From positions 2,140,813 through 2,204,812 of the forward strand of contig NC_020054.1 of assembly GCF_000331105.1 (NCBI RefSeq): a stretch of DNA of 64,000 nucleotides. Reading direction: 5' to 3'. Numbering within the stretch: position 1 is the stretch's first letter; every line of letters begins with the position of its first letter. Origin of the DNA: Fibrella aestuarina BUZ 2 (GTDB lineage Bacteria; Bacteroidota; Bacteroidia; Cytophagales; Spirosomataceae). The notes below the pieces were generated by a model. The model had not been told where the DNA came from. It searched no databases and saw nothing but the letters and a program-made list of their open reading frames with translations. Made by a program: the position numbers and the translations under genes. Below are positions 1 to 64,000 of this stretch, piece by piece.

Positions 1-35
1 TCCCACTCAGCGCTGAGTGGGACTTTCCTTTTTGT
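1..35. terminator. Palindromic hairpin with T tract
   Basis: A perfect 22-bp palindrome with 11-nt arms at positions 1-22 is followed by a T-rich tract. It looks like an intrinsic terminator for a gene lying to the left of the window and read rightward. Confidence 0.6.
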
Positions 36-101
36 ATATTGGTAGCTGTTTTGGTGAATAATAAATTCACTAAATGCTTCTATCCTAATCTACTCATAAT
101 C

Positions 102-767
102 ATGTACACGTATCCCGTCCGCGTCCTGCTGGTGGATGATCACCCCATTGTGCAGAGCGGGCTCAGTTATGAACTTGGCCGCTCTGCTGGCTTACAAATC
201 GTTTGCGCAACACAGACCGTAGATGAATCACTGACGCAGCTTCGACAGGATGCTGTCGATGTCGTGCTCTCGGACCTCTATCTGGGCGATACAACTACGG
301 GCATCCAATTGATGCTACAACTGCGTGAACTGGGCATCTCCTTACCGGTGCTAATCATGAGCTCCGATGAAAAACCCGCTACAATCAGGCAGGTATTGGG
401 GGCTGGGGCTGCGGGTTTTTTGAGCAAGCGTAGCACCCCTGCTGACTTTGAACAGGCTATTCGCTGGGCTGCTAATGTCGATCGCCTGCCCGATCCGTAC
501 ATTGCTCCCCACGACCTACGGCTGCGCATGCATCAGCTCACGACGCCCCCACGCCCCCAGCAAGCTACGCAGTTGCAGCCGCTAACCCGGAAGGAGGTGG
601 AAACGCTACGGGCTTTTGGCCAGGGGCTCGAACCGAAGGAGATCGCTCATGAGCGGCGGGTGGCCGTAACCACCGTCTATTCTCAGCTTAACATGGCTCG
701 CGAAAAGCTTCAGATTCATCACGATGTAGAGTTACGCAATTTTGCCATTCGTCATTTGCTTGAATAA
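102..767 (+). CDS. LuxR/NarL-family response regulator
   Basis: This 221-residue protein is a cytoplasmic two-component response regulator that would bind DNA once phosphorylated. The receiver domain (about residues 5-122) opens with VLLVDDHP, holding the acidic pair, and carries the phospho-acceptor Asp in LSDLYLGD. The LuxR-type helix-turn-helix occupies about residues 155-220 (LTRKEVETLRAF, then KEIAHERRVAVTTVYSQL). I chose the ATG at 102 because the upstream in-frame extension is not conserved-looking and the receiver domain starts directly after it. The gene converges on a DISM histidine kinase 20 bp away, which is a plausible but unproven partner. Family assignment is firm; target genes are unknown. 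Confidence 0.9.
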   Translation: MYTYPVRVLLVDDHPIVQSGLSYELGRSAGLQIVCATQTVDESLTQLRQDAVDVVLSDLYLGDTTTGIQLMLQLRELGISLPVLIMSSDEKPATIRQVLGAGAAGFLSKRSTPADFEQAIRWAANVDRLPDPYIAPHDLRLRMHQLTTPPRPQQATQLQPLTRKEVETLRAFGQGLEPKEIAHERRVAVTTVYSQLNMAREKLQIHHDVELRNFAIRHLLE

Positions 768-786
768 GCCTGTACATCAATCTGGG

Positions 787-2727
787 TCATGACTGTCTTT
801 CACTGTCCGGCCCGACAGGCAACTCAACGACGACCCGAGTGCCGCCGCCCGCTAGCAAACCGATCTGAAATTGACCCATAGCCTGCTCGACCCGCCGCCG
901 AATAGTGGAGAAAGCACGGCTGTCGGTTAGTTTAGTTTTAGCCACTCCGATGCCGTTATCCTCCATCTTAAGCAGTACGAGCGTCGACGTAGGGCAACGT
1001 ACCTGAAGGCTGGCCTGCGAAGCCTGTGCATGCCGCAACACGTTCTGTAGCAGCTCAAAAGCAATGTTGTAGAGGGCAAACTGGGTGTTAGGTGGTAATA
1101 GTTGAGCTTTAGGATCTACATAGAGCCCGAAGGATGTGGTCGATACCAGATTGAGTTCGTCAATAAATGATGTAAGCGCAGGAGCCAATCCGCCCTGGCG
1201 GCTAAACTCGTCGGGCATCAGATTGTGGGCAATTAACCGAAATCGTTGATGTGCCTGTAGCAACAGGTGTTGAACAGACTGAATATCATCGGTTGAGATC
1301 GCCGGTTGCCGGCTCAGCCCATCGAGCCGAAGTTGCAGGCTGAACAACATGCTGCCAAGGTTATCGTGGAGGTTGTCGGCCACAGTGCGACGCTCATCGA
1401 TACGGGCCAGGAGGCGAGCTTCAGTCTCCTGGCGTTCCCGTTGCTGGCGTTCCTGTTGGTTAAGTAATGCCGCTTCTCGTTGCTGTGCCTGCGCAACGCG
1501 CCGTTCATGCCGTTCGCGTCGCGACTGCGCAGCAATGCCCAGCGTGAAACAACTGATTTCAAGCATGGTGCCGCCACTCAGTGCCATGGCGCTTAGGTTG
1601 CTGCTCATGGCTGTCAGTAAGCCAGAGCGGCTTAAAACAAGCAGTAGGCCACCCGATAGCAAAGCCCCCGTACCAACTACATAGTAGATAGCCCAACGCT
1701 GCCCTTGCCAGACAACATAGCAGCCCAACGCAAACATGGTCAACATAATGGGTGTACCCTGATAAACTAGCAGCGCCGCTCTTGGTACCCACCAGTCGGG
1801 GAGAGACAAGGCAAATAGCGTGATATTCAGCAGGCCTAACCCGATAAACACCCGATGCCAAATGGGGGCCGTCTGGCGAAGGGCAAACAGTTGATTGAAA
1901 AAATAGAGGTAAGCAAAAATCCACAGCGTGAAAAAAAGATTGATGCCATGGGAGAGCAGCCAAGGACGCTCAGGCCACAGATAGCGCATGCCCAGCCCTA
2001 CTCCCCGGCTTGTCTCATAAAGCAGGTAACTGGCTACCATAAGCCCTACCAATAAATAGCGGCGTTCGCGGGTGAAGCCATATAGCAGCAAATGAAGTAG
2101 CAGTGCCAGCAGTGCAAAGCCCGAGTAGATGCCCCAGCCGTAATGAAGCAGGATCGTATAAGTATCGAAAGCAGCCTCGCGCCAGATCGTCAGGGGCAGG
2201 TATTGCAGCCCCATCTCGTTGCGGCTATGGACGTAGAGGGTGAGTGTCTGACCCGGACGTACCGGCATGGTAAACACGAAATGGGGATGAGGTACCTCCC
2301 GACGATCGCCCAGACTGCACGAGGTAGACCGATGCGTTTCCAACACTCGCCCTGTGCTGTCAAGAACAAATAGGTCTACAGAGGTAGCTATCGGAAATGC
2401 ATTCTCTAAAAAGAGGATTTCACCCGGTTTTTGATTGGGACCCACCACGCGGATACGTACCCGTAACCAATAATCGTCGAGGGTGTAGCCCGCGTTAGGA
2501 TACTGCGTATTCACGAGCCGAAAACGCGGACTCACGGCCGGGCTGATTACGTCGTGTAACGTCAGGCGGCGAGAAGAGTCGGCCAGCCACTCGGCCCAAA
2601 GTCCTGTCTCAACGTGCATCTGGCTGCTGTCGATGACCAACACTGGTTGAGCCGTCAGACGATGGGTCCATAACCCGCTGATGAACAGTAGGAACAGGCC
2701 CTTCCAGAAGGTAAATGACGACGGCAT
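787..2727 (-). CDS. 7TMR-DISM sensor histidine kinase
   Basis: This is a membrane sensor kinase of about 646 residues. After a signal peptide ending near RLTAQP comes an extracellular beta-sandwich of 7TMR-DISM type (about residues 25-190), then seven hydrophobic segments (about 195-400), a coiled coil rich in Gln, Arg and Glu, and a HisKA_3 dimerisation domain with the phospho-acceptor His in NLHDNLGS. The HATPase domain shows an N-box (NVLRHAQ) and a G1 box (DNGIGV). DISM domains are thought to bind carbohydrates or other small ligands. Alternative in-frame ATGs lie at 2754 and 2790; I prefer 2727 because it gives a clean signal peptide. The likely partner is the convergent LuxR-type regulator at 102-767. 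Confidence 0.88.
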   Translation of the reverse strand: MPSSFTFWKGLFLLFISGLWTHRLTAQPVLVIDSSQMHVETGLWAEWLADSSRRLTLHDVISPAVSPRFRLVNTQYPNAGYTLDDYWLRVRIRVVGPNQKPGEILFLENAFPIATSVDLFVLDSTGRVLETHRSTSCSLGDRREVPHPHFVFTMPVRPGQTLTLYVHSRNEMGLQYLPLTIWREAAFDTYTILLHYGWGIYSGFALLALLLHLLLYGFTRERRYLLVGLMVASYLLYETSRGVGLGMRYLWPERPWLLSHGINLFFTLWIFAYLYFFNQLFALRQTAPIWHRVFIGLGLLNITLFALSLPDWWVPRAALLVYQGTPIMLTMFALGCYVVWQGQRWAIYYVVGTGALLSGGLLLVLSRSGLLTAMSSNLSAMALSGGTMLEISCFTLGIAAQSRRERHERRVAQAQQREAALLNQQERQQRERQETEARLLARIDERRTVADNLHDNLGSMLFSLQLRLDGLSRQPAISTDDIQSVQHLLLQAHQRFRLIAHNLMPDEFSRQGGLAPALTSFIDELNLVSTTSFGLYVDPKAQLLPPNTQFALYNIAFELLQNVLRHAQASQASLQVRCPTSTLVLLKMEDNGIGVAKTKLTDSRAFSTIRRRVEQAMGQFQIGLLAGGGTRVVVELPVGPDSERQS

Positions 2728-2797
2728 GGTGTGTGTGGCTAGGAGTGCAAACATAGGGCGCAGACTTACCCGAACCGCCGCAAAAGTCACTTAGTGT

Positions 2798-2844
2798 ATC
2801 GTAATTATTACGATTTTTTGGTAACCATCTGGTGTGAACCTTTG
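2798..2844 (+). promoter_or_regulatory. Palindromic operator candidate and promoter-like boxes
   Basis: Positions 2798-2814 read ATCGTAATTATTACGAT, with perfect 8-bp arms around one base. A TTG at 2818-2820 and AACCTTTG at 2837-2844 resemble the Bacteroidota -33 and -7 boxes (TTG, TAnnTTTG), with one mismatch and a 16-nt spacer. The site lies between the divergent kinase gene and the outer-membrane protein gene at 2876. The regulatory role is inferred from position and symmetry only. Confidence 0.4.
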
Positions 2845-2875
2845 AAGCGTTGTTAAACCGCTTCTATCTCATACC

Positions 2876-3412
2876 ATGAAAAAAATAGTGTGTCTTACCG
2901 CCAGCTTGTTGGCGGCCCTGACGGGCTTTGCCCAGTCTGAAAACTACCGCGCTTTCAAGGTCGACATCACCACCGGCTACTCGAAATCAAGCCAGAGCGG
3001 AACCGGTAACAACGGAGGTATCAATTTCTCGATCGAGCCTAAGTACAACATCACCGACAACATTGCGGTGGGCGTGAAGGTAGAAGGCGCCGTGCTGGCG
3101 TCTGCCGAAAGCAGCGGGATCACAGCCCTGGCCATCGTGCGGGCTACTCAACTCACGGGTGAATATTATGTTGGCGAAAGCACCGTGCGGCCCTACGTTG
3201 GTCTTGGCCTGGGGCTTTACAAGGGCTACCTGTATCTGTCGGATAGCGACGAGTCGGAGCTGATCGCTGGCGAGACCAGTCAATTCGGTATTGCCCCACG
3301 GGCAGGTTTACAAATCGGGCACTTCCGGCTGGGGCTCGAATACAACCTTGTAAAAGACAGTAACTACTTCTCGTTAAAGATCGGCACAACTATCGGCGGC
3401 GGGCGCAAATAA
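2876..3412 (+). CDS. Outer-membrane beta-barrel protein
   Basis: This is a 178-residue exported protein. A signal peptide (MKKIVCLTASLLAALTGFAQ) is followed by alternating amphipathic strands such as FSIEPKYNITDNIAVGVKVEG and a glycine-rich barrel signature (RPYVGLGLGLYKGY, APRAGLQIGHFRLGLEYN). This fits a small eight-stranded barrel of the OmpA/OmpW-like or porin-family type. It is followed 55 bp later by a second small barrel, so the two may be co-transcribed. The palindrome upstream may control it. No substrate or pore specificity can be read from the sequence. Confidence 0.75.
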   Translation: MKKIVCLTASLLAALTGFAQSENYRAFKVDITTGYSKSSQSGTGNNGGINFSIEPKYNITDNIAVGVKVEGAVLASAESSGITALAIVRATQLTGEYYVGESTVRPYVGLGLGLYKGYLYLSDSDESELIAGETSQFGIAPRAGLQIGHFRLGLEYNLVKDSNYFSLKIGTTIGGGRK

Positions 3413-3467
3413 CGTATCTGGCCTGCGGTACTGTGCGTTTACAAGACCCTGATAACTACCTGATTTC

Positions 3468-4046
3468 ATGAAAACGATACTACTCTCTTTTGTGCTCCTA
3501 ATAAGCATGAGCACGCTGACGCATGCCCAAATTTCCAAACGCTTTGGGATAGTCGGTGGACTCCACTCGGCGTCGATCCGGTCCACGGGACTGGATAGTA
3601 AGTTCGGCTTCCATATTGGCGGGGTGGCTGAGCTCGCCATCAACGATAATGTCTTGATCCGCCCCCAACTGCTTTATAGCACCAAAGGGGCCAGCGTGAG
3701 CGCAGGTGGGCTCACCTACTCGATCAACCTGTCATACATCGAGATCCCTATCCATGCTGTGTACAAGGCCGAGGTTGGAACGGGTAAGCTCTTCGGCGGA
3801 CTAGGGCCCTACATCGGTATTCTGGCTGGTGCCCGTGATTCCGATGGGGATGAAGTCGACGGCCTGAAAACAGTGGACGCGGGCCTTAGCTTGCTGGGTG
3901 GGTACGAACTGACTGAGCAAAAAATCAGCGTCAACCTGTTCTACAACACGGGCTTCACCAACATCGCTACCAATGCCCCCCGCACGGGCTCAAGCAACAC
4001 CAACAGCACATTCGGCTTATCAGTCGCTTACTTCTTCGGTGAGTAA
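3468..4046 (+). CDS. Outer-membrane beta-barrel protein (PorT-like fold)
   Basis: This 192-residue exported barrel protein has a signal peptide ending in THAQ. The body, with FGIVGGLHSASIR, FHIGGVAELAINDNVLIRP, GGLGPYIGILAGAR and a final aromatic strand LSVAYFFGE, matches the beta-barrel family often annotated as PorT-family in Bacteroidota. The terminal aromatic residue pattern is typical of outer-membrane insertion signals. It sits directly behind another barrel gene and ahead of a propeller protein. It is not the type IX PorT itself as far as I can judge; the family name is only a fold label here. Confidence 0.75.
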   Translation: MKTILLSFVLLISMSTLTHAQISKRFGIVGGLHSASIRSTGLDSKFGFHIGGVAELAINDNVLIRPQLLYSTKGASVSAGGLTYSINLSYIEIPIHAVYKAEVGTGKLFGGLGPYIGILAGARDSDGDEVDGLKTVDAGLSLLGGYELTEQKISVNLFYNTGFTNIATNAPRTGSSNTNSTFGLSVAYFFGE

Positions 4047-4167
4047 CCTCCTCTTAATCAGTCGTATTCTGATAATTCTGTGAAGCATCCAGCGCCATCT
4101 GCACCGATCAGGTGGCACTGTTTTTCTTCTGAAAAAATGGCAATAGAGTCTTAATCAATCGAATCAG

Positions 4168-5115
4168 ATGATGAAAATTTACACGTACAGCCTGCTCTTT
4201 TCCTGCCTGGCGACCGCTGCATTAGCCCAGAAAGGGCCGGTGGCCCCATCGGCAACGGGTAACGCCGAAGGCCTCATTCGCGAAACCGTCGATGCGGGTC
4301 AGGAATTTTACCCGCGCGTAAGCCCAGATGGCAAATCGCTGCTCTACAACAGTCTGGAAAAGACAACGTATTTCACGGTTTCAGAGACGGGCAGTCTGAC
4401 GACCAAAACCGACAAGAAATTCAGAATTATTAAAAAGGAGATTGGATCGCCGGTGACAAACCCGCTTGTGGTTGATGCCGCCTATCCAACCTGGCTGCCT
4501 GATGGATCAGGTATTATTTTTTCCTACATCAAGCCCATGCGCCCCGTCATTGCGCGGTCGAATGGGGCCGGGGTTGGCCTGAACTATATCTCGCAGGGCG
4601 AAATGGGCGAAGATGATGCTGAGCCGGTCATCAACCGCGACATGAGCCAGATCTTCTTCACCACCTTCATGGGCAAGAGCCGGATGATCTGCTCGATGGA
4701 TGCCAAAGGTGGCAACTTCACCGTCCTGACGGAAGGCGGGCACCTGGCGCTGAATCCCAATGATAACACGAAGATCATTTACAACGGCCGTGTGGGTAAG
4801 GTGGTACAGGTGTTTACGCTCGATTTGAAGACGGGCCAGAAAGCTCAACTCACCCAGGGCGATTACAACAATAAAGACGGGGCCTTTTCGCGGGATGGTA
4901 AGTACATCGCGTTTGTGAGCAATCGCGAAAATCCGAAGAAGAAGAACCATCACCTGTATATGATGAAGGCCGATGGGACTGAGTTGGTGCAGCTTACTCA
5001 GGGCGACACAGACGAGGGCGACCCCACGTTTGGCCCGGATGGTACGATCTACTTCTACTCCAACGCCGATCGGAACTACAACATCTGGAAGGTAAAGCCC
5101 CGCTCAACGCGCTAA
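4168..5115 (+). CDS. TolB-like beta-propeller exported protein
   Basis: This 315-residue protein has a signal peptide (MMKIYTYSLLFSCLATAALAQ) followed by PD40/WD40-like propeller blades: FYPRVSPDGKSLLYNS, YPTWLPDGSGIIFSY, GAFSRDGKYIAFVSN and DPTFGPDGTIYFYSN. The repeated aromatic-(x)-PDG-x-x-(I/L) core is the PD40 hallmark. Such proteins act in the periplasm or at the outer membrane in protein-protein contacts, or as the sensing half of larger proteins. No peptidase domain is present, so this is a stand-alone propeller. It lies 36 bp ahead of a lipoprotein gene, probably in one transcript. Confidence 0.8.
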   Translation: MMKIYTYSLLFSCLATAALAQKGPVAPSATGNAEGLIRETVDAGQEFYPRVSPDGKSLLYNSLEKTTYFTVSETGSLTTKTDKKFRIIKKEIGSPVTNPLVVDAAYPTWLPDGSGIIFSYIKPMRPVIARSNGAGVGLNYISQGEMGEDDAEPVINRDMSQIFFTTFMGKSRMICSMDAKGGNFTVLTEGGHLALNPNDNTKIIYNGRVGKVVQVFTLDLKTGQKAQLTQGDYNNKDGAFSRDGKYIAFVSNRENPKKKNHHLYMMKADGTELVQLTQGDTDEGDPTFGPDGTIYFYSNADRNYNIWKVKPRSTR

Positions 5116-5151
5116 CTGACGCTACTAGTAGCCTATAACTACCCGCTAATT

Positions 5152-6033
5152 ATGCAAACTCTCTCCACCTTCGGCAGTACCAATCGCTTCTGGGTGATAC
5201 TATTCGCCATCTCGCTGGCCCTGCTGGCGGGCAGCTGTAAAAAGCCCGCCGACGTTTTGCCTGCCGAGATCGACCCGGCCAACGCATCCTTGTTGAGTCA
5301 GGTACTCATCATGCCTTCAGGAACGCAGACCCAGGCGGGCGACGCCCCTTCCCCAACAACTAGTAGCGGTACGCCCGTCGTGAACTCGCCCTACACCACG
5401 GTGATCTCATCCAACGGTAGTACGGCACCACTCACTTACACCTATCAGAACGTGAGTGGCAATTTGGCCGGTTGTTACGTACAGGTCGTGGGCGCCGATC
5501 GGTACTTCCGCATTCCCTACGGCAGTAATTCATCGGCCAGCGGTCGGTTGTCGTTGCCGGTAGGTATTCCGACCAACGTATTGGATGGCCAATTCACGCT
5601 GGCATTCTGTGTGTACGACGCAAATGGCCGGGTAAGTGCCCCGGTAACGGTAACTATCAACGTGCTACGTCTGGGCACTGGTGCCATTCAGGTGAGCTTG
5701 TCGTGGGATGACGACACCGATCAGGATTTATACGTAACGGACCCGGCCAATGAGATCATCTCGTATAGGAATACGTCGTCGTCATCGGGTGGGGCGCTTG
5801 ATCGGGATGATACAAGCGGCTACGGTCCCGAGAATATTTTCTGGACCCAAAATGCGCCTGACGGCAGGTATCAGGTTCGAGTAAATGCCTACAGGGCCGC
5901 CACACAAACTAACTTCTACGTGACGGTTAGCTACCCCGGTGGGTCGAAGTCATTTACGGGTAATACCTCGTTCAACGTCCGAACGGTCAACGTGACCACG
6001 TTTACCAAGAGCGGTAGCACTATTACGTTTTAG
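5152..6033 (+). CDS. Lipoprotein with YfaP/DUF2135-like C-terminal domain
   Basis: This is a 293-residue lipoprotein. The N-terminal hydrophobic stretch ends in the lipobox LLAGSC, so Cys30 would be lipidated. A Thr/Ser-rich linker precedes an immunoglobulin-like middle part. The last third (about residues 178-265) has SWDDDTDQDLYVTDP and DGRYQVRVNAY, the pattern of the YfaP/DUF2135 domain, which resembles pre-peptidase or carbohydrate-binding sandwiches. It is probably surface or periplasmic. It follows the propeller gene by 36 bp on the same strand. Its function is unknown. Confidence 0.7.
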   Translation: MQTLSTFGSTNRFWVILFAISLALLAGSCKKPADVLPAEIDPANASLLSQVLIMPSGTQTQAGDAPSPTTSSGTPVVNSPYTTVISSNGSTAPLTYTYQNVSGNLAGCYVQVVGADRYFRIPYGSNSSASGRLSLPVGIPTNVLDGQFTLAFCVYDANGRVSAPVTVTINVLRLGTGAIQVSLSWDDDTDQDLYVTDPANEIISYRNTSSSSGGALDRDDTSGYGPENIFWTQNAPDGRYQVRVNAYRAATQTNFYVTVSYPGGSKSFTGNTSFNVRTVNVTTFTKSGSTITF

Positions 6034-6110
6034 GCTGTCGACGCTGCGGAAGCGGGTAAGTACCGTGTAAGGGGGCTTGAGCTGTCAGGGCTTGGCTCCC
6101 TTAAAACGGA

Positions 6111-6890
6111 TCACAGCGTCAGCTCGTTGATCCGGTCGGGCTCCATCACGAAGGTATTGATGTCGACGAACCCGCGAATACCACGTACCCAGCCGTTTTT
6201 GTTATGCTGCCAGATGTACAGCTTATCGGCGTCATAGCGATTCAGGTCCGACTTGGAGTAATCGGCAATCCAGAGCGGATACACGTCGAAATGCTCTTTG
6301 ATGAAGCGCTTATACAGGGTTGCGTTGGTGTAGATGATGGGCCGGATGTTGTATTCGGCTTCGATCGCATCCAGAAAAACCTGTAGGTCGGCGATGATCT
6401 TATCGTCAGGTACGTTGTTGGTCACTTCAAAATCGAGCACGGGCGCCAGATCGCCGGGTTTTAGCGAAACTCGTTTGATGAAGTTGTTGGCCTGTTTGAT
6501 GGGGTCGCGGGTGGGGTGGTAGAAGTGATAAGCCCCCCGCTGCAATCCCACGCGCTTGGCTTCTTTCCAGTTTTTGGCAAAGGTGGGGTCGCCCAGCGTA
6601 GCGCCTTCGGTGGCTTTGATAAACACAAACTGAAGGCGAACACCGCCCGTGTTCATGGCGGCGACCCGGTCCCAATTGATGCGGCTGTTGTGCCGCGACA
6701 CATCCAGCCCATGCACGGTGTAGCGCGTCGGGAATTTGATGCCGTAGGCCTCCACGAACTGCCATTGCATGGTATCGGCCGGCCGCGTGAGTCGCCAGAT
6801 AAGCAGCCCGCTCACCAACAGCCCCAAACCAAGCCAGATAACGCGTTTGTAGTGATGGTAGATAAAGCGGAATAACGTGGATACCTTCAT
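6111..6890 (-). CDS. GH25 lysozyme (N,O-diacetylmuramidase), membrane-anchored
   Basis: This 259-residue protein would cleave the beta-1,4 bond between N-acetylmuramic acid and N-acetylglucosamine in peptidoglycan. An N-terminal transmembrane helix (about residues 15-33, VIWLGLGLLVSGLLIW) anchors it. The GH25 barrel follows, with the strand-end acids in HGLDVSRHN, the catalytic region VLDFEV, and IADYS. The length is typical of a single-domain GH25 enzyme. It stands alone, between a convergent lipoprotein gene and a small membrane protein read in the same direction. No phage genes surround it, so a housekeeping cell-wall role is more likely than lysis. Confidence 0.88.
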   Translation of the reverse strand: MKVSTLFRFIYHHYKRVIWLGLGLLVSGLLIWRLTRPADTMQWQFVEAYGIKFPTRYTVHGLDVSRHNSRINWDRVAAMNTGGVRLQFVFIKATEGATLGDPTFAKNWKEAKRVGLQRGAYHFYHPTRDPIKQANNFIKRVSLKPGDLAPVLDFEVTNNVPDDKIIADLQVFLDAIEAEYNIRPIIYTNATLYKRFIKEHFDVYPLWIADYSKSDLNRYDADKLYIWQHNKNGWVRGIRGFVDINTFVMEPDRINELTL

Positions 6891-7044
6891 GCGGGGGATA
6901 CTGGTCGGGCTTGAGGCGTCGAACTACCGGCGCGTCGGGCCTTACAAACATACGAAAAGCAACGGGCGCGGAGCGAAGGCCGGTGGGTAGTTGGCTACCC
7001 CGTGACCTTCACTCCGCGCCCGTTATACGTTGGGCCCGCTGTGG

Positions 7045-7284
7045 CTAGTCTGACCCTTCCAGTTTCACGACCTTGTTATACAGGCCCAGAATCAGGATGG
7101 GAGCCGCCCACTGACCAATCAGCAGCGCCTCATGACGTTTGCCGTTGGCGAAGCAGGCCGCCGCCGTTGCGAGTGCGCCCAGACCACCCCACAGAAAAAC
7201 ATCGGAGGGGAGCTTGGCGGTTTGCTGTTCGATAGCCTCCGCTACGGGGCCTTCATCGTGCTTGGGATTCAGGTTCTTTGGCAT
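7045..7284 (-). CDS. Small membrane protein, unknown function
   Basis: This 79-residue protein has a charged N-terminus (MPKNLNPKHDEGPV) and two hydrophobic segments, about residues 28-46 (VFLWGGLGALATAAACFA) and 55-70 (LLIGQWAAPILILGLYN). Codon use and G+C match the neighbours, and the reading frame is clean, so I treat it as real. I do not recognise a named family. Confidence 0.55.
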   Translation of the reverse strand: MPKNLNPKHDEGPVAEAIEQQTAKLPSDVFLWGGLGALATAAACFANGKRHEALLIGQWAAPILILGLYNKVVKLEGSD

Positions 7285-7414
7285 GACGTTGAGAAATTAG
7301 TGTACGTCTGCCTAACAGGGTGTGCTGGCAAATGTTTGAAAAACTACATGATCTATAGTCTAAAATTACTTTTCTATGGCCAACTCAGAATTACCCTCCC
7401 GCTGCCTTAATCCG

Positions 7415-10144
7415 TTACTTGCTCACGTCGAACCGATACGTACCTGAACCCACTTCAACCGTAACGTACCCAGCCGCTGTGTTGCGCACGGGCACCGACA
7501 AGGCCTGCCCATTCTCGCGAATCTGTGCGGCCGATTTAGCCGGAATCGATACGAGCGCGGTGGTGTTGGCGGGCACCTCCACGTTCATCACCACATTACC
7601 GTTGGTCGTCGTCCAGCCCGACTTCGCCTGTCCGTAGGGCGTTTGCAGGGTGGCTTCGGCCTGCGTCAGGCGGGGGTCGAGGTGCGGGCGGATGCGCAGC
7701 TGGCGATAACCCACCTGCTGCTCGTCGGTATCGAGGCCCGCTGCCACGCGGTACATCCAGTCGCCGATGGCCCCATAGGCGTAATGGTTGTAGGAGTTCA
7801 TGCCCGGCGTCTGAAAGGTGCTGTCGGGCTTAATCCCGTCCCAGCGTTCCCAGATGGTGGTGGCGCCCATCTTCACCGGATACAGCCACGACGGGTACGT
7901 TTCCTGCAGCAACAGATCGTAGGCGACGCTGTCGTGCCCAAAGCGGCTCAGTACGTGGCACAGATAGGGCGTACCCAGGAAGCCCGTGGTCAGGTGGTTG
8001 CCATACGATTTGATGTTGTCGACCAGCCGTTGGGCGGTAGCGGCCCGCTGCGATTCGGGCAGCATATCAAACTGGAGCGCCAGCACATGTGCCGTCTGCG
8101 TATTCGAAAGCAAGCGGCCACTGGGCGTCACATACTCCTGCCGGAAGGCCGCCTTCACCCGATCGAGCAGGGCCTGGTATGTTTTTACGTCGTCGGTTTT
8201 GCCCAGCACCTGCGCCGTTTTTACCAGCAGCTGGGTCGAATGTGCGAAGAAGCACTGGGCGATCAGGTATTTGTCGGTTACGGCCGAGCGCCCATCATTG
8301 TCGTCGAACGGCCGGTAGAAAAGCCAGTCGCCGAAATGGAAGCCGCTGTTCCAGAGCGGTCGCCCGTTTTCGTCGGTTTTGCTTTGCTTGGTCATGTAAT
8401 CGACCCAGGCTTTCATGCTGGGGTACTGTGTTGCCAGCAACTGCCGGTCGCCGTAGGCCAGGTACATATCCCAGGGTGTAATCGTGGCCACATCGGCCCA
8501 GCCCGCACTGCCCGAGGCCCCCGCGCCCAGCACGTTGGGCACCACAAACGGCACCGACCCATTGGGGAGCTGATCGGCCGCTACGTCGCGCAGCCATTTG
8601 CTGAAAAAGGCATTGACGCCAAAATTGAACGCCGCCGTGCGCGAGAAAGCCTGCGCGTCGCCTGTCCAGCCCAGCCGCTCGTCGCGTTGGGGACAGTCGG
8701 TGGGTACGTCGAGGAAATTGCCCCGTTGCCCCCACTGGATATTGTGCTGTAGCTGATTGAGCAGCGCGTTGGAGCTGGTGAACGTACCCGTGGGCGTCAT
8801 GTCGGAATACAACGACACCGCCGTGAAACTGGCCGGATCGATCGTGGCGATGCTTTGGGCGTCGCCTTCGACGCGTACGTACCGGAAACCCTGCCAGGTG
8901 AAGTGGGGCTCAAACAGTTCAGGCTGGCCCGTACCGCCTAACACATACGTGTTCTCGCATTTGGCCGCCCGTAGGTTCTCGGTGTAAAAATTGCCCGCCT
9001 TATCGAGCACTTCGGCGTGCGTCAGCCGTACCTGACTACCGGCTTTGCCCGTGGCCCGCAGCATGACCCAGCCAACCAGATTCTGCCCAAAGTCGAGTAC
9101 CTGTTCGCCTTTTGGCGTGCGAATCAGTTTGGGCATGGTGAAGGTTTCGTGTTTCCGAACCGGCTCGTTCACCGTCGTAACGAGGTGGTTTTTGGGGTAA
9201 TCGGCCACCACGACCGGATGCCAGTCTGATGCGCTGTAGCCCGCTGTAGCCCAGTTGGGTTTGTCCATGCGGGCGTCGACGAGTTCGCCATGATACACCT
9301 CCGAGTGACGAACTGCCCCCGTCGATGACTGCCAGCTTCCATCGGAAATGACCGTATCGGTGCTGCCGTCGGTGTATGTAATTAGGAGTTGGAACAGCAG
9401 CGCAATGTCGGACCCGTAATGATTACGGGCGTTCGACCAGGCTAGATTGCCCCGATACCAGCCGCTGCCGAGCATGACGCCCACGGCATTCTGACCGCTC
9501 CGCAGCAGGTTCGTAACGTCGTAGGTCTGGTATTGCAGGCGTTTGTTGTAGCTTGTCCAGCCGGGGGTCAGGTAAGCGTTACCCACCCGCTGGCCGTTGA
9601 TCTGCGCTTCATACATGCCGTGGGCAGTGATGAAGGCCGTTGCTGAGCGAATGGCTTTTTTGGCGGTAAAGGCTTTCCGAAGCAGCGGCGACGGCTGACC
9701 GGCCGTGTCGGCGGGGTTGGGGCCGATCCAGCGGGCTGTCCAGTCGGCGGGGCTGAGCAGGCCGACCTGGAACGTACCTGGCCCACTCCAGGCTGATGGC
9801 TTGCCGGTTTGGTCCCACACACGTACCTGCCACTGATACCGGCCGCCCGAGGTCAACGGTGCGCCTTTGTAGCCAACGTGCACCGACGAATCGGAGGCCA
9901 CTCGCCCCGATTGCCAGGCAGCCCCTTTAGCCAACGAGGCCTCAGCCGGGCTGACCCGAATTTCGTAGGCCGTCTGTTTGGTGTTGCGGGTGGGGGAGGT
10001 CAGTTGCCAGCTTAGCCGGGGTTGCGGGGTCCCAATGCCCAGCGGATTCGTGAGGTTTTCAACCCGGAGCTGAGATACGGTGGATTGCGCGGCAACCAAG
10101 CCCGTCAAACCGGCACCGGCAAGGGTAAGTAAGAGCGTACGCAT
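7415..10144 (-). CDS. GH78 alpha-L-rhamnosidase
   Basis: This 909-residue exported enzyme would release terminal L-rhamnose from plant glycosides or polysaccharides. The start at 10144 gives a signal peptide MRTLLLTLAGAGLTGLVAAQ; an upstream in-frame ATG at 10171 is less likely. Next come a fibronectin-like domain (about 25-125), the rhamnosidase N-domain with AINGQRVGNAYLTPGWTSY (about 130-300), a concanavalin-like domain, and the six-hairpin catalytic domain with the GH78 signature DVPTDCPQRDERLGWTGD (about 480-497). A C-terminal beta-sandwich ends the protein. It is not in a visible polysaccharide-utilisation locus: there is no SusC/D nearby. Confidence 0.93.
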   Translation of the reverse strand: MRTLLLTLAGAGLTGLVAAQSTVSQLRVENLTNPLGIGTPQPRLSWQLTSPTRNTKQTAYEIRVSPAEASLAKGAAWQSGRVASDSSVHVGYKGAPLTSGGRYQWQVRVWDQTGKPSAWSGPGTFQVGLLSPADWTARWIGPNPADTAGQPSPLLRKAFTAKKAIRSATAFITAHGMYEAQINGQRVGNAYLTPGWTSYNKRLQYQTYDVTNLLRSGQNAVGVMLGSGWYRGNLAWSNARNHYGSDIALLFQLLITYTDGSTDTVISDGSWQSSTGAVRHSEVYHGELVDARMDKPNWATAGYSASDWHPVVVADYPKNHLVTTVNEPVRKHETFTMPKLIRTPKGEQVLDFGQNLVGWVMLRATGKAGSQVRLTHAEVLDKAGNFYTENLRAAKCENTYVLGGTGQPELFEPHFTWQGFRYVRVEGDAQSIATIDPASFTAVSLYSDMTPTGTFTSSNALLNQLQHNIQWGQRGNFLDVPTDCPQRDERLGWTGDAQAFSRTAAFNFGVNAFFSKWLRDVAADQLPNGSVPFVVPNVLGAGASGSAGWADVATITPWDMYLAYGDRQLLATQYPSMKAWVDYMTKQSKTDENGRPLWNSGFHFGDWLFYRPFDDNDGRSAVTDKYLIAQCFFAHSTQLLVKTAQVLGKTDDVKTYQALLDRVKAAFRQEYVTPSGRLLSNTQTAHVLALQFDMLPESQRAATAQRLVDNIKSYGNHLTTGFLGTPYLCHVLSRFGHDSVAYDLLLQETYPSWLYPVKMGATTIWERWDGIKPDSTFQTPGMNSYNHYAYGAIGDWMYRVAAGLDTDEQQVGYRQLRIRPHLDPRLTQAEATLQTPYGQAKSGWTTTNGNVVMNVEVPANTTALVSIPAKSAAQIRENGQALSVPVRNTAAGYVTVEVGSGTYRFDVSK

Positions 10145-10148
10145 AGAA

Positions 10149-10226
10149 AAGAGTAGGGAGCAGTCTGACAAATGCCCGAAAGGTAGACAAGTCTATCTTC
10201 GTTTCGTCCTACTCCTTCCTACTCTT
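10149..10226. repeat. Imperfect inverted repeat built on AGTAGGA units
   Basis: The spacer between the rhamnosidase and peroxiredoxin genes has AAGAGTAGGGAG at its left end and CTACTCCTTCCTACTCTT at its right end, forming an imperfect inverted repeat. It belongs to the class of inverted repeats that fill many spacers in this window. Its role is unknown. Confidence 0.4.
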
Positions 10227-10243
10227 GAGGCCTAAAGCCAAAC

Positions 10244-10879
10244 TTACTTATTCGGCTGCGGGGTTTTGCGCAGGTATGGTTTTACGAAGGTCACGCCCTT
10301 GGGAAATTTCTCCTCGAGCTGATCATTGGAGACGGCGGGCGTCACGATCACGTCTTCGCCTTCCTGCCAGTCGGCGGGGGTAGCAACCGAGTAAGTGGCC
10401 GTCAGTTGCAGCGAATCGATCACGCGCAGGATCTCGAAGAAATTCCGGCCCGTGCTGGCTGGGTACGTTAGTGTCAGCTTGATCTTCTTGTCGGGACCAA
10501 TGATAAACACCGACCGAACCGTCGCTTTCTCGCTGGCATTGGGGTGGATCATGTCGTAAAGGGTAGCCACCTCGCGGTTTTCGTCGGCGATCAGCGGGAA
10601 GTTGACCGTCGTGTTGTTGACCTCGTTAATGTCCTTCACCCATTCGTGGTGCTGATCGATGGGGTCAACACTCACGGCAATCACCTTCACGCCGCGTTTG
10701 GCAAATTCATCGCTGAGCTGCGCCGTACGGCCCAACTCGGTGGTGCAGACAGGCGTAAAATCGGCGGGGTGCGAGAAAATCATCCCCCAGGAGTTGCCAA
10801 GCCATTCGTGGAAATGAATCGGGCCTTCGGTGGTGTTGGCCGTAAAATCAGGAGCAATGTCGCCTAATCGGAGTGACAT
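10244..10879 (-). CDS. 1-Cys peroxiredoxin (Prx6 type)
   Basis: This 211-residue cytoplasmic thiol peroxidase reduces hydrogen peroxide and organic hydroperoxides. The peroxidatic cysteine is Cys45 in DFTPVCTTELGR, the Prx6-type active-site motif, preceded by FSHPADFTP. The C-terminal dimerisation part includes VTPAVSNDQLEEKFPKG, also typical of Prx6. Length and motif order match the family. The gene is monocistronic, with a 143-bp spacer to the next gene. No OxyR-type site was recognised. Confidence 0.93.
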   Translation of the reverse strand: MSLRLGDIAPDFTANTTEGPIHFHEWLGNSWGMIFSHPADFTPVCTTELGRTAQLSDEFAKRGVKVIAVSVDPIDQHHEWVKDINEVNNTTVNFPLIADENREVATLYDMIHPNASEKATVRSVFIIGPDKKIKLTLTYPASTGRNFFEILRVIDSLQLTATYSVATPADWQEGEDVIVTPAVSNDQLEEKFPKGVTFVKPYLRKTPQPNK

Positions 10880-11022
10880 GGTTAAATCTGTTTAGTGTTG
10901 TTATTCGATCAACTTAATAGGGTAAACTAGAAACGGAAAAACCGGTTGTTCACCGGCTTCCTATTTGTTGTAAACGTAACGAAGGGGTAAGGCGAAAGGG
11001 TTCCGAAACAGATCGCCACTGG

Positions 11023-11556
11023 CTAATTTGCCTTGGTACTGTCTTTCTTCGTGCGGAACTCGGGTGGTGCCGGGGGACGTATGCCGCCCACTTCGCGCTG
11101 CATGTCGTCTTTGCTGGTCTGATATAAGGCCCATTGTTCGGGCGTCAGAATCGGTTTCAGCTTCGTCTCTTTATCCTCGTTATACATCATCATGGCATCC
11201 CGGATCTGCTTATTCTGGGCTTCGCTGGGTTTACCGCTGCCGTTCAGGGCCACAATTTCCTTGATGGCTTCCTGCTGCTGCTTGCCGTATTCGTTGTTAA
11301 GGTCTTTTACGGCCTTAGCCTGCTCTTTGGTCAGGTTGAGCTTTTCCTTGAGCCATTTGGTTTCGCGGTTGGCCAGTTCGCCGGCAATGTTGGGTACGTT
11401 GGGTTTAAAATTGGCCTGCGATTGACCCATGCCCATGCCACCCATACCCCCACCCATGGGGCGGCCCATGCCTCCCCCATAATATTGAGCGAAGCCCGTG
11501 GCGGTGGCGGCGATAAACAGCCCGGCCGACAGGGCCAGTAAGCCGAAGATTTTCAT
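11023..11556 (-). CDS. Spy/CpxP-like (LTxxQ) periplasmic protein
   Basis: This 177-residue exported protein has a signal peptide ending near GFAQ, a Gly/Met-rich segment (YYGGGMGRPMGGGMGGMGMG), then a helical region with LNLTKEQAKAVKDL and LTPEQWALYQ, the repeating LTxEQ pattern of Spy/CpxP-like chaperones and metal-binding relatives. The Met-rich stretch could bind copper or silver ions, which is inference. It lies downstream of a histidine kinase/response regulator pair on the same strand, separated by a 27-bp perfect inverted repeat, so it may be part of that regulon or insulated from it. Confidence 0.65.
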   Translation of the reverse strand: MKIFGLLALSAGLFIAATATGFAQYYGGGMGRPMGGGMGGMGMGQSQANFKPNVPNIAGELANRETKWLKEKLNLTKEQAKAVKDLNNEYGKQQQEAIKEIVALNGSGKPSEAQNKQIRDAMMMYNEDKETKLKPILTPEQWALYQTSKDDMQREVGGIRPPAPPEFRTKKDSTKAN

Positions 11557-11585
11557 AGAAGCTACGTTACGATTGTGGGTACGAA

Positions 11586-11655
11586 ATAAGGTATTCCTTA
11601 TGAAAAAGGCATAATAGCCGTAACCATCATGCCTTTTTCATAAGGAATACCTTAT
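11586..11655. terminator. Perfect 27-bp inverted repeat at the end of a two-component operon
   Basis: Arms at 11586-11612 and 11629-11655 are perfectly complementary over 27 bp around a 16-nt loop. The right arm contains the stop codon of the response regulator. Each arm also holds a smaller palindrome (TAAGG/CCTTA). It could form a very stable hairpin at the 3' end of the regulator mRNA and act as terminator or mRNA stabiliser. Confidence 0.6.
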
Positions 11656-12320
11656 ACTAGTTTGTCTTCAACGGCCATGCGCACCAATTCGGCGGCATTA
11701 CGCACCTGAAGCCGACGCATCATGTTGGCGCGGTGGTTATCGACCGTCCGAACGCTGAGCTGCAGCTTTTCGGCAATGAGCCGGCTGCTAAGCCCCTCGA
11801 TGAGGTAGCTAAGGATCTCTTTCTCTTTTTTCGAGAGCTTCGAACGGCGGGTTTTGCCAACCGTTGCGTTGGGATCTTTCCGCATCTGCTGCATGTAGCC
11901 GTTCAGGATAATGGTGGCTACCGGCGAGCTGAAGTACTTCTCGCCCGTGGCTACCGTCTTAATGGCTTTCATCATCTCATCGCTCGACGAATCCTTCAGG
12001 ATGTAGCCGAGCGCGCCGGCCTCAACGGCCCGCAGGATGTAGTCCTCGTTGTTGTGCATCGACAACATCAGGATCTTCACGTTTTTATACGAACGGGCCA
12101 CCTGTTGGGCCGTCTGGATACCCGACATACCGGGCATCGAAATGTCGAGTAACAGTACGTCGGGCAGAGTGCCGTCGGTCTGGTGCTTTTTGAGTTTTTC
12201 GAGTGCTTCTTCGCCGTCGTTGGCTTCGTCGATGATATCAATACCATCACCTTGTTCGAGCAATAAGCGAACCCCGTCGCGAACAATGGCGTGGTCGTCA
12301 ACCAACATTAATTTGATCAT
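11652..12320 (-). CDS. NarL/LuxR-family response regulator
   Basis: This response regulator has about 222 residues. The receiver domain begins with MLVDDHAIV, has the phospho-acceptor Asp in VLLLDISMPGMSG, the Thr/Ser switch region ILMLSMHNN and the conserved Lys in GYILKDSS. The LuxR helix-turn-helix (LSKKEKEILSYLIEGLSSRLIAEKL..VRTVDNHRANMMRRL) is at about residues 150-215. It overlaps the 3' end of the upstream histidine kinase by about 23 bp, so the two are translationally coupled and surely partners. An in-frame ATG also lies at 12332. Its stop codon sits in a perfect inverted repeat. Confidence 0.93.
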   Translation of the reverse strand: MIKLMLVDDHAIVRDGVRLLLEQGDGIDIIDEANDGEEALEKLKKHQTDGTLPDVLLLDISMPGMSGIQTAQQVARSYKNVKILMLSMHNNEDYILRAVEAGALGYILKDSSSDEMMKAIKTVATGEKYFSSPVATIILNGYMQQMRKDPNATVGKTRRSKLSKKEKEILSYLIEGLSSRLIAEKLQLSVRTVDNHRANMMRRLQVRNAAELVRMAVEDKLV

Positions 12321-13806
12321 AATCGTGAGCAATTAATTGTGAATGATACGGAATATTGACTGAGATTTTGGTGCCCTCTCCGGGCGTTGAGTGAATTACA
12401 AAGGTACCGTTGAGCAGTTTTATTCGTTCATGCATATTGTGCACACCCTGTCCGTGTGGTTCTTTAGTTAGACGTTGCGTTTTAAAGCCGAGGCCATCGT
12501 CCTCAATAGTAAACTGTATTTGTTGGTTCTGTTGTTGCAGGTGAAGGCGAATGTGGCGGGCTTTCCCGTGCCGGATTGCGTTGGTAATCGACTCCTGCGC
12601 AACCCGATAAAGGGTAATTTCAACGTTTTGGTCAAGCGGAAGCGGGGCACTGTCAAACTCCTTATCAACCGTATACTCAATCTGAGCCGATTCAGCTGAT
12701 TTTTGTTCGGCCCGGTTATGGGATTCGGCCAGCCGCCGCAGGGCAACCGACAGGCCAAAATCACTCAACACGCTGGGCATCAGATTGTTTGAGATCGAAC
12801 GGGTTTCCTGAATCGTTTGGGTGATCAGATTTTTTAGGGTTGCTAAATTCACTTCGTCGGCGCGGCCTTTCGACAGTTTAACTTCCAGCCCTTCGATCTG
12901 AAGTTTTATGGCCGTGAGCATCTGCCCTAATCCATCGTGTAGCTCGCGCGAAAGACGTTTACGCTCTTCTTCCTGACCAGTAATCAGGTAGGCCGTTCGG
13001 CTCTTCTGCGCGTCGGCCTGCTCCTGAAGTTGCCGCTGACTAGCTTCATAAAGCTGCTGCCGCGCCTTTTTTAACGATTTGTTAAGTGAACGGAGTTTTC
13101 GGTTAACATCAGCGGTACGTTTCTCGGCAATAATTAACCGTGATAGGGTCTGCCGGAGGCGGTCAACCGCAGGCCGGAAAACAAACCAGCCGATACCGGC
13201 CAGAGTCAGTAGGGTAAGTATGTGAAAAATAAGCTCAAGTCGTTGAAGGCGAGTTAGTTTATAACGAAGCTCGCCGGTATACTGCCGGATAACAGCGTCG
13301 ATTTTTTCCAGAAATAACGACTCGTTAGCCAGCAATAAGGCAATACTGGCTTTCGCCTCGGGACTTTTCATTTGCGCCGGGCCGCTGATCTTAAGTAGCT
13401 GATTAAGACTGACTTGTAGAGCAATAAAGTGTGGGCTGACCGCTTTGTAAAGGCGATTGACGGTGTCGCTGTTGCTGATCGAGCGGGTTGACGTAACGCC
13501 GTCGGGGCCGAGTACGGTACCCTGTCGCCCCGCGATGTGGTATCGTTCGAAGGTTTTGAACAGGCTGCCCAGCTCATTACGGGCGCTGACAAAAAGCACG
13601 GAATCGTGCTGATTGGCCAACTGAAGCACTTTTTTGGCAATCTGCTGGCTTTGATTTCGCTGGAGAGCCGTGTAGCGAATCACCCATAGCTCGTCCTGGA
13701 ACTTATCAATCTGCCACTGCGTAATCACTTCAGCAACTGTCAGCAACAGCGCCAGACTTAGCAACGTGGCTACGTACAACTTTGTTAATTGAACGGGTGT
13801 GGTCAT
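12298..13806 (-). CDS. Sensor histidine kinase with PilJ-like periplasmic domain
   Basis: This 502-residue inner-membrane kinase has two transmembrane helices (about 10-27 and 190-212) flanking a helical periplasmic sensor of the type IV-pili methyl-accepting (PilJ-like) kind. A long coiled coil (about 215-280) leads to the HisKA_3 domain with the phospho-acceptor His in RLSRELHDGLGQML. The HATPase domain shows SITNAIRHGKARH (N box), DDGLGF and GQGVHNMHERI (G boxes). This is NarX/NreB-like architecture. It is the first gene of a kinase-regulator operon with overlapping ends. The upstream spacer holds a dyad and a direct repeat that could be autoregulatory sites. Confidence 0.92.
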   Translation of the reverse strand: MTTPVQLTKLYVATLLSLALLLTVAEVITQWQIDKFQDELWVIRYTALQRNQSQQIAKKVLQLANQHDSVLFVSARNELGSLFKTFERYHIAGRQGTVLGPDGVTSTRSISNSDTVNRLYKAVSPHFIALQVSLNQLLKISGPAQMKSPEAKASIALLLANESLFLEKIDAVIRQYTGELRYKLTRLQRLELIFHILTLLTLAGIGWFVFRPAVDRLRQTLSRLIIAEKRTADVNRKLRSLNKSLKKARQQLYEASQRQLQEQADAQKSRTAYLITGQEEERKRLSRELHDGLGQMLTAIKLQIEGLEVKLSKGRADEVNLATLKNLITQTIQETRSISNNLMPSVLSDFGLSVALRRLAESHNRAEQKSAESAQIEYTVDKEFDSAPLPLDQNVEITLYRVAQESITNAIRHGKARHIRLHLQQQNQQIQFTIEDDGLGFKTQRLTKEPHGQGVHNMHERIKLLNGTFVIHSTPGEGTKISVNIPYHSQLIAHDYDQINVG

Positions 13807-13870
13807 CAGACCTTCATGTTAATCGTTGAGTAAAGCTGCTATTGCCAAATTCAATGTGTATTGGTTTCTT

Positions 13871-13949
13871 GTAAAACTAACAAATATTGTAGTTTTACTA
13901 ATTCATTAGCTGAAAAACTTACTTACTCATTGTCTAAAAAACTTACTTA
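13871..13949. promoter_or_regulatory. Dyad and direct repeats in a divergent promoter region
   Basis: An inverted repeat GTAAAACTA/TAGTTTTAC (13871-13879 and 13890-13898, 10-nt loop) is followed by two copies of AAAAACTTACTTA (13913-13925 and 13937-13949), spaced 24 bp start to start. The region is AT-rich and lies between the divergent kinase gene and the gene at 13953. The sites look like operator elements, possibly for the neighbouring regulator. No binding evidence can be seen. Confidence 0.4.
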
Positions 13950-13952
13950 AGT

Positions 13953-14435
13953 ATGATGCGTCTCATTGTCTTTCTGTTCATCGGCAGTCTTAGCTTGGTA
14001 GGTTTTCGCCCGGCCCCCATTGCAACCACAGTAACACCGTCTGCCGCTGATCCTGTCAAACTGTCATGGGAAGCCCTGCGCGACGTAACGTTCAAAAAGA
14101 AATGGTACGCCGAAGAGTCGGTATATATGCTTTACCCAACTTTTGGCCCAACAGTTCAGAAAATGAACGGAAAACCAGTGGAATTAACTGGTTATGTACT
14201 CCCCGTTGATCTGGAATCGAATGTGTATGTACTGTCGGCCTTTCCGTATTCAGCCTGCTTTTTTTGCGGCGGGGCTGGCCCAGAGTCGGTTGTTTCGCTC
14301 AAATTCAAGAAGCCGGGTCGCAAATTCAAGACCGATGAACGCCGCACATTCCGGGGTACGTTGAAACTGAACGCCGACAATATCTACGAACTGAATTACA
14401 TTATCGCTGACGCTGAGATGGTTGACGCGTCGTAG
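13953..14435 (+). CDS. Exported DUF3299-like protein with CxxC motif
   Basis: This 160-residue protein has a signal peptide (LIVFLFIGSLSLVGFRPAPI). The core GKPVELTGYVLPVD, then SACFFCGGAGPESVV and FRGTLKLNADNIYELNY, suggests an OB-like or DUF3299-related fold. The two cysteines in CFFC could bind a metal or form a disulfide. The function is unknown. It is read divergently from the kinase/regulator operon and ends 75 bp before tRNA-Ala. The family assignment is from memory of the motif and is not firm. Confidence 0.6.
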   Translation: MMRLIVFLFIGSLSLVGFRPAPIATTVTPSAADPVKLSWEALRDVTFKKKWYAEESVYMLYPTFGPTVQKMNGKPVELTGYVLPVDLESNVYVLSAFPYSACFFCGGAGPESVVSLKFKKPGRKFKTDERRTFRGTLKLNADNIYELNYIIADAEMVDAS

Positions 14436-14468
14436 GCCAGTTAGCCCCACTTTTTTTAGAAGAAGGGC

Positions 14469-14499
14469 TTGACTCATGCCGCCGAATCGCACATCTTTG
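14469..14499 (+). promoter_or_regulatory. Promoter of tRNA-Ala
   Basis: TTG at 14469-14471, a 20-nt spacer and CATCTTTG at 14492-14499 match the Bacteroidota primary sigma consensus (TTG, about 20 nt, TAnnTTTG) with one mismatch. The tRNA begins 12 nt downstream, as expected for a transcription start just before the mature 5' end. Confidence 0.6.
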
Positions 14500-14510
14500 C
14501 ACCCGCAATG

Positions 14511-14583
<73 letters not shown>

Positions 14584-14603
14584 CTAATAGCAGTATTTTA
14601 AGT

Positions 14604-14637
14604 CACAAGGCCCAAACCGAAAGGTTTGGGCCTTGTG
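14604..14637 (+). terminator. Strong hairpin with GAAA loop just inside attL
   Basis: Perfect 15-bp arms (CACAAGGCCCAAACC and complement) close a GAAA tetraloop, 21 nt after the tRNA. It probably ends tRNA transcription in the integrated state and belongs to the element, because the likely original terminator now lies beyond attR. Confidence 0.7.
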
Positions 14638-14676
14638 CGTTTGTACTATTCCAACCACCGTAATTTTAACTCTAAA

Positions 14677-14927
14677 ATGGCACTACTACCGACCATTATA
14701 GACGATCTAACAGAGTATCTTGAACGGAAACAGGCGTATCTAAGGCCCGACAGCTACAAAGTGTATAGATACTTTGGCGTAGAGTTTACCGCGTTCCTTC
14801 AACAAAGCGGCCTTACTGATCTACCAACCAAAAAGTTTAAACCGGCCAACTGCGAACAATACAAACAGTACATACTGAAACATCATAAAGACCCCTGTAC
14901 GCGAAACAATAAAATTGGTATGCTTAA
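14677..14927 (+). pseudogene. Tyrosine integrase, 5' fragment (interrupted)
   Basis: This is the N-terminal 84 codons of a tyrosine recombinase, starting at the ATG at 14677 (MALLPTIIDDLTEYLERKQ). It is the core-binding (SAM-like) domain, which contacts attachment-site DNA. An 862-bp IS5-family element starts at 14928. Joining 14927 directly to 15793 restores one open frame of 300 residues. Read through the insertion sequence, the frame ends at 14964 with a few foreign residues. The fragment lacks all catalytic residues and should be inactive alone. Confidence 0.85.
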
Positions 14928-15789
14928 GAGCGTGTTGGGGAATTATGTTTGGTGTTGGACTTGAATGCGCTGCAACATAATCTGGATGTTGGCTAGATAC
15001 AGCCAGTTGACCGAATAAGATACCGTGTATTCGTAATCTTTGACGATCCGGCGGAAAAAATTCGTCCAGCCAATGCTTCGCTCGACGACCCAGCGCCTGG
15101 CAACCGGCACAAAGCCCCGCGCCGATTCAGGCCGCGAGGCTTTCGCAAAGTCGATGCCCCACCCGGCTAGATTCTTAGCAAACACGCCGTTGTAGGCCTG
15201 ATCGCCAAAGATCTTTTCTAACCGCTCCTCGCACCGCCACAACATGCTGACAATGAGTGGTACAGCTAGGGCGCCGTCGTGACCATTAGCGGCATCTGCA
15301 TCAGCGACCCACAACCGCCCTTGTGTATCCACCACATAGGTACGCTTGCGGCCATTGACCAGTTTATGGCAGTCTTTTCCTCGGTGTTCAGCGATCATAG
15401 GGCTTAATTTAACTGACTGTGTGTCAATACACAGAACTGAAGGCAGTGGATCCCGACCCGCTTGCTGACGGTCGAGTTGATTGACTGCTGCGTTGATCCG
15501 CTCGAACAAATCCGCCTTCTTCCACTGGTCAAAGTAGTAGTAAACGGCTTGCCAATGCGGCCAAGTAGGCGGGAGATTACGCCACTGACAACCGGTCCGC
15601 AACAGCCAGAAAATGCAATCCAAAATCTGGCGCAGGTCATGTTTGCGCTTGCGTTGCAGGTTGAAAAAAGGCGAAATTGCCGCCCACTGGTAGTCAGTCA
15701 GTGGTGTCCACTGAGGAGTCATCGTTTGTAAGCTTGGTCGCTACAAAGTTGACCTGACTACCAGCCTTTTGCTATTTCCCAACACGCTC
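14928..15789 (-). mobile_element. IS5-family insertion sequence (862 bp)
   Basis: Terminal inverted repeats begin GAGCGTGTTGGG at both ends, with 15 of the first 16 bases matching. The element is flanked by a TAA direct repeat (14925-14927 and 15790-15792), the 3-bp TNA duplication expected of the IS1031-type branch of the IS5 family. It contains one transposase gene on the minus strand. The insertion splits the integrase gene. Confidence 0.9.
14943..15722 (-). CDS. IS5-family DDE transposase
   Basis: This 259-residue transposase is encoded by a single uninterrupted frame. The N-terminal domain (about 1-75) has LTDYQWAAISPFF and LRTGCQWRNLP, typical of IS5/IS1031 enzymes. The DDE catalytic residues are visible as IDTQSVK (first D), IFGDQAYNG (second D) and ERSIGWTNFFRRI followed by KDYE (E region). 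It fills nearly the whole insertion sequence, stopping 15 bp from the left end. No frameshift is present, so the copy looks recent and may be active. Confidence 0.93.
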   Translation of the reverse strand: MTPQWTPLTDYQWAAISPFFNLQRKRKHDLRQILDCIFWLLRTGCQWRNLPPTWPHWQAVYYYFDQWKKADLFERINAAVNQLDRQQAGRDPLPSVLCIDTQSVKLSPMIAEHRGKDCHKLVNGRKRTYVVDTQGRLWVADADAANGHDGALAVPLIVSMLWRCEERLEKIFGDQAYNGVFAKNLAGWGIDFAKASRPESARGFVPVARRWVVERSIGWTNFFRRIVKDYEYTVSYSVNWLYLANIQIMLQRIQVQHQT

Positions 15790-15792
15790 TAA

Positions 15793-16444
15793 AACGTTCT
15801 GCAACTTTCTGACAGACGAACCCGATTTTGAACGTTTCGACGTTAGCCCGGCCCGGCGTATTAAGTTCGTGCCAACTCAAGAAAGCAATTTGCACGAACC
15901 ATACACCGACGAACAGGTGAGTTTGATCTTTGGGAAAGTTATTGAGCGGCAGGATTATTACCTGTTATTGTTTATCTACTTCATTCATTACACATTCAGT
16001 AGGCCGGGCAAAGAAGTAAGATTGATGAAGGTTGGAGACCTAAAACCTAACGCGGTGGTAATACCCGCCCAGCACTCCAAGAACAGGCGCGTTAAAAGCC
16101 CAACGCTAACCAAACCCATACAAGAACTGATTGACTTTTTAGGGGTTCGGAACTACGCTAACCACTTCTATATTTTTGGCTCGGAAGGAACGCCCGGCCT
16201 TATACCTGTGGGGAAAGGATGCTACTACCACCGACACAAAAAGATTCTTGACGAATTGGGCATAATTGGCAAATACACGCTCTACGGATGGAAACACAGC
16301 GGTAATATCAGAGCGATACAGCTAGGAGTAACAGATGCCAGTTTGCAACTACAGAACGGCTTTACAGAGCGCCGAACATTAGAGATTTACCGGCGCAAGC
16401 TGTCAGCTTATTATAACAATGAGATAGCTGAAAAATTTGTATAA
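15793..16444 (+). pseudogene. Tyrosine integrase, 3' fragment (interrupted)
   Basis: This is the catalytic part of the integrase split by the insertion sequence, corresponding to about residues 85-300 of the original protein. Visible active-site elements are an Arg in YTFSRPGKEVRL, a His-x-x-x-x-Arg-like box in YGWKHSGNIRAI, and the nucleophile Tyr in LEIYRRK (about residue 283 of 300). From an internal ATG at 15869 a 191-residue protein could still be made, but it would lack the DNA-binding N-terminus. The lipoprotein gene starts 41 bp downstream. Confidence 0.85.
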
Positions 16445-16484
16445 TTTATTTCTAACCTTTTTGTTAGTAAAAAAATCAACCACC

Positions 16485-16919
16485 ATGAAACTAACAAAAT
16501 CCCTTTTCTCCCTTGCCCTCATATCCCTTGCGGTAGCGGCTTGTAAATCGACTGACCCTGACCCGCGCACGCAATACGTAGGCACCTACAAAATGGCTTT
16601 TACAGATGTGCTACAGAACAGATCAAGCGGCGCAACAGCCAACTATCTAAGTACCGGCACCCTAAACGTAAAATTAGGCGCTACACAGGCCGAACTAATA
16701 CTGACTGAACGTAGTACCTACCCTGTGCAGGTATCTGGCAACACATTCACGATTCCGGCCTTTATAGACATACAGAGCATTGCAGGTAGTAGCGTAGCGT
16801 TCACGGTCTCCGGCACTGGCAGTTTCAGCCCCAACGGCATAACGGTAACATATACCGGAATGTCAACTGTAAACAACCAAGCTATTCAGTTCAGCACAAC
16901 CGGCACAGGAACCAAATGA
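16485..16919 (+). CDS. Small lipoprotein carried by the element
   Basis: This 144-residue protein has a signal sequence MKLTKSLFSLALISLAVAAC with a lipobox ending at Cys20, followed by KSTDPDP. The rest is a beta-rich sandwich with many Thr, Ser and Gly (VGTYKMAF, TGTLNVKLG, ITVTYTGMS), resembling lipocalin-like or DUF-type lipoproteins of Bacteroidota. The start at 16485 was chosen because it gives a proper signal peptide. It directly follows the integrase and may share its transcript. Its function is unknown. An envelope role such as surface exclusion is conceivable but not supported. Confidence 0.65.
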   Translation: MKLTKSLFSLALISLAVAACKSTDPDPRTQYVGTYKMAFTDVLQNRSSGATANYLSTGTLNVKLGATQAELILTERSTYPVQVSGNTFTIPAFIDIQSIAGSSVAFTVSGTGSFSPNGITVTYTGMSTVNNQAIQFSTTGTGTK

Positions 16920-17087
16920 TTAACGGTTGAACGGTACTTACTAATAAATCGGTGGAAAGTTGTTATTGGTGTAGCCAATCTGTGTGAATAAATAATTTGT
17001 CGGAGATAAATACATCCAATTAAAAAATGATGCTTATTTGTAACCCTAAGATACAAATTGTGAACTGATTTTTATTTGTAAAGAGAA

Positions 17088-17963
17088 ATGACTAACACCG
17101 ACAAAAAGACAACTTTCCACTTGTTCAGATACCAAATAGTGCCAAAGAGTCAGCATAAAATGAATCTTTTTGATAGAACTTATACGCCAGAAGAATTAAA
17201 AGCGATTAAGAATAGAATATTTGCGGAAATTATAGCAACTAAACAATATTTTGCCAGCCTTACAAGAAAACAACTTTATCATAAATTTATTTATCTTGAT
17301 GGTAAGGATGTTTTTGCATTTCAACTTGGAACTAGAAAAACTGTTGTTTTACAAAATGAAGAATTTAATATTAAGTATGAACAAAATCACCCCAATGTAT
17401 TAATAATTATTGACAACAGGCCACACGTACAAAAGATTGCGATAAGTGTAAATGAAGAAGCTTTTTCATCTCCTCAAGTTGTAGCTAATATTTTGCAACT
17501 AAATTTTAATGTTTCACTAGATAAATACAGTTTACAGATTTCTGTCAATCCAATATTAGACCGAAGGGATTTCTGGCAACTAATAAAAAGCTATGAAGAT
17601 AGAATAACGTCACTAAGGTTTGAGATTATTAAACCAAACATGACTAATATTTCTAATTCTCTATCAGAGGGATTAAAAGAATTGGTCACAGCAACAAACA
17701 GCTTTAAAACACGACTTGATTTAAATGCTCCTGAAAGAGCAACCTTAGAAAACCTAAATGAAAAAAACATAGCTTTAGCGGGTATTGCTGATTATTCTAT
17801 CGAAGGCGGAAGCACAGAAATAAGTCTTAAAGTGAAAGGGCTAAGGAGTTATATAAAAACGGATGGAACTGTGCGTAAGGTTTCTATAGACGAAGCTGAA
17901 ATAAAAGGAACGCCCGATAAAATTTCAACAATCTTTCAAAAAATACTTAGCAATGGAGATTAA
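17088..17963 (+). CDS. Uncharacterised 291-residue protein, first gene of AT-rich cargo operon
   Basis: I do not recognise a named family. The protein is soluble, with mixed alpha/beta character and no signal peptide. It opens with TTFHLFRYQIVPKSQHKMNLF, has a helical part (EELKAIKNRIFAEIIATKQYF), a central beta-rich core (VLIIIDNRPHVQKIAISVN), a FEIIKPNMTNIS segment and a basic/acidic beta C-terminus. G+C is far below the chromosome. A purine-rich AAAGAGAA precedes the ATG. Its 3' end overlaps the membrane-protein gene by 11 bp, so the two proteins probably act together. A soluble protein coupled to a small membrane protein on a tRNA-borne element resembles two-gene phage-defence or toxin-immunity modules, but that is inference from context only. 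Confidence 0.6.
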   Translation: MTNTDKKTTFHLFRYQIVPKSQHKMNLFDRTYTPEELKAIKNRIFAEIIATKQYFASLTRKQLYHKFIYLDGKDVFAFQLGTRKTVVLQNEEFNIKYEQNHPNVLIIIDNRPHVQKIAISVNEEAFSSPQVVANILQLNFNVSLDKYSLQISVNPILDRRDFWQLIKSYEDRITSLRFEIIKPNMTNISNSLSEGLKELVTATNSFKTRLDLNAPERATLENLNEKNIALAGIADYSIEGGSTEISLKVKGLRSYIKTDGTVRKVSIDEAEIKGTPDKISTIFQKILSNGD

Positions 17964-18408
17964 GATTTACAAAATCGGAGCGTACATAGGCTTGTCCGTA
18001 ATTCTAAATTTTATCTCAAACTATTTGGAAAGTGATTACCTTATAAATTTTTTGAAGGATAAAATTGTAGAACTGTTAATTACACTGATGGCAATTAACA
18101 CCGCCACATCAAGTATTATTGTCTCAAAAATTGAAGAAATATCAAAAAAGTATAGGGTGAACTTAGACCCTTCAATAAAAGAGGTAAAGAGTTCTACAAT
18201 ACTTCAAATATGGCTCGTGGTTTTTGCAGTAATGACGCTTATACTATATAAAAGCAAAGTAATTATTGCACACTTTCCAGATACATACGAAAGTTGTCTC
18301 AATATCACGCTACTCACTATATTCATATCTGCCATAGACATACTAAGGGATACAGGGTTAGCAATTTTTATAATTAATGAAAAAACTTCAAAAAAAGAAA
18401 ACGCTTGA
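17953..18408 (+). CDS. Small integral membrane protein, second gene of AT-rich cargo operon
   Basis: This 151-residue protein has about four hydrophobic segments: residues 8-22 (IGAYIGLSVILNFIS), 36-55 (VELLITLMAINTATSSIIVS), 83-101 (ILQIWLVVFAVMTLILYKS) and 115-140 (CLNITLLTIFISAIDILRD). A charged loop KIEEISKKYRVNLDPSIKEVK separates the pairs. The start ATG lies inside the last codons of the upstream gene (11-bp overlap), which indicates translational coupling. It could be a membrane effector controlled by the soluble partner; nothing in the sequence proves this. I know no family name for it. Confidence 0.6.
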   Translation: MEIKIYKIGAYIGLSVILNFISNYLESDYLINFLKDKIVELLITLMAINTATSSIIVSKIEEISKKYRVNLDPSIKEVKSSTILQIWLVVFAVMTLILYKSKVIIAHFPDTYESCLNITLLTIFISAIDILRDTGLAIFIINEKTSKKENA

Positions 18409-18435
18409 ACTTCATAAACATAAATATTACTCACA

Positions 18436-18468
18436 AAAAACCCCTACGGCAATGCCATAGGGGTTTTT
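18436..18468. terminator. Bidirectional terminator between convergent cargo operons
   Basis: AAAAACCCCTACGGCA and TGCCATAGGGGTTTTT form a 16-bp stem with one mismatch and a one-base loop, with A and T runs on the two sides. It lies 27 bp after the membrane-protein gene and 18 bp before the end of the opposing operon, so it can serve both. Confidence 0.8.
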
Positions 18469-18485
18469 AATTTCCAACCTGAAAA

Positions 18486-18659
18486 TTAAGACTGTTGCCG
18501 TTCGCGGCGCTTTTCTTTGATGTGGTCTAACAGATCGTCAAAAAGATCATCTGCCAGATTGATAAGGAAATCAACCAGCTTGTTAAGAAACCAATGTTTG
18601 CGTTTCGCTGGCTGTGGTACTTCGTTCAAGATTTGTTCTTTGTTATGCATGGTGAACAT
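18486..18659 (-). CDS. 57-residue charged amphipathic protein coupled to the JAMM-like gene
   Basis: This small gene begins MFTMHNKEQ, runs through KHWFLNKLVDFLINLADD and ends KEKRRERQQS. The start ATG overlaps the stop of the upstream JAMM-like gene as TAATG, the classic sign of translational coupling, which is the main reason to believe it is real. A second in-frame ATG lies three codons in. The middle is an amphipathic helix with Leu/Ile and Asp, and the tail is strongly basic and acidic, so it could bind a membrane or another protein. No family is recognised. A terminator lies just downstream. Confidence 0.55.
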   Translation of the reverse strand: MFTMHNKEQILNEVPQPAKRKHWFLNKLVDFLINLADDLFDDLLDHIKEKRRERQQS

Positions 18660-19408
18660 TAGTTGAAGTGAATCAATAAACTACCGTCTGCCTGATTGAC
18701 ATAATCAGGACGCTTTCTTTCCTCGTTTAAATAGACCAACGCGGCCAACAAAACGAACCAACGGAACGCCCCTAATCCTAGCTTTTTAAGGCCTAATAGA
18801 ACCACCAAAATAGCGCCAGCACCGAACAAAAAAATCTTTTCCGATACCAGCAAAGCGGCGCGGCTGATAGGGCTTATAAAGCCATTGTACAGATAGAATC
18901 GTATGCTTTGCCCGGCCCTATCATTGGCGCTCAATAAAGCGTCCGGCAAAACCAAATTATACCCATCTACAGCCAGCGGTAAAAAACTGTTGTGCCTGTC
19001 TGTGTCGCTAGTACGTTGAAAGAAATTAAGAGACTGTACATCATACAATGAATTACCTGATTGTACGGGGTGAGAATGCCAGCGCAAAGGAAAACCGCCG
19101 GAACGCAAGCAATCCTGTATTACCGCCCGGTAACGTTCGCCGTTTGGGCTATATGCCAGGTTAGCCCGTTCGGGTGGTAATTGGTTGGCAATTTCGACAA
19201 CCTGAGAAACAATTAACAGGCGCTTTGTAGGGTCAGGATAGGCATACAAAAACCCGCCTGTTTCAGCCGATTTATTATACAGTGTAGCCAGCGTAGCTAA
19301 CACGTTGCCCGTTATCAGAATATCTAAGGGCGTTTGTAGAATATAGGTTTCCCGGCCCTCTGTTACGATAGGCCGGAAAAAACCTAATTCGATTAGTTGC
19401 TTAACCAT
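18659..19408 (-). CDS. JAMM/MPN-like protein with C-terminal membrane anchor
   Basis: This 249-residue protein shows the elements of a JAB/JAMM metalloprotease domain: Glu49 in the ETGGFLY motif, and HSH at 111-113 followed by Ser120 and Asp123 (HSHPVQSGNSLYD). The usual spacing HxH-x7-S-x2-D is here x6, one residue shorter. Such enzymes cut isopeptide or peptide bonds, often removing ubiquitin-like proteins. Two hydrophobic segments near residues 187-220 (FLFGAGAILVVLLGL, FRWFVLLAALVYL) would anchor it. The start at 19408 overlaps the stop of a short upstream frame (ATGGTTAA), and its stop overlaps the next gene, so it is the middle of a coupled series. No E1, E2 or ubiquitin-like partner is present. 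The family call is good; activity is uncertain. Confidence 0.65.
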   Translation of the reverse strand: MVKQLIELGFFRPIVTEGRETYILQTPLDILITGNVLATLATLYNKSAETGGFLYAYPDPTKRLLIVSQVVEIANQLPPERANLAYSPNGERYRAVIQDCLRSGGFPLRWHSHPVQSGNSLYDVQSLNFFQRTSDTDRHNSFLPLAVDGYNLVLPDALLSANDRAGQSIRFYLYNGFISPISRAALLVSEKIFLFGAGAILVVLLGLKKLGLGAFRWFVLLAALVYLNEERKRPDYVNQADGSLLIHFN

Positions 19409-19541
19409 TTTTACGCTGCAAAAAAATGATTGCCAGCACTGCCAATACAACGAATACCCAAACCCGGTTTTGTGGGATTGGTGCCGCGTTGAAATTGGCT
19501 TCATCGGTTCTTATAATTAGGGCGTTACGCCCTTGCCGCTG
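19401..19541 (-). pseudogene. Truncated frame with one transmembrane helix at the element's right end
   Basis: A 46-codon open frame without any ATG, GTG or TTG runs from a stop at 19542-19544 to the TAA at 19401-19403. It ends with QNRVWVFVVLAVLAIIFLQRKNG, a convincing single transmembrane helix with a basic tail. Its stop overlaps the start of the JAMM-like gene. It looks like the 3' end of a membrane-protein gene whose 5' part was lost at the attR boundary 10 bp away. A start at a rare codon such as ATT is the alternative. Confidence 0.45.
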
Positions 19542-19550
19542 TTAGTGAGA

Positions 19551-19567
19551 AATCCGATATTCTCCAC
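19551..19567 (+). repeat. attR, 17-bp direct repeat
   Basis: AATCCGATATTCTCCAC duplicates the tRNA-Ala 3' end without the rest of a tRNA. A small palindrome GGGCGTTACGCCC (19520-19532) lies just inside and could be an arm site. The repeat marks the right boundary of the element. Confidence 0.88.
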
Positions 19568-19570
19568 AAC

Positions 19571-19605
19571 AAAGCCGCCGATCGATCTGATCGGCGGCTT
19601 TTTCG
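19571..19605 (+). terminator. Original tRNA-Ala terminator displaced by the element
   Basis: AAAGCCGCCGATC and its complement form a 13-bp stem around a 5-nt loop, followed by a T run (CTTTTTCG). It begins 3 nt after attR. Before integration it would have stood just behind tRNA-Ala and served as its terminator. Confidence 0.75.
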
Positions 19606-19701
19606 TTGTTGACCGGTAGAGGGGATGTTTACTGAGCGGTAGCCAAAACTTGGCTCCTCATAAGTCGGATTTGGGTTGTATATGCCTGGGTGAGGCCGCC
19701 G

Positions 19702-20301
19702 TTAGAACGGACGCAAGGCCTTTACAAAACGGCCCTTGAAATAATTGGAGTACAGATTGTCCTCACGGACACCGCGCGATGACGAGGCGTGAATGAAGCG
19801 AATGTCGTTGGTCGCCCGCACTTCCGTAACGATGGCTACGTGCGATACGTACCCCTCTTTACCACTTTCCGGCACGAAGAAAACGAGGTCGCCCGGCCGG
19901 ATGTCACTCACCTCAATCTCATACCCTACTTCCGACTGCTGCCACGAGATACGGGGCATCTTCAGCCCGACCGACGAAAACGCGGCGCAAACTAAGCCTG
20001 AACAGTCGATACCGTCGTAGCCATTGCCGCCCGAACGATAGGGGGTGCCCGTATAGGTTCGGGCCTGATTGATTACTTCGCTGACGTATCGGCTACCATA
20101 CGTGCGGGAGTCGACTGTGCGGAGTGGGGCTGCCGTTTTGGTGGCTTTAGCCGTGGCGGTAGGTCGGACTGCCGGGCGGCGACTTGCCGTTGACGCCGTG
20201 TTGCGACTGGATGACGACGAGGAGGAGAAGAGCGGGCCGGTTGACGAGCAGGCAGTAGTGAACAGCAACAGGCCCGGCAACAGCCAGAAACGGTACGGCA
20301 T
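19702..20301 (-). CDS. NlpC/P60 family lipoprotein (cell-wall peptidase)
   Basis: This 199-residue protein has a lipoprotein signal (MPYRFWLLPGLLLFTTAC), a Ser/Ala/Thr-rich linker (about 20-65) and an NlpC/P60 domain with the nucleophile Cys in GIDCSGLVCAAF (about residue 98), the catalytic His in SHVAIVTEV and a second His in FIHASSSRGV. Such enzymes cleave D-gamma-glutamyl-meso-diaminopimelate bonds in peptidoglycan peptides. The start at 20301 is chosen because it produces the lipobox; upstream in-frame ATGs give a meaningless leader. It lies downstream of tex on the same strand, 130 bp apart. Confidence 0.9.
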   Translation of the reverse strand: MPYRFWLLPGLLLFTTACSSTGPLFSSSSSSSRNTASTASRRPAVRPTATAKATKTAAPLRTVDSRTYGSRYVSEVINQARTYTGTPYRSGGNGYDGIDCSGLVCAAFSSVGLKMPRISWQQSEVGYEIEVSDIRPGDLVFFVPESGKEGYVSHVAIVTEVRATNDIRFIHASSSRGVREDNLYSNYFKGRFVKALRPF

Positions 20302-20430
20302 AAGACGGGGGTAAGGGTGTAGGGCCGACCGTCGGTGGTAGACGTCCAGCCGCCGAACTAGGAGACAGAGGACGTTCACCACTGACGGGGAACCTGACTG
20401 GTTATTCGACAAAATCCAGCGGCTAACCTA

Positions 20431-22599
20431 TCAAATTTTCATCGATAACGCAATGCGCTTCCGATTCGTATCGACTTCCAGCACTTTCACCCGAACGGTC
20501 TGGTGTACCCGGACCACCTGATTCGGGTCCGAAACGTACCGGTCGGCCAGTTGAGAAACGTGCACCAGGCCATCCTGCTTCACCCCGATATCAACGAACG
20601 CCCCGAAGGCGGTAATGTTGGTTACAACGCCCGGCAGTACCATGCCTTCGTGCAGGTCGGCAATGGTTTTAACTCGCTCATCATAGGCAAAGACGGTGAG
20701 TGCTTCCCGAGGGTCACGCCCCGGCTTATCGAGCTCCGCCAGTATATCGGTGAGCGTGGGTAGCCCCACGGTAGCGGATACGTACCTGTCGGGTTTGATT
20801 TGTTTGCGCAGGTCGGCTTTCTGCACCAGGTCGGCGACCGAGCAGCCCAGATCGGCCGCCATCCGACCTACCAGTTCGTAGCGCTCGGGGTGAACAGCCG
20901 AGTTGTCGAGCGGATTCTTGGCGTTGGCGATGCGCAGGAAGCCAGCCGCCTGTTCGTAGGCTTTGGGACCCAGCCGGGGTACCTTCTTGAGTTGTTCCCG
21001 CGAGTGGAAAGCGCCGTTCTGCGCGCGATACGTTACAATGTTCTGCGCCAGTTGCGGCCCCAGCCCCGATACGTACTGCAGCAGATACGCGCTCGCCGTG
21101 TTGAGTGACACGCCTACGGAGTTCACGCAACTTTCGACCACGTCATCGAGGCCTTTTTTGAGCGCGTTCTGGTCGACGTCGTGCTGGTATTGCCCAACCC
21201 CAATTGACTTAGGATCGATCTTAACCAGTTCGGCCAGGGGGTCCATCAGCCGCCGCCCAATACTGACGGCACCCCGCACGGTGACATCCTTATCGGGAAA
21301 CTCCTGCCGGGCCACCTCAGACGCCGAATAGATGGATGCACCCTGCTCGCTAACCATCACCACCGGTTTACCGAGGTTCAGGCGCTGCACAAAGGCCTCT
21401 GTCTCGCGCCCGGCCGTGCCATTACCAATCGCGATGGCGTCGATCTGATGCGTCTGCACGAGCGTCTGCACGGTCTGGGCCGCGCGCTGCTTTTCGGCCT
21501 CTGACGCAAATAAATTCAGCACTGTTTCGGTCAGTAGGTTGCCCTGTGCGTCGAGGCAAACCGTTTTACAGCCCGTGCGGTAGCCGGGGTCGATGGCCAT
21601 CACCCGTTTTTGACCCAGCGGCGCACTCAGCAGCAACTGCCGCAGGTTGGCGGCGAAGATGCGGATTGCCTCTTCGTCGGCTTTGTCTTTTGAGCGGTTG
21701 TCAAACTCCGTTTCCAGGGCAGGCCGCAGTAGTCGTTTGTAACTGTCTCTGATTGCCAATGCCACCTGGTCTTGGCTGGCTTTATTTCGGTCCGCTGTTT
21801 CGGCTCCGGCGTAATGCTGGCCTAGAAACTGCCGGTCGAGGCGATCGAGCGCTGCCTCTTCGTCGGGGGCAATACTGACGTTCAGGATACCTTCGGCCTC
21901 CCCACGGCGCAGTGCCAGCAGGCGATGGGAGGGAACGCGCCGCAGCGGTTCGGCAAAATCAAAGTAGTCTTTGTATTTCTGCCCATCGGTTTCCTTGCCT
22001 TTTTTCACCGTTGATCGGATAATGGCTTCGCGCTCAAATAGAAGCCGGATCCGCTGCCGGGCATCGGCATCGTCGCTGATTCGCTCGGCAATGATATCGC
22101 GGGCTCCTTGCAGGGCGTCGGCTACGGTGAGGGGAGCCTGTCCCGCTTTGGCGGGGTTATCGCTAATATAACGGCGGGCCGTCTGTTCCGGGTTGGGATC
22201 GCGAAGGCTAAAAATGCGGTCGGCAAGGGGTTCGAGGCCCCGTTCTATGGCCATCATCGCCCGGGTTTTTCGTTTTTGCTTGAAAGGCAGGTAAAGGTCT
22301 TCCAGTTGAGTAAGCGTGGTGGCGCCTTCCAGCTTCTGACGGAGGTCGGCGGTTAGTTTGCCCTGCTCGGTAATGCTGCTGAGAATGGCGTCGCGGCGTT
22401 TATCAAGGGCCAGTAAAGCCTGTGCCTGATCGCGGACGGCGGCAATCTGTACTTCATCGAAGCCGCCAGTGGCCTCTTTTCGATAACGGGCGATGAAAGG
22501 GACCGTTGCGCCGTCAGCTAACAACTGAAGGGTTTGGGTTACCGATCTGACAGGCAGATTAAGCCGGCCAGCAACTAGTGAATCGTAGGAAATAGGCAT
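20431..22599 (-). CDS. tex: Tex-family S1 RNA-binding transcription accessory protein
   Basis: This 722-residue cytoplasmic protein follows the Tex/Spt6-like architecture. It has an N-terminal helical region with TVPFIARYRKEATGGFDE, a YqgF-like RNase H fold with VMAIDPGYRTGCKTV (about 325-450), helix-hairpin-helix repeats around YVSGLGPQLAQNIV and LKKVPRLGPKAYEQAAGFLR (about 485-560), and a C-terminal S1 RNA-binding domain (GVVTNITAFGAFVDIGV, about 645-715). It is thought to act in transcription and RNA metabolism. Length is normal for the family. The start at 22599 (MPISYDSLVAG) fits; a further in-frame ATG lies at 22641. Confidence 0.95.
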   Translation of the reverse strand: MPISYDSLVAGRLNLPVRSVTQTLQLLADGATVPFIARYRKEATGGFDEVQIAAVRDQAQALLALDKRRDAILSSITEQGKLTADLRQKLEGATTLTQLEDLYLPFKQKRKTRAMMAIERGLEPLADRIFSLRDPNPEQTARRYISDNPAKAGQAPLTVADALQGARDIIAERISDDADARQRIRLLFEREAIIRSTVKKGKETDGQKYKDYFDFAEPLRRVPSHRLLALRRGEAEGILNVSIAPDEEAALDRLDRQFLGQHYAGAETADRNKASQDQVALAIRDSYKRLLRPALETEFDNRSKDKADEEAIRIFAANLRQLLLSAPLGQKRVMAIDPGYRTGCKTVCLDAQGNLLTETVLNLFASEAEKQRAAQTVQTLVQTHQIDAIAIGNGTAGRETEAFVQRLNLGKPVVMVSEQGASIYSASEVARQEFPDKDVTVRGAVSIGRRLMDPLAELVKIDPKSIGVGQYQHDVDQNALKKGLDDVVESCVNSVGVSLNTASAYLLQYVSGLGPQLAQNIVTYRAQNGAFHSREQLKKVPRLGPKAYEQAAGFLRIANAKNPLDNSAVHPERYELVGRMAADLGCSVADLVQKADLRKQIKPDRYVSATVGLPTLTDILAELDKPGRDPREALTVFAYDERVKTIADLHEGMVLPGVVTNITAFGAFVDIGVKQDGLVHVSQLADRYVSDPNQVVRVHQTVRVKVLEVDTNRKRIALSMKI

Positions 22600-22641
22600 C
22601 GAACAGAGAACGTGTAGCTGCGAAAGGGGGGCAGCGTTCAA

Positions 22642-23381
22642 ATGCCAAAATTAACCGGCCAGCCGTATTCAGAAGGGTCTGTTTCAAATTAGCGGCTTAG
22701 CTATCAAAAAATATGCCAACAGTAATTTATTCATCATATGAAGTAAATGGATGGGTCCAAGGCTGGTGATTAAGTACTAACTATCAAAAAGTCTATTTTT
22801 ATTCACGAGCCATTCAAACGTTTTTAGCTGTATTTTCTTGATAATTTTTGTTTCCGGGTAACCGTCAGGATACAGTTAGACTGCGCTTAGTAGCTCGCTA
22901 TAACTATGAATAGTTTAATGATAAATTAAATAAATTACATGAAAATTCAATCATTTAGCGATTTATACGTACTCAGGCTACTTTAATTTTCTGTCAATGG
23001 GGTGTTTACTATCTATGAGTAATTTCTGCTAAGTGTTCTGCTTTAAATGTAACTAGCTGATTACTATGTACATTGATGGCATATTATTTGACGAAGGATT
23101 TGTCATACATCCAACTTTATATCTATGAGAAGAGCCTATACGTGCAGCGAACGCCCTGTTCGTCTTTCCGCCGCCACTATGTCGCTACCAGCGAGCAGGC
23201 GATCCTAAGCAGCTACGCCAACGTCTGCTAATTCACTTCCCAGTTAACGGGTCAATCTCTTTCTGAAGGGTTTTGCGTGTAGCAAATCACTCAGATCCTT
23301 TGTGTTTCATTAAGTAGCTCTGCCGGGCTAATGGCGACGCTTTAATTAGGCGGAAGGGCTGCTCCATACCTTTATCTAACC
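22642..23381. other. 740-bp gene-free spacer
   Basis: This stretch is AT-rich in its left two thirds and holds no open frame of coding character on either strand; the longest ATG frame I read, from about 23125, has only about 27 codons. I see no tRNA, CRISPR or clear hairpin. It may contain a promoter for the small gene at 23382 and perhaps a decayed gene or small RNA. Confidence 0.5.
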
Positions 23382-23795
23382 ATGACAGAACAACTAAAAC
23401 AGTGCATTCTATCCTACCTGAATTTGCGTCGATCACTGCTCTGGACGCTTCGAGAAATTAACCATCAGCGCGCCGACTGGTACCATGATATTGGCCTGAC
23501 AGCCGCGATCAAGCGCCAACGCGAACGGGATGCCAGTGGCTGGAACTTCGCTGAATTACAGCAAATTGCCGATTGGACCGGGGCGTCGAAACAGCCCATC
23601 ATCTTATTAAAAAGCAAGCTGGTCGATGTGCCAGGTCTGGTCGCCCGGATGCCGGTACATGACCGGCAACGGTTTTATCAGAAGTGTAATATGGATTTGC
23701 AAAAGCTCAATGTTCGGGTCCACAATATCAACGCCTGGAAGCTGGATGAGCTGGAGCGGATTGTGAAATATATCGACGAGGTAGGTCAGCGTTAA
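23382..23795 (+). CDS. Small helical protein of unknown function
   Basis: This 137-residue protein is predicted to be helical and rich in charged residues (LRRSLLWTLREINHQRADWYHDIGL, AAIKRQRERDASGWNFAELQQIADWTG). A short middle segment reads KQPIILLKSKLVDVPGLVARM. There is no signal peptide. It follows a 740-bp spacer and its last 68 bp overlap, tail to tail, the membrane-protein gene on the other strand. I recognise no family. Normal codon use supports it being real. The XRE-like look of the middle part (LQQIADWTGASKQPIILLKSKL) might indicate a DNA-binding role, weakly. Confidence 0.5.
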   Translation: MTEQLKQCILSYLNLRRSLLWTLREINHQRADWYHDIGLTAAIKRQRERDASGWNFAELQQIADWTGASKQPIILLKSKLVDVPGLVARMPVHDRQRFYQKCNMDLQKLNVRVHNINAWKLDELERIVKYIDEVGQR

Positions 23796-25176
23796 TAGCC
23801 GCCTGCAGCGCAATCAGGTCGGGCTCGGGTTTGTAAATCCGGGCCCGACATTTTTTTAGAATACGACCGGACGAAGTCTGAAGTTCGGACGACGTATATA
23901 AGGTGGCGGTTTCGTGTTTCAGCCAACTGATCAGGCCCGTTATTTTCTGCTTATGCTGCAAAGCCAATTGCTGAGGTTGATAATAGACCGTTAAGCAGAA
24001 GACAGCTAGTAGTCCCAGGCGACCAAAGGAAATAACCGCTCGAGACGTAGGCACGTCGCGCAACAAAAAGGTCGTGTAGAGCCCAATAGTGATCATGGCC
24101 GACAGCAACTGGTACCGAGAGTTGAAAGCCGTGTTGACACCGATGCGACAGCGAGAAAAAGCGATGAGCAGGTCGACCGCGAAGAACAGTGCAATGAAAG
24201 TATACACTAGTGGGTGCCGACGAGCGTACCCACTCAGCGTTAGATAGCCGAAGTAACCCCAGCTAACCAAACCGATGGCGTAGCAAATCGCCAGATTCAA
24301 CTGCCAAAGTGTAGGGTTGGTCCAAGGCACCTGAAAGCTGGCTCCCGGAAAGGAAACGGCAAACCGCACAAATACGCTGCCATGATCGCGCAGCAAGGTA
24401 AGCGGCTGCTGGCTAAGGGTCGTTGGCTGATAACCGTGAAGGTAGGCGATCATAATTAGCGCGGCGCTTACCAGCCAAACCAGGCAGACATACCACCGCT
24501 GGTGTAACAGCAACAAGAGCAGACCACCCGCCCACGCCAGTGCACCGCATCCGAATGAAAAGGTGGCAATGACAGCGCAAGCAGTGCCTATCCCTAACCA
24601 ACGTACCTGGCTCCAGCCGTTACCTCGTTGGAGTTGATGCAGGCTTATAAGCGTTAAGGTCATGCCGAGGAGCGCCGGGTAAGACTGAGACCCGCCTGAT
24701 ACAAACAGGTACGTCTCCCAGGTATTCAGGCTAAACAGCAGCAGTACGAGCGGTAGCAACCGTTGCGGACTTAGCCGGACACCGCATAAGCGAATAAACC
24801 ACAAGACTGCCCAGAGCAGTCCGGCCAGGAAAAGACTTTGCCACAACAAGAGTTGACGGAAATTGGCCTCGCCCAGCAGGGAATAGTTCAGCAGTGCCAA
24901 GAGTCGGCTAACGACAATCCGGTGTTCGTTGTGCTGGCCCAGTAACAAATCGAACCGACGAGCTGGGTTGGCCTCATAGTCCAGCAGAAACTGGAGCGTG
25001 GCCTGATAATCATCGGATACAGGTACGTTGATCGCATATTGATTGAGTACCCAATAATAGCTAGTCAACGCTATGACAATCAGTACGATTGACAGTAGAG
25101 TCGTCCAGAAACTAGCTGTGTTTGGCCAGTGGATGCGAGCACGCCACGAAAGGCTTGATGGTGTTAGGATCAGCAT
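23728..25176 (-). CDS. Polytopic membrane protein, possible glycosyltransferase or polymerase
   Basis: This 482-residue protein has roughly ten hydrophobic segments, starting with FWTTLLSIVLIVIALTSYYW. The first periplasmic loop has SDDYQATLQFLLDYEA and GQHNEHRIVVSRLLALLNY, a pattern I associate with uncharacterised GT-C-like or polysaccharide-related membrane proteins. An Asp-Asp pair in the first loop is compatible with a GT-C catalytic site but does not prove it. The start at 25176 is preferred over 25206. The C-terminal tail overlaps the opposing small gene by 68 bp. It stands alone, without other polysaccharide genes. Confidence 0.65.
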   Translation of the reverse strand: MLILTPSSLSWRARIHWPNTASFWTTLLSIVLIVIALTSYYWVLNQYAINVPVSDDYQATLQFLLDYEANPARRFDLLLGQHNEHRIVVSRLLALLNYSLLGEANFRQLLLWQSLFLAGLLWAVLWFIRLCGVRLSPQRLLPLVLLLFSLNTWETYLFVSGGSQSYPALLGMTLTLISLHQLQRGNGWSQVRWLGIGTACAVIATFSFGCGALAWAGGLLLLLLHQRWYVCLVWLVSAALIMIAYLHGYQPTTLSQQPLTLLRDHGSVFVRFAVSFPGASFQVPWTNPTLWQLNLAICYAIGLVSWGYFGYLTLSGYARRHPLVYTFIALFFAVDLLIAFSRCRIGVNTAFNSRYQLLSAMITIGLYTTFLLRDVPTSRAVISFGRLGLLAVFCLTVYYQPQQLALQHKQKITGLISWLKHETATLYTSSELQTSSGRILKKCRARIYKPEPDLIALQAAINADLPRRYISQSAPAHPASRR

Positions 25177-25291
25177 CGTTATCTTGGTTAAGCAAGCATC
25201 AAACAAGCTATGAAAAATCGTGCCTGTATCTGCTTACACCTTATTTGGTAACGATGCTGATTAGTAAACGGTCGTAAAGGGCGTTTTATAG

Positions 25292-26566
25292 TTACATGAG
25301 CGAGGCCAGCCGGATGCTGACCGCCCGCTTGTGCGCGTCGAGCGATTCGGCCTCAGCCATGGCTTCAACTACCGGCCCCAGTCCCTGTAATCCCTGCGGC
25401 GTAATCGACTGAACGGTTATTTTCTTCACGAAGCTGTCGAGTGATACACCGCTGTAAGCGCGGGCAAAGCCGTTGGTCGGGAGGGTGTGGTTGGTCCCTG
25501 AGGCGTAGTCGCCCGCTGACTCCGGGGTGTAGTTGCCCAGGAAGATCGATCCGGCATTGGTGATCTGCTCGGCTACCGTTTCGGCCTCGGCGACGCTCAG
25601 GATCAGGTGCTCAGCGGCATACTGATTCAGTAGCTCGACCGCGTCGGCCGACGTATCAACCAGAATGGCTTTGCTGTTGCCAATGGCTTTAGCCGCCAGG
25701 TCGCGGCGGGGGAGACGGCTCAGTTGGGTATCAAGCACCAGATTGACCGCCGACAGGAGTTTCTTGCTGGTCGAAACGAGCAACACCTGGCTGTCGGCAC
25801 CGTGCTCGGCCTGCGACAGCAGATCGGCGGCAACGAAAGCGGGCACGGCCGTATCGTCGGCGTAAATGGCTACTTCGCTCGGGCCGGCGGGCATGTCGAT
25901 GGCCGTTCCTTCTTTCGCCACCAGCATCTTGGCCGCGGTAACAAACTGGTTGCCTGGCCCAAAAATTTTGTACACCTGCGGGACGCTCTCGGTGCCATAG
26001 GCCATGGCTGCAATGGCCTGCGCCCCACCGAGGCGGAAGACCTTCGTGACACCCACCAGTTTGGCCGCAAAGTAGATGGCGGGGTGGTTTGATGGCGAAC
26101 ACAGCACCACTTCGCGGCAACCCGCCAATTGCGCGGGCACCCCCAGCATCAGTACTGTGCTGAACAGCGGAGCCGTGCCGCCGGGGATATAGATGCCCAC
26201 TTTGTCGATACCCACGCTGCGCCGCCAGCAGGTTACGCCCGGCATGGTTTCGATTTTCTCGATGGGTTGCTTCTGCGCTTCGTGAAACGTGCGGATATTC
26301 TGGTAGGCCTGCCGGATAGCTGCTTTCAGGTCGTCGCTCAACTGAGCTTCGGCCGCGTCGAGTTCATCCGCGGAAACGGCCAGTCCGGTTGCTGAGAGGT
26401 CAATCTGATCAAAGCGGGCAGCCAGTTCGATCAGGGCGACGTCGCCCCGCTCACGTACCTGCGCCAGAATGGGGGCCACAACGGGTTCGATCTGCGCGGA
26501 TGACTGCGTTGGGCGAGCCAATAGACGCGGCCACTCGGCCCGGTCGGGAAAGGGAATGATTTGCAT
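25292..26566 (-). CDS. hisD: Histidinol dehydrogenase
   Basis: This 424-residue enzyme oxidises L-histidinol to L-histidine in two NAD-dependent steps, the last reactions of histidine biosynthesis. Family signatures are DMPAGPSEVAIYADD, the metal-ligand region SQAEHGADSQVLL, the catalytic pair region YAAEHLILSV and SGTNHTLPTNGFAR. Length is normal. It lies 117 bp downstream of hisG on the same strand, with a 33-nt-arm inverted repeat in between. Other his genes are not in the window, so the pathway is split or continues elsewhere. Confidence 0.96.
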   Translation of the reverse strand: MQIIPFPDRAEWPRLLARPTQSSAQIEPVVAPILAQVRERGDVALIELAARFDQIDLSATGLAVSADELDAAEAQLSDDLKAAIRQAYQNIRTFHEAQKQPIEKIETMPGVTCWRRSVGIDKVGIYIPGGTAPLFSTVLMLGVPAQLAGCREVVLCSPSNHPAIYFAAKLVGVTKVFRLGGAQAIAAMAYGTESVPQVYKIFGPGNQFVTAAKMLVAKEGTAIDMPAGPSEVAIYADDTAVPAFVAADLLSQAEHGADSQVLLVSTSKKLLSAVNLVLDTQLSRLPRRDLAAKAIGNSKAILVDTSADAVELLNQYAAEHLILSVAEAETVAEQITNAGSIFLGNYTPESAGDYASGTNHTLPTNGFARAYSGVSLDSFVKKITVQSITPQGLQGLGPVVEAMAEAESLDAHKRAVSIRLASLM

Positions 26567-26580
26567 CTCGCTCTTACGAG

Positions 26581-26680
26581 AATGGACAATGTATAATGCA
26601 CAATGTACAATGGGCTTGCTTTTGCAACGTACCTACGCAGTACGGGGCCATTGTACATTGTGTATTATACATTGTCCATT
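26581..26680. repeat. Inverted repeat, ACAATGTACAATG family, copy 1
   Basis: Arms at 26581-26613 and 26648-26680 pair over 33 bp with one mismatch. Each arm is built from ACAATGTA/CAATGTACAATGG units. The 34-nt loop contains CAACGTACCTACG. It lies inside the hisG-hisD transcript and could form a long hairpin in that mRNA. Related copies are at 44561-44671 and 50007-50106. Confidence 0.75.
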
Positions 26681-26683
26681 CAA

Positions 26684-27544
26684 TTAATTGATCATTTTCT
26701 CAATCGGGACGACCAGAATGCCCTCGGCACCGGCGGCGCGGATGGCTTCGATGTTTTCCCAGAAGGCGTTTTCGTTGATGACCGAATGCACCGAGCTCCA
26801 GCCTTCCGTGGCCAGGGGCGTTACGGTGGGGGCCTTCATGCCGGGCAGCAACTTGGCAATGGACGGAATCGCGTGGTTGGGGGCATTCAGCACAATGTAT
26901 TTATTGTTCTTGGCCGCCTGCACGGCGTTGATCCGGAACAGCAACTGATCGAGGAGCGTCTGCTTCTCGGCGGGCAGGGCCGGGTGCGCGATCATGATGG
27001 CCTCCGACCGGAAGATCGTTTCTACCTCTTTGAGCCCATTGCTCAACAGCGTGCTGCCCGAGCTGACAATGTCGCAAACGGCTTCGGCAAGCCCAATGCT
27101 CGGCGCGATCTCGACGGATCCGCTGATTTCATGAATCGCCGCGCTGACGCCCTGTTCGGCCAGGTACGTACCCAGCAGGCGCGGATACGACGTAGCGATG
27201 TTTTTGCCATCCAGGTCGCGGATATCGGTGTAGGCTTCGCCGCGCGGAATGGCGATCGACAGGCGGCATTTGGAAAACCCCAGCCGGTGAACGGTCGTTA
27301 CGTGCCGGCCCGTTTCGACGGCTACGTTTTCGCCCACGATACCGAGGTCGGCCACGCCGTCCTCAACATACCCGGGGATGTCGTCGTCGCGCAGGAACAA
27401 AAATTCCGCCGCGAAATTAGACGAAACCGATTTGAGCTTGCCCGTACCGTAGTCAAAGCGAATACCGCAGGCTTTGAAGAGTTGATATGAATCTTCGCTC
27501 AGCCGCCCCGATTTCTGGAGCGCAATGCGAATAGGTGATGCCAT
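26684..27544 (-). CDS. hisG: ATP phosphoribosyltransferase, long form
   Basis: This 286-residue enzyme condenses ATP with phosphoribosyl pyrophosphate, the first and feedback-inhibited step of histidine synthesis. The catalytic domain has IRIALQKSGRLSEDS, DLGIVGENV and SSGSTLLSNGLKEVETI, the PRPP-binding region. The C-terminal third (about 210-286) matches the PII-like regulatory domain of the long form (NAPNHAIPSIAKLLPGMKAPTVTPL), so no HisZ partner is needed. It is first in a hisG-hisD transcript. An ATG at 27544 gives the expected length. Confidence 0.96.
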   Translation of the reverse strand: MASPIRIALQKSGRLSEDSYQLFKACGIRFDYGTGKLKSVSSNFAAEFLFLRDDDIPGYVEDGVADLGIVGENVAVETGRHVTTVHRLGFSKCRLSIAIPRGEAYTDIRDLDGKNIATSYPRLLGTYLAEQGVSAAIHEISGSVEIAPSIGLAEAVCDIVSSGSTLLSNGLKEVETIFRSEAIMIAHPALPAEKQTLLDQLLFRINAVQAAKNNKYIVLNAPNHAIPSIAKLLPGMKAPTVTPLATEGWSSVHSVINENAFWENIEAIRAAGAEGILVVPIEKMIN

Positions 27545-27752
27545 TGGGTGAGGTGGTCAAATTTGCGGGTGCAAAGATAGCGGTAAAACCGGAGGAAGGT
27601 GAGGATAGAAGCCGCTTGAGCGCGCGAAAGCGTCGGCGACTGATTGGCTGTGTTCTGAGCCGTTACCTTTTCGGATGAGAACAGATGAAAGAAGACTTGC
27701 CCCGCGAGGTAACGTACCGGACTTTATTCAGCTTTCTACCAGTTCATCTGCG

Positions 27753-30700
27753 ATGAAAACACGCTACTGTTTTCTGATTGTGTGGCTACTGTACCTGATG
27801 CCAACCTGGCTTTGGGCACAGTCGATAACGCTTACTAATCAACAGTTTATTAACGTGTGCGCCGGTTCAGCAGTGAGCGTATCTTTCGCCACCGCAGGTA
27901 CGTTTGACGCTGGTAACACGTTTCGAGTGCAGCTGTCGAGCGATTACGATCAGCCGTTTGTTGACCTGCCAGCTACGTTCAGCACCAGTTCAGCCACGTT
28001 TACAGTGCCTGCTTCGGCTACGGCTGGCTCGAATTACCGGTATCGGATCGCGGCGAGCGCACCCAAGGTACAAAGCCCCGCCAGCGCCGTCACTTTTCGC
28101 GTCAGCCGGTTTGCTGAAGCTGTTCTAATGGCTGGTCCGGCGGATAGTTTGCTTCTGAACCCCTACACCGCCCGGTCTTTAGCCGTGCAATTTACGGGTG
28201 GTTCGGCTTATACACTGACTACGCAGAATGATGAGGTATTTGTTGGGAATTATGATCCTTTGCTGCCCAGTTCGTTACCGGTATTTCCAGCTCAGACGAC
28301 TACCTACGCGCTGAAAAGCGTACGCAATGCCTGTGGGCTAGGGAAAGCTAGCGGTAGCGCGACTATCCGGGTCAACGCGGTGGCTATTCAGTCGATATAC
28401 AGCCCCGACAGCCGATTGTGTGCTGACCAGCCAATTCCCATTTATTATTCGTCCGAAAAACCACTACCGCCCAACAGTACGTTTGAGGCGCGCCTCTACG
28501 ATGCCCGCAACCCGAGCCAGTCCATACCCGTTTCGGTGAGCGAAACGGCCAGCCCGCTGATGGTGACCATACCACGGACGCTGCCCCCCGGTTGGTCGTC
28601 GAGCTACCGGATTTACCTGTATTCCAAGCTGGCTGGCGTAGCCTTTTGGTATCCCAATTCGGAACTGGATGAAATTGGACGAGAACCGGTTACCCCCCGG
28701 CTGTCGTTGTCTGGACCTGCCAGTGCGCCGTTTGCCGGGGAGACGTCGGTGGTGCTCAGCTACTCGACAGCACCGCTCGGAACCGTGATGCTGAGCGATG
28801 GGCGACAAGCTACTATCGCTGGCACAGGTTCACAGAAACTTACGATACAACCAACGCGCCCAACCGCCTACAGCATTGTTGACTTTACAAACACCTGCCG
28901 GGTGGAGCCTACCTACGGAAATCGAACGGTCGTTGTACAAACGGCTCCTGGTTTCCGGGTCGATTCGCTGTCGAGTTATACGGCCTGCGTTGGTCAGCCG
29001 ATAACCCTCTATTACACGGCTTCGGCTGGTTATAATAAGCCACTACCGGCTCAGCTACGCATCAAAGCCGGCTATCTGGCGTGGACTACGGCTACGGTTA
29101 CACGGCCCGGGCAGCTAACATTTACGGCGGCTCCCAGTGATTATTCGGCAGTCACCTCGCCAACATTACAACTGCGCGACGCCGCGACCGATAGCCTGAT
29201 TATGGGGGCTGATCTGGGTCTTCTGGTCAAAACGAAACCTGTTTTTAGCTTGTCGTCCCGCTTTATTGTCGGCGAGGAAGAGCCGGGCCCGAACGTACTG
29301 TTGGGAACGGTGATGCGGGCGGGCAGCGAACTGATGACGATCTCCTTGTCGACGGGGAACCAGTATGTGGTGTCCAACAAATACAATGGCGTATCGCTTC
29401 CTGTGTTCGTAACAGAGACCACGACCTACTCGGTGGTCGCGACCAGTAACGAATGTGGCACCGACAGTACCCGATCGGCGTCTACGATCACCGTTCGCAG
29501 GGCTGCCCCGGCTACGCCCGCCCAGATCCGGCTGGAATCGGCGATGCTGACCGACCCAGCCAGCCGATCGTTTGCCAGCCGACCATCGCTTTGCCCCGGC
29601 AGCGTGTATCGCTTCAGCGGCTTTACAGCCGGTACGTTTGGTGCCGACAATCAGTTTCTGCTTGAGGTAGCCGATAGCACCGGCAACTTTACGGCACCGC
29701 CAGTTATGACGAGTTCGTCGGTGGCCTCGTTATCGATGGTGCTACCTAATCCGCTGAAACCAGTTCGGGTGCGCGTGTCGTCAACAAACCCGATTGTCAG
29801 GAGCAATGAGGTTGTTCCGCTCAATTACTACACGCCCCCCAACGCGGAGTTGACGTTTAGCCTCCGAAATGGAATTAGTCAGGCAAACTCCATAACCTTG
29901 GCGACGGGCCTGCCTATCGAGCTAACGTATAAGATCACGGGCGGAAACGCTCCCTTTCGCTACGAAGGGCTCGACGGTACCCAACGCCAGTCTTCCTTTT
30001 TCATCACGCTGACGAGCCGGCCTGACAGTAGCGGGGTATATGGTATCCGCCGGTTGACAGACGCCTGCGGAATCGATGTTCGCCGGGTGCCCACCGTGCA
30101 GGTAACGACGGAAGCCCCCGACCTACTGACCGGCAGCGTCGCACCTGTGTGCACCGGATGGCCCGTCCGTATCCCGTTTGTGTGGTTAGCGACGCCTCCC
30201 CAGTCGGTCACCTACACCGTGCAGGGGTCGATCGACCAGTTCACCTGGCACCCGTTGCCGACGACGAGCGAAGCCAATGCTGTGTTGACGCGTTTTCCGG
30301 CCGAATGGGGCAACCAGTATGTTTATTATCGGATTTTGGCTAGCAACAACGGCTCGACAGTGATCGGGTCAGTCAACACGGCTGTGGTGTATGGTGTGCC
30401 GACGGGCGTGCTGATGACCGGTCCTAACCAACTGACCAGCGTCAGCCTGGAAGTGGGTGACTACGCCTATGTTTCGTTTCAGAATCATTCGATAAACAAT
30501 TTGCTTGATGAGCTTACGGTGCTTAATCAGTTGACTAACGAAGCGACGCTGATCAGGTTGGGTACGTTTAACCGGTATGGTATTACTACACCAGGCACTT
30601 ATAGCCTTGTCTCAGCATCGAATCAGTGTGGATACGGATCGGGGAGCGGGGCCATTCGGGTTGTTCGGAAACCAACGTTAAGCCAGTTCGTCACTAATAA

Positions 30701-32057
30701 AACGGCTTACTGCGCGGGGGAAACCGTTGCGGTCACTTATGCGGCAGCCAACCTTACGCCCGACAATTCGCTGTCGTTGTACCTGACCGATGGCCGGGCT
30801 ACCAAAACGCTGCTAACACAGACTACCGTGGCTTCAGGTATGTATTCGTTTTCGCTAAGCCCGACAATGACGCCCGGCTCGTATTCGCTGGTGTATGAAT
30901 CGGCCCTACCGGTGGAGCCGTTGAAGCAGGTAGCGCCATTTACCATACAGAACCCGCTCAGTCTCACGCTGGGGCCAGCCCGTGCCGTAGTCTATGCCGA
31001 CGCCGTCCCGACGTTACCGCTGGCGGTCAATGCCAACGCGGGGCCCTACAGCGTCACCCTCAGTGCACCCGGTGGAGTGTCGGCACTGGCGGGTACGTAT
31101 ACGTCGGTGCTGCCGTTGTCTCGGGTAGAGACAGGTACGTATACGTTGCTGGCAGCAGCAAATCAGTGTGGGGTGGGGCACGTAACAGGCTCGGTGTCGG
31201 TTACCGTTTTGCCATTGGCCACCGTGCGTATCGAGGTCGACCCAAAAGCGACTACTCCGTTTGGCCTGTTGTGTGTGGGCAGGACGTACACCTTACCCAT
31301 TTCGACCAGCGGTACATTTGGGGCCAATAACGCCTTTACCGCCTACCTGACTGACTCGACGGGGGCAACCCGATTGACGCTGCCTACAACGAGTAAAGGC
31401 GACATGCTGACGATCACGGTGCCTGCCAATGCACCCGTAGGAGAGGGATATCTGCTGCGGGTAGGAAGCTCCGAACCGGCTCATGTAGGAGCCTCATTGC
31501 GTAACGTCGTTCAGGTTCGCGCTACGCCGACGGCTATACTGACGGGTGACAACACGATTATGAAAGGCGATTCGACGCGACTGTCGGTATCGATGACCGG
31601 GGTGGGTCCGTGGCAACTCACCATCGCGGATGCACAGGGTCCCCGCTCGTTCATTGCTACTCAGAGCCCGTACAGCCTGATAGTCCGGCCCGACACGACG
31701 AGCGGCTACCGACTGACTGAAGTGCGCAATAGCCAATGTGGGGTGGGTACAGCCAGTGGAACCGCCTTGATCACTGTCTCGCGGCTGCTGGCGACTGAGC
31801 CGTTGGCCGTGCAGATACGGGTGTGGCCTAACCCCACGGCTGGTACATTGCAGGTGGCGGGCGACGTACCCAACGATGGGGCGGTGCAGCTTTCGCTGCA
31901 TACCCTGCTGGGTACGTTGGTGCAGACGGTTGGGGTGCCAGCCAGGAACCGTCAACTACGCCATACCGTCGACCTGAGTCAGTTGCCTAGTGGGCTCTAC
32001 ATCCTAACGGCCGAACAGCAGGGGCGCAGTAGTCAGTTTAAGATCGTAAAGCACTGA
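27753..32057 (+). CDS. Giant surface protein with type IX secretion sorting domain
   Basis: This 1,434-residue protein has a signal peptide (MKTRYCFLIVWLLYLMPTWLWAQ) followed by about ten to twelve repeated beta-sandwich units. Each unit carries patterns such as AGTFDAGNTFRVQLS, TTYSVVATSNECGTDS and SGSATIRVNA, with a recurrent Cys-Gly pair (NACGLGKASG, NQCGVGHVTG, SQCGVGTASG). The last 80 residues (VWPNPTAGTLQVAGDV, LPSGLYILTAEQQGRSSQFKIVKH) are a type A C-terminal sorting domain for type IX secretion. It is expected to be exported and fixed on the cell surface, perhaps as an adhesin. A paralogue begins beyond the right edge and ends at 60436. The start at 27753 was chosen for the signal peptide. 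Confidence 0.88.
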   Translation: MKTRYCFLIVWLLYLMPTWLWAQSITLTNQQFINVCAGSAVSVSFATAGTFDAGNTFRVQLSSDYDQPFVDLPATFSTSSATFTVPASATAGSNYRYRIAASAPKVQSPASAVTFRVSRFAEAVLMAGPADSLLLNPYTARSLAVQFTGGSAYTLTTQNDEVFVGNYDPLLPSSLPVFPAQTTTYALKSVRNACGLGKASGSATIRVNAVAIQSIYSPDSRLCADQPIPIYYSSEKPLPPNSTFEARLYDARNPSQSIPVSVSETASPLMVTIPRTLPPGWSSSYRIYLYSKLAGVAFWYPNSELDEIGREPVTPRLSLSGPASAPFAGETSVVLSYSTAPLGTVMLSDGRQATIAGTGSQKLTIQPTRPTAYSIVDFTNTCRVEPTYGNRTVVVQTAPGFRVDSLSSYTACVGQPITLYYTASAGYNKPLPAQLRIKAGYLAWTTATVTRPGQLTFTAAPSDYSAVTSPTLQLRDAATDSLIMGADLGLLVKTKPVFSLSSRFIVGEEEPGPNVLLGTVMRAGSELMTISLSTGNQYVVSNKYNGVSLPVFVTETTTYSVVATSNECGTDSTRSASTITVRRAAPATPAQIRLESAMLTDPASRSFASRPSLCPGSVYRFSGFTAGTFGADNQFLLEVADSTGNFTAPPVMTSSSVASLSMVLPNPLKPVRVRVSSTNPIVRSNEVVPLNYYTPPNAELTFSLRNGISQANSITLATGLPIELTYKITGGNAPFRYEGLDGTQRQSSFFITLTSRPDSSGVYGIRRLTDACGIDVRRVPTVQVTTEAPDLLTGSVAPVCTGWPVRIPFVWLATPPQSVTYTVQGSIDQFTWHPLPTTSEANAVLTRFPAEWGNQYVYYRILASNNGSTVIGSVNTAVVYGVPTGVLMTGPNQLTSVSLEVGDYAYVSFQNHSINNLLDELTVLNQLTNEATLIRLGTFNRYGITTPGTYSLVSASNQCGYGSGSGAIRVVRKPTLSQFVTNKTAYCAGETVAVTYAAANLTPDNSLSLYLTDGRATKTLLTQTTVASGMYSFSLSPTMTPGSYSLVYESALPVEPLKQVAPFTIQNPLSLTLGPARAVVYADAVPTLPLAVNANAGPYSVTLSAPGGVSALAGTYTSVLPLSRVETGTYTLLAAANQCGVGHVTGSVSVTVLPLATVRIEVDPKATTPFGLLCVGRTYTLPISTSGTFGANNAFTAYLTDSTGATRLTLPTTSKGDMLTITVPANAPVGEGYLLRVGSSEPAHVGASLRNVVQVRATPTAILTGDNTIMKGDSTRLSVSMTGVGPWQLTIADAQGPRSFIATQSPYSLIVRPDTTSGYRLTEVRNSQCGVGTASGTALITVSRLLATEPLAVQIRVWPNPTAGTLQVAGDVPNDGAVQLSLHTLLGTLVQTVGVPARNRQLRHTVDLSQLPSGLYILTAEQQGRSSQFKIVKH

Positions 32058-32308
32058 TGCTAAATCGACAGCGGTGCGTCGGTAACGCGTTCTGACCCGG
32101 AGCAGGGTCAGATGCCAACATACGGAGATACCCACGGAGGATAATTAACAAGGTGGCATTGTATCTGTCGTTTTTCGGCTAAATTGCAGATAGACAGCCG
32201 GTAAAGGCGCCGGAACGGCTTTTGTGTTACCTTTGTTTCATAAGTAAGCGGTTAGCTGGCCGGGAAGAAGAAGGTCAGCGTACTCATAACTTTTTCAACG
32301 CTGCAACC

Positions 32309-33892
32309 TTGACATTCCAAGACTTTAACCTCCACGACGACCTGCGGGCGGGCGTGGATGCCATGAATTACAAGCAGGCCACCCCTATTCAGGAACAGGC
32401 CATCCCGCTCATTCTCGACGGCAAAGACCTGATAGCCTGCGCCCAGACCGGCACCGGCAAGACGGCGGCCTTCCTCATTCCGCTACTCGACCGGATTGCC
32501 CACGCCAACCACGACCATACCAGTACGCTCGTGTTGGTGCCTACGCGCGAACTGGCTAAACAGATCGACGATCAGGTGGAAGGGTTTAGCTACTTCGTAT
32601 CGGCGACCAGCATCGCCATCTATGGCGGCGGGAAAGGCGACGAATGGGACAAGCAACGCCGCGCCCTTGAAACCGGGGCCGACATCATCATCGCCACCCC
32701 GGGACGTTTGCTGGCACACATGCAATTGGGCTACGTCAACTTCGACAAGCTCGATTACCTCGTGCTCGATGAAGCCGATAAAATGCTCGACATGGGCTTC
32801 TCCGACGATATTTTGAAGATCGTCAAGATTCTGCCCACGAAACGTCAGACGTTGCTGTTCTCGGCTACGATGCCCCCCAAGATTCGCTCGTTTGCCGATC
32901 GTATTCTGCAACAGCCCGAAGAAATTCGGCTGTCGGTGTCGAAGCCCGCGGCGGGTATCGATCAGCAGGTGTATCTGGCGAAAGATCACCAGAAACTACC
33001 GTTGCTCGAGCACCTCATGGGCCAGATGGACGTGAAGAGCATGGTCTTGTTTACCTCGCGCAAATCGGAAGTGAACGCCATCGTGCGGGCGCTGGCCAAA
33101 CGGGGCTATCAGGCCAAAGGCATCAGTTCCGATCTGGAACAGGAAGAGCGCGAAATAGTGCTGCGTGAGTTTAAAAACAAGCAGCTTCAGATCATCGTCG
33201 CCACCGACGTGCTCTCGCGCGGGATCGATGTGGATAACATCACGCACGTGGTCAACTTCGACGTACCCCGCGACGCCGAAGATTACGTACACCGCATTGG
33301 CCGGACGGCCCGCGCTTCAACTACCGGCACGGCGATCACGTTTGTCAACGAGGCCGACATGAACAAACTGGGCCGGATTGAAAAGCTCATTGAGCGCAAA
33401 CTCGACCGGCTGAGCGTGACCGAAGAACTAGGACTTGGCCCGGCACCCGTGGCGGGCGTCCGCGATGAACCAGGCCCTTTCAGCCGGAGTCGCGATGGTC
33501 GTGGTCGTCCAGGAGCGGGATCGGATCGCCGGGCAGGCGGTCGGGGTCGCGACGGTCGGCGATCTGGCGGCGAACGGTCGCCTCGTCTAGAAGCGTCGGT
33601 ATCAAATGAGAGCGCCGTAAGCGCAACCCCCGAAGCCAACCCGACTGTAGACGCGACAACGCCAAACGAGCAACGTACCCGTAAGCGCAACAACCGCCGT
33701 CGGGGCCAACGCCCGGCGGGTGAGCCAACTGCCGCCCACGCTACCGAAGCCGGTGCAGACGCGACGGTGGAAGGAGCCGCTAACCGGCCCGAGGGCTCGA
33801 CCAAGCCCCGCCGCAAAAAGCGCCGCCGTGGCCCTCGCCCCGAAGGCGCTACCGTGCCTGCGCCGTCTACCACCGAAGCGAACGCTGCGTAA
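32309..33892 (+). CDS. DEAD-box RNA helicase (RhlE-like)
   Basis: This ATP-dependent RNA helicase has about 527 residues. Motifs in order are the Q motif (ATPIQEQAIPLIL), motif I (AQTGTGKT), Ia (PTRELA), Ib (TPGR), II (DEAD), III (SAT), IV region (MVLFTSRKSEV) and VI (HRIGRTARA). The C-terminal 170 residues are Arg, Gly and Lys-rich (RSRDGRGRPGAGSDRRAGGRGRDGRR is condensed here as the RG-rich tail), likely an RNA-binding tail. I propose a TTG start at 32309 giving LTFQDFNLHDDL at the N-terminus. The ATG at 32222 is also in frame, but a -7-like box TACCTTTG overlaps it at 32228-32235. A strong terminator follows. Confidence 0.92.
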   Translation: MTFQDFNLHDDLRAGVDAMNYKQATPIQEQAIPLILDGKDLIACAQTGTGKTAAFLIPLLDRIAHANHDHTSTLVLVPTRELAKQIDDQVEGFSYFVSATSIAIYGGGKGDEWDKQRRALETGADIIIATPGRLLAHMQLGYVNFDKLDYLVLDEADKMLDMGFSDDILKIVKILPTKRQTLLFSATMPPKIRSFADRILQQPEEIRLSVSKPAAGIDQQVYLAKDHQKLPLLEHLMGQMDVKSMVLFTSRKSEVNAIVRALAKRGYQAKGISSDLEQEEREIVLREFKNKQLQIIVATDVLSRGIDVDNITHVVNFDVPRDAEDYVHRIGRTARASTTGTAITFVNEADMNKLGRIEKLIERKLDRLSVTEELGLGPAPVAGVRDEPGPFSRSRDGRGRPGAGSDRRAGGRGRDGRRSGGERSPRLEASVSNESAVSATPEANPTVDATTPNEQRTRKRNNRRRGQRPAGEPTAAHATEAGADATVEGAANRPEGSTKPRRKKRRRGPRPEGATVPAPSTTEANAA

Positions 33893-33907
33893 TTAGCGAA
33901 GTCAATT

Positions 33908-33965
33908 AAAAAAGCAGCTGGGTCAATCGAAGGTGTCAAACCCCGATTGACCCAGCTGCTTTTTT
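33908..33965. terminator. Terminator hairpin after the helicase gene
   Basis: Arms of 22 nt (33908-33929 and 33944-33965), starting with an A run and ending with a T run, pair perfectly around a 14-nt loop. It serves the helicase gene and, in the other direction, could end leftward transcripts from 34521. Confidence 0.85.
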
Positions 33966-34053
33966 GATACACCCGTGTAACTGGCGAATGGCCGTCGACA
34001 CCGTGTTGGGTTGGGCTGGACCAACTATTGCCAACACATTATTTCTCGATCAT

Positions 34054-34521
34054 CTAGGCCATTCCCGACATCGTCGCTATGAAATAGTTTGACGCATACA
34101 CACCGAGCATCACGAGCAATCTGTTCTGCGGTTTCTCCTCGTACGCGATGTCGTAGCTGTAGTCGAACCGACTCCAATTGAATTTTGGATCGAGCTGGAG
34201 CACCTGTTCTTCATTCTTGTTTTCGATAACGAACTTGTTGTAGAAGAGGCCTTTGGCTTTTAGCGCAAATTCCTCTCCATCCTGAAATGCAAAAATGATT
34301 TGGCCATGCCAGTTCATTTTTAAGTTGGCTACGTCTACCCCGGCTTTTGTTACAGTAATGGTGGTGCCGAAAAGCCCGGTGGGCTTAACAGCATATACAT
34401 TAGCATCTGCCATCTTGATGTCAACGGCGAGCGAAAACAAATTGTCGTAAATCAGCTGCCCGATCAGCTCTCCATTTTCTGTGACCTGCACGGTCTTTCT
34501 ATCTGTCGATGTTGCTTTCAT
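34054..34521 (-). CDS. Conserved-looking protein with a LURP-one/tubby-like pattern
   Basis: This 155-residue protein is predicted all beta, with twelve short strands: KTVQVTENGELIGQLIYD, FGTTITVTKAGVDVANL, GQIIFAFQDGEEFALKAKG and NKFVIENKNEEQVLQLD. This repeated strand-turn pattern is like the LURP-one-related/tubby barrel, but I assign it weakly. A hydrophobic C-terminus (LLVMLGVYASNYFIATMSGMA) could insert in a membrane. There is no signal peptide. The gene stands alone between the helicase terminator and a 193-bp spacer. Its function is unknown. Confidence 0.5.
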   Translation of the reverse strand: MKATSTDRKTVQVTENGELIGQLIYDNLFSLAVDIKMADANVYAVKPTGLFGTTITVTKAGVDVANLKMNWHGQIIFAFQDGEEFALKAKGLFYNKFVIENKNEEQVLQLDPKFNWSRFDYSYDIAYEEKPQNRLLVMLGVYASNYFIATMSGMA

Positions 34522-34714
34522 TTGTCGAGCGAAATTGGCTGGTTAACTTCGTTAGATCCTTTGGTAATAGCCAGTAAATCAGCAGCATACAAACTAACTC
34601 TGTGCGTAGTTTATACTCGTTTACTCCTTGGAATTGGGATAGGCGGCGTCTGCACGACAACCACTGGCAACCATCGTCGTTTATAGGCGAACTTAAGCGG
34701 GCGTACGTATTCGG

Positions 34715-35821
34715 CTACCGATACGCCTTTGCCTCTCGAATCAGGAACTTGTATTCGGTTATGTCGAGCGTTTTTTTGTAGTAGGCTTTAGCCTGAGTGG
34801 GGTTGTTGGCACGGGCTGCAATCCGGGCAAGGCCTGCGTAGGCTAGGCCATGCTCCTCCTGCGTGAACGCAATGTTGACCGGCTGTTTCAGCGAAGCCTG
34901 ATAGAACCTGGCCGCTTCGGCGTCGTTCTTTTCGGCTTTTTCGGCTAGCATACCCTCGAAGGTGTTGATGGCGGCGGGCAACAGCTTGTGCTGCATGGTT
35001 TTGAGCCGCTTCAGGGCCGAGTCGGCTTCAGGGTATCTGCCCGCCAACAGCAGCGCCTCCACGTACCTGAGCAGGAAGATGGGGTTCTTCGGGTAATGGT
35101 CGACCAAATAATCGAGGTGCTCGACGGCCTTTGGGAAATTGGTCTCGTGCTTCACGTAGATGTGCGCCAGATAGAGGTTGGCTTCGGGGCGGGTAAACAG
35201 GGCTCGTTTGGCTGCTGTTTCCATCTGCCGTAGTCCCAGCCCAATGTCGCCGTCCTTGAAAAACACCATGAAGGGCTTCACCACGGGATGGTCGATGGGG
35301 TACCGCTCGACGTAGTAGTTGTAGAGGCCCGTCGAGAAATAAAACTCCACGTTTTTGTCCATCAGCTTGAAGCCATCTTTCATGTAGACATACGCTTTCC
35401 GCGATTCGCCCACGGCCTTCAGGCTTTCGTTGTCGAAATTGTGCTTCATGGCCATGTAACCGTGGGCGGTCAGGCCAAGAAAGATGGCTTCGGGGTCGTT
35501 TTCGTCTTTTTCAATCAGCTTCTCCACCCCCTTGATGGCAGCATCGACCTGTTGCACATACTGATTCGTCATCGTGCGGCTTTCGCTGATGGGCAGGTGT
35601 TGCCAGTACAGAATCAGCGCCCGCAGCACCGGCACCACGGGGCTTTGCGGGTAGCGGGCCTGAAGCTGCCGCAGGTACGTACCCGCTTCGGTAAATTCGT
35701 AATTATAGGCGTTATCGAGTACTTTGGTAACGGTTTGCTGCGCGGCGGGGTCGTTCAGGATCTGGGCAGGCGCAAAAAATGGGGTAAGCAGGAGAAGAAA
35801 AAGTAGCGGCAGGTGTTTCAT
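34715..35821 (-). CDS. Exported TPR-repeat protein
   Basis: This 368-residue protein has a signal peptide (MKHLPLLFLLLLTPFFAPAQ) and about eight tetratricopeptide-like helix pairs, for example YNYEFTEAGTYLRQLQARYPQSPVV, VEHLDYLVDHYPKNPIFLLRYVEALLLAG-type units and HGLAYAGLARIAARANNP. TPR arrays mediate protein contacts, here probably in the periplasm. It is divergent from the M16 peptidase gene, with about 125 bp between starts. No other domain is seen. Confidence 0.8.
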   Translation of the reverse strand: MKHLPLLFLLLLTPFFAPAQILNDPAAQQTVTKVLDNAYNYEFTEAGTYLRQLQARYPQSPVVPVLRALILYWQHLPISESRTMTNQYVQQVDAAIKGVEKLIEKDENDPEAIFLGLTAHGYMAMKHNFDNESLKAVGESRKAYVYMKDGFKLMDKNVEFYFSTGLYNYYVERYPIDHPVVKPFMVFFKDGDIGLGLRQMETAAKRALFTRPEANLYLAHIYVKHETNFPKAVEHLDYLVDHYPKNPIFLLRYVEALLLAGRYPEADSALKRLKTMQHKLLPAAINTFEGMLAEKAEKNDAEAARFYQASLKQPVNIAFTQEEHGLAYAGLARIAARANNPTQAKAYYKKTLDITEYKFLIREAKAYR

Positions 35822-35946
35822 AAGTAAGTTTGACGGCTGAGGCCCGACGTTTACGGCTGGCTTGCGCCCATAAGCCTGTGTGTACCGGTTACCACCGAAC
35901 GCTGAACCCCAACCGTCAAACTTACTTTTGTGATGAAACGTTTATT

Positions 35947-37182
35947 ATGATTCGATACGATCAGTTTGTGCTCGACAATGGGCTGCGGGTGTTTGTGCAC
36001 GAAGATGCCAGCACGCCAATGGCCGCCGTCAATATTTTGTACAATGTCGGCTCGCGCGACGAAGACCCCGAGCGCACCGGTTTCGCCCATCTCTTTGAGC
36101 ACCTGATGTTTGGGGGCTCGCGGCATATTCCCGTCTACGACGAGCCGTTGCAGCGCGTTGGGGGCGAAAACAACGCCTTTACCAGCGCCGACATCACCAA
36201 CTATTACATCACGCTCCCCTCGGCCAACCTCGAGACGGCCTTCTGGCTCGAATCAGACCGGATGCTGAGCCTGTCGTTCGATCAGCAGGTGCTCGACGTC
36301 CAGCAGAAAGTGGTGATCGAGGAGTTCAACCAACGCTACCTCAACCAGCCTTATGGCGATGTCTGGCTGAAGCTCCGCCCCGTAGCGTACCAGCAGCACC
36401 CTTACCGCTGGGCGACGATCGGCAAAGACATCAGCCATATCGAAAATGCCGTGCTCGACGACGTAAAGGCGTTTTTCTTCAAGTACTACGTACCCAACAA
36501 CGCCATTCTGGTGGTGGCGGGCAACGTAACCACCGAGCAGGTAAAACAGCTGTGCAAAAAGTGGTTTGAGCCCATCCCGGCCGGTAAAGAGTACATCCGC
36601 AACCTGCCCGCTGAGCCCGCTCAGTCGGAAGCCCGCTTCATCGAAACCACGGCCGACGTACCCCTTAATGCGCTCTACAAAGCCTATCACATGCCGGGCC
36701 GGTTTGCCCCTGATTTCCAGACGGCCGATCTGCTCAGCGACGTGCTGGGGCGCAGCAAATCGTCGCGGCTGTACCGCAAGCTGCTGAAAGAAGAAGCCAT
36801 TTTCAGCAACGTAGGCGCCTACATCACGGCCTCGCTCGATCCCGGCCTGCTGCTGGTACAAGGCAATCTCAACGAAGGCGTAACGCTCGAAGAAGCTGAT
36901 GCCGCCGTGCAGAACGTGCTGCAGGAACTGATTGACAGCAACGTACCTGACGATGAGCTGATGAAGGTGAAAAACCAGGCCGAATCGACGATGGCGTTTT
37001 CGGAGGTGGAACTGCTGAACCGGGCCATGAACCTCGCCTTTGCTGCCAACGCCGGTGACCCCGAATGGGTAAACCAGGAGGCCGAAAAAATTCAGGCTGT
37101 CACGGCCGATGGCCTCCGGGACATGGCGCAACAGATTCTGCGCCCTGAAAACAGCTCGACGCTCTACTACCGCCGGGCCTAA
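35947..37182 (+). CDS. M16-family zinc peptidase (pitrilysin-like)
   Basis: This metalloprotease has 411 residues. The inverted zinc motif HLFEH (in GFAHLFEHLMFGG, about residue 49) with the downstream Glu in the region LPSANLETAFWLESDRM is clear. The C-terminal inactive M16 domain (about 190-400) includes LGRSKSSRLYRKL, the R/Y substrate-binding motif. The protein lacks a signal peptide. The start at 35947 (MIRYDQFVLDNGLRVFVHED) is chosen because the domain begins immediately. In other Bacteroidota such genes often occur in pairs, and no second M16 gene is seen here. Confidence 0.92.
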   Translation: MIRYDQFVLDNGLRVFVHEDASTPMAAVNILYNVGSRDEDPERTGFAHLFEHLMFGGSRHIPVYDEPLQRVGGENNAFTSADITNYYITLPSANLETAFWLESDRMLSLSFDQQVLDVQQKVVIEEFNQRYLNQPYGDVWLKLRPVAYQQHPYRWATIGKDISHIENAVLDDVKAFFFKYYVPNNAILVVAGNVTTEQVKQLCKKWFEPIPAGKEYIRNLPAEPAQSEARFIETTADVPLNALYKAYHMPGRFAPDFQTADLLSDVLGRSKSSRLYRKLLKEEAIFSNVGAYITASLDPGLLLVQGNLNEGVTLEEADAAVQNVLQELIDSNVPDDELMKVKNQAESTMAFSEVELLNRAMNLAFAANAGDPEWVNQEAEKIQAVTADGLRDMAQQILRPENSSTLYYRRA

Positions 37183-37189
37183 GCCCATA

Positions 37190-37230
37190 CCCGCCCTTTG
37201 TGTGGTCGCGCAGGCCCCACGAAGGGCGGG
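37190..37230 (+). terminator. GC-rich hairpin after the M16 peptidase gene
   Basis: CCCGCCCTTTGTG and CACGAAGGGCGGG pair over 13 bp with one mismatch, beginning 8 nt after the stop codon. No T run follows, so it may stabilise mRNA rather than terminate. Confidence 0.5.
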
Positions 37231-37333
37231 CCTACCACTGGATAACCGCTTACTGGATTGGCCAGGGATTGTGACTAGTTTACTTCACTAATCGCCTGAT
37301 TAGTAGTCATAAAGCTAACCCATTCGTAAGTGT

Positions 37334-38014
37334 ATGCACCGGTTGTATTCGTTTTTTCGACTTCTCTTTTTTTTCGGATTGCTCAGCGGATCGGTAGCCG
37401 CTAATTCCCGCGTATCCCGACCATTCAGTAGTACCTATACCACCGCGCAGGCAGGTGTCTGGAACAACGCAGCCACCTGGGTAGGGGGCCACGTACCGGC
37501 GCTTAATGACCTGGTTGTCATCAATCACGTGGTCACGATCGAAGCCAATCGGGTTGAGCAGGCCTTTGCGGTCCGATACGGAACCGGCGGGCGGCTGTTG
37601 TTTGGCGCCAATGCCCAGTTGCGGCTCGGTTCAGACCCGTGCACGCCCATCACCGCCGACCCGGTTACGATCCTGACGAGCGGTACGTGGCGGATCAACG
37701 AACACCGCTCCAATTTCGGCAACGTGCTGAATTACTATAAACGCGGTGCGCCCAACAACACCATCAATTTCGATAACTCGTACTACATGACGTTCAACGC
37801 CAACGGGACGGGTACGAATACCAACACCGGGACGCCTGCCTCGTTTACGTGGTCGTTTCAGGACCCCGAACGGACAAAGATCATTTTCGAGCAGCAAACG
37901 GTTTATACCTTCTGGGAGAACATCGTCTTTGCCCCCGGGGCGCTGGCTTTTACCGAATATTCAACCAATAATAACTTCACCTACTTGGCCCAGATTCGGC
38001 GGGGTTTGCCATGA
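37334..38014 (+). CDS. Exported protein with G8-like domain
   Basis: This 226-residue protein has an N-terminal signal (LYSFFRLLFFFGLLSGSVAANS). It starts with AGVWNNAATWVGGHVPALNDLVVINHVVTI, the pattern of G8-like domains at the front of long surface proteins in Bacteroidota. A second beta-rich part has SNFGNVLNYYKRG and FTWSFQDPERTKIIFE. There is no C-terminal sorting domain and the protein is much shorter than usual relatives, so it may be a truncated copy of a larger surface protein. The gene ends 54 bp before ispF. Confidence 0.55.
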   Translation: MHRLYSFFRLLFFFGLLSGSVAANSRVSRPFSSTYTTAQAGVWNNAATWVGGHVPALNDLVVINHVVTIEANRVEQAFAVRYGTGGRLLFGANAQLRLGSDPCTPITADPVTILTSGTWRINEHRSNFGNVLNYYKRGAPNNTINFDNSYYMTFNANGTGTNTNTGTPASFTWSFQDPERTKIIFEQQTVYTFWENIVFAPGALAFTEYSTNNNFTYLAQIRRGLP

Positions 38015-38074
38015 CAGGTACGTGGTCGTGCCGGAATGGGCTGTATGTTTGCGGTCATTCCGGTTTGATTGGTT

Positions 38075-38554
38075 ATGAAAATACGCGTTGGACAGGGCTA
38101 CGACGTCCATAAATTGGTAGCGGGGCACCCTTTCTGGTTGGGGGGTATCCAGATTCCGCATACGCACGGTGCTTACGGACATTCCGATGCCGACATTATC
38201 TGCCACGTGATCTGCGACGCGCTGCTGGGAGCCGCCAACATGCGGAATATTGGCTATCATTTTTCCGATAAAGACCCGCGTTGGAAAGGTGTCGACAGCA
38301 AAGAATTGCTGGCCGAGGTGATGCGGATGATCCGGGCCGAGGGCTGGGAAGTCGGCAACGTCGACGTAACGGTGGTGTTGCAGGAACCGAAATTAAACCC
38401 GCACATCCCGGCGATGCAGACCATTATCGCTCGCGTGATGAACGTACCTGAAGCCGACGTCGCCATCAAAGCGACCACCTCCGAGCATATGGGCTTCGTC
38501 GGCCGACAGGAAGGTATCGCCGGCTTCTGCGTGGCCCTAATCCAGAAAGACTAA
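38075..38554 (+). CDS. ispF: 2-C-methyl-D-erythritol 2,4-cyclodiphosphate synthase
   Basis: This 159-residue enzyme forms the cyclic diphosphate of the non-mevalonate (MEP) isoprenoid pathway. The zinc ligands are in GYDVHKL (Asp and His of the DxH motif) and the GAYGHSDADIICHVICDALLG region. The substrate loop contains IGYHFSDKDPRWKG, and the C-terminal ATTSEHMGFVGRQEGI is typical. A trimeric enzyme is expected. The ATG at 38075 gives the standard N-terminus MKIRVGQGYDVH; an ATG two codons upstream is possible. A strong hairpin follows. Confidence 0.97.
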   Translation: MKIRVGQGYDVHKLVAGHPFWLGGIQIPHTHGAYGHSDADIICHVICDALLGAANMRNIGYHFSDKDPRWKGVDSKELLAEVMRMIRAEGWEVGNVDVTVVLQEPKLNPHIPAMQTIIARVMNVPEADVAIKATTSEHMGFVGRQEGIAGFCVALIQKD

Positions 38555-38561
38555 AGGGGCT

Positions 38562-38648
38562 CAACGTCAAAAGTCCCCGGGTCAACGTTGATTCGCGCTG
38601 GTATCAGTTGAGCGCGAACTACCGTTGACCCGGGGACTTTTGACGTTG
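38562..38648. terminator. 26-bp perfect inverted repeat between convergent genes
   Basis: Arms at 38562-38587 and 38623-38648 are perfectly complementary. The 35-nt interior holds a second inverted repeat TTCGCGCT/AGCGCGAA. It fills the whole 101-bp gap between ispF and the convergent amidohydrolase gene, so it can terminate both transcripts. Confidence 0.7.
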
Positions 38649-38655
38649 GATACGC

Positions 38656-39963
38656 TTACTTCTGCCCGTACTTGGTTTTGAACTTGTTGTAGAGGCGCTT
38701 ATGCTTGTCGTCGAGGTTCACCTGGCGGCCCTGGATGAAAGCCTGCTCCACCACGTTGGTGCGCATGTCCAGAATGTCGCCTTTCGATACCACGATGGTG
38801 GCCTGCTTGCCTTTCTCCAACGTACCCACTTGCTGGTCGATACCCAGAATTTTAGCGGTGTTGGCCGTGATCATCTTCAGCGCCTCTTCGCGGTCAGACA
38901 CGCCAAAGCCAGCGGCTGTACCGGCCAGAAACGGCAGGTTGCGGGTCCGCCACCACTCTTCGCCGTAGCTCAGGCCCACCAGCACGCCCGCTTTTTGCAG
39001 GATGCCTGGCATCCGGTAAGGGAGGTCAACGGCTTCGTCCTGCCGGTTGGGCAGGCGGTGCAGCGCGCTCAACAACACAGGTACGTTGTTTTCCTTCAGG
39101 AACGACGCGGCTTTGTCGGCCTCTTCGCCTCCGATGATCACCACCTTAGGTACGCCTGCTGCTTTGGCAAACCGCACTGCTTCGATGATGTCTTTGGCGT
39201 AATCGGCCCGCACATACAGGTTCTGGGTACCGTTGAACAGGCCACGCATCGCTTCGAAACGAAGGTTTACCGGCATGGGGGCAGGCGTCGTTTCGGCGTA
39301 GGCTTTGGCTTCGGCAAAGGTGGCCTGCAGGGAGCGTAGCGTCTCGTCGCGCTTGTCGTTTTTCTTGATGGAGGCTTCGAACGTCTCGAAGTCGAAGTTA
39401 CGGGCGTAATAGCCGGGCCAGTTGAGCCACAGCCCGTCGTCTTTTTTCAGGACGGCATCTTCCCAGTTCCAGCCGTCGGTGTGCATGATCGACGAGGAGC
39501 CGGATACGGTACCCCCCAGCGGCATGGCCTGCGTGATGAGGATACCGTTGTTGCGGATGGTCGGGATGACTTCCGAATCGGTGTCGTAGGCGATCAACGC
39601 CCGTACGTTGGGGTTCAGCACGCCAATCTCGCGTGAGTCGACGGTGGCCCGGACCGACGCAATTTCCTGCAAACCCACCAGCGACGACGGCGAAATCAGG
39701 CCGGGGTAGATGTGCTTGCCCGCCACGTCGATCACCTGGTATTGATCGGTATTGAGGCGCACGGTCGTGGCGTCGCCCACGCCCTGAATCACGCCTTTAT
39801 CAAAGGTGATATAGCCGTTTGGGATCACCTGCCCCGTGCCGGTATGGATGGTGCCGCCCAGCAGCGCGATGGGCCGCTCCTGCGGCCGTGCCGGGGCGGG
39901 GTTTTGCGCCAGCGCGCCCGTAAGCGCCGTCAGCGACAATATAGTTGTGAGAATGTGCTTCAT
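38656..39963 (-). CDS. Exported amidohydrolase-fold protein lacking the HxH metal motif
   Basis: This 435-residue protein has a signal peptide (MKHILTTILSLTALTGALAQ). The amidohydrolase-like front (ALLGGTIHTGTGQVIPNGYITFDKG) and back (AKILGIDQQVGTLEKGKQATIVVSKGDIL) are clear. After GKHIYPGLI, where active enzymes carry an HxH pair, it has SPSSLVG, so the first two metal ligands are missing. It is thus probably catalytically altered or a binding partner. It lies directly behind a 1,035-residue double amidohydrolase on the same strand and resembles that protein's N-terminal half, so the two likely form one complex. Confidence 0.82.
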   Translation of the reverse strand: MKHILTTILSLTALTGALAQNPAPARPQERPIALLGGTIHTGTGQVIPNGYITFDKGVIQGVGDATTVRLNTDQYQVIDVAGKHIYPGLISPSSLVGLQEIASVRATVDSREIGVLNPNVRALIAYDTDSEVIPTIRNNGILITQAMPLGGTVSGSSSIMHTDGWNWEDAVLKKDDGLWLNWPGYYARNFDFETFEASIKKNDKRDETLRSLQATFAEAKAYAETTPAPMPVNLRFEAMRGLFNGTQNLYVRADYAKDIIEAVRFAKAAGVPKVVIIGGEEADKAASFLKENNVPVLLSALHRLPNRQDEAVDLPYRMPGILQKAGVLVGLSYGEEWWRTRNLPFLAGTAAGFGVSDREEALKMITANTAKILGIDQQVGTLEKGKQATIVVSKGDILDMRTNVVEQAFIQGRQVNLDDKHKRLYNKFKTKYGQK

Positions 39964-39976
39964 TATTTGAGAGAAG

Positions 39977-40105
39977 ATGGAACGCTGATAACACGAGTAT
40001 AGCGGATACACGCTGCTTGACTTTTGCGGATCAATCCGATCAATGGTGTTGAGGCAACCGACAGATTCGTGACCATCCGTTCAATCCGTGCCATCCGTGT
40101 TCCAT
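39977..40105. repeat. Imperfect 31-nt inverted repeat (GGATGGTC/ATCCGT class)
   Basis: Arms at 39977-40007 and 40075-40105 match at about 22 of 31 positions, and most mismatches are transitions. The right arm has tandem ATCCGT units. The sequence class recalls the repeat at 50881-50990. It lies between the two amidohydrolase genes, inside the probable transcript. Confidence 0.5.
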
Positions 40106-40117
40106 TGCATACGAATC

Positions 40118-43100
40118 TTACTTTTCTTCGCCTTCGGCCATAATGCCTTCAATGTCTTCGCAATGCCACATCCGCTGGCGGCGCATGGTGGGGCGTTGGG
40201 CCGTCTGGCCACCGGCTTTGGCCTGAATCATCTTCTGGATCAGGCGGGCGCGCTCGCGGTGCATCTGCTCCTGGACCTGCTCGTCGGCGGTGCGGCTGTA
40301 ATACACGGCTCCGTCGATGATCGTCAGGTCGGGGCGGGCGTAGATCGACAGCGGGTGCGCGTTCCAAAGCACCAGGTCGGCGTCTTTACCGGCCCGGATA
40401 CTGCCCATGTGGCTATCGAGGTGCAGCAACTTGGCCGGGTTCAGCGTCACCATTTTCCAGGCGTCTTCTTCAGGAATACCGCCGTACTCGACCGTCTTGG
40501 CCGCTTCCTGATTCAGGCGACGGGCCATCTCGGCGTCATCCGAGTTGATCGACACCAGTACCCCTTCGCGGCTCATCAGCGCGGCGTTGTACGGAATGGC
40601 GTCTTTCACCTCCATTTTGTAGGCCCACCAGTCTGAGAAGGTTGAGCCACCGACACCGTGCTTCGCCATTTTGTCAGCCACCTTGTAGCCTTCCAGAATG
40701 TGCGTAAACGTGTTCACCTTGAAGCCCAGCGAATCGGCTACTTTCATCAGCATGTTGATCTCCGACTGCACGTAACTGTGGCAGGTGATGAAGCGCTTTT
40801 TAGCCAGAATTTCGGCCAGCGCGTCAAGCTCGATGTCGCGGCGGGGCGCCATTAACGTACCTGTAGTAGCGGCCCCTTTTTTCTTCCCGGCCTTACCCTG
40901 CGCCTTGCTTTGTGCGTTGTAGTCGTCCCACGCTTTGGCGTATTCTTTGGCCCGCATGAAATGATCCATGTATACCTGCTCGACACCCATCCGCGTTTGC
41001 GGGAACCGCACCCGGTTGGCATCGCCCCAGTTAGCCTGCTTCACGTTCTCGCCGAGGGCAAATTTGATGAACCCGTCGGCCCCTTTGATGAGCATATTGT
41101 CGGCCGTTTCGCCCCATTTCAGCTTTACCAGCGCCGACTGCCCGCCGATGGCGTTGGCCGAGCCGTGCAGCAGTTGCGACGACGTAACGCCACCCGCCAG
41201 TTGCCGGTAGATGTTGATGTCTTCGGGGTTGAGCGCGTCCATCATCCGCACCTCAGCCGTGCTCGACTGAGAGCCTTCGTTGATCGAAAACAGGGCGATG
41301 TGCGAGTGTTCGTCGATGATGCCGTTGGTGAGGTGTTTACCCGTGCCATCTACCACCGACACGCCCGCGGGGGCCGTGAGGCCGCGACCTACCTGGGCGA
41401 TCTTGCCGTTTTGCACCAGCACGTCGGCGTTGGTCAGAATGCCGTCCTTTTCGTTGGTCCAGACCGTCACGTTGCGGAATAGCATGGGCTGCGGTTGCGG
41501 GCGCTGGGCCGTTCCCATCCCGACAAAGGGATACAGCATTCCGCCCATCTCGGGCTTCTTTTTGGTGGCCGTGTCGGCTTTGGCAAGGCTGGCGCTGTAC
41601 GGTTTGCTCAGCGTGGCCGACCAATTGATGCGTTTGCCGTCGGGCTGCTCGCCTTCCCCTTTATACGACGTGCCGTCGCGGTAGCCCGTCAGGCGGGTCA
41701 GGGCAGTGGGCTGGCGTTTGTCCAGCGCCACCCGCATCGAGATCAGGTTGAAATCAACCGATACCGTTGGTGTTAACTTGGTGGTATCGTTCTGGGTAAT
41801 CTGGTACTCCGGCTTGTCGGGGTTATTGCCCGATACGATCAGTTTCAGACCGGGGTTGTTCTCAAGCTTGAGATCATACGTACCCCGCAGATCGGCGACG
41901 TTGCGGTTGGTCACCACATACTGCTTGCCGCGAATCCAGTTTTCGTAAATGACGTTGTCGGCGGCAAACAGGTTGCCCGACGTGATAAGGAAGTTGGCCA
42001 CTTTGCCCACGGCCAACGTACCCAGCAGATCGTCGGCCTTGATGAGGCGGGCCGGGCCCGTGGTTAGGGCTTCGAGGGCCTGCTGTTCGGTCAGGCCGTT
42101 TTCGATCGCCTTCCGCACATTGGCCATGAAATCGGCCCGGTTTTTCAGGCCCGCGCTCGTCAGCACAAACGGAATCCCCGCCTGTGTGAGCATGGCCGCG
42201 TTGGCGGGCGCCATTTCCCAGTGCTTCATTTCGGCCAGCGATACGTTGTCGGCATCCCAAGGGTCCTCTACGTCGAAGGCCGTTGGGTACGTTACCGGCA
42301 CAATGAGCGTGGCCCCGGTGGCTTTTACCTCGTCGATGCGCTGGTATTCGTCGCCCGCACCCCGGATGATGAACTGCATCCCGAATTCGTCGCCGATACG
42401 GTCGGCCCGAACGATGCCCATCTTATCGCCTGCCTCGAAGAACGAAGGCACGCCGGCCATCCGGTTGAACGCGTCGAGCGAGAGGTTCATCTGACCTTTG
42501 TTCCCGCCGTTTTTGTACCACTGCGCGTCGTAGAGCGCCTGCCGCAGCAAGGCTACCGAGCCCATGATGGAGTTGGGGTAATTCTGACCCGACGAGCCCC
42601 GGCTAAACGAGAAATGCTGGCTGAGACCGTTGCGGAGCACCAGCGCATTTTCGCGTTCGTCGGCCAGCGTCACAAGCGTACCGTTACCCCGGGCGATGCC
42701 GTCGTGGGCGTGGGTCAGCACGGCGCCGAACCCTACTTTGCGGTATTCATCGGCTTTGGCCGTAACCGCCTTGAAGAGCTGGCTCGCGTCGTTTTCGGGC
42801 TGGATGGCCTGGTTCCAGTAGTAGGGACCCTTCTTATTGGATTCGAGTTGTGGGGCACCAAAACCGCCGAAACCACCGCCTGTGGGCCGTTTCACCTCGG
42901 GCATACCATAGTCGGAGTCGAGGTCGATGAGGCCGGGGTAAATGCGCCGCCCGGCCAGGTTGGTAACCACCGCGCCCTTGGGTACGCTCACCGACGTACC
43001 GACGGCTTCAATGCGCCCATCGCGCACGACGAGCGTAGCGTTCTGGAGGGTGGTTTTGGGATCTACCACGATGGTAGCATTGGTAAAGGCGTATAGGTTG

Positions 43101-43225
43101 CTGCGTTCGTCACGAACACCATTCTGGGGGAAAGTCGTCTGCGACACGGACTGCGCCATTGTCTGCAAGTGACTCGCCTGCACCAACCCAATTGCCAAGA
43201 GAAGCGACAATAGTTGTTTTTGCAT
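40118..43225 (-). CDS. Double amidohydrolase-domain exported protein
   Basis: This 1,035-residue protein has a signal peptide ending near TMAQS. The first amidohydrolase-like half (about 45-430) has AGRRIYPGLIDLDSDYG, lacking the HxH zinc ligands, and the second half (about 590-1010) has GKHLTNGIIDEHSHIALFS with HxH intact, plus RFITCHSYVQSEI, FTHILEGYK and SINSDDAEMARRL, the later metal and catalytic residues. So the fusion pairs a degenerate with a likely active domain. Substrates of this periplasmic group are unknown; relatives act on imidazolone, dihydropyrimidine or peptide-like bonds. It is first in a two-gene operon with the amidohydrolase at 38656. Confidence 0.85.
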   Translation of the reverse strand: MQKQLLSLLLAIGLVQASHLQTMAQSVSQTTFPQNGVRDERSNLYAFTNATIVVDPKTTLQNATLVVRDGRIEAVGTSVSVPKGAVVTNLAGRRIYPGLIDLDSDYGMPEVKRPTGGGFGGFGAPQLESNKKGPYYWNQAIQPENDASQLFKAVTAKADEYRKVGFGAVLTHAHDGIARGNGTLVTLADERENALVLRNGLSQHFSFSRGSSGQNYPNSIMGSVALLRQALYDAQWYKNGGNKGQMNLSLDAFNRMAGVPSFFEAGDKMGIVRADRIGDEFGMQFIIRGAGDEYQRIDEVKATGATLIVPVTYPTAFDVEDPWDADNVSLAEMKHWEMAPANAAMLTQAGIPFVLTSAGLKNRADFMANVRKAIENGLTEQQALEALTTGPARLIKADDLLGTLAVGKVANFLITSGNLFAADNVIYENWIRGKQYVVTNRNVADLRGTYDLKLENNPGLKLIVSGNNPDKPEYQITQNDTTKLTPTVSVDFNLISMRVALDKRQPTALTRLTGYRDGTSYKGEGEQPDGKRINWSATLSKPYSASLAKADTATKKKPEMGGMLYPFVGMGTAQRPQPQPMLFRNVTVWTNEKDGILTNADVLVQNGKIAQVGRGLTAPAGVSVVDGTGKHLTNGIIDEHSHIALFSINEGSQSSTAEVRMMDALNPEDINIYRQLAGGVTSSQLLHGSANAIGGQSALVKLKWGETADNMLIKGADGFIKFALGENVKQANWGDANRVRFPQTRMGVEQVYMDHFMRAKEYAKAWDDYNAQSKAQGKAGKKKGAATTGTLMAPRRDIELDALAEILAKKRFITCHSYVQSEINMLMKVADSLGFKVNTFTHILEGYKVADKMAKHGVGGSTFSDWWAYKMEVKDAIPYNAALMSREGVLVSINSDDAEMARRLNQEAAKTVEYGGIPEEDAWKMVTLNPAKLLHLDSHMGSIRAGKDADLVLWNAHPLSIYARPDLTIIDGAVYYSRTADEQVQEQMHRERARLIQKMIQAKAGGQTAQRPTMRRQRMWHCEDIEGIMAEGEEK

Positions 43226-43819
43226 GAAGTGGGTAAACTAGGGTAGCTCGTCGTTGAGCCATGAAAACGCAAATAAACACTTTATTAACAGCGCTCCGGC
43301 AGACAAAAGATACTATTGCCAGATCACTGGTTAGCGAAACAAAAACGGTCTGTTTCTTCGCGGAATAGTACTACGTAGTGCCTTCGTGACCGTTGCCCGC
43401 TACAGCAGAGTGGATAACACGTACCTAATAAAAGCTCGGCTCAGCTTGTTGTGTCGGCCAATAGTTGATCAAACGAATTGTATTATTTGGGGAACTGCGC
43501 TTGTTCTTACTCAATACTATCAGTGGCGTTGGAAGGGCTACAGTTGCATTTGGAAACCGCTATTGAGCGGATCTACTCCCGGTAAAGTACGTTGCCGCAA
43601 CGTCTTCTTAAGTCAGTATACGTCTTTGCTTTTTCGAAGAACTCAGTTATACGATTTGATATATAGCATATACTACTGTAATCTTTGTCAACCAAATCGG
43701 CCTCATCCGCATAGATCCGGGTAATTGGTTTGCCTGCTGGTCTATTGCTATGACAGAGGCAACCGACTAGCCCTTTGCGGATCGTTTCAGTTTGAAGTAA
43801 CTTCCTCTAAAACACCTAT
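43226..43819. other. 594-bp spacer with no confident gene
   Basis: This is the divergent region between the double amidohydrolase gene and the exported protein gene at 43820. An open frame exists but lacks coding character. A TTG at about 43657 and TAATCTTTG at about 43679 resemble promoter boxes for the rightward gene. I see nothing else. Confidence 0.4.
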
Positions 43820-44566
43820 ATGCAGCGTTTTTTGCTTTTAGCTTCGTTGGTATCTGCCTGGTTTACCGCTCTCGGACAGACCCAATCCATTAATCAAACC
43901 ACGAAGGACTGGATCAGCCTGTCGGGCGATCCGGTGCCTATGACGAGTGGTGTGATTTCCAGCTTCAACCATTACAACAAGCAACTGCTGGGTACGTCCT
44001 ACGAAGACAGTACCTTTCAGGCGGGCAACATCCGGTTTTACGGCAAAGTCCCCGGCACCCGCCTCGACTCGCTGCTTGGCGTGCCGATGCGACATGATCT
44101 GCTCACGCAGCAGCTTGAGATTCTGGCGGGTCCCAACAACATTCGGGTGGCTCAGGCCCCGCAGGTAAGGCAGTTTACAATCAACAATCGAAAGTTACAG
44201 GCGGCTTCGTACTACGTCAACGTTCGGGAGTTTCGGGGCGAGGCCGATGTACTATTGGGCTTTTTTGAGGTACTGACCACGGGTCGGGCAACATTGCTGC
44301 GGTACCCGTCGGCCATCATCCGCAAGAGCGATTACAACGTAGCGCTCAGTGTCGGCAATAAAGACGATGCCCTGGAGCTGAAACAGGTCTGGTATGTGGC
44401 GAAGGGCCCCAAGGCCGTTGTGTTCTCGCCCAGCAAACGGGCCATTCTGAGCCTGTTTGCCGACAAAGAAGCCGATATGACAACGTACCTGAAAACGCAA
44501 AAGCCCGACCTGAAAAGTCGGGCGGGGTTAACGGCACTCGTGGCGTATTACAACTCGCTCGAATGA
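43820..44566 (+). CDS. Exported protein of unknown function
   Basis: This 248-residue protein has a signal peptide MQRFLLLASLVSAWFTALGQ. The rest is a soluble alpha/beta protein with FNHYNKQLLGTSYEDSTFQAG, YVNVREFRGEADVLLGFFEVL and a Lys/Ala-rich C-terminus (LFADKEADMTTYLKTQKPDLKSR). A C-terminal DKE-like helical tail is seen in many uncharacterised Cytophagales proteins. No family is recognised. Its stop codon lies in the left arm of a 34-nt inverted repeat. Confidence 0.6.
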   Translation: MQRFLLLASLVSAWFTALGQTQSINQTTKDWISLSGDPVPMTSGVISSFNHYNKQLLGTSYEDSTFQAGNIRFYGKVPGTRLDSLLGVPMRHDLLTQQLEILAGPNNIRVAQAPQVRQFTINNRKLQAASYYVNVREFRGEADVLLGFFEVLTTGRATLLRYPSAIIRKSDYNVALSVGNKDDALELKQVWYVAKGPKAVVFSPSKRAILSLFADKEADMTTYLKTQKPDLKSRAGLTALVAYYNSLE

Positions 44567-44671
44567 CTACTGTACGATGAATAATGTACAATGGGGCGGT
44601 TCCAGGATGAGCCTGCGCCAGCGGTACGTGGCCAACTCCATTGTACATTGTTCATCGTACAGTAGTCATTC
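44561..44671. repeat. Inverted repeat, ACAATGTACAATG family, copy 2
   Basis: Arms at 44561-44594 and 44638-44671 pair over 34 bp with one mismatch. The left arm includes the stop codon of the gene to the left and the right arm reaches the stop codon of the convergent gene. It ends both transcripts. The loop holds GCGGTACGTGG. The same family recurs at 26581-26680 and 50007-50106. Confidence 0.75.
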
Positions 44672-45264
44672 TAATTCCTCTTCGAAATTTCGTCGCGGAT
44701 TTTGGCGGCGCGCTCATACTCTTCGTTGCCGAGCGCTTCGTCGAGCATGCGTTGCAGTTCATCGACGGTCATGTCTTTCAACTGCTCACCGAAGGCGCGT
44801 GGCGACCGGCTCGATGCGCGCACCAGCTCTTCCTGGTCTTCATCTTCTTCCTCAGACGTGGCCGTAATGCCCGCTTCTGACAGGATCGACTCGTAGGTAT
44901 AGATCGACACCCCGAACCGGATACCGATGGCGATGGCATCCGACGGGCGGGCATCAACGACCGTCTCCTGCACGCCGTCTGAGCAGACGATGCGCGCAAA
45001 GAAGATGCCTTCCCGGAGGTCGGAGATAACGATTTCGCGCACCGTGAAGCCGAAATTTTTGGCGAATTGCTTGAAGAGATCGTGTGTCATCGGCCGGTTG
45101 GGCACAATTTTCTCGATCTCGATGGCGATAGCCTGCGCTTCAAACATACCGATGATGATGGGCAAGCGACGATTGCCATATTCTTCACCCAGTACCAACG
45201 CAAACGAACCCGACTGCGACTGGCTGGGCGACAAGCCTAATATTTCTAATTTAATCTTTTCCAC
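44671..45264 (-). CDS. Bifunctional nuclease family (BFN/DUF151) protein with UVR motif
   Basis: This 197-residue cytoplasmic protein has the BFN/DUF151 domain at about 1-135 (LEILGLSPSQSQSGSFALVLGE, LPIIIGMFEAQAIAIEIE, VDARPSDAIAIGIRFGVSIYT). An acidic linker (SEEEDEDQEE) leads to a UvrB/UvrC-like motif (DEALGNEEYERAAKIRDEISKR) at the C-terminus. In plants, BFN proteins show RNase and DNase activity; the bacterial role is not settled. It converges on an unknown exported protein, with a long inverted repeat in the gap. Confidence 0.88.
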   Translation of the reverse strand: MEKIKLEILGLSPSQSQSGSFALVLGEEYGNRRLPIIIGMFEAQAIAIEIEKIVPNRPMTHDLFKQFAKNFGFTVREIVISDLREGIFFARIVCSDGVQETVVDARPSDAIAIGIRFGVSIYTYESILSEAGITATSEEEDEDQEELVRASSRSPRAFGEQLKDMTVDELQRMLDEALGNEEYERAAKIRDEISKRN

Positions 45265-45313
45265 GTCGCAAAATTAACCGTTGTGACGTTCGTTTGTTCA
45301 CGGTAAAATAAGT

Positions 45314-45390
45314 TTGGCGCTTGATGTTTACCGTTTAATGTTGTCGCGTCAGGTACGAAGCAACGTCAAACAGGAACCACCAAACGCCAA
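45314..45390. repeat. Imperfect 30-nt inverted repeat
   Basis: Arms at 45314-45343 and 45361-45390 match at about 23 of 30 positions, with mostly transition mismatches. It lies between the BFN gene and the end of the flavin/Rieske operon and may terminate the latter or mark a boundary. Confidence 0.45.
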
Positions 45391-45392
45391 TC

Positions 45393-46688
45393 CTATTTCA
45401 CCTTCACCAGCAGCGTTATAATATTGGCCGTCAGGCCGGTACTGCGGAGGTAATGGCCGTAACGCAGTTCGAGCGATTGCCAGGGCCGAACGCCCAACAC
45501 GCCACCCGGCGGCGCCATTCGGATACCCGTTCCCACAAATTGGGTCGAGATGTTGCCGATGTCGTAATCGCTGGTGTGGTATGGCAACGTCGGGTTATGC
45601 TGTCCGTAGGGACGGAAATAGTCGACTGCCGTTTGGGTGTGGAACCGGTAGAACGGGCTGATCGACAGGAACGCCGTCAGCTTGATGGGCACTTCCACAT
45701 TGGCCGTATGCGCTACCATGCCCCAATCATCGACATAGAACCGATAAAACGTTCGCAGAATGGCGTGATCGCCCTGGAAGTAGTTGGCGCGGAGGCTCAC
45801 TGGGAACTTGAGGCGTGTGCCGGGCAGGCGTTCGGTGGTTTCGGTGCCATCGGTAAAATAAACGCGGTGAAATGGGGTGCTCAGCAACCCCTGCTGAAAG
45901 GACGGCTCCAACGTACCCAGCACCTGTAAGCGTTTGTTGATCACCTGCGATACCGACAACGCCAGATTGAACGTTTGCCGGGGTTTGCTGTCGACGCGTG
46001 TTCGGTCGCTGTGGGAGCCGGAACCGTAGTACGCTGGGCGTAGTTCGGCGGGTAAAATGGCGTCGTAGGTATCCAGAAAGGCGCTTCCCCGTACGCTCAC
46101 TTCCCGATTGCGGTCGGCCGAGAGCTTGGCAAACTGCGCCGTAAACCCGTGCGACCGGTAATCGTACTCCGTCGAATACGCATAGCTGAAGCCTTTCGTT
46201 ACACGCGTTACCGGGTTGAAGACCCGCCACGACACCGACGGATAGATGTGCACGTCGCTGCGTGAAGCCCCCGAAAAGACCGGGTCGATATTGTCCGACG
46301 AGGCCGAGGTGTAATAGTCGATGTTGGCGTCGATGTTGAGGTAATGCTGCCGCCCTTTCCGGTCTACCGCCGACAGCGTCAGATCGAACGAGTTGGCGAT
46401 ATCGGTCAGTTTCTCGGTGCCAATGCCACCCGTAATGGCCGAGTTATTGCCGTCCTGCTGGTAATAGCTCGACACGAAATTGATTTCTTCCAGCTTCAAC
46501 CCCCGGCTTTCATACGGGCCTTTGGGGGGCGTAGCCGAGGCGGTTTGGCGTGGTGCCGTGCCGTTCGTCGGGCCAAGGCTTCTTTCGTAATAGACGGGGC
46601 TGCCTGATCGGGTTGTGTCGCGTTTGACTTGTGCCCGGCCTGCCGTAAAAGCCAGCAGGGTCGCTACGGTGAGTACGACTTTCTTCAT
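45393..46688 (-). CDS. DUF3570 outer-membrane barrel protein, last gene of a redox operon
   Basis: This 431-residue protein has a signal peptide (MKKVVLTVATLLAFTAGRAQ). The long body of amphipathic strands, such as KGFSYAYSTEYDYRSHGFTAQF, REVSVRGSAFLDTYDAIL, LALSVSQVINKRLQVLG and LELRYGHYLRSTGLTAN, matches DUF3570, a predicted outer-membrane barrel. It follows DUF4266 by 28 bp and is transcribed after Rieske, thioredoxin and ApbE genes. The context implies it passes electrons, a flavin-bearing lipoprotein or a substrate across the outer membrane. Its exact role is unknown. Confidence 0.82.
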   Translation of the reverse strand: MKKVVLTVATLLAFTAGRAQVKRDTTRSGSPVYYERSLGPTNGTAPRQTASATPPKGPYESRGLKLEEINFVSSYYQQDGNNSAITGGIGTEKLTDIANSFDLTLSAVDRKGRQHYLNIDANIDYYTSASSDNIDPVFSGASRSDVHIYPSVSWRVFNPVTRVTKGFSYAYSTEYDYRSHGFTAQFAKLSADRNREVSVRGSAFLDTYDAILPAELRPAYYGSGSHSDRTRVDSKPRQTFNLALSVSQVINKRLQVLGTLEPSFQQGLLSTPFHRVYFTDGTETTERLPGTRLKFPVSLRANYFQGDHAILRTFYRFYVDDWGMVAHTANVEVPIKLTAFLSISPFYRFHTQTAVDYFRPYGQHNPTLPYHTSDYDIGNISTQFVGTGIRMAPPGGVLGVRPWQSLELRYGHYLRSTGLTANIITLLVKVK

Positions 46689-46716
46689 GGTCGGTTATCA
46701 GGTACGTTGTCGTGGG

Positions 46717-46947
46717 CTAATTGCAGCCACAGCCCCCGCTGCTCTTGCCACCGCTGGCACCCGATGGTCCTTCCCGGTACAGATAAAAACTGCTTTCGAA
46801 CTTCTCCGATTTGCGGTTGGTCAGTTCCATTTCCGAGTCGTTAAGCCGGTTTTTCTGGTATTCTTTCACCGTAACGCAGCTCGTAGCCGAGAGGCAAAGC
46901 GCCAGCCCAAACCCAAAGGCCAGCAGCCGATATGTGTTCCTGTTCAT
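46717..46947 (-). CDS. DUF4266 lipoprotein with possible flavinylation motif
   Basis: This 76-residue protein has a signal sequence ending in the lipobox SATSC (Cys24 lipidated), a charged middle (VKEYQKNRLNDSEMELTNR) and a Gly/Ser/Cys tail REGPSGASGGKSSGGCGCN. The DUF4266 family is recognised by this tail. SGAS at about residues 62-65, with Glu three residues before it, resembles the target of ApbE, D-x-x-(S/T)-G-A-(S/T), which gains FMN on the Ser or Thr. The gene starts within the ApbE stop (ATGA overlap), so coupling with a flavin transferase is direct. The CxC end could bind a metal or form a disulfide. Confidence 0.8.
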   Translation of the reverse strand: MNRNTYRLLAFGFGLALCLSATSCVTVKEYQKNRLNDSEMELTNRKSEKFESSFYLYREGPSGASGGKSSGGCGCN

Positions 46948-47921
46948 GCAGTTAGTCTGATGGTTTTTGACGTAAACAGCCGGTCGTGATCGTCGATCAG
47001 AATGCAGCCTATGTTGGGTAATTGGTTGATCAGATGCAGGCCAACTTGCGGCCCCATCACCATAATGGGCGTGGCCAGGGCGTCGGCTAGCTCGGCGTTG
47101 GGCGCGATTACGGTGACGCTCTTCAGGCCCAACACGGGGTAGCCCGTGCGCGGGTCGATGGTGTGGCTGTAGCGTTTGCCGCCGATGAGTACGTATTTCT
47201 CGTAATCGCCCGACGTCGCCACGGCATAACCGCTGATGCTGAGCCGGGAAAACGCCGTCTGGCGCGCATTGGGGTCGGCAATGCCGATGGTCCAGGGCTG
47301 GCCGTTGGGTTGGGTGCCCCAGGCCGTCAGGTCGCCTGCCGCGTTTACCACCCCCGACTGAATCCCAAGCTGCTGCATCACGTAACGGGCCCGCTCGGCG
47401 GCATAGCCTTTGCCGATGCCTCCGAAGCCTATGCGCATGCCCGCCTCGGCCAGCATTACGCTCCTGTCGGCCGGGTTGAGTTGCACTTTTCGGTAGTCGA
47501 TCAACTGCACCGATTGCCGCACCTGCTCGGGGTCAGGTAGCGCGTCCATCGTCGTGTCGAAGTTCCAGAGGCGCTTGTCGATGCCGCCGTAGGTGATGTC
47601 AAACGCGCCCTGCGTCAGACCCGACAGTTTCAGCGACCGTTCGATCAGCGCAAACACCTCGGCATCGACCACCACCGGCACCACACCGGCCATAGCGTTA
47701 ATCTGATTCGTCTGGCTGTCGGGCCGGAACGTCGTCAGCAGCGCCTCAATTCGGCTGACTTCGGCAATGGCCGCGTCGATAGCCGCCCCGGCGATGCCGG
47801 GCCCGTCAGGTACGTTGTCAGTAACGACGCTGATTTCGAGCCGGTTGCCCATGAGGCGCAGCACTTTTTTGTGCAGCCGCCCAGACCGGTCAGTGAGCAG
47901 CGGCGGCAGCGTCGATGTCAT
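46944..47921 (-). CDS. apbE: FAD:protein FMN transferase (ApbE family)
   Basis: This 325-residue enzyme moves FMN from FAD onto a Ser or Thr of a target protein. Signatures are LMGNRLEISVV near the N-terminus, GGIGKGYAAERARYVM, GVVNAAGDLTAWG and SGDYEKYVLIGGKRYSHTIDPRTGYPV. Unusually, no signal peptide is visible: it starts MTSTLPPLLTDRSG, whereas many ApbE proteins are exported, so transfer may occur in the cytoplasm or the true start may differ. It overlaps the thioredoxin gene by 32 bp upstream and the DUF4266 gene downstream by 4 bp. The best local target is the DUF4266 lipoprotein. Confidence 0.93.
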   Translation of the reverse strand: MTSTLPPLLTDRSGRLHKKVLRLMGNRLEISVVTDNVPDGPGIAGAAIDAAIAEVSRIEALLTTFRPDSQTNQINAMAGVVPVVVDAEVFALIERSLKLSGLTQGAFDITYGGIDKRLWNFDTTMDALPDPEQVRQSVQLIDYRKVQLNPADRSVMLAEAGMRIGFGGIGKGYAAERARYVMQQLGIQSGVVNAAGDLTAWGTQPNGQPWTIGIADPNARQTAFSRLSISGYAVATSGDYEKYVLIGGKRYSHTIDPRTGYPVLGLKSVTVIAPNAELADALATPIMVMGPQVGLHLINQLPNIGCILIDDHDRLFTSKTIRLTA

Positions 47922-48342
47922 TGATGAGGGATTGGAGCGTCAGCGAAGCCGGATAGCCCGACCAGTTGCGCAGGACTTTTCCGTTGGCATCGAGCAGCAC
48001 CGTCATTGGAAACTGCCCGTCGGGGTTGTAGCGCTCGGCCAAACTTTCATTGTGGGCGGTTTGCTCGGCGCTCAGCTGATTTTTCTTTGCTCGCGGAAAA
48101 TCGGCCCGGACCAGAACCAGTTGTTTATCGGCGTAGGTCGTGAAGGCGTCCGATTCGTAAATCTCTTTTTTTAGCTTGATGCAGGGCCCACACCAGTCGG
48201 AACCCGAAAAGTACAGCAGGATCAGCTTGTGGCCCGCTTTGGCCTCGTTTTTAGCCTGCTCTAGGTTGGTCTGCCACAACGGCGCCAGTCGCGGTGCTGC
48301 CAGCAGGTTCAGAAAAAGTGTAAGTGCAAGTACGGTTTTCAT
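47890..48342 (-). CDS. Exported thioredoxin-like protein
   Basis: This 150-residue protein has a signal peptide (MKTVLALTLFLNLLAAP). The thioredoxin fold holds the active-site GSDWCGPCIKLKKEIY with Cys51 and Cys54, followed by YADKQLVLVRADFPR and FPMTVLLDANGKVL with the cis-Pro loop. CGPC is the classic thioredoxin motif; the fold resembles the DUF255/thioredoxin_7 group. It lies 6 bp after the Rieske gene and overlaps apbE by 32 bp, so it is the second gene of the operon. It may keep the Cys residues of the lipoproteins reduced. Confidence 0.9.
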   Translation of the reverse strand: MKTVLALTLFLNLLAAPRLAPLWQTNLEQAKNEAKAGHKLILLYFSGSDWCGPCIKLKKEIYESDAFTTYADKQLVLVRADFPRAKKNQLSAEQTAHNESLAERYNPDGQFPMTVLLDANGKVLRNWSGYPASLTLQSLINDIDAAAAAH

Positions 48343-48348
48343 AGTTGG

Positions 48349-48855
48349 TTAGCTGTAGATGATTAGCGTTTTGCCGTCGGTGAGGGTTTTGTAGGCGGTG
48401 ATACCCCGGCCCGCCAGGCTGTTTTTGCCGGTGCCATCGAGGTTGAACCGAGCCCCGTGGGCGGTGCAATAGAACTCCGTGCTCCCGTTGAGGATGACCT
48501 GTTTCTTCGGCTCATGGCTACAGGTCTGGGTTACGGCGGCAAAAGCCGTGGACGAAATGCGGCCAACGGTGATGCCACTTCGCTGAATGTAGCCGCCTAC
48601 TTTGGATAGCGCCGTTTCATTCGCCAACGTTAGCGTCAGGAGTGGGTTCTTCACACCAAGCACATCGGCGGTGCTGCCCGTCGAACTGGCGGGCGTTGTT
48701 ACGGTTGTGCTGGTGCCGCCACCCACGGTCTGCCCGTCTTTAGTCAGCGTCAGGGCATCTACGTAGGTGTCTTCCTCTTTAACGCAGGAGGTTAGAATGG
48801 CCATCAGCGCTGCACCCCGAAATCCCATGTTCTTTAGAAACGTATATCGATTCAT
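48349..48855 (-). CDS. Rieske [2Fe-2S] lipoprotein, first gene of the redox operon
   Basis: This 168-residue protein begins MNRYTFLKNMGFRGAALMAILTSC with a lipobox at Cys24. A Ser/Thr/Gly-rich segment follows. The Rieske cluster ligands are Cys112 and His114 (QTCSHEP) and Cys130 and His133 (FYCTAHGARF), giving C-x-H-x15-C-x2-H, the exact Rieske spacing. The cluster would sit outside the inner membrane on a lipid anchor. It opens the operon with thioredoxin, ApbE, DUF4266 and DUF3570. I chose the ATG at 48855; an in-frame ATG at 48876 adds seven residues. Confidence 0.85.
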   Translation of the reverse strand: MNRYTFLKNMGFRGAALMAILTSCVKEEDTYVDALTLTKDGQTVGGGTSTTVTTPASSTGSTADVLGVKNPLLTLTLANETALSKVGGYIQRSGITVGRISSTAFAAVTQTCSHEPKKQVILNGSTEFYCTAHGARFNLDGTGKNSLAGRGITAYKTLTDGKTLIIYS

Positions 48856-48923
48856 ACTTACTAGACGTATAATCAATTATACGTAGGAAAGCGGCGGTCT
48901 GTTGCAGCGGGTGAGTATTAAAT

Positions 48924-48958
48924 AAGAAGGCCACCGGGTATACCACGGTGGCCTTCTT
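48924..48958 (-). terminator. Terminator hairpin after etfA
   Basis: AAGAAGGCCACCG and CGGTGGCCTTCTT pair perfectly over 13 bp around a 9-nt loop. Read on the minus strand it is followed by AT-rich sequence. It separates the etfBA transcript from the Rieske operon, both on the minus strand. Confidence 0.75.
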
Positions 48959-49019
48959 GGTACTGAACCTTATCGGTTTTGGATGGCGTACCGACCCCGC
49001 CCTATAAGGTTTGAAACGA

Positions 49020-49982
49020 CTAAAGGGCCTGCACGGCTTTGGTCAGGCGGGGCAGCACCTCGAACACGTCGCCGACGATACCGTAGTCGGCCGATTTGAA
49101 GAACGGCGCTTCGGGGTCTTTGTTGATCACCACGATCACCTTCGACGAGTTGACACCCGCCAGGTGCTGAATGGCCCCCGAGATACCCGCCGCGATGTAG
49201 AGATTCGGGCTGACTTTGATGCCCGTTTGGCCCACGTGCTCGTGGTGAGGGCGCCAATCGAGGTCAGAAACGGGCTTCGAGCAGGCGGTAGCGGCGTGTA
49301 GGGCCTTGGCCAAGTCTTCCACGATGCCCCAGTTTTCGGGCCCTTTCAGACCACGGCCGGCCGATACCACCAGATCGGCTTCGGGCAGCAAGATGTCGCC
49401 GGTAGCTTTCTCCGTATTGGTCACTTTCAGCACAAAATCACCGTCGTTCAGGGTAGGCGTGAAGGCGTCTACCTGCGCCGAGGCGTCGGTCTCTTCGGGC
49501 GTGATGGTGTTCTTCTTGATGGCCAGAATTTTCACGTCGGCTTTCAACTCATTGAAGGCAAACGCTTTGCCCGTATAAATACTCGTTTTTACGCGGAAGC
49601 CGTTGCTCAGGTCGGGCAGGTCGATCACGTTGGGCGCAAGGCCTGCTTTGAGCTTACCCGCCAGCCGGGCCGCCATGGCATCACCCAACGACGACTTGGC
49701 CAGCACCACGACTTTGGCGCCTTCCTGTTGCGCAGCGGCGGCCACCACCGAGGCGTAGGCCATACCGTTCACTTCGTTCAGCTTGCTGTCGGCAGCGTGC
49801 AGCACTTTGGTAGCGCCAAAGCGACCCGCCGTGGCCAGCTCGCCCTGATCGGCCGCGCCAATCACGACCGCCGTGGCCGATGTACCCAGCATCCCGGCTA
49901 CCTTCGAGCCGTAAAAAATGGCCTCCTGTGAGGACTTCTTGAGCTTCCCTTCGTCGAGTTCAGCAAAGATTAAGACAGACAT
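49020..49982 (-). CDS. etfA: Electron transfer flavoprotein, alpha subunit
   Basis: This 320-residue protein is the FAD-binding half of the heterodimeric electron transfer flavoprotein, which takes electrons from acyl-CoA and related dehydrogenases. The N-terminal domain (about 1-180) has VVVLAKSSLGDAMAARLAGKL. The C-terminal FAD domain has VVSAGRGLKGPENWG, HVGQTGIKVSPNLYIAAGISGAIQH and VVINKDPEAPFFKSADYG, the family signature. It is downstream of etfB, with a long inverted repeat in the 127-bp gap. Length is normal. Confidence 0.96.
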   Translation of the reverse strand: MSVLIFAELDEGKLKKSSQEAIFYGSKVAGMLGTSATAVVIGAADQGELATAGRFGATKVLHAADSKLNEVNGMAYASVVAAAAQQEGAKVVVLAKSSLGDAMAARLAGKLKAGLAPNVIDLPDLSNGFRVKTSIYTGKAFAFNELKADVKILAIKKNTITPEETDASAQVDAFTPTLNDGDFVLKVTNTEKATGDILLPEADLVVSAGRGLKGPENWGIVEDLAKALHAATACSKPVSDLDWRPHHEHVGQTGIKVSPNLYIAAGISGAIQHLAGVNSSKVIVVINKDPEAPFFKSADYGIVGDVFEVLPRLTKAVQAL

Positions 49983-50006
49983 GTGTTTGCTTGAGAGTAG
50001 GTGTAG

Positions 50007-50106
50007 GAATGAACAATGTACATTGCATGATGTACAATGATTTGGTCTGCGCTAGAACGTCCCTCAGCGAAGCCATTATACATCGTGCATTATTCATTAT
50101 ACATTC
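50007..50106. repeat. Inverted repeat, ACAATGTACAATG family, copy 3
   Basis: Arms at 50007-50040 and 50073-50106 match at about 26 of 34 positions and share the AATG-(T/A)ACAATGTA units of the copies at 26581-26680 and 44561-44671. The loop has GAACGTCCC, near the CAACGTACC word found in copy 1. It lies between etfB and etfA, inside the expected transcript. Confidence 0.65.
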
Positions 50107-50109
50107 AGT

Positions 50110-50847
50110 TTAGATCACTTTCGCTTCGGTGCGGAGGAGCTGAATGAGCTTCTCGGCTTCGTCGGCAGGAATCATTTTGACGGCACCACGTGGCGCGGGC
50201 AGTTCGTAGCTGGCCACGGCGGTGAGCGAGTCATTTCCGGCCGGCTGCACCACTTTCAGCGGCTTGGTCCGGGCCGTCATGATACCGCGCATGTTCGGGA
50301 TTTTCCATTCGGCGATGGGCTCCTGGCAACCCAGTACCAGCGGCAGCTGCGCTTCGATGTCTTCCTTACCGCCTTCGATTTCGCGGGTCATCTTGGCGGT
50401 GGTACCCTCCAAGTCGAGCCGCATAACGGGCGAAATCGACGGGATACCAAGCATTTCACCCACGATGCCGTGTACCTGACCGCCGTTGTAGTCGATCGAT
50501 TCACGACCCATCAGGATCAGATCGTATTGGGTTTCTTTGGCGGCAGCAGCAATTTGCTCGGCCACAAAATAGGCGTCGGTCGGCTCGGCGTTGACCCGGA
50601 TAGCATCGTCGGCACCAATGGCGAGGCACTTCCGAATTACCGGCTCGGCATCGGCCTCCCCTACGTTGAACACCGTCACGGAAGCACCTAGCTTTTCTTT
50701 TAGCTCGACGGCCCGCGCCAGCGCGTAGTCGTCGTAGGGTCCGGTGATAAACTGTACCCCCGCCTTGTTGAACTTCGTGTTATTGTCAGTGAAGGTAATT
50801 TTGGTCGTCGTGTCGGGCACGCTCGTCACGCACACTAAGATTTTCAT
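50110..50847 (-). CDS. etfB: Electron transfer flavoprotein, beta subunit
   Basis: This 245-residue partner of EtfA binds AMP and completes the electron carrier. Signatures are ILVCVTSVPDTTTKI at the start, DDYALARAVELKEKLGASVTVFNVG, and MGRESIDYNGGQVHGIVGEMLG. The DYALARA segment and the recognition-loop region match the beta family. It is transcribed first, then etfA after 127 bp. No linked dehydrogenase is in the window, so the pair probably serves several. Confidence 0.96.
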   Translation of the reverse strand: MKILVCVTSVPDTTTKITFTDNNTKFNKAGVQFITGPYDDYALARAVELKEKLGASVTVFNVGEADAEPVIRKCLAIGADDAIRVNAEPTDAYFVAEQIAAAAKETQYDLILMGRESIDYNGGQVHGIVGEMLGIPSISPVMRLDLEGTTAKMTREIEGGKEDIEAQLPLVLGCQEPIAEWKIPNMRGIMTARTKPLKVVQPAGNDSLTAVASYELPAPRGAVKMIPADEAEKLIQLLRTEAKVI

Positions 50848-50880
50848 GCGGATTCTGGTTTTTTGTGTTGAGGTGATGGG

Positions 50881-50990
50881 AACGCAGAGGAAGCGGATTT
50901 TTCGGATGGTCGCAAATTTCAGACTGATGCGATGAATTCATCTGGCTCGTTTACGCCGCGACCATCCCGAAAATTCGTGTCATCTGCGTG
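50881..50990. repeat. Imperfect 33-nt inverted repeat
   Basis: Arms at 50881-50913 and 50958-50990 match at about three quarters of 33 positions. The sequence class (GGATGGTCGC, with ATCTGCGT at the other end) recalls the repeat at 39977-40105. It lies in the divergent spacer between etfB and the small TPR gene. Confidence 0.5.
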
Positions 50991-51038
50991 CCAATCCACC
51001 TTTTGACTCGGCGAAATTAAACAGGTCTTTCAAATAAT

Positions 51039-51054
51039 AGTATGCATGCATACT
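51039..51054. promoter_or_regulatory. 16-bp perfect palindrome upstream of the TPR gene
   Basis: AGTATGCATGCATACT is fully symmetric and lies 15 bp upstream of the ATG at 51070, in the divergent spacer to etfB. It could be a dimeric regulator site. Chance palindromes of this length are rare, but function is unproven. Confidence 0.35.
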
Positions 51055-51069
51055 AATTTTTTAACAATT

Positions 51070-51399
51070 ATGAATCAGGATCGGATCCAACAACTCCTTC
51101 AATTTGTACAGGAAGAACCCGGCGAACCCTTTAATGTTTACGCCCTGGGTATGGAATACCTCGCCGAGAACCCGGCGCAGGCCCAGCACTATTTCGAACG
51201 GCTACTGACCGACCACCCGCAGTATCTGCCCACGTACTACCACGCCGCCCAACTGTACGTCGATCTGGGTAACCGCCCCAAAGCCGCCGAACTGTATGAT
51301 TTCGGCCTGATGCTGGCCAAACAACAGGGCGACCAGAAAACCTTCGACGAGCTGAACCGCGCCTACCGCAACTTCAAGGACGACGAAGAGGAGTTATAA
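51070..51399 (+). CDS. Small TPR-like protein
   Basis: This 109-residue cytoplasmic protein is made of three tetratricopeptide-like units: NVYALGMEYLAENPAQAQHYFERLLTDHP, YLPTYYHAAQLYVDLGNRPKAAELYDFG and MLAKQQGDQKTFDELNRAYRNF. The start at 51070 (MNQDRIQQLLQF) is better than the in-frame ATG at 51046, which lies in the palindrome. It lies just ahead of the epimerase gene; a perfect 25-bp inverted repeat sits between. A scaffold role is likely but its partner is unknown. Confidence 0.8.
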   Translation: MNQDRIQQLLQFVQEEPGEPFNVYALGMEYLAENPAQAQHYFERLLTDHPQYLPTYYHAAQLYVDLGNRPKAAELYDFGLMLAKQQGDQKTFDELNRAYRNFKDDEEEL

Positions 51400-51410
51400 T
51401 GAGCAGACTA

Positions 51411-51473
51411 GTGAACGAGCGAAAGCGGCTGACGCATCTATTTTATCAGCGTCAGCCGCTTTCGCTCGTTCAC
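51411..51473. repeat. Inverted repeat, AGCGAAAG/GGCTGACGC family, copy 1
   Basis: Arms at 51411-51435 and 51449-51473 are perfectly complementary over 25 bp with a 13-nt loop. They share GCGAAAG and GGCTGACGC with the repeat at 53251-53313. It lies between the TPR gene and the epimerase gene. Confidence 0.7.
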
Positions 51474-51506
51474 TCAGTGACTCGTTCACTCTTTAACTTC
51501 GCCCGC

Positions 51507-52613
51507 ATGAAGATCACCCGCATTACTCTTTATCAATACAACATCCCGCTCAAAGCGCCCATCGCTATTTCGCTGGGGATCATCGACGCGGCGCGGAACC
51601 TGCTGGTGCAGATCGACACCGACGAAGGCCTGACTGGCTGGGGCGAAGGCTCACCCTTCTGGATGATCGTGGGCGAAACGCAGGCATCGGGCTGGGCGGC
51701 GGCCGAGGATCTGTCGCGGCTGTTGGTAGGGCGCGATCCGCTCGATATAGAAGGTTGTTTGCAGGCTATGCTGCGGTATCTGCCCGGCCACCCCACCACA
51801 CGCTCGGCCTTTGACATGGCGCTGTATGACCTTGCCGCCAAACGAGCCAACATGCCGCTCTACCAGTTCCTGGGCGGCAGTAACCGCCCGCTTGTTACCG
51901 ACGAAACCATTTACATCAACGACCCCGATCGCATGGCCGACGATGCCCGCCGCATTGCGGCCAACGGTGCCGAAGCCATCAAGATCAAAGTGGGGACCAC
52001 CGCCCAGGCCGACCTCGACCGACTGGCCGCTATCCGGCAGGTGATTCCCTACGAACTACCCATTCGCCTCGACGCCAATCAGGGTTGGGACGTACCCACC
52101 GCCCGCACCGTGCTGACTGCCGTTGGCGACTGGAACGTGCAATACTGTGAGCAACCCCTGCGCCGCACCGACATAGCGGGCCTGCGGCATCTGCGGCAGC
52201 GCGTGAACGTACCCATCATGGCCGACGAAGCCGTTTTCGACGCCACCGACGCCCTGCGGTTGGTGCGCGAAGAGGCTGTCGATTACCTCAATATCAAGCT
52301 GTCGAAAAGTGGCGGTATCTGGGAGGCGCTGAAGATCAACGCCATTGCTGAGGCGGCGGGCATGGCCTGCATGATCGGCTGCATGTCGGAGTCGCGGCTG
52401 GCGCTCTCGGCCAAAGCGCATGTGGCCGCCGCTCGCCAGAACATCCGTTTCTGCGACCTCGACGCCTGTTTTGAACACGCCGAAGATCCGGTGCAGGGCG
52501 GCATCGTCTACAACGGCTACCAGATCACCATCCCCGACGAACCTGGCATCGGTGCCGACGTCGATCCGGCGTTTCTAGCGAGATGTTTAAAGAGTGAAAT
52601 AGCGAAAGTGTGA
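51507..52613 (+). CDS. Enolase-superfamily dipeptide epimerase
   Basis: This 368-residue enzyme has an N-terminal capping domain (about 1-125) and an enolase-type barrel. The acid-base Lys pair is in EAIKIKVGTT (KxK), the metal ligands in IRLDANQGW (Asp), YCEQPL (Glu) and MADEAVF (Asp), and the second Lys in NIKLSKSGG. The late RFCDLDACFE has the DxD motif of dipeptide epimerases of the Ala-Glu type, which would epimerise L-Ala-D/L-Glu or similar dipeptides in peptidoglycan recycling. Substrate within the group is not certain. The start at 51507 is chosen; earlier in-frame codons read through the repeat. Confidence 0.88.
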   Translation: MKITRITLYQYNIPLKAPIAISLGIIDAARNLLVQIDTDEGLTGWGEGSPFWMIVGETQASGWAAAEDLSRLLVGRDPLDIEGCLQAMLRYLPGHPTTRSAFDMALYDLAAKRANMPLYQFLGGSNRPLVTDETIYINDPDRMADDARRIAANGAEAIKIKVGTTAQADLDRLAAIRQVIPYELPIRLDANQGWDVPTARTVLTAVGDWNVQYCEQPLRRTDIAGLRHLRQRVNVPIMADEAVFDATDALRLVREEAVDYLNIKLSKSGGIWEALKINAIAEAAGMACMIGCMSESRLALSAKAHVAAARQNIRFCDLDACFEHAEDPVQGGIVYNGYQITIPDEPGIGADVDPAFLARCLKSEIAKV

Positions 52614-52656
52614 AAGAACTAACGCAAAACACGCATTCACTCGTTCGCTCTTTTTT
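52589..52656. repeat. Inverted repeat, AAAGAGTGAA/AGCGAAAG family, copy 2 (imperfect)
   Basis: AAAGAGTGAAATAGCGAAAG faces GCATTCACTCGTTCGCTCTT, giving an imperfect inverted repeat that covers the end of the epimerase gene and the GNAT start region. It shares its units with the repeats at 51411 and 53251. Confidence 0.5.
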
Positions 52657-52660
52657 ACCT

Positions 52661-53251
52661 ATGATCTCCATCACTACCACCCAAACCGACGACGATCTGC
52701 GGGGCTTGTTGGCGTTGCAACAGCGCAATCAGGTACGGAATGTGCCGATCGAGGTGCAGCGGGAGCAGGGCTTTGTAACGCTTGTCTACACCTTCGAGCA
52801 GATGAAACGGATGCACGAGGCCGCCCCCAGTGTCATTGCCAAAGATGGCGATGAGGTTGTTGGTTACGCTATCACGGCCGTGCCTCAGGTACGTCCATTT
52901 GTGCCCGAACTGGGTACGTTGTTCGACCTGATCGATAGCCTCGACTACGAGGGCAAACCGCTGGGTACGTACCCGTATTACGTGGTGGGGCAGGTGTGTG
53001 TGGCCAGTGACTACCGGGGGCAGGGCCTGTTCGACGCCATGTATACCCACCACAAAGCCCTATACCGCGACCGCTTCCAACTGTTTATTACCGACATCTC
53101 GGCTCGCAATGCCCGCTCGCTACGTGCCCACGAACGCGTGGGGTTCCGTTCCATTCACACCTTCCACGAACCCGCCGCCAACGAAACCTGGCACGTCGTG
53201 ATGTGGGACTGGGGTAAAGAGTGCGGGCCGCGTTCGGCAAAGAGCGAATGA
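52661..53251 (+). CDS. GNAT-family N-acetyltransferase
   Basis: This 196-residue enzyme would transfer an acetyl group from acetyl-CoA to an amine. The GNAT core is seen in VIAKDGDEVVGYAITAV (strand 4), VGQVCVASDYRGQGLFDAMYTHHK (motif A, with the RGQGL phosphate loop) and TDISARNARSLRAHERVGFRSI (motif B). The start at 52661 (MISITTTQTDD) avoids the repeat-encoded leader. It follows the epimerase by 47 bp. The substrate cannot be told. Confidence 0.88.
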   Translation: MISITTTQTDDDLRGLLALQQRNQVRNVPIEVQREQGFVTLVYTFEQMKRMHEAAPSVIAKDGDEVVGYAITAVPQVRPFVPELGTLFDLIDSLDYEGKPLGTYPYYVVGQVCVASDYRGQGLFDAMYTHHKALYRDRFQLFITDISARNARSLRAHERVGFRSIHTFHEPAANETWHVVMWDWGKECGPRSAKSE

Positions 53252-53313
53252 GCGAAAGAGTGAATTGGCTGACGCGTTCATTGTGTTTGCGCCAGCCGAT
53301 TCACTCTTTCGCT
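53251..53313. repeat. Inverted repeat, AGCGAAAGAG/GGCTGACGC family, copy 3
   Basis: Arms at 53251-53275 and 53289-53313 match at 23 of 25 positions. It fills the gap between the GNAT and AraC genes, which converge, so it likely terminates both. It is the third repeat of this type in 2 kb. Confidence 0.65.
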
Positions 53314-53319
53314 CTTTAT

Positions 53320-54225
53320 CTACGTGTAATTCGTGATCGACTTTACGTATTGCGAAGGGGTTTGGCCGGTGACGGTGCGGAACTGCCGGTTGAAGTTGGA
53401 CAGTGTGCGGAAACCACTCTCGTAACAGATTTGTGAAATCGACAAATCGCTGTTAGTGAGTAGCTTGCAGGCGTGGCCGATGCGCACTTCCGACACGAAA
53501 TCGACGAACGTTTTGTTGGTGCGGGTCTTGAAATAGCGGCAGAAAGCCGAGGGGGTCAGGCCCGCCACGTCGGCCACCTCTTCCAGTTTGATGGTGTCGT
53601 GGAAATGCGTGAGTACGTAGGTATGTACGGCCTGCATCCGCCGGTAGGCCAGCGTCGAGGCGCTGTTTTCGTCGGTGTCGGCGGGCTTCATCGGGTTCAC
53701 GTAATTCGCATTCGTGATGAACTCCATGTCGTTGGCATGCGAGAGCGTGTCGAGCAGCGACAGAAACGACAGCACCCGCCGGAAATTGGCCGGCTGCTTT
53801 TGCAACGTCCGCATGGCGTCGGCGGTCTGATCGTGGGTAGCACCCGACCAGCAGATACCCCGGCGGCTATCGGTCAGCAGGCGCCGGAGCTGCACCATCT
53901 CGGGATGGTTGAAAAAGTCGGCGCCGAGGCAATCGTCGGTGAAATAAATGACCAGACCGCGCGTCCGCAGGCCCGACGTTGGGTCGAAATAGGGCTGATC
54001 GCTGCGCCATAAGTGGGGCAGGTCGGGGCCCAGCATCACCAGGTCGCCAGGACCGAAAGGGCGAATCGAATCACCAATGAATCGGGTACCGGTGCCTTCC
54101 TCCACCAGAAAGAGCTGGTAGTGCGGGTGGAAGTGCCAGTTGGGGTCGAAATGGGGTTCGACAAGCTCCTTCACGATGAATGAACCGATGGTCGATTCAA
54201 GATCTTTACGCAGGGCAGACTTCAT
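53320..54225 (-). CDS. AraC-family transcriptional regulator
   Basis: This 301-residue DNA-binding regulator has a cupin-like N-terminal sensor (about 20-140: HFHPHYQLFLVEEGTGTRFIGD, RPFGPGDLVMLGPDLPHLW) and a C-terminal double helix-turn-helix (about 195-295: IKLEEVADVAGLTPSAFCRYFK, ISQICYESGFRTLSNFNRQF). Such proteins sense sugars. It is divergent from the sugar isomerase, oxidoreductase and ThuA-dehydrogenase genes, so it likely controls them. The 207-bp spacer holds a good -7 box for the rightward operon. The inducer is unknown. Confidence 0.9.
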   Translation of the reverse strand: MKSALRKDLESTIGSFIVKELVEPHFDPNWHFHPHYQLFLVEEGTGTRFIGDSIRPFGPGDLVMLGPDLPHLWRSDQPYFDPTSGLRTRGLVIYFTDDCLGADFFNHPEMVQLRRLLTDSRRGICWSGATHDQTADAMRTLQKQPANFRRVLSFLSLLDTLSHANDMEFITNANYVNPMKPADTDENSASTLAYRRMQAVHTYVLTHFHDTIKLEEVADVAGLTPSAFCRYFKTRTNKTFVDFVSEVRIGHACKLLTNSDLSISQICYESGFRTLSNFNRQFRTVTGQTPSQYVKSITNYT

Positions 54226-54376
54226 AAGCAGAGCAAGCTACAACGGTAACGGAAAGGCCAAAAAAGACTCGATTTAAGCGCAAATTAGCCTAATCTGACG
54301 ATCAAATTGGTAAGTAGCGGCGAAAATACAGTCAATATTAGCTAATCTGTACCTAACTGTCATCATCTTCAAGTAG

Positions 54377-54384
54377 TAGATTTG
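54377..54384 (+). promoter_or_regulatory. -7 box of the isomerase operon promoter
   Basis: TAGATTTG is a perfect match to TAnnTTTG and lies 49 bp upstream of the isomerase ATG. No TTG is found at the usual distance upstream, so activation by the AraC regulator would be reasonable. Confidence 0.4.
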
Positions 54385-54432
54385 TGAAATCATTCCTTGA
54401 AAGAACAATACTTTCAGGAAAACACATTAACT

Positions 54433-55317
54433 ATGAATCAGCTCGGCATGAACCTCTTCATCTGGACGATGACGATGGACGAGGACCTCTCCGATACGCT
54501 GGCGTTTCTGGCCGACACCGGCTTTGACTTCGTCGAAATGCCCGTTAGCACCACCCCCGGTGCACCACCCGATCTGGCCAAATGGCAACGGCTGGGCCAA
54601 CAAGCCGCCCGCCTCGGGCTAGGCGTGCAAACCTGTTCGCTGCTGCCGCCCGACCTCTGCCTCATCAGCCCCGATGCGGCTAAGCGCCGGGCGGGAATAA
54701 CGTACCTGAAGCAGGTTGTCGACTGTTCGGTGGCGGCCGGGTCGCGTATTCTGATGGGGCCACTGTTTGCCGGTTTCAAGGCTTTCGCCGGCCGGCCAGC
54801 CACGGCTGATGAGTGGGCCTGGTCGGTCGAAAGCATGCGGGCCGTGGCCGAACACGCGCAGGAGCAGGGGGTGACCCTGGCCATCGAATCGCTAAACCGG
54901 TTCGAAACGTACCTGCTCACCTGTGCGGCCGATACCCGCCGCTACATCGAGGCCGTTGATCACCCCGCCTGCCGGGCCGCGTTCGATACGTTCCATGCCA
55001 ACATCGAAGAGAAAAGCCTGAGCGAGGCAATCCACACGCTGGCTCCGTATCTGGTCCACGTGCAGCTCTCCGAAAACGACCGCTCGACGCCGGGGCAGGG
55101 GCAGGTTGACTTCGGCAAGGTGCTGGGTACGTTGGCCGACATTGATTACGAAGGCCCGATTGCCATCGAAGCCTTTGGTCCCACCCCGCCCGAGCTGGCC
55201 GCCGCCACGCACATTTTCCGCCCCATGTTTACCTCGCCCGAACAGCTGGCGCGGGATGGGTACACCTTTTTACAGGAGGTGAAGAAACAGGAGAAAGAAA
55301 AAAGAAGCTTCGTGTAG
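54433..55317 (+). CDS. Sugar phosphate isomerase/epimerase (xylose isomerase-like TIM barrel)
   Basis: This 294-residue enzyme has the AP-endonuclease-2-like barrel. Metal-ligand regions are LAIESLNRFETY (Glu), FDTFHANIEE (Asp and His), HVQLSENDRSTPGQG (His and Glu) and IAIEAFGP (Glu), the pattern of hydroxypyruvate isomerase or ketose 3-epimerase relatives. Substrate is not fixed. The start at 54433 (MNQLGMNLFIW) is chosen. The next gene, a Gfo/Idh/MocA oxidoreductase, starts 51 bp downstream. The divergent AraC gene suggests sugar control. Confidence 0.88.
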   Translation: MNQLGMNLFIWTMTMDEDLSDTLAFLADTGFDFVEMPVSTTPGAPPDLAKWQRLGQQAARLGLGVQTCSLLPPDLCLISPDAAKRRAGITYLKQVVDCSVAAGSRILMGPLFAGFKAFAGRPATADEWAWSVESMRAVAEHAQEQGVTLAIESLNRFETYLLTCAADTRRYIEAVDHPACRAAFDTFHANIEEKSLSEAIHTLAPYLVHVQLSENDRSTPGQGQVDFGKVLGTLADIDYEGPIAIEAFGPTPPELAAATHIFRPMFTSPEQLARDGYTFLQEVKKQEKEKRSFV

Positions 55318-55368
55318 AGCCCGCTGCCTTCTTCCTCCCGTCTTCTGCTTCCCTTTTTCCTTTTGTCT

Positions 55369-56484
55369 ATGAAAATCAACATCGCCATTGTCGGCCTCGG
55401 ATTTGGGGCCGAATTCATTCCCATCTATCAGCGGCACCCCAACGCCAACATGTATGCCATCTGCCAGCGTAACGTCGAGAACCTCAATAAAATCGGCGAT
55501 CTGTTTGGCATTGAAAAGCGCTACAGCGATTACGACGAACTCCTGGCCGACCCCAACGTCGACGCGGTTCACATCAACTCGCCCATCCCGAACCATGCCG
55601 AGCAAAGCCTGAAAGCGTTGCGGGCGGGCAAACACGTAGCCTGCACGGTGCCGATGGCCACGAGTGTGGAAGAATGCCTGGAGATTGTAAAAACCACGCG
55701 CGAAACGGGCAAAAAATACATGATGATGGAGACCGTCGTGTATGCCCGCGAGTTCCTGTTCGTGAAAGAGTTGTATGAAAAAGGCGAACTCGGCAAGGTG
55801 CAGTTTCTGAAAGCCTCCCATCAGCAGGACATGGACGGCTGGCCCGACTATTGGCCTGGCCTGCCCCCGATGCACTACGCCACGCACTGCGTTGGTCCCG
55901 TGGCCGGGTTGCTACGCCTCGAAGCCGAATACGTCTCGTGCTTTGGCTCGGGCACCATCCGCCCCGAACTGGCGGCCATCCACAACTCGCCGTTTGCGGT
56001 GGAGTCGGCGCACATCAAGTTCAGAGACAGCGATTTGTCGGCCTATGTGTATCGGTCGCTGTTCGACGTGGCGCGGCAGTACCGCGAAAGCTTCGAAGTG
56101 TATGGCGACAAAAAGTCGTTTGAATGGCCGCTGATCGAAGACGAGCAGCCGGTGATTCATACGGCCAAAAAGCCCGAACCGGAGATCCCCGAACACGTAA
56201 CGGTGCCCGACTACGCGCACCTGCTCCCCGAAGAAATTCAACGCTTCACGACCAAAGGCGTGTATGACGCCGACGAGAGCCAGCACCTGTCGTTTACGCA
56301 GGGCGGTGGCCACGGCGGGTCGCACCCGCACATGGTGCATGAGTTTCTGACGGCGCTCGTGGAAGACCGCGATCCGTTCCCCAACGCGGCCCAATCGGCC
56401 AACTGGACAAGCGTGGGGATTCTGGCCCACCAGTCGGCGCTGAAAGGCGGCGAGCTGATTCGCCTGCCCGATTTTAACGCCTAA
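55369..56484 (+). CDS. Gfo/Idh/MocA-family oxidoreductase
   Basis: This 371-residue NAD(P)-dependent enzyme has a Rossmann domain at the front (MKINIAIVGLGFGAEF, then DAVHINSPIPNHAEQ and GKHVACTVPMATSVEE) and a C-terminal substrate domain with DMDGWPDYWPGLPPMHYATHCVG and GGGHGGSHPHMVHEF. The His-rich loop is typical of the sugar-converting branch of this family. It would oxidise or reduce a sugar or polyol. It sits between the isomerase and the ThuA-dehydrogenase gene on one strand. Start ATG at 55369. Confidence 0.92.
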   Translation: MKINIAIVGLGFGAEFIPIYQRHPNANMYAICQRNVENLNKIGDLFGIEKRYSDYDELLADPNVDAVHINSPIPNHAEQSLKALRAGKHVACTVPMATSVEECLEIVKTTRETGKKYMMMETVVYAREFLFVKELYEKGELGKVQFLKASHQQDMDGWPDYWPGLPPMHYATHCVGPVAGLLRLEAEYVSCFGSGTIRPELAAIHNSPFAVESAHIKFRDSDLSAYVYRSLFDVARQYRESFEVYGDKKSFEWPLIEDEQPVIHTAKKPEPEIPEHVTVPDYAHLLPEEIQRFTTKGVYDADESQHLSFTQGGGHGGSHPHMVHEFLTALVEDRDPFPNAAQSANWTSVGILAHQSALKGGELIRLPDFNA

Positions 56485-56593
56485 CCGGTCGCCGGGCCGG
56501 GGTGTCTGGCCCCCCGGCCCGGCACTGCTGGTGGCGGCTCGTTACCGACTGTGTACGCCTGCTCATAATGGCTCCTCTCTTACAGTAAAAACA

Positions 56594-59500
56594 ATGACTA
56601 CATCCATGAATCGTGCTCTGTTAGTGACGGCGTTGGTAACGCTGGCGCTGACGAATTGCCGCCGTACACCAACGCAGGTCATGCGGGATGTGGACGGCAA
56701 GACGACCACCAGCAAGGCCACTCGGCAGGCTGGGCCACGGCGTACGGAGATTCTGTTTCTGGGCGATAACGGCCACCATCGGCCCGCCGAACGGGTGCCA
56801 CAACTGATGGCGGCGCTCGGCAACCGGGGGATCAACATCACCTATACCGACCAACTCAACGACCTCAATGCCGACAACCTGTCGAAGTACGATGGGCTGC
56901 TCATTTTCGCCAACTGGGACAGCATCCCGAAGCCGCAGGAGCAGGCACTGCTCGATTTTGTGGCGTCGGGCAAAGGGCTGATTCCGGTGCACTGCGCGTC
57001 GTTCTGTTTCCGCAACTCGGCCGAATACGTCGATAAAGTGGTGGGTGGGCAGTTCTGGCGGCATCGTATGGACACCATCCAGACACGAACGGTCGACGCC
57101 AACAGCGAGATCATGGCCGGTCTCCCGCCGATCAAAGCCTTCGACGAAACGTACCTGCACACCCACCTGCAGCCCGACAACCACGTGCTGGCGGTGCGCG
57201 ACATCAAAGCCGATCAGGCGAAAGACAAGCCCGGTCAGAAAGAAGAACCCTACACCTGGACACGTACCTACGGCAAAGGGCGCGTCTTCTACACGGCCTA
57301 CGGCCACGACGAACGTACCTGGAGCCAGCCCGGTTTTCAGCAACTGCTTGAGCGGGGTATTCTGTGGTCGGTTGGCGATGCGGTGAAAAAGCAGCACGAC
57401 GACCTGAAACCGCAAGCGTTTGCCTACAAGGAAGCTCAACTGCCCAACTACGAAAAACGGCCCGGCGTGCAGCTGGAGCAGTTGCCGCTTTCGCCCGACG
57501 AATCGATGAAGCACATTCAGGTGCCGGCCGATTTCTCGCTGAGCCTGTTTGCCCATGAGCCCAACGTGATGCACCCCATCGCCATGACCTGGGACGACCG
57601 GGGGCGGCTCTACGTGCTCATCACCAAAGATTACCCCAACGAGCGCAAGCCGGAGGGTGGCTCCGATTCCATCGTGATGTGCGAAGACACCAACGGCGAT
57701 GGCAAGGCCGATAAATTCACCAACTACGCCGACGGCCTGAGCATCCCGACGGGTATGGTGTGGGCCAACGGCGGCCTGATCGTTTCGCAGGCGCCGCACA
57801 TGCTCTTCCTGCGCGATACCAACGGCGACGACCGCGTCGATGAAAAGAAAATCCTGTTTACGGGCTTCGGTACCTTCGATACCCACGCTGGCCCTAGCAA
57901 CCTGCACTACGGCTTCGACAACTGGATCTGGGGGAGCGTTGGCTACTCGGGGTTCAAGGGGAAAGGCACGGCCGATAAAGACAGCCTTCAGTTTGGGCAG
58001 GCGCTGTTCCGCTTCCGCCCGGATGGCTCGCACGTGGAGTTCATGACCGGCACCTCCAACAACACCTGGGGCATGGGCTTCAACGAAACGGGCGACGTGT
58101 TCGGCTCAACGGCCAACAACTCGCACGGCTGGTATATGGCCATTCCGAACCGCAGCTACAATGCCCGGCAGGGTAGTGTACCGGGTGGCCGCAGCACCGA
58201 TACGCACAAAGACATGAAGCCCATTACCGAGAAAGTACGGCAGGTCGACGTGTTCGGCGGCTTCACGGCCGCGGCGGGGCATAATTTCTATACGGCGCGG
58301 GCGTTCCCCAAAGCCTACTGGAACGAGATTGCCTTCGTGAGCGAGCCTACGGGCCACATCGTTCACATGAACCGGATGAAGCGGACCGGCACCGACTACG
58401 AAGACGTTGAACCCACGGCCGGGCAGGGCTTCAACCTGATGGCCGGGGCCGACGAGTGGTTTGCGCCCGTATTTGCACAGGTGGGTCCCGACGGCGCCGT
58501 TTGGGTCGCCGACTGGTACAGCTACATCATCCAGCATAATCCGGTGCCACAAGGCTTTAAAAACGGCTCAGGCAACGCCTACGAAACCGACCTGCGCGAC
58601 TTCACCCACGGCCGTATCTATCGCGTTGGCTACAACAAAGCCCCTGCCGAGACGCAAAAAATCGTGTCGCTGAACCCCAACGATCCGGCGGGGCTGGTGG
58701 CGGCGCTATCCAACAGCAACCAGTTCTGGCGCATGAAGGCCCAGCGGCTGCTGGTGGAGCGGGGCAACAAAGACGTGGTACCCCAACTGTGGGCCGTTGC
58801 TAACAACCCGACCGTCGACGAAATCGGGATCAACGCCCCGGCGATTCATGCCCTCTGGACACTGCACGGACTGGGTGCCATCACCCCGTCTGATTTGGAG
58901 AAAGCCCTGAAACACCCCTGCGCTCACGTTCGGAAAACGGCCGTGCAGGTGATGCCCCGCGATGCGGCCGGTGCCAACATGCTGCTGGCCCGTAACACGC
59001 TGAACGACGGCGAGCCGCTGGTGGTGCTGCAATCATTGCTGGCCCTGAGCGAAGCCCCCGTTACGCCCGCTATCGACGAGGCCGTACTGACCCGCCTCCG
59101 CCAGACCACCGCCAACGACGACCGCTGGCTACCCGACGCCTTTGCCTGCGCCCTGAACCGCAACGGAGCGGCCTTGCTGCGCCAGTGGCTGAGCAGCATC
59201 AAAGAATCGGGCGGGACGCATACCCAGCAACACGACCATAGCGCAATGGCGCACAACCAGTCTAGTGCGTCAGGTCAAATGGCGTCGACGCAAAGTGGCC
59301 CAGCCTCAGTCGTCAGTACGAATACACCGAAGGTTGACGGAATCGATCTGGTCATTGATCGGGTGGCCATGCAGCCGACCTCGCCACTGGTGCGTGAAGG
59401 CGCGCGCACGACCATCTACGTTCGGAACCAGGGCAGCGTTGCCGTACCTAAAGGCACGGCTGTACCATTGTCGATGCGTTTTCAGGCCAAAGACGCGGCC

Positions 59501-60433
59501 AATAAGCAGAAGATCGATTACGTTAGCTACACCTTCACGGACGGAATTGCCCCCGGTGAAACCGTCGGTATCAATCGGGTTAACAATGGCCCCTGGGTCG
59601 GCGACCTGTCGCTGAGTGGCGAACGGGCTGGCGACTACACCCTGACGATTACCATCGATAAAGACCAGAAGCTGTCGGAAAGCAACGTCAGAAACAACAC
59701 GCATACTGCTACCCTGACCGTGAAGGCACCGGCGCAGTTAAAGACGGTGGCGCTGGAGCGGGCTGCCCGTGCGTATGCATCGACAGCCTCGCCCGATTCG
59801 ATCGCGGCCATGCTGACGAAAGCGACGACCCTTGGCGAAGACAATGCCAACGCGCTAGTGAAAGGCCTGTCGGAAGGCTACGACTACCGCCAGCGGCGGA
59901 AAGCAACTCCCGCCACAGGTACGTTGCTGGCTAGCGTAGCGGAAGGGATTCCGGCCGACGCCCGCCCTCGCATGAACCGCCTGCTCGAAGCCTGGGGCCT
60001 GCGCGACGCCAACGCCGACCTCGACCCCAACGCCCAGATCGTGCGGCTGAAAACCGTGCGCGAAGAAATGCGCTTCGACCAGACGAGCTTCACGGTAAAG
60101 GCGGGCAAGCAGGTGGTGATTGTACTGGAAAATCCCGACGCCATGCAGCATAACCTGGTCGTTGGTAAACCCAAGTCGCTGGAGCGCATCGGTAAACTGG
60201 CCGACGACATGATCACGGCCAAAGATGGTGCTGAGCGCAACTACGTACCCACTACCCCCGACGTGCTGGCTGCCACGGCGCTGGTGAATCCCTCGCAAAC
60301 CGTTCGGCTGACGTTCAAAGCGCCCGACCAACCCGGCGAATATCCGTACCTCTGTACCTTCCCCGGTCACTGGCGCCTGATGAAAGGCATCATGAAAGTG
60401 GAAAAAGAAGGTACCGCGTCAGCCGCTAAGTAA
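56594..60433 (+). CDS. ThuA/dehydrogenase/CARDB/cupredoxin fusion lipoprotein
   Basis: This 1,279-residue protein starts with a lipoprotein-like signal (LVTLALTNC). Domain order: ThuA-like (about 35-260: EILFLGDNGHHRPAERVPQL, GKGLIPVHCASFCFRN), a membrane-bound dehydrogenase-type propeller (about 290-700: HPIAMTWDDRGRLYVL, DTNGDGKADKFTNYADG, NLHYGFDNWIWGS), HEAT repeats (about 705-865), a His/Ser/Met-rich linker (HTQQHDHSAMAHNQ, about 875), a CARDB domain (about 915-1035) and a type-1 copper cupredoxin at the end (MQHNLVVGKP and YLCTFPGHWRLM, with His, Cys, His and Met ligands). Relatives end in cytochrome c; here a copper domain takes that place. It would be a periplasmic or surface sugar-oxidising enzyme. 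It is last in the operon and ends 2 bp from a convergent gene. Confidence 0.85.
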   Translation: MTTSMNRALLVTALVTLALTNCRRTPTQVMRDVDGKTTTSKATRQAGPRRTEILFLGDNGHHRPAERVPQLMAALGNRGINITYTDQLNDLNADNLSKYDGLLIFANWDSIPKPQEQALLDFVASGKGLIPVHCASFCFRNSAEYVDKVVGGQFWRHRMDTIQTRTVDANSEIMAGLPPIKAFDETYLHTHLQPDNHVLAVRDIKADQAKDKPGQKEEPYTWTRTYGKGRVFYTAYGHDERTWSQPGFQQLLERGILWSVGDAVKKQHDDLKPQAFAYKEAQLPNYEKRPGVQLEQLPLSPDESMKHIQVPADFSLSLFAHEPNVMHPIAMTWDDRGRLYVLITKDYPNERKPEGGSDSIVMCEDTNGDGKADKFTNYADGLSIPTGMVWANGGLIVSQAPHMLFLRDTNGDDRVDEKKILFTGFGTFDTHAGPSNLHYGFDNWIWGSVGYSGFKGKGTADKDSLQFGQALFRFRPDGSHVEFMTGTSNNTWGMGFNETGDVFGSTANNSHGWYMAIPNRSYNARQGSVPGGRSTDTHKDMKPITEKVRQVDVFGGFTAAAGHNFYTARAFPKAYWNEIAFVSEPTGHIVHMNRMKRTGTDYEDVEPTAGQGFNLMAGADEWFAPVFAQVGPDGAVWVADWYSYIIQHNPVPQGFKNGSGNAYETDLRDFTHGRIYRVGYNKAPAETQKIVSLNPNDPAGLVAALSNSNQFWRMKAQRLLVERGNKDVVPQLWAVANNPTVDEIGINAPAIHALWTLHGLGAITPSDLEKALKHPCAHVRKTAVQVMPRDAAGANMLLARNTLNDGEPLVVLQSLLALSEAPVTPAIDEAVLTRLRQTTANDDRWLPDAFACALNRNGAALLRQWLSSIKESGGTHTQQHDHSAMAHNQSSASGQMASTQSGPASVVSTNTPKVDGIDLVIDRVAMQPTSPLVREGARTTIYVRNQGSVAVPKGTAVPLSMRFQAKDAANKQKIDYVSYTFTDGIAPGETVGINRVNNGPWVGDLSLSGERAGDYTLTITIDKDQKLSESNVRNNTHTATLTVKAPAQLKTVALERAARAYASTASPDSIAAMLTKATTLGEDNANALVKGLSEGYDYRQRRKATPATGTLLASVAEGIPADARPRMNRLLEAWGLRDANADLDPNAQIVRLKTVREEMRFDQTSFTVKAGKQVVIVLENPDAMQHNLVVGKPKSLERIGKLADDMITAKDGAERNYVPTTPDVLAATALVNPSQTVRLTFKAPDQPGEYPYLCTFPGHWRLMKGIMKVEKEGTASAAK

Positions 60434-60435
60434 GG

Positions 60436-63400
60436 TTATTGTTTGACTACCCTGAACTGGCCGCGTCGCTCACCCTGCCCAACGGTGAGGATGTAAACGC
60501 CGACTGGGAACTGGCTTAGATCAAGCCGGTGCGAGAGCCGCTTCTCAACGAGGCGGCTCTCTGCTTTTTGGAGGAGTTGGCCACTGAGCGTATATAGACT
60601 GGTGGTCACCAGTTCGTCGGAGGGGAGCGTGCCTTCAACCGCTAGGACTGTAGTTGTCGGATTGGGCCAGACACGTACCTGAATTGGCAGAGTGGGTTCG
60701 ATGGCCAGCAGCTTTGTTACCGTGACTAGGGCCATACCGCTGGCTCCGCCCAGGCCACATTGGCTATTCCGAACGCTGGTGAGACGGTAACCACTGGTCG
60801 TGTCGGGTTTTACTGTGAGTATAAACGGCGATTGGCTGGCCGTGAAGTTCCGCGCCCCAAATAGGTCTGTTACGGTCAGTTGCCAGGGTGGTGTACCCGT
60901 CAAGGCAACGCTTAGGCTGGCCGACTCGCCCTTGCTGATAGTTGTATTGCCGGTAAGCGTACCCGACGCTGTTTGGTAAATGCCGAACGAATAGGTTGAA
61001 CTGGCTCCCACATGCACGGGGTGCGTCGAGATAACCCTGAAACGGTGGCCCTGGCTGGCACTAGGCCAGTTGGCGGGTATCGTTACGGTCACCTGTGTGG
61101 GTGAGCTAGTTGTTGGAATCGACTGAAACTGATGTCCTGTTGAGTCGGAGAGCTGAACCGTAAACTGGTTGGCTGATTCAAACGGGCCAGTAGGGTCAAT
61201 CCACAACGTAGCTGTCTGTCCACTGCATAGGATCTGAGTGGTGCCCGCCCGCACTCTTACTGCTGACGCCGGCAACACGGTAACTGATACACTGCCACTC
61301 AATTGCCCCACTCCACAGCTGTTCTCCGCGCGCACAACGGTGTAAGTGCTAGTTTGAGTCGGGCGTATGGACAGATTGGTTGTGCCGTCGAAATCCGGGC
61401 TGAACGATTGCCCGTCGGAGAGGGTAAACGAGTAAGGGCCGCTGCTGCCCGGCCAGACAGACGCTCCAATTGCTTCGCCGGGGTAGATACTAATCGCCGC
61501 CGAATTGAGTCGTCCACGCAGTACGTTCTGTACCTTCAGTTGCCCTGTTGTCAACGTCAACGAGGGCGATGTCGACTCGATTGTAAAAGTGTACGTTCCT
61601 GTAGGCCGGTTTGTGCCGGGCGGGATGGCCAGCACACCCGTTGGCGTCGCTGTTTCAACCAGCAGGGTCCGGCGGTTAAACGATCGCTCCACCAGATACA
61701 CCCGGAATATATTACCCGAGTTAAAGTCGCCCTGCGCCTCATACCGGACGCGCGCCGTTTCTGTTTCGCAGATGAACGGTTTTTCGGCCTCAAGTCGCGT
61801 TAAACTCGGCCCACTGGTAATCCGCACCATGCCGAACGTCTGGCCGTAACCGCACCGGTTTGAGGTATTGATAAGGCTATACTCGCCGGGTTTCGATACG
61901 TAGATAAGACCCGTTCCGCTGATCATGCGCCCATCTGACAGCACACTAATCGGGGTCGTTACCGGATTGGCAGTGGTTTTGAGTGTTACGGAACTTGATA
62001 GATCCTGCGGGTACAGCGTCGTGCGGCCGTCTGCTGATAGCGTTACACTGGGTGGGGCATCGAGGGTAATGGTTTGGGGCAAACTAAAGTACATCGACTG
62101 ATCAGTCAGTTTAGCAACCAGTCTGATCTGCCGATCGTACCCCGCCAGCGATGTAGGCATCGTGTAGGTTACGGGGCTGGTTGTGCCCGTAGTGGGTATC
62201 GCCTGGTAACTGGCTCCCCGATCTGTCGACACTTCGACCTGATACGCTGCAGCAGTGGGTACCTGACCGAGCCAGATAAAGGGCAGTTGCTGGGGTAGCG
62301 CAGCACAGACAGAGGCCCCCTGAATGCTGCCCATTCGAAGCTGAGTGGCTTCGATCCGAACGGTAGCACTATCGATGGGTGTGCTACTGAGGCATCCAGT
62401 GCTTAAACGGGTAACCTGAAAACGGGCCGGTTGCGTGACGCGGACGGGTAATTCAAGCAGATTGCTACTCGTTTGGCCCTGCTGGCCATCAGCGAGTGTA
62501 TACGAAAAGGGAGAGGTGCCCTCGAAGCGATACTGTACCTGTACAAGTTCACCACTAGCTACCGTGAGCGATGTGGCATCCTGGGTATATAGACTGGATG
62601 CAGCGGGCAATTTCAGCACCACTTTAGCGGACGGTGGGGTAAATAGATAAGGCAGCGACAGCTCGTTGCTCTGTGTGATTGGGTTGGTCGAAACCAGCCG
62701 GACCTTGTAGCTGGCCTGTTCAGTCGGCAACCGAAACCGAACGCTGGCTCCTGTCAGGCTCACTGATTCGGTACGGCTGACGTATTGCCCGTTTACTGAC
62801 GAATTGATCAACTCAAGCCTGAATTGATTGGATGGCTCAAACGTACCTGACAGGGTTACATTGAGGGTAAACTCGGCACCGGGGCAAACGAGTGGTGTTT
62901 CGGACTGCTCTTGGCGGGAGGCGCGAATGGCAATGCCGGTCACCGTCGTTGGCCGTTCCACAATCGCTTCAGTAAAACTGCTGTTCAATTCTTGCTGAAC
63001 GCCACATTCATTTCGGGCGGCAATGACTGAAAAGGTCTGGGATTGGGTGAGGTAAATGGCCGGCAGGCGGGTATACGTACCCTGGTTGTCGCCAAGAACG
63101 TACCCACCGGTGAGGTGCACTACATGCCCCGAACTGAGGGTAAGCTCCGTTTGTCCACCGGCATAGAGCTGCCCCCATAGCTCCAGATTACCCGGCTGGG
63201 AGAGCGTGATTCGGGGCGTACCAAACACAAATCGCGGTATCTCTTTGATGGTTAGCGCCATCGGGGTGTTGGCACTGAGCGGCTGACGGGCCAGATCAAC
63301 TACCTGAATCTGGCTTACCCTACTGGCGGAGGGAGGGACCGTCAGCGTAATCTCGCCAGGGCGGGTTACAGTGGCCCCTACCAGATTGCTTTGCAGGTTT

Positions 63401-64000
63401 ACCTGCACGCGGCTGGGCATGGTAAAACCGGCCGGTGCCGAATAGTAGATTGTTAGAGGCTCACCCGCGCAGACATCCGTCTTCGACAGGCCGGTTAGCC
63501 GAATACCTGGCAGCACCGTCACGGGCGCCGTCCGGCTGGCGTACGAGACATCAGACAGGCATTCGCCCTGTAGGGGGGCTACAAAGCTGTAGGAAGTACT
63601 TGCCGTTGGCCTGACGCGTAACGCCGTCTGGCTGACCGTGTTGTTGTTATAGGCAAACTGAGTAACTACCGATCCGTCGCTTAGCAGCCAGCGCTGGTTG
63701 GCACTGTGGCTTGCACTAACGACTAGCGTAACCTCCCCATCGGGCAGTACAACATTAGGCGTAGCCGTAATCGAGAGGCGGGGCGGAGTCGTCATCAGGA
63801 TCGGCTGAGTGGCCGCTAACCCTGCTTCTGCGGAGAATATACGCAGCAGGTGAACAGGATTACTGTTGCTGTACGGGTATGAAGCGGGTACCTCCAACAG
63901 CAGCGGACTAGTTGTGCCACTTACAGGGATGGCTACCGCCTGATTCCCGTTTTGCGGGTCGATGAGTTGCGCCGAAAAGCGGGTGTTGGGTGGTAAAGGG
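60436..64000 (-). CDS. Giant surface protein with type IX sorting domain, 5' end beyond the window
   Basis: This is the C-terminal part (at least 1,187 codons) of a paralogue of the protein at 27753-32057. The frame stays open to the window edge with no signal peptide, so the start lies to the right. It carries the same repeated beta-sandwich units (NRCGYGQTFGMVRI, NSCGVGQLSGSVSV, SQCGLGGASGMALV) and a type A C-terminal sorting domain (VWPNPTTTVLAVEGTLP, PVGVYILTVGQGERRGQFRVVKQ). It is expected to be secreted by the type IX system and attached to the surface. It ends 2 bp from the convergent cupredoxin fusion gene, with no hairpin between. Confidence 0.88.
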   Translation of the reverse strand, partial: PLPPNTRFSAQLIDPQNGNQAVAIPVSGTTSPLLLEVPASYPYSNSNPVHLLRIFSAEAGLAATQPILMTTPPRLSITATPNVVLPDGEVTLVVSASHSANQRWLLSDGSVVTQFAYNNNTVSQTALRVRPTASTSYSFVAPLQGECLSDVSYASRTAPVTVLPGIRLTGLSKTDVCAGEPLTIYYSAPAGFTMPSRVQVNLQSNLVGATVTRPGEITLTVPPSASRVSQIQVVDLARQPLSANTPMALTIKEIPRFVFGTPRITLSQPGNLELWGQLYAGGQTELTLSSGHVVHLTGGYVLGDNQGTYTRLPAIYLTQSQTFSVIAARNECGVQQELNSSFTEAIVERPTTVTGIAIRASRQEQSETPLVCPGAEFTLNVTLSGTFEPSNQFRLELINSSVNGQYVSRTESVSLTGASVRFRLPTEQASYKVRLVSTNPITQSNELSLPYLFTPPSAKVVLKLPAASSLYTQDATSLTVASGELVQVQYRFEGTSPFSYTLADGQQGQTSSNLLELPVRVTQPARFQVTRLSTGCLSSTPIDSATVRIEATQLRMGSIQGASVCAALPQQLPFIWLGQVPTAAAYQVEVSTDRGASYQAIPTTGTTSPVTYTMPTSLAGYDRQIRLVAKLTDQSMYFSLPQTITLDAPPSVTLSADGRTTLYPQDLSSSVTLKTTANPVTTPISVLSDGRMISGTGLIYVSKPGEYSLINTSNRCGYGQTFGMVRITSGPSLTRLEAEKPFICETETARVRYEAQGDFNSGNIFRVYLVERSFNRRTLLVETATPTGVLAIPPGTNRPTGTYTFTIESTSPSLTLTTGQLKVQNVLRGRLNSAAISIYPGEAIGASVWPGSSGPYSFTLSDGQSFSPDFDGTTNLSIRPTQTSTYTVVRAENSCGVGQLSGSVSVTVLPASAVRVRAGTTQILCSGQTATLWIDPTGPFESANQFTVQLSDSTGHQFQSIPTTSSPTQVTVTIPANWPSASQGHRFRVISTHPVHVGASSTYSFGIYQTASGTLTGNTTISKGESASLSVALTGTPPWQLTVTDLFGARNFTASQSPFILTVKPDTTSGYRLTSVRNSQCGLGGASGMALVTVTKLLAIEPTLPIQVRVWPNPTTTVLAVEGTLPSDELVTTSLYTLSGQLLQKAESRLVEKRLSHRLDLSQFPVGVYILTVGQGERRGQFRVVKQ

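What the first reader, a model, noticed from the sequence alone, without database searches (positions are those of the whole stretch)
14568..19567. 5-kb satellite-like integrative element in tRNA-Ala(GGC)
Perfect 17-bp repeats flank a block with a tyrosine integrase beside the tRNA, distinct base composition and a displaced tRNA terminator. It has no transfer, replication or capsid genes, so it would need a helper. Seen: repeats, integrase, composition. Known: tRNA 3' ends are common integrase targets. Inferred: mobility and helper dependence.
Basis: partly seen in the sequence, partly recalled or inferred. Interest (0 to 1): 0.75.

Follow-up and report, generated by a model that had tools for sequence, protein, structure and literature searches.

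The report
Shrunken virus-like element in tRNA-Ala
A 5-kb piece of foreign DNA sits in an alanine tRNA gene of a bacterium; it looks like the cut-down, now immobilised relative of 16-20-kb virus-like elements that use the same tRNA in related bacteria and that our searches did not tie to a described virus family.

Summary
In detail: an exact 17-bp repeat of the tRNA-Ala(GGC) 3' end bounds 14585-19567, and 4 of 4 same-genus genomes show the empty site. Six related genomes carry 16.2-19.8-kb elements at the same tRNA, bounded by the same 15-bp core, with the same ends (integrase, often a lipoprotein, a variable cargo slot, a membrane-anchored JAMM protein) plus replication genes and a block of about 15 small, often membrane-anchored proteins including two lytic transglycosylases. 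The window element keeps both termini, the split integrase, the lipoprotein, a two-gene cargo (p291+p151) and the JAMM gene, and lacks the rest. Best reading: an internally deleted, IS-inactivated derivative of this family. Past helper dependence is possible, not shown; no full-length relative was found in the same genome. The parent family is virus-like, but no capsid, terminase or packaging ATPase was recognised among the 15 block proteins scanned, and searches with its JAMM protein found nothing in INPHARED, PLSDB or IMG/VR. Some relatives hold AbiJ-, DUF4062- or HEPN-type genes in the cargo slot; p291/p151 is of unknown function.

The parts
14510..14584 (+). tRNA-Ala(GGC), integration target; its 3' end lies in the repeat
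   Evidence: ARAGORN
14568..14584 (+). attL, left copy of the 17-bp direct repeat (15-bp core shared with relatives)
14604..14637 (+). terminator-like hairpin supplied by the element just after the tRNA (15 pairs)
14677..14927 (+). tyrosine integrase, N-terminal piece (SAM-like domain, just under the Pfam cut-off), cut by the IS
   Evidence: PF13102 E 5.6e-4 (20.7 bits, cut-off 22.3); tblastn to integrases of 6 relatives, 40-56% identity
14928..15789 (.). IS5-family insertion sequence, 862 bp, inverted ends matching at 15 of the first 16 bases, target duplication TAA; no other copy found in the genome
14943..15722 (-). IS5-family transposase, 259 aa
   Evidence: NCBIfam NF033580 1.3e-46; Pfam DUF4096 7.2e-24
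15790..16444 (+). tyrosine integrase, C-terminal piece, open frame
   Evidence: 58-63% identity to integrases at the same tRNA in 6 genomes and 48% to G163; 15 of 199 other family genomes match at E<=1e-30; no Pfam hit of its own
16485..16919 (+). small lipoprotein (LAVAAC lipobox read by eye); related small lipoproteins follow the integrase in several relatives
17088..17963 (+). cargo p291, AT-rich, no Pfam/PADLOC family
17953..18408 (+). cargo p151, three hydrophobic segments; overlaps p291; a related pair is found in G270
18436..18468 (.). hairpin with A and T runs on its two sides between the convergent cargo and JAMM units
   Evidence: sequence
18486..18659 (-). 57-aa ORF, no family hit
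18659..19408 (-). JAMM/MPN-fold protein with hydrophobic C-terminal region (start most likely at 19408, residue 33 of the listed ORF); conserved in the family
19401..19541 (-). 46-codon open frame ending in a hydrophobic segment and RKNG, overlapping the JAMM start by 8 bp; possibly the 3' stump of a deleted upstream gene (homology not above control)
19519..19539 (+). right-end hairpin AGGGCGTTACGCCCT plus TGCCGC, as near attR in some relatives
19551..19567 (+). attR, right copy of the 17-bp repeat
19571..19603 (+). native tRNA terminator, displaced by the element

Best explanation
The 4,983-bp insert is an internally deleted, now immobilised member of a family of 16-20-kb tRNA-integrating, virus-like elements. 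A tyrosine integrase recombined a circular form at the 15-17-bp 3' end of tRNA-Ala(GGC), rebuilding the tRNA and adding a terminator (site and repeats shown; the circular form is inferred). In the line leading to this genome the long replication and particle block between the JAMM gene and the right end was lost, leaving both termini, integrase, lipoprotein, a variable cargo slot and the JAMM gene (shown by comparison; whether before or after integration here is not known). Later an IS5-family element entered the integrase gene with a TAA duplication; both integrase pieces are still open frames, so this is probably recent (inferred). What may still act is the AT-rich cargo pair p291+p151, sitting where some relatives keep defence-type genes; a defence role is inference only.
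For: att repeats and empty sites. Six genomes (G169, G148, G187, G172, G142, G046) have full elements at tRNA-Ala(GGC), each closed by the 15-bp core 16.2-19.8 kb from the tRNA, with integrase and JAMM gene in the same places. With G142 as reference, 13-15 of the 15 block genes A-O are found in each of 7 other genomes, two of which (G163, G184) have the element at another site or split (in G169 the second transglycosylase is counted by position). Of these block genes only the JAMM gene is in the window. The window right end passes a strict hairpin + [CT]CGC rule that 4 of 7 relatives' right ends and 0.5% of 20,000 random 70-mers pass. IS ends and TAA duplication. Two other genomes hold different remnants at the same tRNA: G196 with partial JAMM matches and no integrase match at 1e-30, G088 with a broken integrase and no JAMM match. 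No full-length relative found in the own genome.
Against: The stump next to the JAMM gene, which should show the deletion junction, is not recognisably homologous to a block gene (best score 47; 2 of 50 shuffles score higher). Three of 7 relatives' right ends (and G002) fail the strict end rule. The JAMM frame and its metal-site residues, p291 and p151 are intact, which a pure ruin need not show. The JAMM branch is long (1.44 against a median of 0.24) while the integrase piece is not flagged, so this could be an old separate small lineage rather than a fresh deletion.
Confidence: 0.78

Rival explanations
1. A helper-dependent satellite: a minimal element that kept only its ends, integrase, cargo and JAMM gene and moved in particles made by a full-length relative, until the IS broke its integrase.
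For: Both termini including the right-end motif are kept; JAMM, p291 and p151 frames intact; about 4.1 kb without the IS, roughly a quarter of the full elements; the JAMM branch is long and has no starred place.
Against: No second example of the small form found: 10 of 200 family genomes have a JAMM match, the own one included; 8 of the 9 others carry the block and the ninth (G196) is a remnant. No full-length relative found in the own genome. No helper-control gene recognised.
Confidence: 0.15
2. An ordinary genomic island or mobilizable element with a tyrosine integrase, unrelated to viruses.
For: No capsid, terminase or portal gene recognised in the window or among the 15 block proteins of the reference element.
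Against: No relaxase or transfer gene in the window ORFs scanned; relatives carry integrase, primase and VapE-type helicase or an AAA/DnaB-like protein, HTH-like gene, two lytic transglycosylases and many small membrane proteins in one fixed order, a virus-like layout.
Confidence: 0.07

Closest known systems
Temperate lipid-containing phages of Bacteroidota (FLiP, PhiCjT23) and other double jelly-roll (DJR) proviruses
   Same: Small genomes; PhiCjT23 is temperate with related prophages in Flavobacterium (passages of PMC9719478); FLiP and the Odin group also lack a packaging ATPase (passages of PMC5894146). Many small membrane proteins in such phages: recalled.
   Different: FLiP-group genomes share a DJR capsid protein and an M13-like Rep; here no capsid protein was recognised, the genes include primase/VapE or AAA and a tyrosine integrase, and the size is 16-20 kb against 7.6 kb of PhiCjT23. 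No direct sequence comparison with FLiP was run apart from the INPHARED search with two proteins.
Pleomorphic membrane-vesicle viruses (Plasmaviridae, Pleolipoviridae)
   Same: Enveloped, temperate or with proviruses, virions like membrane vesicles (listing and starts of abstracts only); lack of a capsid and anchored spikes: recalled.
   Different: No sequence link tested; host and gene set differ.
Phage satellites (P4, PICI) and their cargo hot spots
   Same: tRNA or site-specific integration, small size, cargo with defence-type genes (recalled; PMC11389934 seen in listing only).
   Different: No satellite hallmark gene seen; integrase broken; looks like a cut-down form of its own family.
JAMM/MPN metalloproteases (PfJAMM1, Cap3, Rpn11)
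   Same: Predicted fold of the window protein and conserved E, H-x-H, D residues.
   Different: Carries a hydrophobic C-terminal region and lies in a virus-like element; no ubiquitin-like, E1 or E2 partner was recognised among the window's element ORFs.

Membership tests
tRNA-Ala-integrating element family defined here | 15-bp core of the tRNA 3' end at both ends | tested here: met
tRNA-Ala-integrating element family defined here | Related tyrosine integrase directly after the tRNA | tested here: met
   58-63% identity over the second piece, same clade as G142/G172/G187 (98/98), but split by an IS
tRNA-Ala-integrating element family defined here | JAMM protein gene in opposite orientation | tested here: met
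   41-45% identity in A1, fold
tRNA-Ala-integrating element family defined here | Replication genes and block A-N | tested here: not met
   tblastn of block and replication proteins against the window: only JAMM gene and integrase pieces found; hence 'derivative', not full member
Phage satellite (PICI, P4 and the like) | Mobilised and packaged by a helper | not testable with these tools
   needs induction and particle sequencing
Phage satellite (PICI, P4 and the like) | Helper resident or known | tested here: inconclusive
   none found in the own genome; candidates exist in other genomes
[quoted passage not shown]
   no Pfam or PHROG capsid hit among the 15 block proteins of G142; K149 model is a cupin/jelly-roll-like sandwich with no clear match
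IS5 family (the inserted IS) | IS5-type DDE transposase, inverted ends, short TNA target duplication | tested here: met
   (the TNA rule is recalled)
JAMM/MPN metalloprotease | MPN fold with E, HxH, D metal site | tested here: met
   no Pfam hit; activity not tested

The most novel reading that the evidence does not exclude
The window element is a relic of an undescribed, widespread family of temperate viruses of Spirosomataceae-type bacteria that build a membrane particle without any recognised capsid or packaging enzyme: about fifteen small, often membrane-anchored proteins, anchored peptidoglycan hydrolases, an anchored SGNH-type protein and an anchored JAMM protease, with a slot for defence genes next to the integrase. 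The relic would be a host-retained defence cassette left after loss of the virus genes.
Probability: 0.45. Interest if true: 0.85.

Novelty: new variant of a known kind. Interest (0 to 1): 0.58.

Why it matters
The small element is ordinary as a tRNA insert, but it led to a coherent family of integrated, virus-like elements that the searches made here did not find under a known name. If they make particles, they could be a new lineage of membrane-bearing bacterial viruses with a JAMM protease among their parts. The family also offers a natural series, from full element to remnant at one tRNA, to study how cargo outlives the element that brought it.

Tried and rejected
Whole-genome copy: no other copy of the element or IS found. 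JAMM profile against PDB sequences found nothing useful; the fold came from the model. K149 as capsid: mean pLDDT 73.6 from 7 sequences; best PDB rows by Z (7.6) are gamma-carboxylase chains, then complement, cupins and, lower, picornavirus capsid chains; no Foldseek row in PDB or the viral library reaches E 0.001: undecided. Stump next to the JAMM gene: best score 47 among 667 ORF ends, but 2 of 50 shuffles scored higher (48, 50), so no homology claimed. Right-end motif in strict form fails in 3 of 7 relatives (G169, G148, G184) and in G002. N421 is not specific: 191 of 200 family genomes have some match; 8 match at E below 1e-200. B152: 24 of 200 genomes at E<=1e-3 (the own genome at 8e-4, a 237-aa frame), 17 at E<=1e-6; of the 9 distant ones in that set 6 were opened and all 6 carry at least one further block gene. 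Viral contigs (pattern-limited scans): none confirmed for the JAMM gene, N421 and F198; the transglycosylase gave 128 relatives, 80 kept, of which one also matched a non-transglycosylase query (a collagen-like stretch of a G002 protein) and none a further block gene. INPHARED: JAMM and N421, no match; PLSDB: JAMM only, no match. One weak terminase-fragment hit of the AAA protein (PF22530, E 0.0082, below cut-off) was put aside; PHROGs place it with primase/helicases (2.6e-7). The 322-aa and 517-aa proteins of the G002 element have no clear PHROG (best 0.013). G320's two JAMM copies lie in a repeat-rich stretch without the block. G163's element has no tRNA in the 20-kb stretch and no convincing repeat (an 11-mer only). 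p291: no Pfam or PADLOC family; in its 8-row alignment only weak hits (Band_7 in 3 rows, best 0.0055; two others in one row each). Papers: the searches listed no description of this family that I recognised; only open-licence PMC papers are held. PMC5894146 and PMC9719478 were seen as passages, the rest as listings with starts of abstracts.
Full report
Observation. The window lies at G000:C2:2140813-2204812 of a 6.94-Mb genome in 2 contigs. tRNA-Ala(GGC) is at 14510-14584. The 17-mer AATCCGATATTCTCCAC stands at 14568-14584 and 19551-19567 and nowhere else on the + strand of the window. The insert 14585-19567 has GC 0.419 against 0.548 and 0.553 in the flanks; its cargo pair 0.314.

Empty site. 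All 5 genomes of the genus that were searched, the window's included, match the upstream gene and tRNA. In the 4 others tRNA-Ala(GGC) is followed, after a short stretch with a hairpin, by the NlpC/P60 gene (70-74% identity) that in the window begins after the right repeat; the DUF3299-like gene lies upstream, and no integrase or JAMM match is in those loci. The native terminator of the window is at 19571-19603; the element brings another at 14604-14637.

The integrase is broken. The first and second part of one integrase gene lie on either side of an 862-bp IS (14928-15789) whose ends match at 15 of 16 bases, with a TAA duplication and an IS5-family transposase (NCBIfam E 1.3e-46). Both pieces match, next to each other, single open frames in six relatives: 40-56% for the first and 58-63% for the second piece. 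The pieces were searched apart. No other copy of the IS was found in the genome.

The relatives. The window's 281-aa ORF has matches in 10 of 200 family genomes, the own one included. Stretches of 20 kb around the 9 others showed tRNA-Ala(GGC) in 7 of 9, an integrase related to the window's in 7 of 9 (6 of these beside the tRNA), and an NlpC/P60 gene on the other side of the tRNA in 7 of 9. In 6 genomes the 15-bp core recurs 16.2-19.8 kb from the tRNA. In G184 the integrase end sits at a tRNA-Ala at 3.97 Mb and the block with a right-end core at 5.54 Mb, so the element is split.

Gene order of the full element, from the tRNA: integrase; a small lipoprotein; variable cargo; then on the other strand, read from the right end: a short HTH-like gene facing the other way (family name read by eye; Pfam hits weak), primase plus VapE-like helicase (Pfam VapE 6.5e-37, CHC2 2.9e-12) or an AAA_25 protein (1.2e-12; PHROG primase/helicase 2.6e-7), then 15 small genes A to O. 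Among them: an N-anchored LEA_2 protein (B, 4.7e-7), C-anchored proteins with Lys/Arg-bearing tails (A, C, E, transglycosylase I; a hydropathy count finds a hydrophobic segment in 9 of the 15 G142 proteins), two SLT-type transglycosylases (I under the Pfam cut-off, L above; PHROG matches below 1e-36), an SGNH-type protein (N; Pfam SASA 0.035 only, the type read by eye) and the JAMM protein (O). With G142 as reference, 7 other genomes have 13 to 15 of the 15 by BLAST at 1e-3 (G169's second transglycosylase counted by position). All 15 were scanned against Pfam and PHROGs: apart from the transglycosylases and B, only weak hits (best D, phrog_25218 of unknown function, 0.0024). No terminase, portal, tail, capsid or packaging ATPase was recognised among them.

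What the window kept. tblastn of the block and replication proteins against the window finds only the JAMM gene and the two integrase pieces. The right end keeps a hairpin followed by TGCCGC, the hairpin ending 19 bases before the core; by a strict rule 4 of 7 relatives have such an end and 0.5% of 20,000 random 70-mers do. Three of 7 fail the rule. Between this end and the JAMM start lies a 46-codon frame with a hydrophobic end, overlapping the JAMM start by 8 bp. It looks like the stump of a lost upstream gene, but its likeness to block protein tails is not above shuffled controls. So the loss of the block is shown by comparison; the exact junction is not.

Cargo slot. Relatives carry there: AbiJ_NTD4+DUF7014 (G148), DUF6414 beside a small membrane protein and a SUKH gene (G187), DUF4062 (G172), a HEPN_Swt1 match under the cut-off (G196); the proteins of G163 and G184 have no Pfam match above cut-off. 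PADLOC matches: G148 1.5e-6, G196 8.3e-7, G184 9.3e-14 to candidate systems, G172 only a weak typeIV_DinG match (0.0021); none for the window pair or G187's pair. G142, G046 and G169 show no clear cargo ORF between lipoprotein and the opposite unit. The window has p291+p151. p291 has 6 relatives in the protein collection besides itself (44-47%); 2 of 389 other genomes of the order match, one weakly. In G270 a p291 and a p151 relative stand in the same order. Function unknown; defence is inferred from the slot and the arrangement only.

Other remnants at the same tRNA. G196: tRNA, lipoprotein, cargo, partial JAMM matches, no integrase match at 1e-30, no second core in the 20 kb. G088: tRNA, integrase match with a stop inside, lipoprotein, a 486-aa ORF, no JAMM match, no second core in the 20 kb. 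This pattern, different losses at one site with cargo-like genes left, favours decay.

Tree. The window's integrase piece groups with G142, G172 and G187 (98/98); its JAMM protein is a long branch (1.44, median 0.24) with no starred place. It seems to have changed faster than the integrase, which fits release from its former partners or an old separate small lineage.

Wider family. A tRNA-Pro(GGG) element of 16.3 kb with a 23-bp repeat lies in G002, a genus mate of the window. B152 relatives at E<=1e-6 are in 17 of 200 family genomes. G006, G007, G029, G040 and G075 carry further block genes beside it; G006 and G075 were listed in detail and show between them primase and helicase (G075), transglycosylase (G006), lysozyme-like (G075), SSB-like and spike-like ORFs, several with C-terminal hydrophobic ends (names without a match are read by eye). 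Their larger ORFs were not scanned for capsid families. So the parent family reaches beyond tRNA-Ala.

Virus or not. For: layout, peptidoglycan hydrolases, spike-like proteins, replication genes, att sites, variable cargo. Against: no capsid or packaging gene recognised, and no match in phage records for two proteins, in plasmids for one or in viral contigs for three; only the transglycosylase has viral relatives, and those contigs lack the other block genes. FLiP-group and Odin-group viruses also lack a packaging ATPase (passages of PMC5894146), so that absence alone does not speak against a virus. The K149 model is a jelly-roll or cupin-like sandwich, undecided.

Verdict. Observation confirmed; 'satellite' only partly supported. 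Best reading: an internally deleted, IS-inactivated derivative of a family of tRNA-integrating, virus-like elements for which I found no description, with cargo that may still serve the host.

Noticed in passing
L072 (G002:C28:8001-28000), tRNA-Pro at 18462-18536: A 16.3-kb relative of the full element sits at tRNA-Pro(GGG) with a 23-bp repeat in a genus mate of the window, so the family uses more than one tRNA.
   Followed up: partly
L074 (G184:C1:3960001-3980000) and L041/L032 (5.525-5.565 Mb): In S. endbachense the element is split: integrase end at one tRNA-Ala, block with right-end core about 1.6 Mb away, pointing to a chromosomal rearrangement.
   Followed up: partly
L076:9278-10859 (G270): p291 and p151 relatives stand together with further small genes in another genome of the order, a possible stand-alone gene cassette of unknown function.
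   Followed up: no
L034:12005-13006 and the ORF before it (G172); L035:10768-12825 (G142): Cargo slot of S. arboris holds a DUF4062 gene (Pfam) next to a second one alike by eye; G142 instead carries a 685-aa spike-like ORF (by eye) beside the JAMM gene.
   Followed up: no
L097/L098 (G320): Two 99% identical stretches with a distant JAMM-protein gene in a repeat-rich genome of another family, without the virus-like block.
   Followed up: partly
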